Below are positions 1-33,786 of a DNA stretch of 33,786 nucleotides, piece after piece (position 1 is the first letter of the stretch; each line of letters opens with the position of its first letter). Made by a program: the position numbers and the translations under genes. Origin of the DNA: Syntrophobacterales bacterium (GTDB lineage: Bacteria > Desulfobacterota > Syntrophobacteria > Syntrophobacterales > Thermodesulforhabdaceae); NCBI GenBank assembly GCA_026417655.1, contig JAOACS010000005.1:1-33786 (forward strand), in the 5' to 3' direction. Under the pieces are notes generated by a model. That model saw nothing but the letters and a program-made list of their open reading frames with translations, was not told the origin of the DNA and did no database searches.

Positions 1-18
1 GATGTGTATAAGAGACAG
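1..18. other. Nextera/Tn5 mosaic-end adapter remnant (left contig end)
   Basis: Bases 1-18 read GATGTGTATAAGAGACAG. This is the Tn5 mosaic end used in Nextera libraries, missing only its first A. It is library sequence, not part of the organism's genome. Its reverse complement occupies the other end of the window, so both contig boundaries are technical. Confidence 0.97.
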
Positions 19-83
19 GTATATCGGTTGAGACTTTTTACAACATTGTCGAATCCGTTATAAAACTCCAGCATATTGTGTAG
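19..83 (+). CDS. 3' fragment of an unidentified upstream gene (partial)
   Basis: In the frame containing the codon at 21-23 the sequence stays open from the adapter junction to a TAG at 81-83. It would encode a C-terminus ending FYNIVESVIKLQHIV, which has a plausible amphipathic helical composition. The stop lies seven bases before the ATG of the following HAD gene, a spacing typical of an operon. The fragment is too short to assign a family, and twenty open codons could occur by chance. The 5' part is missing because the contig begins in adapter sequence. Confidence 0.4.
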
Positions 84-89
84 GGAAAG

Positions 90-728
90 ATGGTGCCAAG
101 GTTCTCGGTGGTCGCCTTTGATTGTGATGGAGTGATCTTCGATTCAAGAAAGGCCAATGAGCTCTTTTACAACGCTGTGCTGACCAAGATGGGGCTTGAA
201 GCCATAAGACCCGATCAGATCGAAGTTGTTCACATGCTTTCAGTTAGAGAATCGCTCGAGTTTTTGGTTGGTAAAAAGCGGTTGGAAGAAGCTATCTCTG
301 TGGCAAGAAGTATAGATTTTGGTCTGTTTAACAGATATCTAAAGCTAGAGCCAGGGCTGAAGGAATGTCTCAGTTTACTAAAACCCCTTTATAAGCTTGC
401 GGTAGCCACCAATCGAACGACCTCTACCCATGAGGTTCTCCGATACTTTGACTTACATAGCTACTTTGATCTCATTGTTTGTGCCCTTGATGTCCCAAGA
501 CCAAAACCCCATGCCGACATGTTGGAACGTGTAATATGGGTTTTCAATGTTGCTCCCCATCAGGTGATTTATGTAGGAGACTCTATTGTTGATTCTGAGT
601 GCGCAAAAGGATCGGGTGTATTCTTCGTAGCTTACAAAAATCCTCGGATCGAGGCAGATCTTTATGTAAATAGCTTTGATGAGCTTATGAAATGGTTAAA
701 AAACGATGTTAGTCATGTGTATCCCTGA
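90..728 (+). CDS. HAD-superfamily phosphatase (phosphoglycolate phosphatase-like)
   Basis: This is a 212-residue haloacid dehalogenase-type hydrolase, predicted cytoplasmic and Mg2+-dependent, that would act on a small phosphorylated metabolite. All four HAD motifs are visible. Motif I is DCDGV with the nucleophile Asp11 and acid/base Asp13. Motif II is Thr107 in AVATNR. Motif III is Lys139 in PRPKPH. Motif IV is GDSIVDSE with Asp164 and Asp168. A small helical cap lies between motifs I and II (about residues 20-90), as in the Gph/PGP subclass. An AGGGA ribosome-binding site at 82-86 supports the ATG. The substrate cannot be read from sequence, so phosphoglycolate is only the family default. 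The gene faces the DUF4870 gene, with 16 bases between the two stops and no clear terminator hairpin. Confidence 0.85.
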   Translation: MVPRFSVVAFDCDGVIFDSRKANELFYNAVLTKMGLEAIRPDQIEVVHMLSVRESLEFLVGKKRLEEAISVARSIDFGLFNRYLKLEPGLKECLSLLKPLYKLAVATNRTTSTHEVLRYFDLHSYFDLIVCALDVPRPKPHADMLERVIWVFNVAPHQVIYVGDSIVDSECAKGSGVFFVAYKNPRIEADLYVNSFDELMKWLKNDVSHVYP

Positions 729-744
729 CCCCTTCCCTACCCTA

Positions 745-1086
745 CTACCTCACTTGTTTTTCTACAAGATCTCCAACGATCGGAAGCCTAAATCGCTCAC
801 CTTGAAATGCCTTTATTATACACACTATCCACACTATGGCGGCGAGTATTCCAAGAAGGGTATTTGCAATAAGAAACAGAAGCCCTATTAGTGGAATAGC
901 CGAAAGGTGCCCAAGGATTACAGAAACTATCGTAAAGGCTAGAAAGGTGATTGTTGATTGAGCCGCATGAAACCTAACAAACTCACTTTCCTTCTCAAGG
1001 ACAAGAAAGGCGATTCCTGTAATCCAGCCTAGAACATAGGTCAGCATAGCCTCAATATTTTCATCCAGTCCGAGTTTGGTTCTCAT
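745..1086 (-). CDS. DUF4870 (Tic20-like) small membrane protein
   Basis: This is a 113-residue integral membrane protein of the DUF4870 family, function unknown. It has a short N-terminus (MRTKLGLDENIEAMLTYVLG), a first hydrophobic segment, a charged loop EKESEFVRFHAAQS, and two further membrane spans. The F-V-R-F-H-A-x-Q signature after the first span is characteristic of DUF4870. I chose the ATG at 1086 because AAGGAG (complement of 1095-1100) sits about eight bases upstream. The frame stays open six codons further, but no ribosome-binding site supports that. A candidate sigma-70 promoter lies at 1128-1156 on the same strand. The family is confident; the biochemical role is not known. Confidence 0.75.
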   Translation of the reverse strand: MRTKLGLDENIEAMLTYVLGWITGIAFLVLEKESEFVRFHAAQSTITFLAFTIVSVILGHLSAIPLIGLLFLIANTLLGILAAIVWIVCIIKAFQGERFRLPIVGDLVEKQVR

Positions 1087-1127
1087 GCACCCTTCTCCTT
1101 TCAAAGAGTCCTAGTGAATTTTTCCAG

Positions 1128-1156
1128 AGTATGGCAAAATATTAAAAAGTAGGCAA
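1128..1156 (-). promoter_or_regulatory. Candidate sigma-70 promoter for the DUF4870 gene
   Basis: On the minus strand TTGCCT (1156-1151) and CATACT (1133-1128) are separated by exactly 17 bases; each matches its consensus at 4 of 6 positions. The predicted start of transcription is about 35 bases upstream of the DUF4870 start codon. Prediction by eye only. Confidence 0.4.
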
Positions 1157-1187
1157 TGGTAAACTCATCTTGTAGGAGCACACCTCG

Positions 1188-2615
1188 ATGGAAAGTCTAA
1201 AAGGAAGACTTTTGAGGAAGATCCAGGGTGGTAAGCTATCACGATTATTCCTTGGCGTTCAACGTTTATGGCGGCTCTTCTATCTAACACTCTGGAAGTT
1301 TGGGAGAGATTCATGTTTTGATCGTTCTGCCAGTTTAGCCTTTGCAACCATAATCTCCCTAATTCCCTTTTCCGTTCTCTTTGTAAGTTTTGTTGGACTC
1401 CTTGGAGGTGGTGAGCATATCATGCGTTATGTTCATCAAAAGATACTTCCCGCCATTGCCCCAGAATTTCAAGACGAGATCATAGATTGGCTTCAAAGTT
1501 ATATCTCTCCAACCGCTTTTAAAGCTGGGCCAGCAGGGTTAATCAACCTAGTGGCTGTAATAGGCCTCTTCATGGGAGCATTAAATATCCTTGTCACAGC
1601 CGAAAGGGTTTTTAATCAGATATGGAGAACAAAGACCTCCCGACCTTATTTTCAAAAGGCTACAGCATTTTGGGTTCTTCTCACCTCTAGTCCCTTTTTG
1701 ATTCTTGCATCGATTTCCATAGGAAATCTCATAGCTCCGCCCGGTGGAGCTATCGAGGTCTTCATGGATCATCATTGGTGGGCTCGCATTACCTACAAAA
1801 CGGTCATGCCCGTTATTGTTGAAACCGCCTGTTTTGCCCTAATGTACTTCTACTTGCCTTCAACTAGAGTCCGAGCTCTTTATGCTTCCATTGCTGGATT
1901 ATGGGCTGCTGTCCTATGGGAGCTAACCAAAAGAGCCTTTTACCTTTATGTCTCTCATGCTTTAAACATAATAAACTTTTACAAGCAAATTGCCACAGTG
2001 CCGCTATTTTTTATTTGGATCTTTATAACCTGGCTCATTATCCTATGGGGATGCCAGCTAAGCTACGCTCTGCAGCATAGAGAACTTTTGGAACGATTTA
2101 GAAAAAGGGGCTACCATGATGAAGAGTCCTACTCATCCTTTTTTCTTGGATTGTTTATTCTTTTCAAGCTCTATGAACATTCAATTGGGCTTACAAAATG
2201 CCCGCCCTCGGTTGATGATATGACTAAGGAGTTGGATATACTTTCCACCGACAGGTTTGAAAAGGTTATAGAATCCTTAGTAAGTAATGGTTTTATAGTA
2301 GAAGATGGGCGTAATCCTGGTAGGTATTTCCTCGCAAGACATCCTTCCTTGATTTTCCTAACGGATATTCTTCTTCTACTCTATGAGCAGGAATTTCCAG
2401 CAGAAGCTAAAAAAATTATGCAGAGGGCCTCTGAAAAGGACAGTCTAGCTACCACGAGCTTAGCTGACGTTATAGTCAGAAAAACCTTTGACCAGATTAT
2501 GCAACTTTACTTAGGAAAAACAATAGAGGGAGTATGGAAGGAGATGATGGCAGAAAAGCATCCCCCTCCCCTTCAGAGGCTTAACGATTTAAGAAGCTCA
2601 TCTACAGCATTCTGA
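1188..2615 (+). CDS. YihY/BrkB family inner-membrane protein (formerly called ribonuclease BN)
   Basis: This is a 475-residue protein of the YihY/virulence factor BrkB family. Residues about 45-300 hold the six-helix membrane domain. It includes the family signature near the first span (SLAFATIISLIPFSVLFVS) and the aromatic-rich FYKQIATVPLFFIWIFI segment before the last span. Residues about 310-475 form a soluble C-terminal region with a winged-helix-like stretch around KELDILSTDRFEKVIESLVSNG, as in long family members. The old name ribonuclease BN is a misattribution, and the true role (transport or envelope function) is unsettled. GTAGGAG about ten bases upstream supports the ATG. The last 43 bases overlap the 3' end of the convergent cheZ gene. 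Confidence 0.85.
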   Translation: MESLKGRLLRKIQGGKLSRLFLGVQRLWRLFYLTLWKFGRDSCFDRSASLAFATIISLIPFSVLFVSFVGLLGGGEHIMRYVHQKILPAIAPEFQDEIIDWLQSYISPTAFKAGPAGLINLVAVIGLFMGALNILVTAERVFNQIWRTKTSRPYFQKATAFWVLLTSSPFLILASISIGNLIAPPGGAIEVFMDHHWWARITYKTVMPVIVETACFALMYFYLPSTRVRALYASIAGLWAAVLWELTKRAFYLYVSHALNIINFYKQIATVPLFFIWIFITWLIILWGCQLSYALQHRELLERFRKRGYHDEESYSSFFLGLFILFKLYEHSIGLTKCPPSVDDMTKELDILSTDRFEKVIESLVSNGFIVEDGRNPGRYFLARHPSLIFLTDILLLLYEQEFPAEAKKIMQRASEKDSLATTSLADVIVRKTFDQIMQLYLGKTIEGVWKEMMAEKHPPPLQRLNDLRSSSTAF

Positions 2616-3277
2616 TCTACCGTGTTTCTTCTTTTCTTTAGGCCCTCTACATGCTTTCTGACTTCTTCACGTAATTCTTCATACCCCCTTTCAAACCCTT
2701 CATCTTTAGCTTTCTTGAAAGCCTCGGAGCTAAGATACAATTCAAAGGCTATCTCTTCTACTCTTTTGAGGGACTCGATAAGTTTTTTAATCTTTTGTCC
2801 TGTGATGTCCTGAAAACTAAGAATAGTTAGCATCTCAAGAAGAGTCTGATCGATCTCTTCATGAATTTTCCTCAACTCCTCTAACTTCTCTAGGTCTTCC
2901 AATATGGCCTTTGCTTCCCTTATTTTCTCCTGAACTAATTCTATAAAGTCCATAATTTTAAGGGTTGCACTTTCAGTTATCGAAAGCACATTATCGAGCA
3001 CTGATTGGGACTCTCCTAAAGTCTTAAGAGTTCCTAAGACGGGTTGGTCGAGGGAAATTTCCCGTTTTGCCGAATGTATTTCGCTGTAAATCTTTCCAAT
3101 CCCCTCTACAACATCATCGCTGAGCCCCCTGTAAAACTCACTATCAACTAGAGCTTTCTTAAGGGCTACTACAACCTCCTCCTGAACCGTTTTGCCAATT
3201 ATATCTTTTATGGAAGGCTCCATTTTGCTAACAATATAATTTGCCAATTTTTCAACTAGTTTCTCTTCGGTATCCAT
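2573..3277 (-). CDS. cheZ: CheZ, CheY-P phosphatase
   Basis: This 234-residue, almost entirely helical, cytoplasmic protein would dephosphorylate CheY-P in chemotaxis. The CheZ active-site motif is present as SFQDITGQKIKKL, with Asp157 and Gln161 at the positions of the catalytic Asp143 and Gln147 of E. coli CheZ. The C-terminal tail DELLKSLSL matches the CheY-binding peptide of E. coli CheZ (VDDLLDSLGF-type). A long helical hairpin with coiled-coil character spans about residues 95-180. I chose the ATG at 3277, four bases after the stop of the preceding diguanylate cyclase gene. A start 13 codons earlier is possible and would overlap that gene. It is the third gene of an elbB–cyclase–cheZ operon, and its 3' end overlaps yihY. 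Confidence 0.85.
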   Translation of the reverse strand: MDTEEKLVEKLANYIVSKMEPSIKDIIGKTVQEEVVVALKKALVDSEFYRGLSDDVVEGIGKIYSEIHSAKREISLDQPVLGTLKTLGESQSVLDNVLSITESATLKIMDFIELVQEKIREAKAILEDLEKLEELRKIHEEIDQTLLEMLTILSFQDITGQKIKKLIESLKRVEEIAFELYLSSEAFKKAKDEGFERGYEELREEVRKHVEGLKKRRNTVDQNAVDELLKSLSL

Positions 3278-3281
3278 AGCG

Positions 3282-4058
3282 CTATTCCACTCCAAAGATC
3301 CTATACATGCTACCACCTTGACCCTTAGCTAAATACATCGTCGTATCAGCTTTCTTTAAGAGCTCTGAAATTTCAGAGCCATCATCGGGATACACGGCAA
3401 TACCTATACTTATTCCCACCCTGAGATCATGCCCCCTTATCCTAATAGGAGTAGAAACGGCCTTTATCAACCTTCTAGCGAGAAGGCTTGCGTGGACCTT
3501 CTCGACAAGCCCCGTAGAAATAATTACGAACTCATCTCCTCCCCAGCGAAAACATAGATCCCTTTGTCTAATGGACCCAAGTAACCTTGAAGCAACCTCC
3601 CTGAGCACTTCGTCACCAACGTCGTGTCCGAGGGTATCGTTAATCTCCTTAAAACCGTCTAGATCCATAAAAAGGATAGCCACCTTTTCAGTCGAGCCCA
3701 TCCCTTCAAGAACTCGATTTCCGATGAAATTAAGATATTGTCTAGAAAATAGTCCCGTTAATTCATCCTTTATTATGGATTTTTCATCGGTTATTTCAGC
3801 GAATACCAAAAGAGAGCATAGCTCGACACCGATAGGAAAAATCTGAATCTCTAAGACCCTATGAGTGTCTAGCTTGATGCATAAAGATTTTTCCTCTTGT
3901 CCTACTTTACGGAGAAGAAGGGAAAAGGCACCACCAAGCATATTTCTTGCCCTTTCATTTAGAAACAAACCCCCTTCCCCACAACTCAGTCCCAGTGGAT
4001 AGGGGACGCGCTCAATTATGGTTCTTACAACGGAAATAACTTCGGAGTAATCCTTCAT
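3282..4058 (-). CDS. Diguanylate cyclase with N-terminal PAS-like domain
   Basis: This 258-residue soluble protein would make c-di-GMP from two GTP. Residues 1-95 form a small PAS-like sensor ending in a DEKSIIKDELTGL linker typical of PAS–GGDEF proteins. The GGDEF domain follows: MDLDGFKEINDTLGHDVGDE (metal and guanine binding) and the intact catalytic motif RWGGDEF (GGDEF at 173-177). An RxxD inhibitory site, RQRD at 164-167, precedes it, so product feedback inhibition is expected. There is no EAL domain or membrane segment. The start ATG overlaps the elbB stop (ATGA at 4055-4058), and cheZ begins four bases after its stop. The gene is therefore translationally coupled to both, which suggests a link between c-di-GMP and chemotactic behaviour. 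Confidence 0.9.
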   Translation of the reverse strand: MKDYSEVISVVRTIIERVPYPLGLSCGEGGLFLNERARNMLGGAFSLLLRKVGQEEKSLCIKLDTHRVLEIQIFPIGVELCSLLVFAEITDEKSIIKDELTGLFSRQYLNFIGNRVLEGMGSTEKVAILFMDLDGFKEINDTLGHDVGDEVLREVASRLLGSIRQRDLCFRWGGDEFVIISTGLVEKVHASLLARRLIKAVSTPIRIRGHDLRVGISIGIAVYPDDGSEISELLKKADTTMYLAKGQGGSMYRIFGVE

Positions 4059-4717
4059 CTTTCTTTGGCCATTTCAACCACTTTCTGCACAAGCTTTTTT
4101 ATGCCTTCTGCAACATATTTTATGGTTGGGCCAAGCATATATGCCGGAGTAGTAACGATCTTATTTTTTTCATCCACATGAATATCATCAACAGGGCAGG
4201 AAAAGTGAAGGCCGCCCATTGTTTCTATTGCCTTAGCAGTGGATTCATCAGTTCCAATGGTCACTTCAGGTTTTCTTGCGCTAAGGGCCTTAGCGATTAG
4301 AGCCGGGGCTATACATACCGCTCCAATAGGTTTTTTCGCCTCAACCAATTCTTTGAGGAGGCGTTCTACATCAGGATTAACCTTAGCTTCTGGTCCTTTA
4401 AAGGCGAAGTCACAAAGATTTTTAGCTGCTCCAAAACCACCCGGTATAATCAGCCCATCAATGTCGGAGGCCGACACATCTCTAACATCCTTTATTTGCC
4501 CTCTAGCAATTCTTGCAGATTCAACCAAAACATTCCTCTTTTCGGGCATTTCTTCTTGGGTCAAATGATTAATTACATGGTGTTGATCAATATTTGGAGC
4601 CATACAGACTATTTCAGCACCTGCCCGATCCAACTCAAGCATGGTAATTACGGCCTCATGAATCTCAGAACCATCTAATACACCACAGCCTGACAGCAAA
4701 ACCCCTATCTTTACCAT
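4055..4717 (-). CDS. elbB: ElbB-type glyoxalase / DJ-1–PfpI family protein
   Basis: This 220-residue protein of the DJ-1/PfpI class I glutamine-amidotransferase-like superfamily matches the ElbB (isoprenoid biosynthesis protein with amidotransferase-like domain) branch. Markers are the N-terminal GVLLSGCGVLDGSEIHEAV, the IIPGGFGAAKNLCDFA loop and the nucleophile-elbow cysteine in GAVCIAPALIAKAL. E. coli ElbB has weak glyoxalase activity; the physiological substrate is not settled. The protein is cytoplasmic and of normal length. It heads an operon with the diguanylate cyclase and cheZ and is divergent from gltX. A GGGAGGG sequence just upstream of the ATG serves as ribosome-binding site. Confidence 0.88.
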   Translation of the reverse strand: MVKIGVLLSGCGVLDGSEIHEAVITMLELDRAGAEIVCMAPNIDQHHVINHLTQEEMPEKRNVLVESARIARGQIKDVRDVSASDIDGLIIPGGFGAAKNLCDFAFKGPEAKVNPDVERLLKELVEAKKPIGAVCIAPALIAKALSARKPEVTIGTDESTAKAIETMGGLHFSCPVDDIHVDEKNKIVTTPAYMLGPTIKYVAEGIKKLVQKVVEMAKER

Positions 4718-4749
4718 GTAAGTTCCCTCCCCTTCTTTGATGCATTCCC

Positions 4750-4778
4750 TTGAGTGTTACCAATGCAGTGTGTTAAAT
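4750..4778 (+). promoter_or_regulatory. Candidate sigma-70 promoter for gltX
   Basis: TTGAGT (4750-4755) and TTAAAT (4773-4778) are separated by 17 bases; each matches consensus at 4 of 6 positions. The expected transcription start is about 45 bases upstream of the gltX GTG, inside the 115-base elbB/gltX divergent gap. Confidence 0.45.
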
Positions 4779-4832
4779 AACTTACATCGTTAAGATCGGA
4801 ATTGCAAAAAAAAATTATGGGAGGTTCGGACT

Positions 4833-6260
4833 GTGCATAAACAGGTGGTTACTAGATTCGCTCCAAGTCCTACAGGGCATCTTCACATTGGAGGAGCTCG
4901 GACCGCTATCTTTAATTGGCTCTTTTCTCGGCATAACGAAGGTAAGTTCATCCTTAGGATTGAAGATACTGACACCCAAAGATCAACTACAGAATACACG
5001 GAGTCGATCTTAGAGTCTTTGCGCTGGCTCGGGATTGACTGGGATGAGGGGCCCTATTTTCAGACTAAGCGACTTGATCTCTATCGAGCCTACGCTGAAA
5101 AACTTTACCACTCAGGATGGGCCTATTACTGCGAATGTAGCCCGGAGGAGGTTGAAAGGAGGCGTCAGGAAGCCTTCGCTAGAGGACTAAAACCCAAATA
5201 TGATGGGACATGTCGAGATAAGGGCCTTACTCCTGCTCCAGGGAGAGTTCTTCGTTTTCGGTGTCCTCAGGGAGGAATTACGGTAATAAGGGATATCATA
5301 AAAGGCTCCCTAGTTTTTGATAACTCGGAACTAGACGATCTTGTCCTGATCCGAAGTGATGGAATGCCAACCTATAATTTCTCAGTCATAGTAGACGATA
5401 TAACCATGGGTATTACCCATGTAATAAGGGGTGATGATCATGTAAATAACACTCCCAAACAGGTTTTACTTTATCAAGCCCTTGGCGAATCTGTGCCTGA
5501 GTTTGCCCATGTCCCACTCATACTCGGACCAGACCGTAAGCGTCTCTCGAAACGTCATGGAGCCACATCGGTTATAGCCTATCGTGATATGGGATTCCTT
5601 CCAGAAGCTCTCTTTAATTATCTGGTAAGACTTGGTTGGTCCTATGGGGATCAGGAAATTTTCACCCGAGAGGAGCTTGTCGAGAAGTTCACTCTTGAAC
5701 ATGTTGGCTCTTCGGCAAGCATCTTTGATATGGAGAAATTGAGATGGATTAATGGGTATTACATAAGGAAGAAGTCCCCCCAAGATCTTGTAGACCAGCT
5801 TATTCCCTTCCTAAAGGAAAGGGGATATCCCGAGAGGGAGAGAAGTTACCTTATAAGAGCTATTCAAACCCTTCAGGCCCGTTGTGTGACTCTTTCAGAA
5901 ATGGCCGATGCGATGGATTTCTATATGGTTGACGAGGTAAAGTATGAACCTCAGGCAGCTGAGAAGTTTCTCACCCCTGATACCGCTGGGTTTCTCAAAG
6001 ATATTATTGAAGCCATCTCTTTGAGAGATGGGCAGTTCGACGAAAGGGCTCTTGAGGAATTCTTTAGGCGTCTTGCCGATGAACGGGGAGTTAAACTTAA
6101 GGTGATCGCTCAGGTTGTTAGAGTTGGTCTTACGGGAAGAACAGCTAGTCCAGGGCTTTTTGAGATCATGGATATTCTTGGAAAGGAGACGGTTATTAGA
6201 CGACTCGAAAGAGCTCTCGACTACGCTACGGCCTTTCAAAAGAGTGCCACATCTAGCTAA
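4833..6260 (+). CDS. gltX: Glutamyl-tRNA synthetase
   Basis: This is a class I aminoacyl-tRNA synthetase of 475 residues that attaches glutamate to tRNA-Glu. The HIGH motif is PTGHLHIGGA (residues 13-22), and the KMSKS motif appears as KRLSKRHG (236-243). A zinc-binding set is visible: Cys100 and Cys102 in YYCEC, then Tyr123 and Cys127. The C-terminal anticodon-binding helical domain runs from about residue 320. The start is GTG, supported by GGGAGG at 4819-4825. Whether the enzyme is discriminating or also charges tRNA-Gln cannot be read here. The gene is transcribed alone, toward a shared hairpin terminator at 6276-6308. Confidence 0.97.
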   Translation: MHKQVVTRFAPSPTGHLHIGGARTAIFNWLFSRHNEGKFILRIEDTDTQRSTTEYTESILESLRWLGIDWDEGPYFQTKRLDLYRAYAEKLYHSGWAYYCECSPEEVERRRQEAFARGLKPKYDGTCRDKGLTPAPGRVLRFRCPQGGITVIRDIIKGSLVFDNSELDDLVLIRSDGMPTYNFSVIVDDITMGITHVIRGDDHVNNTPKQVLLYQALGESVPEFAHVPLILGPDRKRLSKRHGATSVIAYRDMGFLPEALFNYLVRLGWSYGDQEIFTREELVEKFTLEHVGSSASIFDMEKLRWINGYYIRKKSPQDLVDQLIPFLKERGYPERERSYLIRAIQTLQARCVTLSEMADAMDFYMVDEVKYEPQAAEKFLTPDTAGFLKDIIEAISLRDGQFDERALEEFFRRLADERGVKLKVIAQVVRVGLTGRTASPGLFEIMDILGKETVIRRLERALDYATAFQKSATSS

Positions 6261-6275
6261 TATATTTTAAACGAT

Positions 6276-6308
6276 CTATCCTAAGGGGAAATCTTACCCC
6301 TAGGATAG
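6276..6308. terminator. Hairpin between convergent gltX and M16C peptidase genes
   Basis: A strong stem pairs CTATCCTA/GGGG (6276-6288, one bulged A) with CCCC/TAGGATAG (6297-6308) around an 8-base loop. On the minus strand the hairpin is followed by a modest T-containing run; on the plus strand there is none. It sits between two convergent stops and probably ends transcription in both directions. Confidence 0.6.
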
Positions 6309-6319
6309 ACACACTCATA

Positions 6320-9244
6320 TTAGCAAACAAATATTTTAACCTGCCTATCCCTCCATTCCGAGGAAGCTACCCGTTCAAGACTCTCCAGAGGACCAAGAAC
6401 TTTCGTTATAGCCCCTTGAGCCCAATTCTTAAGAACTTCCGAGGCCTTCGTGAAATGATCTACCGAGGTGTTAAGAATCTCCTCTCTGATGGCTCTTCTC
6501 ATTTCGTCGGTCTCTCCAATGAGGTAGCGAATTATGGAGGTATAGGCAAGGTCGTCTGGAAACATGGGAGGATCAAGCCTTCCATATGTGCCAATGATAC
6601 TCCTTACCAATTCATCCTCAGTAAGGGATGACCTTCTTAGAAAGTCCCAGGTCTTATCAAAAACTTCCTCCGTTTCTACAAGATGGGGGTCCCTATAGGA
6701 TGTCATAACAAGGGTCTTAGATGGTCGATCGAGAAAACAGTGAACTCCGTAAGCTCCTCCTTGCACTCGAACCTTATCCCACAACCAACTAGTCCTTGCA
6801 TGGTGGATTACCACCAAAAACCACCCTGGAATATTCATTCCGTCAAACTCCACTGGGCCTCCCTTCCCAACATAATGCACTTGAGCTGGCACCCCAAAGG
6901 CCTCAAAGGGGAAAAGATCCGGAAAGTCCCAAGTAGATTGTCTATCGGTTCGACCATTGGATATATATGGTAACAAATCGCCTAACATGGCAAAAGTCTT
7001 GGGCATTTCATCTTCTTCACAGGTTAAGTTCACAATCATATTGGATCTTCGAAATAGAGTTTCACGCATAGTGTATAGAACGTCTCTTATCCGATACCAC
7101 CATCTCTCCCTATTAAAACCTTCACTCCATTCCTTAAGAAGCATATATTGACTTATACCAGAAAGTAGCTCCTTAACTCGCTCGGGCCTTCCGAAATGTG
7201 CCCTTATACGATGAAGGGCCATTTTGTGCCCCTCAGGAATAAGCCTCCCTTCTCGAGTTGCTTTATGTCTTAGAAGAATTTGCAAGAATCTTTCACTATC
7301 ATCGAATATAGCCTCCGTGATAATCTCTCGAAAGATTTCTAGCAACTTATCGAAATTTCTTGTAAGAGCCTTGCCTCGTAGAAAGAGATAAAAGGTATCG
7401 TTACTAAAGCCCCTTTGAATAAGAAGTTTTGGTCTTATACCACCGGTAAACCTTGCTATACGTTCCGACATCTCTACAAAATCACGTTTCACGGTGCCCA
7501 TTTCAAGTATTGCAGAGCAAAAGAGAGAAAGATAGGGAAGAAGGTCCTTATCAAGGTGCTCAAAATTAAAGCCTAGATCGAGATATACGATGCCATGGGT
7601 CTGCAGGGCATGCTTTATGAGAAGGGATCCTTCTTCCAAGATTTGAACTTCCTTAGGAACAACTGGTGGCTCTATTGAGAGGTCTTCGCGGCCTATACGA
7701 GGTATTTTCTTTAAATCCTCCGGATTATCAACCCTTTCCTGATGTTCCTTAAGACGGCGAGTCTTTTCAATTATCTCTTGACGTTCTTCCAACGAGAGAG
7801 TCTTTACATAGCTCTCTATGAACCTTCTTTCCTCAATAACCAACCTTTCTATAAGACTCTCATCGGGGAAAAGGACAACTAAAGAACGATGTTGATTTTC
7901 CAGTAGGTGTTCCTCAATAAGCGACTCAAAATAACGGTTGTCAGATTCAATAGCCCTTTTTATCCTTTCGAAAGGCCTTTCAAAGGCGATCAGAGCGAGG
8001 GGATCGCCATCGTAGAGCCAGGTTGTAAGAGCCGTTAACATAAGAACAAGACCTCTAGGATAATTTCCCGTATGACATTCACGATACCTAAACTCAATAG
8101 TGTTCACGGCAGATTCGATGGTGGATTTTGGAATACCCTCTCGGACAAGTTTCCTTAGGGTGTTTTCAATTAAGGAGAGCATATCATCCACACGGTCTCG
8201 TTCTCTTATACCCCGAAGACCTGTGGAAAAATATAGGTTTCTAAGCTCAATTTCTAAACCTGGGCCGGCGATGTCCTCGCCGAGTCCAGAATCTATGAGG
8301 GCCTTTCTTAGGGGTGAGCCGGGCATCCCTAAAAGGATATAATTAAGAATCTGGAAGGCTATGTTTTTCTCAATATCTGTGGTTTCAGGGAGAAGAACAT
8401 TAAAGGTTGCAAAAAACCTTCCATCACCGCTTCCAGGGAGAACAGCGTAGGGTTTTTCTACGAGTCTCATGCCTCTAAAGGGTGTCGCTGGAGGTACCTG
8501 AGAGTTTACGGCCAAGGCGGTAAAATCCTTGAGGTATTCGTTAAGATGAGAGAGCTCCTCTTCGATAGACCCATTCCCATAGAAGAATATCTTCGAGTTT
8601 GAAGGATGATAAAAGGTTTTGTGGAAGTTGATAAATTGGTCATAAGTGAGTTGGGGGATTACAAATGGGTCCCCTCCAGAGTCAAAAGAATAGGGATGGT
8701 CAGGAAAAAGGGATTGCTGGATAGTTTCCACAAGGACTCGTTCAGGAGAGGAGTAGGCTCCCTTCATTTCGTTGTAGACTACTCCTCTAATCTCCAGGGG
8801 TGAGTCTAGAGATTCCTGATGATAATGCCATCCCTCCTGGAAGAAAACTTGGGGCGTGATAAGAGGATAGAATACCGCATCTAAGTAAACATCGATTAAA
8901 TGATGAAAATCTTTGGGATGTGTGCTGGCCACGGGATAACAAGTTTTATCTGGATATGTAAAGGCATTAAGGAAGGTCTGTAAGGAACCCTTTAGTAGTT
9001 CAACGAAAGGTTCCTTTACGGGATACTTCCTCGATCCGCAAAGAACCGAGTGTTCCAAGATGTGAGGAAGCCCAGTGGAATCTTTAGGAGGAGTCCGAAA
9101 TGTAATGCCAAAGACCTTATTTTCGTCCTGATTCTTAAGAAAAAGCACCTGAGCTTCCGTTTGGTGGTGTAAATAAAGTAGAGCCCTTGTATTAAGTTCC
9201 GGGATGTATTGTTCTCTCAATAGCTTAAATTCCTTTGGGACCAT
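6320..9244 (-). CDS. Presequence-protease-like zinc metallopeptidase, M16C family
   Basis: This 974-residue inverzincin has the duplicated pitrilysin fold in one chain, as in PreP/cytosolic falcilysin-type M16C enzymes. The inverted zinc motif HILEH is at residues 61-65 and is followed by the family hallmark SVLCGSRKYPVKEPFVELLK. The third zinc ligand is the Glu of YNEMKGAYSSPE (about 159). The M16C-associated domain covers the middle, and the degenerate C-terminal half ends with the WDKVRVQGGAYG segment that helps form the active site. No signal peptide is seen, so it probably degrades short unfolded peptides in the cytoplasm. I chose the ATG at 9244, with GGAAGGTGG about eight bases upstream; a GTG at 9256 is the alternative. 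The start overlaps the end of the CarS–phosphoesterase gene. Confidence 0.9.
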   Translation of the reverse strand: MVPKEFKLLREQYIPELNTRALLYLHHQTEAQVLFLKNQDENKVFGITFRTPPKDSTGLPHILEHSVLCGSRKYPVKEPFVELLKGSLQTFLNAFTYPDKTCYPVASTHPKDFHHLIDVYLDAVFYPLITPQVFFQEGWHYHQESLDSPLEIRGVVYNEMKGAYSSPERVLVETIQQSLFPDHPYSFDSGGDPFVIPQLTYDQFINFHKTFYHPSNSKIFFYGNGSIEEELSHLNEYLKDFTALAVNSQVPPATPFRGMRLVEKPYAVLPGSGDGRFFATFNVLLPETTDIEKNIAFQILNYILLGMPGSPLRKALIDSGLGEDIAGPGLEIELRNLYFSTGLRGIRERDRVDDMLSLIENTLRKLVREGIPKSTIESAVNTIEFRYRECHTGNYPRGLVLMLTALTTWLYDGDPLALIAFERPFERIKRAIESDNRYFESLIEEHLLENQHRSLVVLFPDESLIERLVIEERRFIESYVKTLSLEERQEIIEKTRRLKEHQERVDNPEDLKKIPRIGREDLSIEPPVVPKEVQILEEGSLLIKHALQTHGIVYLDLGFNFEHLDKDLLPYLSLFCSAILEMGTVKRDFVEMSERIARFTGGIRPKLLIQRGFSNDTFYLFLRGKALTRNFDKLLEIFREIITEAIFDDSERFLQILLRHKATREGRLIPEGHKMALHRIRAHFGRPERVKELLSGISQYMLLKEWSEGFNRERWWYRIRDVLYTMRETLFRRSNMIVNLTCEEDEMPKTFAMLGDLLPYISNGRTDRQSTWDFPDLFPFEAFGVPAQVHYVGKGGPVEFDGMNIPGWFLVVIHHARTSWLWDKVRVQGGAYGVHCFLDRPSKTLVMTSYRDPHLVETEEVFDKTWDFLRRSSLTEDELVRSIIGTYGRLDPPMFPDDLAYTSIIRYLIGETDEMRRAIREEILNTSVDHFTKASEVLKNWAQGAITKVLGPLESLERVASSEWRDRQVKIFVC

Positions 9245-10682
9245 AGTTTTTTCCACCTTCCTTCAAAAGGATAATCCTTACAACCTCACCTCTTGTGTTA
9301 AACCTTACGTAAATTCCCGATGACCCCACTCCTGAAGATGTATATCCCCACATAGGGCCATATCTCCACAGCCCATAAACAAAGCGGCGTCCTGTCCTAC
9401 TATGGGTAAAAATTACTCCAACGTAGGGAAGTTGAATTTGACCAGCATGGGTATGCCCACAAAGATAAAGGCTTGCTCCAGCTTTAGCCGCCTCCCTATA
9501 AAGCTCTGGAGAATGGGCCACAAAGATCACAAAGGAGCCTCTCGGGACACCCTCGAAGGCCTTCTCCACGTCGTGACATCGAAAATAGTGGGGATCATCT
9601 ACCCCCACAATGTAGATTAGGTCATCTCCTCTAGAAAGAGAAATATGTTCGTTCACAAGAACCTTCACTCCATGCTGTTCAAACCACTCTACCATCTCTA
9701 TGCAATCGTGATTTCCTAGGACAGCTATAATCCCCTCTCGAACCTTTCCCCGAAGAATAGGAATGAGAAGCTCAAGTTGAGGAAAGGGCGAAGAGTAAAA
9801 ACCAACATCTTCCATACGATAATCTCCCCCAAGAACACATATATCGGATTCAGGGATTCTATCCAATATACTACAAAGCTTTTCTAAAAGTTTTTCATGA
9901 CCGTTAATGTGAAGATCTGTTAAAAACAGTATGGAATAACCGTGAAAGGCGGAAGGAAGGTCAGGGATAACAGTTTCCACTGTCCGCGTTTGGATATCCA
10001 AGGCATTTTCCACTCCTCTGTGGTAATAGCCAGAGATTCTTAAAATAGCTTCAAGAACGACACGGTAATAAATAGCATCCTCAAAGTTTAGAAGGATCCT
10101 AAGAGGATTTTCCTGGACCTGACAGGCTCTCCATTCCCTAAGCCTAAGTCTTGGCGTTAATATGCGGGGATACCTAGGAATAGGTTTGGAAGTAAGGATT
10201 TTTTTATAAAACCTAGACCCAAGATAGGCACCGATGGAAAAAACTGTAAGAATAGCAAAAATAGAAAGGATCCCTATTTCATGCCAGCTCCTTATGACTA
10301 GTAGAGGAAGTAGACCCTCTAGAAGTTGATCAACCACAGGAATTATAGCTCCATTCGGTTTGTTCATCCTTCGCTTTATAAAACTTGTTATTAAATCGCC
10401 CATCATCCCAAAAAAAGCTAATTCCATCCCCTCAAAAAAGGACCAACCAAAAGCTGGAGCCATTAAGGCAGAACCCAGAAGTGACCCTACAATTCCACGA
10501 ACCGTTTTATGCTTTCCTAGTATAGGTCTTCCATCCATGAATAGACGATTAGAGTCTAGAGGGAAATCCCACCTAGGTCCCATAATTACCGAAATAAAGG
10601 GGGGAATAAAGTGTATCCACCATAGGAAGAGAGTTGTCTTAAGAATGAAGACCAATTCCTCAACCACTAACTCACCTCTCAC
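9225..10682 (-). CDS. Fusion of CDP-archaeol synthase (CarS/DUF46) domain and metallophosphoesterase
   Basis: This 485-residue two-domain protein starts with a polytopic membrane domain (about residues 11-160) matching CarS, the enzyme that transfers CMP from CTP to digeranylgeranylglyceryl phosphate in archaeal lipid synthesis. Visible CarS motifs are GRPILGKHKTVRGIVG (51-66), GDLITSFIKRRMNKPNG (95-111) and VVDQL (116-120). After a linker, residues about 240-475 form a calcineurin-like metallophosphoesterase of the YkuE type. Its metal ligands are complete: TDLH (255-258), GGD (285-287), GNHD (323-326), AHSPE (389-393) and GHTH (409-412). In bacteria the CarS substrate is unknown; a phosphatidate-like or isoprenoid lipid phosphate is possible. 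The start is uncertain: GTG at 10682 lacks a good ribosome-binding site, and a slightly later GTG/TTG is possible. The gene is coupled to the M16C gene by overlap. Confidence 0.85.
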   Translation of the reverse strand: MRGELVVEELVFILKTTLFLWWIHFIPPFISVIMGPRWDFPLDSNRLFMDGRPILGKHKTVRGIVGSLLGSALMAPAFGWSFFEGMELAFFGMMGDLITSFIKRRMNKPNGAIIPVVDQLLEGLLPLLVIRSWHEIGILSIFAILTVFSIGAYLGSRFYKKILTSKPIPRYPRILTPRLRLREWRACQVQENPLRILLNFEDAIYYRVVLEAILRISGYYHRGVENALDIQTRTVETVIPDLPSAFHGYSILFLTDLHINGHEKLLEKLCSILDRIPESDICVLGGDYRMEDVGFYSSPFPQLELLIPILRGKVREGIIAVLGNHDCIEMVEWFEQHGVKVLVNEHISLSRGDDLIYIVGVDDPHYFRCHDVEKAFEGVPRGSFVIFVAHSPELYREAAKAGASLYLCGHTHAGQIQLPYVGVIFTHSRTGRRFVYGLWRYGPMWGYTSSGVGSSGIYVRFNTRGEVVRIILLKEGGKNYGPKGI

Positions 10683-10697
10683 GAAGCTGGTTTTCTC

Positions 10698-10712
10698 AGA
10701 CCATTTTGGTCT
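10698..10712. promoter_or_regulatory. Small perfect palindrome between divergent genes (possible operator)
   Basis: AGACCA (10698-10703) and TGGTCT (10707-10712) form perfect inverted half-sites around TTT. They lie in the 94-base gap between the divergent CarS–phosphoesterase and radical SAM genes. The position suits a regulator site, but a 6-base palindrome can arise by chance, and no convincing promoter was found here. Confidence 0.25.
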
Positions 10713-10776
10713 AATTTACATCGATTGCAAAAAAATCTGAACAAAAAGCTATGAGATCCCTCAAGGAGGTGGTGGT

Positions 10777-12054
10777 TTGAAAAAAGGAGTAGTTGTTTTC
10801 CCAGTAAGACGCGATAACCGGTGGAGCTATATCGCCTTGGCTGCCTCTATTGAAACCCAAAGAGATCGATCTTTCCATCTCCTATGGCTTAACTTATACC
10901 GCTCCCATACCGAAGGTTTACTGAAGACGATCAATCAACTTTTTAGGGACTATCATAAGATCATTTTGGCCTATTCATTTATGACTCCTCAATGGTCTGA
11001 GATTAAAAAAGAGTGGGAACTAATCAGAAGAGTGTTTCAGGATCGAGATAGACTTGTAATAGTAGCCGGAGGTGCCCATCCTAGTGGTGCTGTAAAGGAG
11101 GTGCTAGAGGGAGGAGCCTTAGGAGTTTTCGTTGGAGAAGGGGAAGAAAACTTTCCTCAAGTATTGGAGCTACTTATGGGTGATTCAGAGAAGGAGATCC
11201 CCGCCGGCTTCTATAAAATTGTTAACGGAAAAGTGGGTGGATCGAGCCCTACTAAAGTAGTGGGATGGGAAGAAAGTTTTCCCTTCCCTACAAATCCTCC
11301 CTTCATTGGACCTCTAGAAATAACGAGGGGTTGTCCCTTCAAATGCTCGTACTGTGCTACCTCCACCTTCAAGGGGATTTCCGTAAGGCATCGAACAATC
11401 GATGTTGTTTTAGAGGCGGTCCGTTTTATGATTCGTTTGGGTAAAAAGGATATCCGCTTCATAACCCCTAATGCCCTTTCCTACGGCTCCGAAATTGGCA
11501 CTCAGCCTAATGTGGAAAGGCTGGGGATTTTACTAGACTCGATCCGCAGTATTTTGCCCGCCGATGGAAGGATCTTTTTTGGAAGTTTCCCATCGGAGGT
11601 TCGCCCTGAGTTTGTTAATGTGGAGACTGTAAGCATTATGAAAACTTACTGTGCTAACAGGCAAGTTATTATCGGAGCTCAAAGCGGTAGCGATAGAATG
11701 CTTGAGCTTATGCGTAGAGGCCATACGGTGGAAGATGTTCTAAGGGCCTGTGATATTCTGATTCAATACGATTTTGTTCCAGTAGTAGACATGATATTTG
11801 GTCTTCCCTACGAAGAGGAGGAAGATAGGGTAGCATCTATTAATCTCATGGAAAGGCTTTCCAAAATGGGTGTTCGTATCCACGCCCACTATTTCATACC
11901 CCTCCCTGGCTCGAGATGGGGAGGTTTGAGCCCGACTCCTATTCCCCATACATTAAGACGCTTCATAGAAAAGCTTATCTCAAAGGGGAGGCTTTTTGGT
12001 CAGTGGCTTCGTCAGGAATCTATTTCCGCTTCGATCTTGGAAAGGATAGTTTAG
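10777..12054 (+). CDS. B12-binding domain/radical SAM protein, MJ_1487-like family
   Basis: This 425-residue protein has an N-terminal cobalamin-binding-like Rossmann region (about 1-165), seen in LVIVAGGAHPSGAVKEVL and GALGVFVGEGEENF. A radical SAM barrel follows. The [4Fe-4S] motif is CPFKCSYC (CxxxCxxC), preceded by LEITRG and followed by AQSGSDRMLELMRRGHT and MIFGLPYEEEEDR, all typical of the B12-binding radical SAM class. The best family match I recall is TIGR04013 (MJ_1487 family), whose reaction is unknown. The start is TTG at 10777, with AAGGAGG at 10763-10769. The gene stands alone, divergent from the CarS fusion. Proximity might mean a shared role in lipid or cofactor chemistry, but that is speculation. 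Confidence 0.85.
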   Translation: MKKGVVVFPVRRDNRWSYIALAASIETQRDRSFHLLWLNLYRSHTEGLLKTINQLFRDYHKIILAYSFMTPQWSEIKKEWELIRRVFQDRDRLVIVAGGAHPSGAVKEVLEGGALGVFVGEGEENFPQVLELLMGDSEKEIPAGFYKIVNGKVGGSSPTKVVGWEESFPFPTNPPFIGPLEITRGCPFKCSYCATSTFKGISVRHRTIDVVLEAVRFMIRLGKKDIRFITPNALSYGSEIGTQPNVERLGILLDSIRSILPADGRIFFGSFPSEVRPEFVNVETVSIMKTYCANRQVIIGAQSGSDRMLELMRRGHTVEDVLRACDILIQYDFVPVVDMIFGLPYEEEEDRVASINLMERLSKMGVRIHAHYFIPLPGSRWGGLSPTPIPHTLRRFIEKLISKGRLFGQWLRQESISASILERIV

Positions 12055-12072
12055 GTATACTTTAGTTTTGTC

Positions 12073-12101
12073 TTGCAAGCTCAAGTGAATCCATGTTTAA
12101 A
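12073..12101 (+). promoter_or_regulatory. Candidate sigma-70 promoter for the flavodoxin gene
   Basis: TTGCAA (12073-12078) and TTTAAA (12096-12101) are 17 bases apart, each matching consensus at 4 of 6 positions. They lie in the 112-base gap before the flavodoxin ATG. Prediction by eye only. Confidence 0.35.
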
Positions 12102-12166
12102 GATAAAGTCCATGAGAGTTGTGGCACAAACAGATTTTTAACATGACATGGGAGGGAGTATTACCG

Positions 12167-12652
12167 ATGAAAGTTCTTGTGCTCTACTATTCAAAGGGTG
12201 GAAATACAAGGAAACTGGCTGAATACGTAGCCGAGGGTGTAAATCAGGTAAGCGGAGTTAAGGCTGTATTAAAGACTCCTTCGGATGTTACGAAAGAGGA
12301 CTTTGTTGAGTCAGCAGGAATAATTGCTGGATCTCCAGTCTATTTCGGTTCAATGGCGGCAGAATTAAAGAAGGTCTTTGATGACTTCGTCGGCATTAGA
12401 AAGAAAATGGAAAATAAGGTTGGTGCTGCCTTTACCACTTCGGGAGATCCAACGGGTGGCAAGGAAACAACCATTTTTTCTATTATACAGTGCATGTTGA
12501 TCTACGGAATGATTATAGTTGGGGATCCAATGAGTGCCACTGGACACTACGGCGTCGCATGTGTGGGAGCACCTGATGAACAGACCGCCGAAAATGCTAG
12601 GAAGCTAGGAAAAAGAGTTGCTGAACTTTGTCTAAAACTTCACGGCAAATAA
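12167..12652 (+). CDS. Flavodoxin / WrbA-like FMN-binding protein
   Basis: This 161-residue single-domain flavodoxin-fold protein starts with the FMN phosphate-binding loop YYSKGGNTRKLAEYV. It has the typical second-strand motif GIIAGSPVYFGSMAAELKKVFDD and the FTTSGDPTGGKETTIFSI loop that contacts the isoalloxazine ring. It would serve as a one- or two-electron carrier or as a small NAD(P)H:quinone reductase of the WrbA group. It lacks the inserts of full WrbA, so the flavodoxin role is equally likely. I chose the ATG at 12167 because GGAGGGAG (12151-12158) precedes it; the open frame extends 16 codons upstream without support. A strong hairpin terminator follows 12 bases after the stop. Confidence 0.88.
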   Translation: MKVLVLYYSKGGNTRKLAEYVAEGVNQVSGVKAVLKTPSDVTKEDFVESAGIIAGSPVYFGSMAAELKKVFDDFVGIRKKMENKVGAAFTTSGDPTGGKETTIFSIIQCMLIYGMIIVGDPMSATGHYGVACVGAPDEQTAENARKLGKRVAELCLKLHGK

Positions 12653-12661
12653 CAGAAAGTT

Positions 12662-13501
12662 TTAAGGGCAGACACTTAGGTCTGCCCTTCTCCTTTTATA
12701 TATTTCCTGAGCTCTTTTGAGTTGATAAGGAGTATCAACTCCAAGGACTTCCTCTTCATCCGCCTCGATAAAGGTCACACCAAAGCCGTGATCAGTCATT
12801 AGGGAGATTAAATCTGTAAGGAAGAACTCTTCTATCGTTTCCATACGGCCCTTAATTGTCTTCTGGACCTTATGGGGTCTTTCGGTAAGAGCAGGTAAGG
12901 TAAGGAGCAAAGTCTCTAGACGGAATGCGTAAACTCCAGCATTGCAGATTTCAAGCCCCCTTTTCCGTTCTGTGTCAAAATCCTTCCAGTATTTCCATTC
13001 TACAATCTCCTTCACCCGGTGGCCTTCCGTAATTAAATAACCATACTGATGAGCCTTATCCCTAGGTCTGAAGGCCAACACTACTCCAACCGCTCCCGTA
13101 TTCATCATCTTGCCGATAAGACTTCTATAGGTGCTTTGGCAGATCAAGGGCACATCGGCCATAGTAATAATGCAAAACCCTGGAGAAGCTTTGCTAAGGA
13201 ACTCTCTCGATGAAAGCACCGCTCCACCTGTACCATTTAGTTGTGGTTGCCATATGAAGGTAGGTTGTTCATCCGGTAGGAGATGGTTCTTTACAACTTC
13301 CTGAACCCTTTCTTTATCGTGGTGAACTACAATAGCCTTAGGACCGTGGGGAAGTCTTTCCAATATTTCCAGAATAAAAGGGCGACTTCCCTCATATATC
13401 GAGTCTTTCGATGGGATAAGCGGCAGGAGAGCCTTACAGCTTCCATAACCAACCATCCTTGTGCCTCTTCCTGCAGCCAGGATAAGACTTACAAGGTTCA
13501 T
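12662..13501 (-). CDS. GlmU-like sugar-1-phosphate nucleotidyltransferase without acyltransferase domain
   Basis: This 279-residue NTP_transferase-family protein has the signature LILAAGRGTRM at its N-terminus, which binds the nucleotide phosphates, and a downstream Lys in CKALLPL. Further GlmU-like features are WQPQLNGTGGAVLSS, ITMADVPLI (metal-binding Asp) and EICNAGVYAFRLE. It resembles the N-terminal UDP-GlcNAc pyrophosphorylase half of GlmU but lacks the left-handed beta-helix acetyltransferase half. The acetyl step, if needed, must come from elsewhere, or the substrate is a different sugar or polyol phosphate. The ATG at 13501 overlaps the mltG stop (TGATG). It is the last gene of the cobT–DUF523–mltG cluster. 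Confidence 0.85.
   Translation of the reverse strand: MNLVSLILAAGRGTRMVGYGSCKALLPLIPSKDSIYEGSRPFILEILERLPHGPKAIVVHHDKERVQEVVKNHLLPDEQPTFIWQPQLNGTGGAVLSSREFLSKASPGFCIITMADVPLICQSTYRSLIGKMMNTGAVGVVLAFRPRDKAHQYGYLITEGHRVKEIVEWKYWKDFDTERKRGLEICNAGVYAFRLETLLLTLPALTERPHKVQKTIKGRMETIEEFFLTDLISLMTDHGFGVTFIEADEEEVLGVDTPYQLKRAQEIYKRRRADLSVCP
12664..12698 (+). terminator. Intrinsic terminator of the flavodoxin gene, overlapping the convergent coding end
   Basis: AAGGGCAGAC (12664-12673) pairs perfectly with GTCTGCCCTT (12680-12689) around a 6-base loop, followed by the pyrimidine-rich CTCCTTTTA. The stem lies inside the last codons of the convergent nucleotidyltransferase gene, where it encodes the residues RADLSVCP. 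It may also stop minus-strand transcription, where AAAACT follows the hairpin. Confidence 0.75.
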
Positions 13502-14544
13502 CAACGTTGTTCCTTTTCTGTCTGGTCTAAACCGGCAGATATCTCTCGGATCGCCTGTAGATGCTCTTCGTAGGTATTAGAAAACCTGTGGGAACCCCTA
13601 CGATCACTTACAAAGTAGAGATATTTAACATTGGCAGGGAAAAGCACCGCCTTTATTGAGGCAAGACCTGGATTGCATATTGGACCCGGTGGAAGCCCTT
13701 TAATCATATATGTATTATAGGGGGAACGGCGCTCTAAATGACTCCTCAAAATAGGCCCTTTGAAATTTTCCAAATCATACACAGCCGTAGGATCGCTCTG
13801 AAGAGGCATACCCATCCTCAGCCGATTCATAAAGACAGCTGCTATAATAGGTCTCTCTTCCTCCTTTATAGCCTCCTTTTCAACCATAGAGGCAAGAGTT
13901 ACAACCTGGTGAAGGGAAAGATTAAGTTGCTTTGCCTGTTGGAGCCATTCGGGCTTAAAACGTTTACGAAATTCCCTTACCATGCGTTTCAAAATCGTCT
14001 CTACCGTATCTTGCCTAGTAAAGTCATAGGTTGCAGGAAAAAGGTAGCCCTCAACGGTCGAAATGTTCTCATCAAAACCGAGGGAGCGTATGAAATCCCT
14101 GTCTTTAGCTTTTTTTGTAACTTCGCTTTTTCTCACTATACCTGTTCTCTCAAGTGATTCGGCAATATCGGAGATGGTTGCACCTTCAACTACTGTTACG
14201 ATATGACGGACAACCTCCCCCCTAGCAATTTTTCTCCATACATCTATATGATTCATGGGAAAGTTGAAGGCATACTCTCCACTCTTTAACCTAGTGTTCC
14301 ATCGGAGAAAAAAAACCAAGGCGGTCGGACGGTAGGGATCACTTTCTATGCCCTCCGAAACCAAGAGTTTTGCAATTTCAAAGGCTCCTAACCCTTGGTG
14401 TATGAAGACTGTCCTTGGGGTTTTAAGGGAAATAGGTTCGAAAGCCCAGAAAAAGGATGGAACTATGACTAATGTCCAAACCAGCATAAAAGAAGTAATT
14501 ATAAATACAGTAAACCATCCTAAGCCACGAAGTAGGGATCTCAT
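13501..14544 (-). CDS. mltG: Endolytic murein transglycosylase MltG
   Basis: This 347-residue inner-membrane protein has one N-terminal transmembrane helix (about residues 10-32) and a periplasmic YceG-like catalytic domain. It cleaves nascent peptidoglycan and is thought to end glycan polymerisation. The catalytic Glu is in LASMVEKEA (Glu222, matching Glu218 of E. coli MltG). Other conserved segments are EGYLFPATYDF, LQSDPTAVYDL and SPYNTYMIKGLPPGPICNPG. A LysM-like subdomain covers about residues 42-115. The start overlaps the DUF523–DUF1722 stop by the ATGA quartet, and its own stop overlaps the next gene. Four genes of unrelated function are therefore read as one coupled unit. Confidence 0.95.
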   Translation of the reverse strand: MRSLLRGLGWFTVFIITSFMLVWTLVIVPSFFWAFEPISLKTPRTVFIHQGLGAFEIAKLLVSEGIESDPYRPTALVFFLRWNTRLKSGEYAFNFPMNHIDVWRKIARGEVVRHIVTVVEGATISDIAESLERTGIVRKSEVTKKAKDRDFIRSLGFDENISTVEGYLFPATYDFTRQDTVETILKRMVREFRKRFKPEWLQQAKQLNLSLHQVVTLASMVEKEAIKEEERPIIAAVFMNRLRMGMPLQSDPTAVYDLENFKGPILRSHLERRSPYNTYMIKGLPPGPICNPGLASIKAVLFPANVKYLYFVSDRRGSHRFSNTYEEHLQAIREISAGLDQTEKEQR

Positions 14545-15512
14545 ACCCGATTCCTCAAGCGAAGCTCGATTGGATGAGGATTCAGGTAATACTGAGCTTC
14601 AAGATATGGAGGTTTATACTTTCTCACATAGTGGTTTATAAGTGTTATAGGAACAATGAGAGGAACATGCTCTGCCCTATAGGCCTCTATTACCTCTATC
14701 ATCTCCTGTTTTTCATCTGGCAAAAGATACCTTTTGAGAAATCCCATGCAATGGTAAAGGACATTTGAATGTTTTTTTGTGGTGGCTATAAGCTTCATAA
14801 CCTTCCATAGGAGAGCTTCATATTCTGGTAGAACCCTTTTCCTGAAATTTCCATTAGAGCCCGATGCGACAATGCGACCCAGCTTCCTAAGTAATTCTGG
14901 ACTGTGAGCCATAAGTATTAGCTTATGCCGTTCGTGGAACTCGATAAGATATCTAAAAGTTTGCTTCCTTACGACATTATGACGCCATCTATGGAATACA
15001 AAAACCCGTTCTATAAAGTTTTCTCTAAGCTTCGGATCATTGAGTCTACCCTCATCCTCAACAGGAATATAGGGGAAACGTTCCATAAACATCTTCGCAA
15101 ATATTCCTGGACTGTGTCCAACAACGGCTCCCGATTCGTTATAAACCTTAACTCGTTCCATTCCGCTACTGGGAGAGCGGCTTTTGAAAATAAACCCGCA
15201 TAAGTCCTCTCTCTCTAGTTCATCCAGCCTATTCTTCGCCCATTCAATCATCAAATCGGTTAGATCCCTTTTAGACTTGTGCGTAACAAGGCGTGGCGAA
15301 GAGGAGTTACCTTCTAGGCGCATAGCTTCTCTTGGGATCCCTAAGCCACATTCTACTTCTGGACAAACTGGAATATATTCAACAAAGGGACCAAGAACAT
15401 CAGCCACAAAGGGATCCCTTTGGTGTGTGCCGTCGTAGCGGAATTTATGACCGAGAAGACAGGCACTTACACCAAGCTTTATTTTTTCAACATCTTTTGG
15501 CGTTACGATCAT
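14541..15512 (-). CDS. DUF523–DUF1722 fusion protein (TudS-like N-domain, YbgA-like C-domain)
   Basis: This 323-residue protein has an N-terminal DUF523 domain (about 10-155) and a C-terminal DUF1722/YbgA domain (about 165-310, with VFHRWRHNVVRKQ and YHCMGFLKRYLLPDEKQEM). DUF523 includes the thiouracil desulfurase TudS, which binds a [4Fe-4S] cluster through three cysteines. Two of these are visible, Cys18 in GVSACLLG and Cys50 in PVCPEVECG (Cys55 also present). The segment that normally reads SPSCG is SPSSG here, encoded AGT AGC, so the third ligand is a serine at 116. I chose the ATG at 15512, with AGGAAGGAGG directly upstream; starts at 15548 or 15551 would overlap cobT. The reaction in vivo is unknown. 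Confidence 0.82.
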   Translation of the reverse strand: MIVTPKDVEKIKLGVSACLLGHKFRYDGTHQRDPFVADVLGPFVEYIPVCPEVECGLGIPREAMRLEGNSSSPRLVTHKSKRDLTDLMIEWAKNRLDELEREDLCGFIFKSRSPSSGMERVKVYNESGAVVGHSPGIFAKMFMERFPYIPVEDEGRLNDPKLRENFIERVFVFHRWRHNVVRKQTFRYLIEFHERHKLILMAHSPELLRKLGRIVASGSNGNFRKRVLPEYEALLWKVMKLIATTKKHSNVLYHCMGFLKRYLLPDEKQEMIEVIEAYRAEHVPLIVPITLINHYVRKYKPPYLEAQYYLNPHPIELRLRNRV

Positions 15513-15522
15513 AGCCTCCTTC

Positions 15523-16575
15523 CTAGCCCTTACTGACGCCGGCCTCATCAAAGGTCTTCACATCCCTTAGCACCTTTGCTGCCGCTTCAACGATTGGCAT
15601 AGCAAGAGCTGCCCCGGTCCCCTCTCCAAGGCGCATTTCAAGATCGAGAATAGGTCGGATACCTATAGCATCGATCATAACGCTATGTCCCTTTTCTTGG
15701 CTTCTATGGGAGATGAACAGATAGTCCTTCGCTGCTGGAGCAAGTCGAATAGCAACTAGGGCTCCGGCCGTAGCTATAAATCCATCACATACAACGGGAA
15801 CCTTCATGAAAGCGGCTCCCAAAACAGCTCCAGCAAGTCCCGCTATCTCACAGCCACCAACCTTATAAAGGACATCAATAGGATCCGATGGGTTAGGCCT
15901 ATTTAGTTTAATAGCCTCTTCAATGACAGCTATCTTTTTTCTTAGCATATCATCGCTAATACCCGTTCCTCTTCCGGCCACCTGTGATGGTGAGATTTCG
16001 CATAGGGCTGAAAATATTGCTGCTGAAGCGGTGGTGTTTGCAATACCCATGTCACCGGTTCCAATGAGACCATATTTTTCCTGCTTTACCGCATTGATTA
16101 CTAATTCCGCTCCAGTAATAAGTCCTCTTACAGCTTCTTCCCTGGTCATTGCAGGACCCTTTGTAAAATTTTCAGTCCCCTTTCGGATCTTTTTCACAAT
16201 GACATTCCACTCCTTCGGAAGATCTGCCTTCACTCCCATGTCCACCACACGAACGTCTATCCCTCCGTGCTTTGCCAAAACGTTTATTGTAGCCCATCCC
16301 TGAACAAAGCTATAAACCATCTGAGCAGTGACCTCCTGAGGATAGGCACTCACCCCTTCCTCAGCCACTCCATGATCTCCTGCCATTGTAAAGATAATTT
16401 TACGACTCAGATCTGCCTTAAGGCTTCTACAGATAGAAGCAACTCTTGCGGCGATAACTTCCAATTGCCCCAAGGAATCTCTAGGTCTTATTTGAGATCT
16501 CAAACGCTCCCAAGCGGATTTTTCCCACTCAGCATCTGCTGGTTCTATACTACTTATGAGCTCTACAAGTTCCAT
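15523..16575 (-). CDS. cobT: Nicotinate-nucleotide–dimethylbenzimidazole phosphoribosyltransferase
   Basis: This is a 350-residue CobT, which moves the phosphoribosyl group of nicotinate mononucleotide to dimethylbenzimidazole to make alpha-ribazole phosphate for the lower ligand of cobalamin. It shows TMAGDHGVAEEGVSAYPQEVT near residue 63, GTGDMGIANTTASAA at 172, AGRGTG at 200 and the catalytic-base region LGEGTGAALAMP with Glu318. The length is normal. GGAGGGGAAGG precedes the ATG. No cobalamin riboswitch fits the 64 bases between the start and selC. It fits a B12-using organism, and the B12-type radical SAM protein in this window is one possible consumer. It heads the minus-strand cluster ending with the nucleotidyltransferase. 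Confidence 0.95.
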   Translation of the reverse strand: MELVELISSIEPADAEWEKSAWERLRSQIRPRDSLGQLEVIAARVASICRSLKADLSRKIIFTMAGDHGVAEEGVSAYPQEVTAQMVYSFVQGWATINVLAKHGGIDVRVVDMGVKADLPKEWNVIVKKIRKGTENFTKGPAMTREEAVRGLITGAELVINAVKQEKYGLIGTGDMGIANTTASAAIFSALCEISPSQVAGRGTGISDDMLRKKIAVIEEAIKLNRPNPSDPIDVLYKVGGCEIAGLAGAVLGAAFMKVPVVCDGFIATAGALVAIRLAPAAKDYLFISHRSQEKGHSVMIDAIGIRPILDLEMRLGEGTGAALAMPIVEAAAKVLRDVKTFDEAGVSKG

Positions 16576-16602
16576 GATTGACCTTCCCCTCCAATTTGAT
16601 TC

Positions 16603-16631
16603 TTGCCAACTTCGGTTGTTTTCCCTATATT
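16603..16631 (+). promoter_or_regulatory. Strong sigma-70 promoter for selC
   Basis: TTGCCA (16603-16608) and TATATT (16626-16631) are separated by exactly 17 bases, each matching consensus at 5 of 6 positions. The predicted start of transcription, about 7 bases downstream, falls within a base or two of the mature 5' end of tRNA-Sec. It is the best promoter match in the window. Confidence 0.7.
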
Positions 16632-16639
16632 TTGATACC

Positions 16640-16738
16640 GGAAGTGCCTAGCTCGCTGGTGGGGCTCCCGGACTTCAAATCCGGTGGGGGGTAGTGAAGG
16701 CTGCCCCTGGTGGGTTCGATTCCCATGCACTTCCGCCA
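16640..16738 (+). tRNA. selC: tRNA-Sec (anticodon UCA), selC
   Basis: This is a selenocysteine tRNA of 99 bases including an encoded GCCA 3' end. The 8-bp acceptor stem is GGAAGTGC (16640-16647) with GCACTTCC (16727-16734), the extended type of tRNA-Sec. The anticodon stem CCGGA/TCCGG flanks the loop CTTCAAA, giving anticodon TCA at 16675-16677. A long GC-rich variable arm (about 16685-16708) and the T-arm with GGTTCGATT follow. The gene implies SelA, SelB, SelD and selenoproteins elsewhere in the genome; none of them is in this window. It lies between divergent cobT and convergent yjbQ, with its own promoter and no obvious terminator. Confidence 0.96.
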
Positions 16739-16742
16739 TTCT

Positions 16743-17141
16743 TTACAGGGCATTAATCCAATGGATATGGACTTTTCTAGTTCGAGGCCCGTCAAATTCG
16801 CAAAGGAAGATGCGCTGCCATGTTCCAAGAACTAATTTACCTCCTTCGACGAATAGATGAACCCCATTACCCATAAGGGAAGTTTTTATGTGGGCTGCTG
16901 CGTTTCCTTCCGTATGTCTGTAACTCCCCTGCCATGGGACTAACCGGTCTAAAGTGTTCATTACATCCTCCATCACATGGGGATCGGCTCCCTCATTTAT
17001 CGTTACACCAGCCGTTGTATGAGGGACGTATACAAAGGATAGCCCTCTAGAAAATCCTGCCTCGGTGATAGCCCTCTGAACCTCGTGTGTTATATCTATG
17101 GCTACGCTTCTTGATGAGGTTTTAACCTGTAAAATCTTCAT
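16743..17141 (-). CDS. YjbQ family protein (UPF0047)
   Basis: This 132-residue protein belongs to the UPF0047/YjbQ family, one beta-sandwich domain. The family signatures are present: FVYVPHTTAGVTINEGADP near residue 41, the YRHTEGNAAAHIKTSLMG segment with metal-binding His residues, and a C-terminal GTWQRIFLCEFDGPR. Some members have been reported to have thiamine-phosphate synthase activity, but the main role is not established. I chose the ATG at 17141 because AAAGGAGGGAC sits five bases upstream; the open frame runs 19 codons further upstream into the preceding gene without support. It is the last gene of the dnaJ–ABC–DUF4340 block, and the stop lies just beyond selC on the opposite strand. 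Confidence 0.92.
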   Translation of the reverse strand: MKILQVKTSSRSVAIDITHEVQRAITEAGFSRGLSFVYVPHTTAGVTINEGADPHVMEDVMNTLDRLVPWQGSYRHTEGNAAAHIKTSLMGNGVHLFVEGGKLVLGTWQRIFLCEFDGPRTRKVHIHWINAL

Positions 17142-17161
17142 AAAATGTCCCTCCTTTAAGC

Positions 17162-18475
17162 CTATACCCTTTCTAAGAATTCCCTTAAAAGGCTCCATCT
17201 AGATTTCTGAGATTCTTGGCTCGGAAGGGAAATAACGTCGGAGGTCCGATTAGCCGTCCCTCTCTTAAACTTTTCCCTAAACTCTTCCACAGTCGTAAAT
17301 TCCAGGAAAGATCTAACTAGATGGTGTAATATAAACCTTTCCCACTTGTTAAAATTTCTATCTTGAATATCCTGAGATATCTCAAAAAGAAGGCGACCCT
17401 TCTCGGGCGATTTTCTTTGTTTTCCCAAGACAACTGCCCAGGCTATTAGAAAAAGTTTATAAAGCCCAAGATGAAAATCGTCGCAAGAGTAAAGTAGGTT
17501 AAGTATATTTCTCTTTGCATTATACACCTTAGACTCGATATCCCAAGTCAGAACCGAATCCACAATCGAAAAGAGTGAATGGGCCGTTTCCATCATCTTC
17601 CCTATCCTAAACCAGAAAAGACCTATGGATTTTGCAATCTCTATTAAATCCGATTCTTCATAGGGTATGGGCCTAGAGTCAGAATGGCCTATTTCCTCCA
17701 ATATGCATCTATAGGGATCCTCGGGCAGAAAATTTTTTATGATACCTTGGGCCGATGTGAGACTCATCGGGTGGATATTATTATGGACGTTAGATCCAAA
17801 GGTATCAATAAGTTCTTTAGCGACCAAAGCAGCGAAGGGCAAAGTTACAGGAATTGTCTCAACCGTAAAAAAGGGTTCGAGGGTAAACTCCTTATAAAAA
17901 TTCTTTCCTCCATGTCTGAGGAGGATTTCCAATTTCTCCGGCTCGGTCGTTTTCGAAGCCAAGACTTTAACCCATCTGCCTATGTCACTTGAAACCACTA
18001 GTATTTGACCCTCAGATGTGATAGAGGGGAGATAAAATGAGACTCTACACCGTCCAATAGAATAGTAGATCGAAAGATGGGCCTCTCTCGCTTCTAGGGA
18101 TACGTTCTTTAAGGCCTTGTCAGAAAAGATGACAACTTTTTGTTGGGGTAAGCTTCTGTCCTTTAGAAAGCCTTTCTGTTCAAACCTATATTCGGCTTTC
18201 CTTACAACCCTTCGAAGGTTTTTATCCTGCACGCAATCGCTTAAAGCCAGAAACACCTTTTCCCCTGCCTTCGTAGGAGATTTACTAAGGGTATCAAGGA
18301 GAACGGTTACAAAACGTTGCCGTTGAGAGAGGGAATTTTTAAGGGAATTTAGCCAACCATGAAATGATTCCCCTTCAGGGTTCTGGACAGAGATCCTATC
18401 TAGAATCGCTTCGAGTTCAAGCTTCTCTATGTCCGAAAGTTCGTTAATAAGAGACTGTTTCTTATCCTTTGTCAT
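17162..18475 (-). CDS. Unrecognised 437-residue cytoplasmic protein
   Basis: I do not recognise a family. The protein has no signal peptide or transmembrane helix. It looks mixed: a helical N-terminus rich in charged residues (1-105), a central beta-containing part (about 110-215, LSIYYSIGRCRVSFYLPSI and QILVVSSDIGRWVKVLASKT), then a helical C-terminal half (250-437). Few cysteines and no catalytic motif stand out. The ATG at 18475 has GAGGATAA upstream at somewhat long spacing. It lies between DUF4340 and YjbQ in a same-strand block with gaps of 38 and 20 bases, so co-transcription is likely. The codon use and composition look like its neighbours. A link to the GldG/DUF4340 system rests on position only. 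Confidence 0.8.
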   Translation of the reverse strand: MTKDKKQSLINELSDIEKLELEAILDRISVQNPEGESFHGWLNSLKNSLSQRQRFVTVLLDTLSKSPTKAGEKVFLALSDCVQDKNLRRVVRKAEYRFEQKGFLKDRSLPQQKVVIFSDKALKNVSLEAREAHLSIYYSIGRCRVSFYLPSITSEGQILVVSSDIGRWVKVLASKTTEPEKLEILLRHGGKNFYKEFTLEPFFTVETIPVTLPFAALVAKELIDTFGSNVHNNIHPMSLTSAQGIIKNFLPEDPYRCILEEIGHSDSRPIPYEESDLIEIAKSIGLFWFRIGKMMETAHSLFSIVDSVLTWDIESKVYNAKRNILNLLYSCDDFHLGLYKLFLIAWAVVLGKQRKSPEKGRLLFEISQDIQDRNFNKWERFILHHLVRSFLEFTTVEEFREKFKRGTANRTSDVISLPSQESQKSRWSLLREFLERV

Positions 18476-18513
18476 GACAATTTATCCTCAAGGTAGGAGC
18501 TACTAAATCCAGT

Positions 18514-19953
18514 TTAAGATTTTTTATCAGGTTTAGTCTCAAAAACTTTTAGCCTATCTACAAAATTTTTAAACTTCGATGAAGGGACTGTAAAAACCTG
18601 TATTTCGTCGCCGTCGGAGGTTTTCACCCATAGGGTTAATGAATCCTTCGGATCTGAGCTAATCTCCTGCCACCAGTTCCACTCGGTAAGAAGTTTTCCA
18701 TCACGTCCGTAAAATTGCACCGAGTTAGAAATCTTTTCCGGCAATGATTTGACGGGCTCTTTCATTGTTTCATACTCTATATCAGAAGCTGCCCAAAGGG
18801 CCGATCTCACCTTCCAGCCTTCCTTCAGTTTGGAGTAACCCTTTTCTTGGTTCTTTCTAAATTTCCACTCCGAGTCTTTGCCTTCATCCCTCACCAGCTC
18901 GAGAATATCACCGCTGCGGCGCCAAACGATCTTATCAATCTCCTCTTCTTTCCAACCCATAAGGGAGCGATCCTGTAAGTCGTCAGGTTTCTTGGGAAGT
19001 TCATTGAGGATATAGCGATCAACTAAAGTTACAAAGGGAAGATCGGAACTGAGGGCCTCAATTGATGGTATTTTCTGGACTCCATCAGAACCCTTCTGAT
19101 CCTTGTGTTCCCCAAGTTGTATCTTTAGGGGGTCCCTGTTGTAAAGGGTAAGATCTAAGTCAACTAGTGGATTAGACAGGCTAAAGGATGTAACATCAAC
19201 TTTGGAATTGCTAATAAACCTTTGAGCTCTCAACCATTTTATCTGATCCACAATATGGTCAACTCGAGATTTTTTGACTTTTATATTAGGATGGTCAGAA
19301 AGCTTCCAACCTTCCGCATCTCTAGTGATCGTAAGAGCCCTCTCCTTCTCTCCATGCCACCTTATCTTTATCTTTTCTACCTGAGGAGCTTCAAAGGCCG
19401 TTAGTTCTTTCCTTCTTAGCTCGTAAAGTCCCTTATTAAGGACACCCCATAGACCCGCATCTATGACAAATATGGGCTCCTTCCCCAATGGAGCATCGTT
19501 TAAGAAAGCCATTGCATAGATCCCATCCTCAGTTGGGGTCTTTCCACCAATCGCAAGACGGTAGAGATCGTTAGAAGATTTCTTGACAGAGATAGTAATA
19601 GGGGGGGCCTTAAGACCAAAGGGTGTAAGATCCCTCTCCCTCCCAATCCATTTCTTTACTCGAAGATCCGAGATCGTATTAACAAATCCTAAAACTGAGG
19701 GATTATCGGTTTCCGTTTCTATAGGAGAAACAATACGCCATCGGTCATTTTCTCTAACAAGAAGGATTTTTTCAGTCTCCTTGGCAATGGTTATCTCTCT
19801 TATGTCCTCCACATTCAGGGAGAAAACCCTACGTTCAGACTCCTTGGCTTCAGTCTCCTTACGCTTTTTATGAACTTCAAAGACAAAAAAATATGTTGCG
19901 AGGGCAAGAAAGATAACAGCATAGCCTATCAGAAAACGCCATTTTCTGGTCAT
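18514..19953 (-). CDS. DUF4340 domain protein (partner of GldG-like ABC system)
   Basis: This 479-residue protein is anchored by one N-terminal transmembrane helix (about 7-25), with the remainder outside the membrane. It contains repeated DUF4340-type beta-rich units, recognisable in REITIAKETEKILLVRENDRWRI, LTPFGLKAPPITISVKK and, later, DEIQVFTVPSSKFKNFVDRL. DUF4340 proteins are commonly encoded directly after GldG-like genes, as here, where the start overlaps the GldG-like stop in an ATGA quartet (19950-19953). The molecular role is unknown; it probably binds or supports the extracytoplasmic domain of the GldG-like subunit. Confidence 0.85.
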   Translation of the reverse strand: MTRKWRFLIGYAVIFLALATYFFVFEVHKKRKETEAKESERRVFSLNVEDIREITIAKETEKILLVRENDRWRIVSPIETETDNPSVLGFVNTISDLRVKKWIGRERDLTPFGLKAPPITISVKKSSNDLYRLAIGGKTPTEDGIYAMAFLNDAPLGKEPIFVIDAGLWGVLNKGLYELRRKELTAFEAPQVEKIKIRWHGEKERALTITRDAEGWKLSDHPNIKVKKSRVDHIVDQIKWLRAQRFISNSKVDVTSFSLSNPLVDLDLTLYNRDPLKIQLGEHKDQKGSDGVQKIPSIEALSSDLPFVTLVDRYILNELPKKPDDLQDRSLMGWKEEEIDKIVWRRSGDILELVRDEGKDSEWKFRKNQEKGYSKLKEGWKVRSALWAASDIEYETMKEPVKSLPEKISNSVQFYGRDGKLLTEWNWWQEISSDPKDSLTLWVKTSDGDEIQVFTVPSSKFKNFVDRLKVFETKPDKKS

Positions 19954-21353
19954 CGCTGGGACCTCCTGACCATGTAAACGTAGCTAGCGACAACGACAAC
20001 AAGAATAGGCATTGTGACCATACTTATAATGAAGGTAAGACGCATTTGAGTTGACGTAAGAACGAGGGGCTCGCCCTCTTTAGCCCGGCGCTCAATGGTG
20101 ATAAGGTTTTGTTCCTCGGCTAGGTAGTGGATAGTATTGAGAAATAGGTCGCCATTTCCCGCAATACCGAAATAGGTGTTAGAGGCGAAATCGGAGTCCC
20201 CAAAAACGGTAACAAAGCTTTTAGTCTCTTTAGACTTTGGAGTGGAAGTATCATTCTGGCCTGATCCTTCCACCAGGTTTATTTCTGCTATGGCTGCAAT
20301 GATAACCGGTCCTGGAATGTCCTCCTTTTCTTCAAAATTTGCTTGATTTTTTTCTAAAAGCCTCCGGTTTGTTTCTCCCCAGGCGGCTTCGGAAGTCTGA
20401 GCTAATGCTGTCCAGGTTACAGTCTCAGGCTTTTTTTGTGCCTCTTTTATAGATCTAGCCTCGGGATAAAACGTCAAGACATTGAAATTATTCGTTATGG
20501 TATGAATACCATATTGGGTTACTACGGGCATGAGGGGACTTCCACCAAAGATCCTACTTAATTTGTCAACTATCATATCCTCCGAGAGTTCAAAGCCGAA
20601 GGAACCAAGTAGGTTTTTTAGGCCACCATCATGATAGGGGTCTAGCATTACGACAAGACGGCCACCCTTTCGAAGGTATCTTTCGATGGTTTGAATCTCT
20701 TCAGGGAGTAGATCCTTTTTAGGGCCTGCGATAACTACAACGGCGGCATCCTCAGGAATCTCCCTTTTTTCTGCAATAACAAGTTTTTCCACTATATAGT
20801 TATCTTTTTCGAGGGAAGATCTAGCCGTTGAATAACCTTCTTTTCCAAAGTCCTCTATGGAATGCTCGCCATGGCCCACTACGAAGTAAATCTTCTTCTT
20901 TTCAGCTCTCGTTAGTTTAAGCAGAGCATTAGTAATAGATTCTTCTGAAAGGGACGTTACGGTCTCCTTTCGTCCGTATCCTTCTAAAACAGCGGTGCCA
21001 TAGGTCTTAATTTCATACTTTTTAGCAAGCTCTGGGTTCCTATCGGGATCGACGAATTCGTAAGAGATAAGCTTAGATACATAACGGTAATTTTCAAACA
21101 AATCTTGGGCCTTTGATTTAGATTCATCATCTCCAAAAAAACCTATAATTTTTACTTCCTGGGTAAGGCCCTCCAGAATCTTTTTGGACTGATCGGACAA
21201 GGTATGGGTTTTGCTTTTAGTTAGATCCCATCGTAGGGGATGACGCTCTGCTATAAGTCCAATAAGTCCTAAGATTGCTGCTACGAGAACTATTGAAAGG
21301 GTGGTATGTAATCCGTAGGTCCACCGCCGCTTTCTTTGTGAATATCCAGCCAT
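19950..21353 (-). CDS. GldG-like subunit of an ABC transporter
   Basis: This 467-residue membrane protein has an N-terminal transmembrane helix (about 15-37), a large extracytoplasmic region and a C-terminal helix (about 438-460) before RRSQR. The extracytoplasmic part starts with the family hallmark RWDLTKSKTHTLSDQSKKIL, and contains VKIIGFFGDDESKSKAQDLFENYRYV-type and KKIYFVVGHGEHSIED segments of the IFT52/GldG domain. In Bacteroidota GldG works with GldA and GldF in gliding; outside that phylum the role is unknown. I chose the ATG at 21353, with GGGAGGGAGG ten bases upstream; a GTG at 21386 would overlap the permease gene. It is coupled to DUF4340 by the ATGA overlap. Confidence 0.88.
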   Translation of the reverse strand: MAGYSQRKRRWTYGLHTTLSIVLVAAILGLIGLIAERHPLRWDLTKSKTHTLSDQSKKILEGLTQEVKIIGFFGDDESKSKAQDLFENYRYVSKLISYEFVDPDRNPELAKKYEIKTYGTAVLEGYGRKETVTSLSEESITNALLKLTRAEKKKIYFVVGHGEHSIEDFGKEGYSTARSSLEKDNYIVEKLVIAEKREIPEDAAVVVIAGPKKDLLPEEIQTIERYLRKGGRLVVMLDPYHDGGLKNLLGSFGFELSEDMIVDKLSRIFGGSPLMPVVTQYGIHTITNNFNVLTFYPEARSIKEAQKKPETVTWTALAQTSEAAWGETNRRLLEKNQANFEEKEDIPGPVIIAAIAEINLVEGSGQNDTSTPKSKETKSFVTVFGDSDFASNTYFGIAGNGDLFLNTIHYLAEEQNLITIERRAKEGEPLVLTSTQMRLTFIISMVTMPILVVVVASYVYMVRRSQR

Positions 21354-21373
21354 AGACGAAAGTCCTCCCTCCC

Positions 21374-22144
21374 TTAGCCTCTCCACCGCTCTACGTCAAT
21401 TCGTCGAATTGTGAGAAAGAGGAAAAACAGAATAAAAACAAAGTAATAGGTAATGTGCCTAGTATCTATGAGACCCTTTGAAAAGGGATCAAAATGGTAT
21501 GTAAGCGAAAGGTATTCACATACTTTGCCTATCGTGGAGGGGGTTATAGACTTCATCCACGAAATAATCCAAAATCCCAAAAGGGCTCCAAAGGATAGGG
21601 TTGCAGCTATAATCTGGTTCTGAGTCACAGTAGATGTAAATAACCCTAAAGCTAAGAAGGCTGTTCCCATGAGTATTACCCCAAGGTATCCACTTATTAC
21701 GACCCCAACGGAAAGTTTTGTAAGGTATCCAAGGAGCACCATATAGGGCAGTGTTCCAGCAAGTAGAATAAGTAGGACCGTAACAACAGCACAGAGCTTT
21801 GCACAAACAAGGCCAACCTCTGTAATGGGATAGGTGAGCAGTAGCTCTATTGTGCCTGTCTTTTTCTCTTCGGCAAATAACCTCATTGTAAGAAGTGGTG
21901 AGAGAAGCAAAAGCACAATGCTTATATCCAAAAGAAAGGGTCTCACCACTATTGAGACCGCATTAAGTTCCTGGGCAACAAAGGGATTCTGAGTAGCTTG
22001 AAAACTCAATAGGTTGTAATAGGCTACAGCACTATAGAAGAAATAGCCCGATAGCAGGAAAAACACGAAAAGGACCACATAAAGGATGGGTGACGCCCAG
22101 AATGAATATAGCTCTTTAGCATAAACAGCCCAGAAACCCCTCAT
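21374..22144 (-). CDS. ABC-2 type permease (GldF-like)
   Basis: This is a 256-residue inner-membrane protein with six predicted transmembrane segments. A short cytoplasmic N-terminus is followed by a first span with SPILYVVLFVFFLLSGYFFY. The conserved MRLFAEEKKTGTIELLLTYPIT motif, the coupling-helix region of ABC-2 permeases of the GldF/NosY type, follows the second span. It would form the channel with the neighbouring ATPase. The start ATG follows the ATPase stop by one base, so translation is coupled. The substrate is not known. Confidence 0.9.
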   Translation of the reverse strand: MRGFWAVYAKELYSFWASPILYVVLFVFFLLSGYFFYSAVAYYNLLSFQATQNPFVAQELNAVSIVVRPFLLDISIVLLLLSPLLTMRLFAEEKKTGTIELLLTYPITEVGLVCAKLCAVVTVLLILLAGTLPYMVLLGYLTKLSVGVVISGYLGVILMGTAFLALGLFTSTVTQNQIIAATLSFGALLGFWIISWMKSITPSTIGKVCEYLSLTYHFDPFSKGLIDTRHITYYFVFILFFLFLTIRRIDVERWRG

Positions 22145-22145
22145 T

Positions 22146-23105
22146 TTAGACTACCTCCGAAGGTGCGGAGTAATCCTCCTCGGTTACAAGATGCATAAAG
22201 ACTTCTTCAAGGGTCATATCGACAGTTTTCAATTCCACAAGCCTCATCCCTCCCTCTACTAAAGCCTTTGCCACATCGGCTCTAAGATCCCTTTCCTGAT
22301 CCGTCTCTATATACCATCTCATCCCATCCCCGTCCGCAGGCATTATATCTATGATACCTGGAAGTCCTCCCAATATACCTTTGAGATCACTAATATTGAT
22401 AGATTTTTCGAATCCAACGGTAATTTGAGCCTTTTTCTGAAGCTGCCTTGTAAGGTTTTCAGGAGAGTCTGTAGCGACCACCTTTCCTTTGTTTATGATA
22501 ACCACCCGATTACAGGTTTGAGCCACTTCAGGTAGAATATGACTACTCATAAGGATAGTATGATCTTTCCCAAGAGACTTTATAAGATTTCTTATTTCAA
22601 TTATCTGAGTCGGATCCAACCCTATTGTTGGCTCATCAAGTATAATCACGGGGGGATTTCCAAGAAGAGCCTGAGCAAGTCCCACCCTTTGGCGATATCC
22701 CTTGGAGAGATTGCCTATGATTCGCCCCGACACATCCTCAATTGCGCAGATTTCCATGACTCTACCAATTTCTCCCTTGACTCTTGATCTATCTATCTGT
22801 TTTGCCGAGGCGACAAACTCAAGAAAGCGCTTTACCGTCATCTCCTTGTAAAGTGGAACATTTTCGGGAAGATAGCCTATTTGTCGCCTTACATTGATGG
22901 AATCTTCGAGGCAGTCGAAACCATTAATGCGTGCTGTTCCGGAGGATGGAGGCATGTAGCAGGTAAGAATTTTTATAGTTGTAGATTTACCAGCTCCATT
23001 TGGTCCAAGAAAGCCGACAATTTCACCCCTCTCTACTCTAAAACTTACATCTACAATAGCCGCAAGAGATCCATAGTACTTTGTAAGACCTTCCACCTCA
23101 ATCAT
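22146..23105 (-). CDS. ABC transporter ATP-binding protein (GldA-like)
   Basis: This 319-residue nucleotide-binding subunit drives the GldF-like permease. Walker A is GPNGAGKST (about 34-42), the signature is LSKGYRQRVGLAQAL, Walker B is VIILDEPTIGLDP, and the switch His is in MSSHILPE. The C-terminal extension from about residue 210 is the DUF4162-type regulatory tail found in ABC-2 exporters, ending in MTLEEVFMHLV. I chose the ATG at 23105, which has AAGGAG upstream at long spacing; an alternative TTG at 23132 is poorly supported. The gene follows dnaJ with 35 bases between and leads the permease–GldG–DUF4340 series. Confidence 0.93.
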   Translation of the reverse strand: MIEVEGLTKYYGSLAAIVDVSFRVERGEIVGFLGPNGAGKSTTIKILTCYMPPSSGTARINGFDCLEDSINVRRQIGYLPENVPLYKEMTVKRFLEFVASAKQIDRSRVKGEIGRVMEICAIEDVSGRIIGNLSKGYRQRVGLAQALLGNPPVIILDEPTIGLDPTQIIEIRNLIKSLGKDHTILMSSHILPEVAQTCNRVVIINKGKVVATDSPENLTRQLQKKAQITVGFEKSINISDLKGILGGLPGIIDIMPADGDGMRWYIETDQERDLRADVAKALVEGGMRLVELKTVDMTLEEVFMHLVTEEDYSAPSEVV

Positions 23106-23140
23106 TTGCGTTGACTCTCCTTGCAGTAGCAAAGATCCTA

Positions 23141-24268
23141 CTATTTAGCAGAGGCTGTCTTTTCTTCGGCCCTATTCTTTGACCAAAACCACCGCTTCTG
23201 TTTCTTATCGTTTTTTTCTCGATCAATTTTGAGAAACTCTTCAAGCAGTTCCCTTTGTCTTTTGGTTATATGTTGGGGTATTTCTACCGAGATCTCAACT
23301 AAAAGATCGCCTCTTCGACCTGATCGAGGATCGGGAACACCTCTACCAGGTAGCCTTACCACATAGCCCGGCGGCGTTCCAGGCTCAAGCCTTATAGTCT
23401 CAGGTCCCTCCATGGTGGGAACCTGAATATCGGCTCCAAGAATGGCTTCTGCGAAATGGATCGGCACTTTCACGTAAAGGGTTGTTCCGTCACGTTCAAA
23501 AAAGTCGTGGGGCTCTACCTCCACCTGGACGTAAAGATCCCCTGGTTGTCCTCCTCTGTATCCCCATTCTCCTTCCCCCTTAACTCTTATCCTCATACCT
23601 GTATCGACACCTGCTGGAATACGGATATTAAGACGTTTTGTCCTTTCAACCCTTCCTTCACCACCACAGGCACTGCAGGGAGATCTCAGTATACGGCCAC
23701 TTCCTTTACAGCGAGGACATGTTGTTCCAATACGGAAGAAACCACGGGTTTGATAAACCTGCCCATGCCCGTTACAGGAAGGACAGGTTACTTCATGAGT
23801 TCCAGGAGAAGCCCCATTCCCCCCGCATTTATCACAGGCCACATAGGTATAGATTTCTATCTCCTTCTCAGTCCCGAGAACCGCTTCCTCAAAGGTTATC
23901 TTGAGCTTGTAAAGAAGGTCATTGCCTGTTCTAGCTGAGGTTCGAGCCCTTGTCTCAAACCCAAAGTTTCTAAAAAACTCCTCAAAGATGTCACCAAAAC
24001 TCGAGAATATATCCTGGTGAGAATGAAATCCTTCGTAGCCACTTCGCCTTAAGCCCTCGTGGCCGTAGAGGTCATATAAACGGCGTTTCTCGGGATCACG
24101 AAGCACCTCGTAAGCTTCTGCAGCTTCCTTAAACTTCTCTTCGGCTTCTTTATTTCCAGGATTTCTATCGGGGTGATACTGAAAGGCAAGTTTGCGATAA
24201 GCCTTCTTAATCTCTTCCTCGGTGGCCGTCCTGGGCACACCAAGCACTTCATAATAATCGCGCTTCAT
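23141..24268 (-). CDS. dnaJ: Chaperone DnaJ (Hsp40)
   Basis: This 375-residue type I J-protein is the co-chaperone of DnaK. The J domain (1-70) has the HPD tripeptide in [12 protein letters not shown] short G/F-rich region (75-110) follows. The zinc domain (about 140-205) has four CxxCxGxG-type repeats: [24 protein letters not shown] and CSACGGEG. The C-terminal substrate-binding domains run to about residue 345, and the tail is basic. No dnaK or grpE is in the window. It is preceded by rpoZ and a small helical protein on the same strand, with a 79-base gap. No CIRCE element or clear heat-shock promoter was seen there. Confidence 0.97.
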
Positions 24269-24347
24269 AACACCTTGCCCTCATATATAATTGGCTTCCT
24301 CATATTATTTGAAAGTGTTGCCTTAAATAGAAAGGTACATTGGTTTT

Positions 24348-24770
24348 TTAAGCACCCCTTTCTGGTGTGTCAAGGGACTGAGGAGGTCCATTAAGTAAAG
24401 TCGCCGTTGTTATACTGAGTCGCCCAGCTTCATCCTGTTCCCCAGCTTCCCGATATGCCTCAAGGGCAAAGAAAAACTTTCCCTTTTTCTCAGCTACCAT
24501 GGCAAGCCTGATCCATTCTTCTTTGGAAAGTTCCCTTTTTAATATTTTAATCACCTGTTTTACTAGAAATAGATCCCCCTCATCCATAGCCCGAGATAAT
24601 ATCATTTCAAGGGCCTTCTGATCACCCGCTTTCTCGTAGAAGAGTAAGGCATCCTGGAGGAGGTCCATATCGAAGTATAAATCTCCAATCCTTTTCATAC
24701 GTTGAGGATCTGGATTGGGATCGTTTAAGAGGTTACGTTTCTTGAGGTAAGGTAATGGTTCAATCTTCAT
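24348..24770 (-). CDS. Small helical TPR-like protein of unknown function
   Basis: This 140-residue cytoplasmic protein consists of helical pairs reminiscent of tetratricopeptide repeats: [40 protein letters not shown] and [21 protein letters not shown] low-complexity tail follows. I do not recognise a named family. I chose the ATG at 24770, which overlaps the rpoZ stop and is preceded by GAGGAAGG eight bases upstream. The longer frame starts inside rpoZ and lacks support. Its position between rpoZ and dnaJ suggests co-expression with housekeeping genes. Confidence 0.75.
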
Positions 24771-25134
24771 CGTATGGACCTTCCTCAGGTTCTTCCTCAT
24801 GAAAGGAGTCTTCTGGAAGGTCGGTTACCTCCTGCTCCCCAAAACGTCTCGTTTCTTCCTCGAAACTTTCCTGTAGAGCCTCAAGACGATCGTAACCTCT
24901 TCCAGAGGGAAGCATAGCTTCGGTGGCAATAGCTTTTTCAAGAAGCTCGATATTTTCAAGAGTCACTTTTCCAGCGGCAATTTCCCGAAGGGCTAGAACA
25001 ATCTCTTTGTTGTCCGATTCCACAAGAGGTTTTGCTCCCTTTCGTAGTTGAAGCACTCTTCTTACGGCAAGATGGACCAAGGCAAAGCGGCTATTAATCT
25101 GTTTCATGCAATCTTCAATTGTTACACGAGCCAT
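24760..25134 (-). CDS. rpoZ: RNA polymerase omega subunit
   Basis: This 124-residue RpoZ assists folding and assembly of the beta' subunit. The conserved N-terminal core is [29 protein letters not shown], followed by [16 protein letters not shown], both diagnostic of omega. The core ends near residue 70, and an unusually long, acidic C-terminal tail (about 85-124, ending [12 protein letters not shown]) extends it beyond the usual 70-90 residues. The ribosome-binding site is GGGGGA, seven bases upstream. An intrinsic terminator hairpin lies only 15 bases before the start codon. The message must therefore start near that hairpin or arise by readthrough from the tRNA-Leu gene. Confidence 0.93.
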
Positions 25135-25149
25135 TTGTAATCCCCCATG

Positions 25150-25179
25150 AAAAAAAAAGCCGTAAATCCTACGGCTTTT
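25150..25179 (-). terminator. Intrinsic terminator after tRNA-Leu, directly upstream of rpoZ
   Basis: On the minus strand AAAAGCCGTA (25179-25170) pairs perfectly with TACGGCTTTT (25064+91 to 25155) around a 5-base loop, followed by an uninterrupted run of T (25158-25150). It is a textbook Rho-independent terminator for the tRNA-Leu gene, and its T-run ends 15 bases before the rpoZ ATG. Confidence 0.85.
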
Positions 25180-25194
25180 CCAAAATAGAATTTA

Positions 25195-25282
25195 TGGTGC
25201 CGGAGGAGAGACTCGAACTCTCACGGGCCCGGGGCCCACTGGATTTTGAGTCCAGCGCGTCTGCCAGTTTCACCACTCCGGC
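25195..25282 (-). tRNA. tRNA-Leu (anticodon CAA)
   Basis: This is an 88-base leucine tRNA on the minus strand with an encoded CCA end. The acceptor stem is GCCGGAG/CTCCGGC (25282-25276 with 25205-25199). The anticodon stem-loop TGGA-CTCAAAA-TCCA gives anticodon CAA, which reads UUG. A long GC-rich variable arm (GGGCCCCGGGCCC type), characteristic of class II tRNAs, and a T-loop GTTCGAGTC are present. It is followed by an intrinsic terminator at 25150-25179. Two TTGACA hexamers (complements of 25316-25321 and 25297-25302) lie upstream, but no good -10 accompanies them. Confidence 0.96.
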
Positions 25283-25294
25283 ATCCCCCTTTCC

Positions 25295-25321
25295 AATGTC
25301 AAATAATGTCGAAACTGTCAA
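25295..25321 (-). promoter_or_regulatory. Weak promoter candidate for tRNA-Leu
   Basis: A perfect -35 TTGACA (complement of 25316-25321) is followed after 15 bases by GACATT (25300-25295), which matches a -10 at only 3 of 6 positions. A transcript from here would start just before the tRNA 5' end. A second TTGACA lies at 25302-25297. Confidence 0.3.
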
Positions 25322-25417
25322 GAAAATTGAAGGGCTGTGTAAAAATGCTTTTTAAATGGCCTCCTTTTCTTTAAACTAGCTAACTTGTTATATAAGATCT
25401 CCAAACGAGGTTTCATC

Positions 25418-26857
25418 ATGACAGTCATAAAAAGGTATTGGATCATTATACTCATATCCATCCTTTTGGTTGGGGGATTTGCTTCAACCCTTCTATTTAG
25501 CTACCTTGTAGCATATCGATCCCTCAAACAGGAAGTTCGCGAGATCGCCCTTCCTCTTACGGGTAACAATGTCTATTCGGAGATTCAAAAGGATCTTATC
25601 CGTTCAATCCACATTTCCTCCCAAATGGCGGAGGATACCTTCATAAAGGACTGGCTACTTGATGGGGAACGGGATCCCTCCCAGATGATCCGCTACTTGT
25701 CCGCTATTCAAAACAAGTATCATACCATAACAGCCTTTTTTGTTTCAGAAAAAACAAGGAAATATTATCACCCCACGGGTGTAATAAAAACGGTTTCAAT
25801 AGAGGATCCTCAGGATGCTTGGTATTTTAGAGCCAGAGCAATGGACACCCCCTATGAAATAAATATTGACACTGACACGGCAGATCGCTCCAGGATAACC
25901 ATTTTTATAAACTACCAAGTGCGTGGATATAATAATGAGCTCGTAGGATTGACAGGTGTCGGTCTCGAGTTAAAGCAAGTGCAAAGTATTTTGGCTAACT
26001 ATAAGGAAAGATACAAAAGTGATGTTTTTTTCTTAGATAGGAAAGGAGCTGTTGTGGTGAGTGCCAAGGGGTTTTCTCTTCCTGAAAACCTTAACGACTG
26101 GGAACCCTTAGTCCGGATTACCAATGTTTTAACTAATCCCCAAACCTCCTTCGAGTATAGAATTGGTGGTCATTTGTACTTTGTTAACTCTAGATACATT
26201 CCTGAGTTAAATTTGATACTTATGGTCGTAAGAAATAGTGATCTTTTAGAGGAACAATTTACAAAGAGGATGCAACTTAATTTTCTCATTGGGCTCTCTA
26301 TTACAACGGTAGTTGTATCTATCGTGGCCCTCATATTGAGGAAGTATCACCAAAGCTTAGAACATATTGCAAATATTGACACTCTTACGGGTATCTATAA
26401 TAGGTCAGCCTTCTCTATCCTTTTCTCCCACGCCGTTAAGGATTCAAAGAGGAGAAATGTTCCTCTTTCCCTAGCCCTTATTGATCTCGACAATTTCAAA
26501 AAGATTAATGATAAATTCGGGCATCATGGAGGGGATATAGTTCTTCAAAGATTTGTCAATATCATGTTGAAGACTCTAAGAAGTAGCGATGTGTTATGCA
26601 GATGGGGAGGTGAAGAGTTTCTAGTTCTACTTAAGGACACTCCCCTTGTTGGGGCGGCAAAGGCGATCAGCAAAATAAGGGAGGCGGTTTTAAAGGAAAA
26701 CTTTTATATAAATGGGGATGAGGTGCGAGTAACCTTTAGTGCTGGTGTAGTAGAACATCAAAATAATGAATCGCTGTCGGAGCTAGTTATGCGTGCGGAT
26801 AAACTAATGTATGAAGCTAAGAGGCAGGGAAAGGATCGGATTTTACATTGTCTTTAG
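25418..26857 (+). CDS. Membrane-bound diguanylate cyclase with periplasmic Cache-type sensor
   Basis: This 479-residue protein has a transmembrane helix at about 7-32, a periplasmic region (33-285) resembling a dCache ligand-binding domain, a second helix (287-309), and a cytoplasmic GGDEF domain. The domain shows DTLTGIYNRSAF, LIDLDNFKKINDKFGHHGGD and the intact catalytic motif RWGGEEF (GGEEF about 397-401). An RSSD inhibitory site precedes it. It should make c-di-GMP in response to an external signal. I chose the ATG at 25418, with GAGG seven bases upstream; a TTG at 25385 is the alternative. It stands alone, and its stop lies seven bases before the candidate trp promoter. Confidence 0.9.
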   Translation: MTVIKRYWIIILISILLVGGFASTLLFSYLVAYRSLKQEVREIALPLTGNNVYSEIQKDLIRSIHISSQMAEDTFIKDWLLDGERDPSQMIRYLSAIQNKYHTITAFFVSEKTRKYYHPTGVIKTVSIEDPQDAWYFRARAMDTPYEINIDTDTADRSRITIFINYQVRGYNNELVGLTGVGLELKQVQSILANYKERYKSDVFFLDRKGAVVVSAKGFSLPENLNDWEPLVRITNVLTNPQTSFEYRIGGHLYFVNSRYIPELNLILMVVRNSDLLEEQFTKRMQLNFLIGLSITTVVVSIVALILRKYHQSLEHIANIDTLTGIYNRSAFSILFSHAVKDSKRRNVPLSLALIDLDNFKKINDKFGHHGGDIVLQRFVNIMLKTLRSSDVLCRWGGEEFLVLLKDTPLVGAAKAISKIREAVLKENFYINGDEVRVTFSAGVVEHQNNESLSELVMRADKLMYEAKRQGKDRILHCL

Positions 26858-26864
26858 TTTTTTC

Positions 26865-26893
26865 TTGACTAGCGGAAATGTTTAAGGTTAAAG
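26865..26893 (+). promoter_or_regulatory. Candidate promoter of the aroF–trp operon
   Basis: TTGACT (26865-26870, 5 of 6) and TTAAAG (26888-26893, 3 of 6) are separated by 17 bases. Transcription would start near 26900, immediately before the ribosome-binding site of the leader peptide. The weak -10 makes this tentative, but the position is right. Confidence 0.45.
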
Positions 26894-26913
26894 GTGAATC
26901 TGAGGAGAAGAAG

Positions 26914-26997
26914 ATGGTTATAATCGATGTATCACTCAACGTTAGAGGCTGGTGGTGGTGCTCCATAGGGGCTCACCACGGGTATGCCGTTGGGTGA
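26914..26997 (+). CDS. trpL: trp operon leader peptide with three consecutive Trp codons
   Basis: This short gene has 27 codons plus TGA. It starts with ATG at 26914, preceded by GAGGAG (26902-26907) six bases upstream, a good ribosome-binding site. The peptide begins MVIIDVSLNVRG, continues WWWCSIG and ends HHGYAVG. The three TGG codons at 26950-26958 are consecutive, extremely unlikely by chance just before a trp operon. When charged tRNA-Trp is scarce a ribosome would stall there and mask the first pairing segment of the leader RNA. The stop lies beyond segment 2, not between segments 1 and 2 as in E. coli trpL. Confidence 0.92.
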   Translation: MVIIDVSLNVRGWWWCSIGAHHGYAVG

Positions 26998-27016
26998 TGT
27001 AGTAGGCATATAAGGG

Positions 27017-27054
27017 AAAAGCCGTGGGAGCCCAAAGCTTCCCACGGCTTTTTT
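27017..27054 (+). terminator. trp attenuator terminator 1
   Basis: AAAAGCCGTGGGA (27017-27029) pairs over 13 bases with TCCCACGGCTTTT (27040-27052) around a 10-base loop. The run of T continues to 27054. This is a strong intrinsic terminator between the leader peptide stop and aroF. Confidence 0.92.
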
Positions 27055-27062
27055 GTTTTAAG

Positions 27063-27096
27063 AAGCCGTGGGAATACCCCCCACGGCTTTTTATTT
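27063..27096 (+). terminator. trp attenuator terminator 2 (tandem copy)
   Basis: AAGCCGTGGG (27063-27072) pairs over 10 bases with CCCACGGCTT (27080-27089) around a 7-base loop, followed by TTTATTT. The 5' arm repeats the eleven bases AAGCCGTGGGA of terminator 1 exactly, 44 bases downstream. It ends about 28 bases before the aroF ATG. Confidence 0.88.
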
Positions 27097-27123
27097 GGGA
27101 CCATAAAAATAGGAGAAGAGTCC

Positions 27124-28269
27124 ATGTTAATCGTAATGAAAAAAAATGCGTCTTTAGAGGAGATAGAAAAGGTTATTGAAAGGGCTAAAACAGCGGGATT
27201 TGAAGCTCGTCCAATACCAGGTAAGGAACGGACGGCGATTGGTATTATTGGAAACGACCATCCTATTGACCCCGCTCTTTTTGCCTCCTGTCCTGGCGTC
27301 AAAGAAACTATACCGGTAACAAAGCCTTATAAGCTGGTAAGTCGTGAATTCATGCCCCATGATACTATTATCCAACTTGGATCCTGTGCCATAGGAGGGG
27401 ATCAAAACTTTGTTGTCATCGCAGGGCCCTGTGCTGTGGAAAGTGAGACGCAGGCCCTCTCCATTGCTCACCATGTGAAACAACGTGGTGCCACCCTGTT
27501 TCGTGGTGGCGCCTACAAACCGAGAACATCCCCCTACTCCTTCCAAGGACTTGGGAAAAGGGGACTAAAGATCCTTGCTAAGGTGAGAGAAGAAACGGGT
27601 ATGCTGATAATTTCCGAGGCTCTAGATCACGAACTCTTTGATATCGTAGAGGAATATTGTGACATAGTCCAGATTGGTGCGAGAAATATGCAAAATTTTT
27701 CCCTACTTCGTCGAGCAGGCAAATCTAAAAGACCCGTTCTTTTAAAGCGTGGAATGTCAGCAACAGTTGAGGAGTGGCTAATGGCGGCCGAATACATACT
27801 CCACGAGGGAAATGACAGGGTTATCCTCTGTGAACGGGGAATAAGAACCTTTGGAGATCATAGCCGCAATACCCTCGATCTTTCGGCGGCTCTCTTTGTT
27901 ATGAGAGAAACCCACCTTCCAATTATCATAGATCCAAGCCACGCTTCAGGGCGTCGCGACCAGGTCATACCCCTTAGTCGAGCTGCCTGTAGCCTTGGTG
28001 TCCATGGTATTATGGTTGAAGTCCATAATAATCCTGAAAGGGCTCTAAGCGATGGCCCTCAATCCCTTACGTTTGAAGAATTTGATGAGCTAATGCGCCA
28101 CCTAAATATAATCGTTGGGTCGATGAAGATCCTAAAGAGCACAACCTCCGGCATGAGAAAAGTGGAAGGAAACAATCTAGATTTTGAAAACCTCTTTTTC
28201 AAAACCGGTCTTTTATCTACCAAAGGTGTTACAAAAGGAGAAGGCCATGACACCATCTCCCGATTATAA
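27124..28269 (+). CDS. aroF: 3-deoxy-7-phosphoheptulonate (DAHP) synthase, type Ibeta with N-terminal regulatory domain
   Basis: This 381-residue enzyme condenses PEP and erythrose 4-phosphate, the entry step of the shikimate pathway. Residues 1-75 form a ferredoxin-like domain like that of Thermotoga DAHP synthase, where it mediates inhibition by aromatic amino acids. The catalytic barrel shows VVIAGPCAVESE, FRGGAYKPRTSPYSFQG, IGARNMQNFSLL, PVLLKRGMSATVEEW, RTFGDHSRNTLDLSAA and IIIDPSHASGRRD. A C-terminal extension of about 40 residues follows the usual end (SMKILK), and its last 23 bases overlap trpE. AGGAG at 27111-27115 supports the ATG. As first gene behind the trp attenuator, its synthesis should follow tryptophan supply. 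Confidence 0.95.
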   Translation: MLIVMKKNASLEEIEKVIERAKTAGFEARPIPGKERTAIGIIGNDHPIDPALFASCPGVKETIPVTKPYKLVSREFMPHDTIIQLGSCAIGGDQNFVVIAGPCAVESETQALSIAHHVKQRGATLFRGGAYKPRTSPYSFQGLGKRGLKILAKVREETGMLIISEALDHELFDIVEEYCDIVQIGARNMQNFSLLRRAGKSKRPVLLKRGMSATVEEWLMAAEYILHEGNDRVILCERGIRTFGDHSRNTLDLSAALFVMRETHLPIIIDPSHASGRRDQVIPLSRAACSLGVHGIMVEVHNNPERALSDGPQSLTFEEFDELMRHLNIIVGSMKILKSTTSGMRKVEGNNLDFENLFFKTGLLSTKGVTKGEGHDTISRL

Positions 28270-29815
28270 AACTATTGAACTTCTTATGAACCATTTTAAG
28301 GCTACCGAAGCGGCTAGACCACTTATACCCTTTTTTGTCGAGACCTTGGGCGACGTAGAAACCCCCGTATCTCTTCTTAGGCGAGTGTACAACTACGACG
28401 GAACATTTCTTCTCGAAAGCGTCGAAGGTGGTGAAAGATGGGGGCGTTACAGCTTTCTAGGCCTTGGTTCCCACTATCATATAAAAGTATTTAGAGACAC
28501 TGTAGAGGTTCATTCCCATAATGGATCGGTTTCTACCCATGAACATAATGGGGATCCCCTCTCAGTCATCCGCTCCTTTATGAAAACCTTTTCAACTCCA
28601 CCCCCAGAGCTGTTCGATTTATCACCACTTCCAAGATTTTGGGGAGGACTTGTCGGGTATGTCTGCTACGAGATGGTCTCCTTCTTTGAACCCGTCCCTA
28701 ACCTCCTCCCTGAAAAGGAACCTCTTGCCCATTTTGTCCTTCCATCTAGTATCATTGTCTTCGATAACAAAAGACACACTATCACCCTGATATCTCTGGT
28801 TATTCCTCATCGGGATTATCTAATTTCCGAAATAAGAAAGGAAGGTATTGACCGGTTGGATGAGCTTTACCGCCTCATTATGGATAACACTTCAGAGTAT
28901 CCCCTGATTTATCAAAATCGGGACCCCTCTGTCTTTAAGCTCGAATCTCCCGTAGAACCTGAAGAATTTCGTAAATCTGTTCTTAAAGCGAAAAGGTTTA
29001 TTGCCGAAGGAGAGACTATCCAAATAGTCTTATCCCAGCCGTTCCTATGTAAAGTAGCTCCGAATCCGTGGCTTTTATACCGCCTTCAACGCTTTATTAA
29101 TCCCTCACCCTATCTGTTCTATTGTCGATTAGGTGATACAACCCTTGTAGGATCCTCTCCTGAAACAATGGTTCGTCTCGAAAAGGGCGTAGCATCCCTT
29201 AGACCGATAGCAGGCACAAGACCAAGAGGTGCTACTGAACAGGAGGATAGAAAGCTTTCCGATGAACTCCTTCAGGATGAAAAGGAGCGAGCAGAGCATG
29301 TGATGCTTGTGGATCTTGGACGAAATGATCTTGGTCGTGTTGCGGAAATAGGGACTGTGCAGGTTACCGAATATATGGTTGTAGAACGGTATTCCCATGT
29401 CATGCACCTTGTATCCCATGTTCAGGCGGAACTCAAAAAAGGGCTCGACGCTTGGGATCTCTTTAAAGCGACCTTCCCGGCAGGAACCCTTACGGGAGCT
29501 CCCAAAGTTCGAGCTATGCAGCTTATTGCCGAGCTGGAAGGCCGTCCTCGAGGACCCTATGGCGGGGCCGTTGGATATATCTCATTCCAAGGCAATATGG
29601 ATATGGCCATAACCATTCGTACAGGTGTTATAGAGGATGGCATGCTCACCATTCAGGCTGGAGCTGGCATAGTGGCCGACTCGGATCCCGAAAGGGAACG
29701 TCTAGAAACTATTCATAAAGCCAAGGCGATGGAACGGGCCCTTGCAAAAATCCCCGATCTTATCATCGCCTACGGAACGAAAGGAGGAAAGAATCATGAT
29801 GGTTTTAATAGATAA
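28247..29815 (+). CDS. trpE: Anthranilate synthase component I
   Basis: This 522-residue TrpE makes anthranilate from chorismate, using ammonia from TrpG. The N-terminal part holds the tryptophan-binding element LLESVEGGERWGRYSFLG (from residue 55), so feedback inhibition is expected. The catalytic part shows VGSSPETMVRLEKG, RPIAGTRPRGATEQED, DLGRNDLGRVAEIG, TFPAGTLTGAPKVRAMQLI and PYGGAVGYISFQGNMD. I chose the ATG at 28247, preceded by AAAGGAGAAGG; the open frame runs 21 codons upstream within aroF without support. It overlaps the end of aroF and itself overlaps trpG, indicating translational coupling. Confidence 0.96.
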   Translation: MTPSPDYKTIELLMNHFKATEAARPLIPFFVETLGDVETPVSLLRRVYNYDGTFLLESVEGGERWGRYSFLGLGSHYHIKVFRDTVEVHSHNGSVSTHEHNGDPLSVIRSFMKTFSTPPPELFDLSPLPRFWGGLVGYVCYEMVSFFEPVPNLLPEKEPLAHFVLPSSIIVFDNKRHTITLISLVIPHRDYLISEIRKEGIDRLDELYRLIMDNTSEYPLIYQNRDPSVFKLESPVEPEEFRKSVLKAKRFIAEGETIQIVLSQPFLCKVAPNPWLLYRLQRFINPSPYLFYCRLGDTTLVGSSPETMVRLEKGVASLRPIAGTRPRGATEQEDRKLSDELLQDEKERAEHVMLVDLGRNDLGRVAEIGTVQVTEYMVVERYSHVMHLVSHVQAELKKGLDAWDLFKATFPAGTLTGAPKVRAMQLIAELEGRPRGPYGGAVGYISFQGNMDMAITIRTGVIEDGMLTIQAGAGIVADSDPERERLETIHKAKAMERALAKIPDLIIAYGTKGGKNHDGFNR

Positions 29816-30374
29816 TTACGACTCTTTTACCTACAATTTAGCCCAATATCTTGGAGACATGGGTTGTGAGCTCCTTGTATTTAGAAACGATGAAATATCC
29901 ATTGAGGAACTAGTAAACATGAATCCAAAAGGGATTGTTATCTCTCCAGGCCCAGGTCGTCCCGAATCGGCGGGTATAACCATAGAGGTTATAAGGCGCT
30001 TTGCTGGTGTTGTTCCCATCCTCGGGGTATGTCTAGGACACCAGGCTATAGCAAAGGCCTTTGGGGGCACCATCACCTTCGCAAAACGGTTAATGCACGG
30101 AAAAACCTCTACTGTTACGGCAGATGGTAAAACAATCTTCTCCGGTATAACAAAGCCCTTTCCTGCTATGCGTTATCACTCCCTCGCCGTAGAAAGAGAA
30201 AGCCTTCCAGAGTGCCTTGAAATAAGTGCTGTAGCAGATGACGGCGAGATTATGGGCATACGACATAGAGTCTATCCCATTGAAGGCATTCAATTTCATC
30301 CAGAATCTATAGGAACCCCTGTGGGAAAAAGGATTCTTAGAAACTTTAAGAACCTGGTAGTAAAAAATCTTTAA
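29796..30374 (+). CDS. trpG: Anthranilate synthase component II (glutamine amidotransferase)
   Basis: This 192-residue class I glutamine amidotransferase supplies ammonia to TrpE. The N-terminal DNYDSFTYNLAQYLG is diagnostic of the TrpG/PabA group. The oxyanion loop is ISPGPGRPESAG, the nucleophile is Cys79 in GVCLGHQAI, and the His-Glu pair is in IQFHPESIG near the C-terminus. It is a stand-alone subunit, not fused to TrpD. It starts at the first of two consecutive ATGs at 29796, with AAGGAGG at 29781-29787, and overlaps the trpE end by 20 bases. It could also serve a PabB, as in some bacteria, but no evidence for that is here. Confidence 0.96.
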   Translation: MMVLIDNYDSFTYNLAQYLGDMGCELLVFRNDEISIEELVNMNPKGIVISPGPGRPESAGITIEVIRRFAGVVPILGVCLGHQAIAKAFGGTITFAKRLMHGKTSTVTADGKTIFSGITKPFPAMRYHSLAVERESLPECLEISAVADDGEIMGIRHRVYPIEGIQFHPESIGTPVGKRILRNFKNLVVKNL

Positions 30375-30396
30375 TCCCTAGACAGAGGAGGAAAAA

Positions 30397-31422
30397 ATGA
30401 TGTTTTCCTCTATTCTCAAGCGAATAGTCTTGAAGGAAAACCTTTCTGAGGAAATGATGACCCATTTTATGAACGAGCTCTTCGAAGGAAAGTTTACGGA
30501 GGTTCAGATCGGCGCCTTTATAGCATCCCTTGCTACAAAGGGTGAAACAGCGGAGGAGCTATGTGGGGCCGCCCGTGCTATGAGAGCCCGAGCTAAAAAG
30601 CTTCAGATTGTAGCTTCAACCGTTGTCGATACCTGTGGAACCGGAGGAGATGGTGCCAATACTTTTAACATATCCACCACTACGGCCTTTGTTGTTGCAG
30701 GGTGTGGTGTAACGGTAGCAAAACACGGGAATCGATCTGTATCAAGCTCCTGTGGAAGCGCTGATGTGTTGGAGGCTCTTGGAGTAAAGCTTGACGTGCC
30801 ACCAGAGGTGGTCGAGGAAGCTATTCAGGAAATCGGCATTGGCTTCTTGTTCGCTCCTCTCTACCACAGTGCCATGAAATATGCTGCGAAACCGAGAAAA
30901 GAGCTAGGTATAAGATCTATCTTTAACATGCTTGGACCTCTTACTAACCCCGCAGGTGCCCATTGTCAGCTTATAGGAGTTTATGCTCCGGAACTTACGG
31001 AAATGTTCGCCCAGGCCCTTAAAGGATTAGGAACCCGGAGGGCCTTTATTGTTCACGGTCACGATGGCCTAGATGAAATCTCTGTATGTGCTCCTACAAG
31101 GGTTACAGAATTGTCGGAGGGTATAATAAAAACCTACGACATTTATCCCGAACACTACTTCGGCGAAAGAGCTGATAAGGGTGCCCTCGAAGGCGGATCT
31201 CCCTCAGAAAATGCCGATATTTTAAGGGCTATTTTGGATGGTAGCGAAAGGGGTCCTAGGCGAAACGTTGTAATTTTAAATAGTGCCTTCGCTTTGATGG
31301 CCGCTGGAAAGGCTAAGACCGTTAAAGATGGAATAGAACTGGCAAAACAAAGTATCGACTCCGGTGCAGCCCTTTCTAAGTTAAATGCCCTTATAGAATT
31401 TACCCGCTCTGCCCAATCATGA
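30397..31422 (+). CDS. trpD: Anthranilate phosphoribosyltransferase
   Basis: This 341-residue TrpD transfers the phosphoribosyl group of PRPP to anthranilate. The PRPP and Mg2+ site is clear: VVDTCGTGGDGANTFNIST, then VAKHGNRSVSSSCGSADVLEALG. Other conserved segments are FAPLYHSAMKYAAKPRKELGI and FNMLGPLTNPAGA in the anthranilate-binding hinge region. The length matches the family. GAGGAGG lies seven bases before the ATG, 22 bases after the trpG stop. Confidence 0.97.
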   Translation: MMFSSILKRIVLKENLSEEMMTHFMNELFEGKFTEVQIGAFIASLATKGETAEELCGAARAMRARAKKLQIVASTVVDTCGTGGDGANTFNISTTTAFVVAGCGVTVAKHGNRSVSSSCGSADVLEALGVKLDVPPEVVEEAIQEIGIGFLFAPLYHSAMKYAAKPRKELGIRSIFNMLGPLTNPAGAHCQLIGVYAPELTEMFAQALKGLGTRRAFIVHGHDGLDEISVCAPTRVTELSEGIIKTYDIYPEHYFGERADKGALEGGSPSENADILRAILDGSERGPRRNVVILNSAFALMAAGKAKTVKDGIELAKQSIDSGAALSKLNALIEFTRSAQS

Positions 31423-31438
31423 GATCGGAGGGGAGTAT

Positions 31439-32257
31439 ATGGAAGCTCCAATACCAGATCGTCTCCAAGAAATCCTATCTTGGAAAAGGATAGAAATAGA
31501 AGAGGCTAAGGCTCAAATCCCCCTAGGGGATCTAACAAAAAGAGCCCTTGAGGTAGCAAGATTAAGAAAAGATCGTCCCTTTAGGAAAGCATTAACCAAA
31601 GAGGAGGGTAGTATTAAAATCATCGCTGAGATCAAGCGAGCTTCACCATCGAAGGGGGTAATTAAAGATCACCTCGATGTAACGTTACAGGCGAAAACCT
31701 ATGAATCAGCAGGGGCATCGGCTGTTTCTGTTCTTACCGAGAGAAAGTTCTTTCAGGGGACTCTTGGGGATCTTCTAAATGTAAAAAAATCAATTAATGT
31801 TCCAGTCTTAAGAAAGGACTTCATCTTAGAACCATATCAACTCTATGAATCCGTCATTTTTGGAGCGGATGCGGTCCTTCTTATAGCCCGTATTCTTTCA
31901 AAGGCAGAGCTTGGTGACCTTTTAGCCCTTTCCGATGAGCTAGGTCTCGATGCTCTAATAGAAACCCATGATGAAACCGATATGGAAAAGGCTCTACAAA
32001 GTGGTGCCTCTATCGTGGGAATCAACAACCGAGATCTTTCAAGCTTTAAAGTATCATTGGAGACAACCCTTAGACTCTCCCAATTTCTTGATCCCAAACA
32101 TCATATTGGTGTCTCCGAAAGTGGGATTCAGAGCCGAAAGGATATAGAATGGATTGTTTCTAAGACCGGTATAAGGTCCTTTCTTGTGGGGGAACTTTTA
32201 ATGAAATCCAACGATCCGGCACGGGAGATAAGATCCTTAAAGGGAAATCAGCTATGA
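31439..32257 (+). CDS. trpC: Indole-3-glycerol phosphate synthase
   Basis: This is a 272-residue single-function TrpC with a (beta/alpha)8 barrel that closes the ring of CdRP to indole-3-glycerol phosphate. Key segments are IIAEIKRASPSKGVI (catalytic Glu and Lys), VSVLTERKFFQGTLGDL, PVLRKDFILEPYQLYE, IVGINNRDLSSFKVSL and VSESGIQSR. It is not fused to TrpF, unlike E. coli. GGAGGGG precedes the ATG, and the stop overlaps the trpF start (ATGA at 32254-32257). Confidence 0.96.
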   Translation: MEAPIPDRLQEILSWKRIEIEEAKAQIPLGDLTKRALEVARLRKDRPFRKALTKEEGSIKIIAEIKRASPSKGVIKDHLDVTLQAKTYESAGASAVSVLTERKFFQGTLGDLLNVKKSINVPVLRKDFILEPYQLYESVIFGADAVLLIARILSKAELGDLLALSDELGLDALIETHDETDMEKALQSGASIVGINNRDLSSFKVSLETTLRLSQFLDPKHHIGVSESGIQSRKDIEWIVSKTGIRSFLVGELLMKSNDPAREIRSLKGNQL

Positions 32258-32925
32258 GGTCGGTGCAGGTAAAGATATGCGGAATAACAAAGCCGGAAGA
32301 TGCCTGTTTTTGCAAAGAGCGGGGTATTGATGCAATAGGATGCGTTTTCTTTCCAAAAAGCCCTCGTTTTGTTGACGAGGTTCAGGCTTTGGAAATACGC
32401 TCAGCCTTTGGGTATGGAGTGGTTGGTGTCTTTGTGAATCCCAAACCTAATGATATTATCAGAGTTATAAAAAAGACCGGCATTACAATCGTTCAGCTCC
32501 ATGGTGAGGAACCTGAAGGCCTCGTCAGCGAACTCGAAAGCTCCGGCATTCAGGTCATAAAGGCACTTTTTTACTGGAGAGAACCTAAATTTTTGGAAGC
32601 GCCTAGGTTCAATGCTTCCGCCTTTCTTGCGGAACATGGAGCCATAGGATCTGGTGGAACTGGTGCATCATGGGACTGGAGTGCTGCAAGAAAGCTTAGA
32701 GAATACGGTAAACCATATTTAATCGCTGGAGGAATTAACCCTCAGAATGCGCTACGGGCTATAGAAATGTCCCAAGCCGACGGTATCGATTTAAGCTCCG
32801 GTGTGGAGAAGGCTCCTGGTGTCAAAGATAAGGCCTCTATAGAGGCACTTATGGAAGTTATTCAAAGGGTAAAGGTCCCATGGCCCATTAGGCCAATCTT
32901 TTTCTTAGACGAGACTAATTCATAG
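32254..32925 (+). CDS. trpF: Phosphoribosylanthranilate isomerase
   Basis: This 223-residue TrpF carries out the Amadori rearrangement of PRA to CdRP. It starts with the conserved [12 protein letters not shown], where the Cys is the catalytic base, and contains [22 protein letters not shown], the catalytic acid Asp in [18 protein letters not shown] and [11 protein letters not shown]. The length is near normal, with a short C-terminal tail. The ATG overlaps the trpC stop, so translation is coupled. Confidence 0.95.
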
Positions 32926-32944
32926 TTTTCCAATGGAGGAAAAA

Positions 32945-33767
32945 ATGGTTGAAAAACCTAGGGAGATGCCAGATGAGAAGGGACATTTTGGTATCTATGG
33001 AGGACGATATGTAGCGGAGTCTCTTATGGCGGCTCTTCTCGAACTGGAAGAGGCCTTTATAAGATATCGCCACGATGAAACCTTCATAACTGAGATGCAC
33101 TATTACCTTAAAACCTATGTGGGGCGCCCTACACCTCTCTATTATGCGAAAAGGATTTCGGAATACTTGGGGGGAGCCCAGATTTTCTTAAAGCGCGAGG
33201 ACCTTGCCCATACAGGTGCTCACAAAATCAATAACACCATAGGACAGGCTCTTCTCGCTAAAAGAATGGGAAAGGGGAAAATAATAGCCGAAACGGGAGC
33301 GGGTCAACATGGAGTTGCCACTGCAACTGCTGCTGCGCTCCTCGGCATGGAATGCACGATATTCATGGGAACGGAGGATGTAAGACGTCAAGCTCCAAAT
33401 GTAAAACGGATGGAACTTCTTGGAGCAAGGGTTATCCCTGTAGCGAGTGGAACAGGAACTCTTAAGGATGCTATGAATGAGGCGATGCGATACTGGGTGC
33501 AAACAGTAAAGGACACCTTCTACGTGATAGGTTCAGTGGCCGGTCCCCATCCGTATCCACTAATGGTTCGAGAATTTCAAAAGATTATAGGAGAAGAGGT
33601 CAAGGGTCAGGTCCACGAGGCTATTGGTCGTCTTCCCGATTGCCTTATTGCCTGTGTTGGTGGAGGAAGTAATGCCATAGGGCTTTTCTATGCCTTTCTA
33701 AGCGATCCGGTGGAGATGATTGGCGTTGAAGCCGCAGGAAAGGGTATATCAACGGGTCATCATGCAG
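32945..33767 (+). CDS. trpB: Tryptophan synthase beta subunit (3'-truncated by contig end)
   Basis: The first 274 codons of TrpB are present; the enzyme joins indole and serine to make tryptophan with PLP. It starts [20 protein letters not shown]. The PLP lysine is Lys94 in [13 protein letters not shown], followed by [30 protein letters not shown] and the phosphate-binding loop [12 protein letters not shown]. It belongs to the standard TrpB1 group by these motifs. GGAGGAAAAA precedes the ATG by a short spacing, 19 bases after trpF. The last real codon is at the adapter junction (33768); the remaining C-terminal part and trpA are off the contig. Confidence 0.96.
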
Positions 33768-33786
33768 CTGTCTCTTATACACATCT
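33768..33786. other. Nextera/Tn5 mosaic-end adapter (right contig end)
   Basis: The last 19 bases are CTGTCTCTTATACACATCT, the exact reverse complement of the Tn5 mosaic end. It reads open in the trpB frame and would add false residues SYTH if included in the protein. It is a library artefact. Confidence 0.98.

Follow-up and report, generated by a model that had tools for sequence, protein, structure and literature searches.

A predicted ribosome-mediated tryptophan attenuator with two tandem terminators upstream of aroF-trpEGDCFB in a Syntrophobacterales bacterium

In Escherichia coli, the biosynthetic operon is preceded by trpL, whose leader peptide has Trp codons in tandem and whose 2:3 helix competes with a 3:4 helix, and by an intrinsic terminator. 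In the actinobacterium Corynebacterium glutamicum, a WWW leader is reported for the trp operon and a Phe-Tyr-Phe leader for a gene of DAHP synthase (PMC4046766). A 2013 survey with four Rfam models suggested that amino-acid leader attenuation originated in gamma-proteobacteria and was transferred only a few times (PMC3766115). For the delta-proteobacterium Desulfovibrio vulgaris, the Merino list contains a predicted attenuator before the supraoperon aroA'-aroB'-pheA-aroF-tyrA-[trp]; it is only listed, and the accessible text of the citing paper mentions neither a leader peptide nor tandem terminators nor pairing between terminators (PMC1173090). Tandem terminators with a potential antiterminator make up the rimP-leader of some Gammaproteobacteria, as far as the accessible text of the source goes (PMC2965389), and in Salmonella mgtCBR, according to the available part of another, leader ORFs control attenuation in tandem (PMC3641672).

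Here, the window, i.e. the whole 33,786-nt stretch of DNA that was analysed, contains an operon of the order aroF-trpEGDCFB directly after a predicted leader (Table 1). We propose, with a probability of roughly three in four, that a ribosome-mediated attenuator would permit transcription of this operon at low levels of charged tRNA-Trp, acting through a hairpin chain on two terminators. As in E. coli trpL, tandem Trp codons, 2:3 versus 3:4 pairing and an intrinsic terminator precede the operon; unlike there, the stop codon lies after segment 2, a second terminator is complementary to the first, and the operon begins with aroF. Whereas C. glutamicum has separate trpE and aroF leaders (PMC4046766), here the trp operon itself includes a DAHP synthase gene, and the leaders of three such genes are of the Trp, Tyr and Phe type. 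The rimP-leader differs in that its additional terminator is located upstream and has an inverse motif, and neither an amino-acid leader peptide nor a relay is described in the accessible text (PMC2965389); mgtCBR, as described in the available part of the source, has two ORFs (PMC3641672), in contrast to the single ORF that would here act on two terminators. The leader had been called new, which is right for the lineage; for the D. vulgaris aromatic/trp supraoperon an attenuator was already listed, according to the accessible text (PMC1173090).

The kind of mechanism, ribosome-mediated attenuation, is classical. For the relay between the terminators and the phylum-wide set of aromatic leaders we found no earlier description in the open-licence literature. 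The Rfam model Trp_leader (RF00513) matched neither the window nor L015, L020, L031, L126 or L047, even at E ≤ 1, and the T-box model (RF00230) did not match the window; low-threshold Rfam matches belonged to unrelated families, lay far below gathering scores and were rejected. Leader-peptide attenuation would be native here, widespread in another phylum and missed by the four Rfam models of that survey (PMC3766115).

Table 1. Positions of the genes and of the predicted regulatory elements; positions are those of the window unless a locus is named.
Feature	Position	Strand	Basis and remarks
Upstream gene, GGDEF-type	ends 26857	+	same strand; region up to aroF is intergenic
Possible -35 element TTGACT, weak	26865-26870	+	sequence only; no convincing -10
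Shine-Dalgarno AGGAG of leader peptide	26903-26907	+	sequence; about 7 nt 5' of ATG
trp leader peptide ORF, 27 aa, MVIIDVSLNVRGWWWCSIGAHHGYAVG	26914-26997	+	ATG 26914, TGA 26995-26997
Putative control codons, three consecutive Trp codons, TGGTGGTGG	26950-26958	+	sequence
1:2 hairpin (predicted)	26930-26999	+	fold -39.1 kcal/mol, z -3.9; outer arms 26930-26941:26988-26999, inner arms 26948-26964:26968-26983
Segment 2, predicted antiterminator arm pairing with segment 3	26969-26981	+	constrained folds and relatives
Terminator T1 (predicted), segments 3:4, then U tract	27015-27054	+	-26.2 kcal/mol, z -6.2; segment 3 27022-27033, segment 4 27039-27050
Inter-terminator helix 4:5, proposed relay element	27039-27074	+	27039-27050 with 27063-27074, 12 bp
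Terminator T2 (predicted), segments 5:6	27059-27093	+	-22.9 kcal/mol, z -6.3; segment 5 27063-27074, segment 6 about 27080-27093
aroF, DAHP (3-deoxy-7-phosphoheptulonate) synthase, first gene under the proposed control	27124-28269	+	NF006421, 482 bits, above cut-off
trpE	28253-29815	+	NCBIfam match
trpG	29799-30374	+	NCBIfam match
trpD	30397-31422	+	NCBIfam match
trpC	31439-32257	+	NCBIfam match
trpF	32254-32925	+	NCBIfam match
trpB, start only, cut by window end	32945-33786	+	reading frame recognised in sequence
Second DAHP synthase locus, L133 (G000:C21:7300-13500)	leader about 1375-1461, aroF 1573-2586, tyrA-like 2595-3509		
DAHP synthase-prephenate dehydratase fusion, L132 (G000:C2:177700-182000)	gene 1038-2939		
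LivK-like ABC amino-acid binding-protein loci	L204, L206, L208, L210, L213-L216, L219, L221		

The initial annotation had described a 27-codon ORF with a good ribosome-binding site and three consecutive TGG codons, and both are present at the positions it gave. WWW in a short stop-to-stop frame is a single case in the whole window. The best matches of the window's AroF are Deltaproteobacteria/Desulfobacteraceae contigs, and the genome has 2.3 Mb. A promoter scan of the window called none before the leader, and the TTGACT motif is not among its calls; TTGAC occurs at a comparable place in several other leaders. The window also contains a tRNA-Sec gene (16640-16738, + strand, 75.9 bits), so that the genome probably makes selenoproteins.

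For the analysis of conservation, upstream regions were read in genomes with an orthologous aroF and counted where at least 350 nt were available. Of 34 order-level relatives, 33 have a Trp-cluster leader ahead of the orthologous aroF (own family 4/4, the order's two other families 29/30), versus about 2.6% in dinucleotide shuffles, which makes ribosome-mediated Trp attenuation a well supported prediction from sequence. The sole exception (L128) has an assembly gap upstream of aroF. Trp peptides among the relatives include WRWWW in the sister genome as well as FWWRWWW, FWWCWWWC, FWCWWC and AWRWWW. Desulfatibacillum alkenivorans (L042) is a relative in culture that carries the element. A chance ORF was rejected, as shuffling the intergenic region before aroF 2000 times gave any Trp-cluster ORF only 24 times, and the relatives keep the leader. 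Conserved Trp codons and compensatory stem changes had been set beforehand as tests: the former are seen in these clusters, and the latter were found too, with GGGGCTC/GAGCCC changed to GGGACTC/GAGTCC in the sister genome. In the class-level family f5, no Trp leader stands before aroF (0/12); there it is found instead before trpE (L253, L262). Also, WWW or WWWW leaders occur in many genomes of a phylum-wide sample picked by TrpE homology.

The leader region (26900-27100) folds at -92.3 kcal/mol, compared with -61.0 ± 4.2 in shuffles (z -7.4). Its pairings were followed in relatives picked by protein homology: 45 upstream regions were flagged with a Trp-cluster ORF and 40 of them had tandem terminators, leaving 39 sequences, window included, after L131 was dropped as a duplicate of L047. 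The intrinsic terminator annotated before aroF is present as T1; its stem is paired in 98% of cells across the 39, with both-side changes at 7 pairs. It is followed by a second terminator, T2, that had been overlooked and whose 5' arm complements the 3' arm of T1. The 12-bp helix proposed as an alternative excluding the terminator does compete with T1: GGGCTC(A)CCACGG of segment 2 pairs with CCGTGGGAGCCC of segment 3, with one bulge, and the part of T1 that segment 2 takes up comprises its 5' arm and its loop. This 2:3 helix is stronger than in shuffles in 34 of 39 (z < -1, mean -2.4). The outer arm of the 1:2 hairpin is an extension missed by the initial annotation. Sought in all relatives, the 1:2 helix is strong in family f1 and follows a modest trend elsewhere (mean z -0.8), which makes this protector the least conserved part.

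Stalling at the first Trp codon had been expected to leave segment 2 just free of the ribosome, and segment 2 indeed starts 18-30 nt past that codon, just outside the expected footprint, in all 39 sequences. With a ribosome stalled there on the window and a nascent end at 27034-27046, the constrained fold is 2:3 (-31.2 kcal/mol), and 2:3 is predicted before segment 4 is made in 38/39. Without a ribosome, constrained nascent folding of the window gives T1 at 27053 and then T2 at 27093; T1 forms in 39/39. It had also been argued that the stop codon after segment 2 makes release of the ribosome necessary. The computed fold argues against this: when a ribosome occupies the stop codon (26977-27009 masked), T1 and then T2 still form, as the uncovered half of segment 2 pairs again with segment 1, and the position of the stop codon thus poses no problem for the model. 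The locus combines a Trp-rich ORF before trp genes, terminators between them and, by computed folding, a mutually exclusive antiterminator. The annotated reading as Trp-codon-stall attenuation thereby appears supported by leader conservation, compensatory stems and constrained folding.

In the proposed mechanism, a ribosome supplied with sufficient Trp would read through, and either 1:2 would re-form or the ribosome would cover segment 2. Then T1 (3:4) would stop transcription, and T2 (5:6) would stop polymerases reading past T1. Under Trp starvation, the ribosome would stall at the control codons and segment 2 would capture segment 3; segment 4 (the 3' arm of T1), once freed, would capture segment 5 (the 5' arm of T2). 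With 2:3 and 4:5 formed, neither terminator could form. The OFF state would thus consist of 1:2, 3:4 and 5:6 and the ON state of 2:3 and 4:5, a single stall signal being relayed by the hairpin chain to two terminators. That the relay via 4:5 disarms both terminators is, judged from the sequences, probable. If so, two terminators could be governed by one stall, which would keep leakage low without loss of full induction, and the CCGTGGG stem would hardly change because each arm must fit two partners.

Segments 4 and 5 are complementary in 39/39, with a mean duplex energy of -19.7 kcal/mol versus -8.8 with 392 unrelated control terminators. On the alignment of the 39, 97% of the 4:5 cells are paired and 22 cells at 6 of 11 pairs are changed on both sides, counts that come from related genomes and are not independent events; the T2 stem is paired in 94% of cells. 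When 4:5 is slid by 1-3 columns as a control, pairing drops to 36-60%. Matched changes in 4:5 occur at columns 42:76 (AU in 3), 40:78 (CG/GC in 2) and 46:72 (UA in 9). Since relatedness and T1-T2 duplication possibly inflate these counts, the argument leans on the slid controls, on column 78 and on L048. At column 78, T2 mismatches with its own 3' arm in 12/39 and pairs with segment 4 in 37/39. In L048 (Desulfobacterium sp. MAG, T1-T2 at 5871-5946), the stems differ in sequence from the others; 4:5 is perfect (10/10 bp), and T1 and T2 have one mismatch each. Matches of a T1-T2 covariance model were kept out of this test because the model selects for the shared stem.

With a stalled ribosome and a nascent end at 27080, the global optimum for the window is 2:3 plus 4:5 (-56.1); with nascent ends between 27050 and 27060, and also after segment 6 has been made, the terminator fold has the lower energy. 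Stall-constrained folding gives 2:3 plus 4:5 as the optimum in 20/39, so that the ON state in the remaining relatives would need kinetic trapping. The conserved 4:5 helix with its compensatory changes is weak in one lineage (G314, G060, G211, G234), where the T1 and T2 stems differ, and T2 is absent in some Trp-leader relatives (L044, L046, G073, G263, G071, G107).

The strongest competitor to the relay, which we regard as unlikely, is a classical four-segment attenuator at T1, with T2 as a back-up that arose by duplication of T1 and 4:5 without function. T1 and T2 resemble each other, with a stem common to both in most relatives; duplication or gene conversion may account for this stem, and since the terminators are alike, their 4:5 complementarity may have come along as a by-product. 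The absence of T2 from some relatives and the 19/39 in which the stall-constrained equilibrium fold retains 3:4 fit this reading as well. Against it, a terminator left armed during the stall would block induction, and the likeness of T1 and T2 outlasted family divergence, with stem identity kept by the matched changes at 42:76, 40:78 and 46:72, although unrelated stems would terminate equally well. At column 78, segment 4 is a better partner for the 5' arm of T2 than the 3' arm of T2 itself. This column, L048 and the similarity across families speak against a by-product.

The CCGTGGG core common to T1 and T2 would also allow freed segment 2 to pair with either, as one antiterminator for both and without 4:5. 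The 2:5 pairing was rejected, being weaker than 2:3 and 4:5 in 39/39 (means -13.6 vs -24.3 and -20.6 kcal/mol), which leaves this variant very improbable. The position of the hairpins in an intergenic region downstream of a same-strand gene would suit ordinary transcript ends of the GGDEF gene, with a coincidental Trp ORF. We give this practically no weight and rejected it: the Trp ORF recurs in 33/34 relatives versus 2.6% in shuffles, the antiterminator is conserved in relatives, and GCCGTGGG...CCCACGGCTT is confined in the 2.3-Mb genome to the trp and Tyr leaders.

The relay reading may extend beyond this operon. A covariance model built from T1-T2 alone, with no peptide information, gave at least one match in 224 of 395 phylum genomes and, across the phylum, picks out leaders that belong to aromatic amino-acid genes, which speaks for the proposed mechanism, and an order-level T1-T2 search found four distinct places in the window's own genome (trp, aroF-tyrA, binding protein, leuA). 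We think it fairly probable that relay attenuators with at least six segments in the chain, one stall flipping alternate pairings and disarming two tandem terminators, serve Trp, Tyr and Phe biosynthesis as well as binding-protein (uptake) genes throughout Desulfobacterota, the three DAHP synthase isozymes of one genome each standing under the leader of its own end product. Such branch-specific control by Trp, Tyr and Phe is a testable scheme.

The second DAHP synthase gene of this genome is an aroF paralogue with a tyrA-like gene after it. It has a Tyr leader (LYYYYPYYH; MNCNSWQSFSFLYYYYPYYHRREGAPGMR as read) and a single terminator, in which the GCCGTGGG stem recurs; genomes G001-G004 carry Tyr leaders too. 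The third is fused with prephenate dehydratase (aroF-pheA) and has a Phe leader, GFGFFFFFRK (GFGFFFFFRKPPEGY). The hairpins at this fusion locus (CCACCCGAGGGC, CCCCGGGTGG, CCGGGG, terminator) seem to form a chain in which the number of steps is odd. An ABC binding-protein gene of the same genome (L204, G000:C25:56919-58461) has a leader with FFFCFF, and the LivK-like ABC genes of Table 1 carry Phe (FFFCFF) or Tyr (YYYYYY, GYYYYGY) leaders with tandem terminators, which suggests that these binding proteins may serve aromatic rather than branched-chain amino acids. The leuA leader (L205, G000:C2:138926-140479), a probable Leu attenuator, combines an LLLLLL ORF with a U-tract hairpin; a second hairpin is doubtful.

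Among 59 genes downstream of sampled matches, 16 encode TrpE, 15 DAHP synthase, 11 periplasmic binding proteins, 5 DeoC/LacD aldolases (AroA'-like), 4 TrpB-type proteins and 3 TrpD, frequencies that are biased because the sample comprises the strongest matches minus the known aroF leaders. Most have matching Trp, Tyr or Phe leaders. Also, trpB-type genes with Trp leaders of their own (MWWWQAW and similar, NWWWW) and tandem terminators were observed at L209, L212, L217 and L259.
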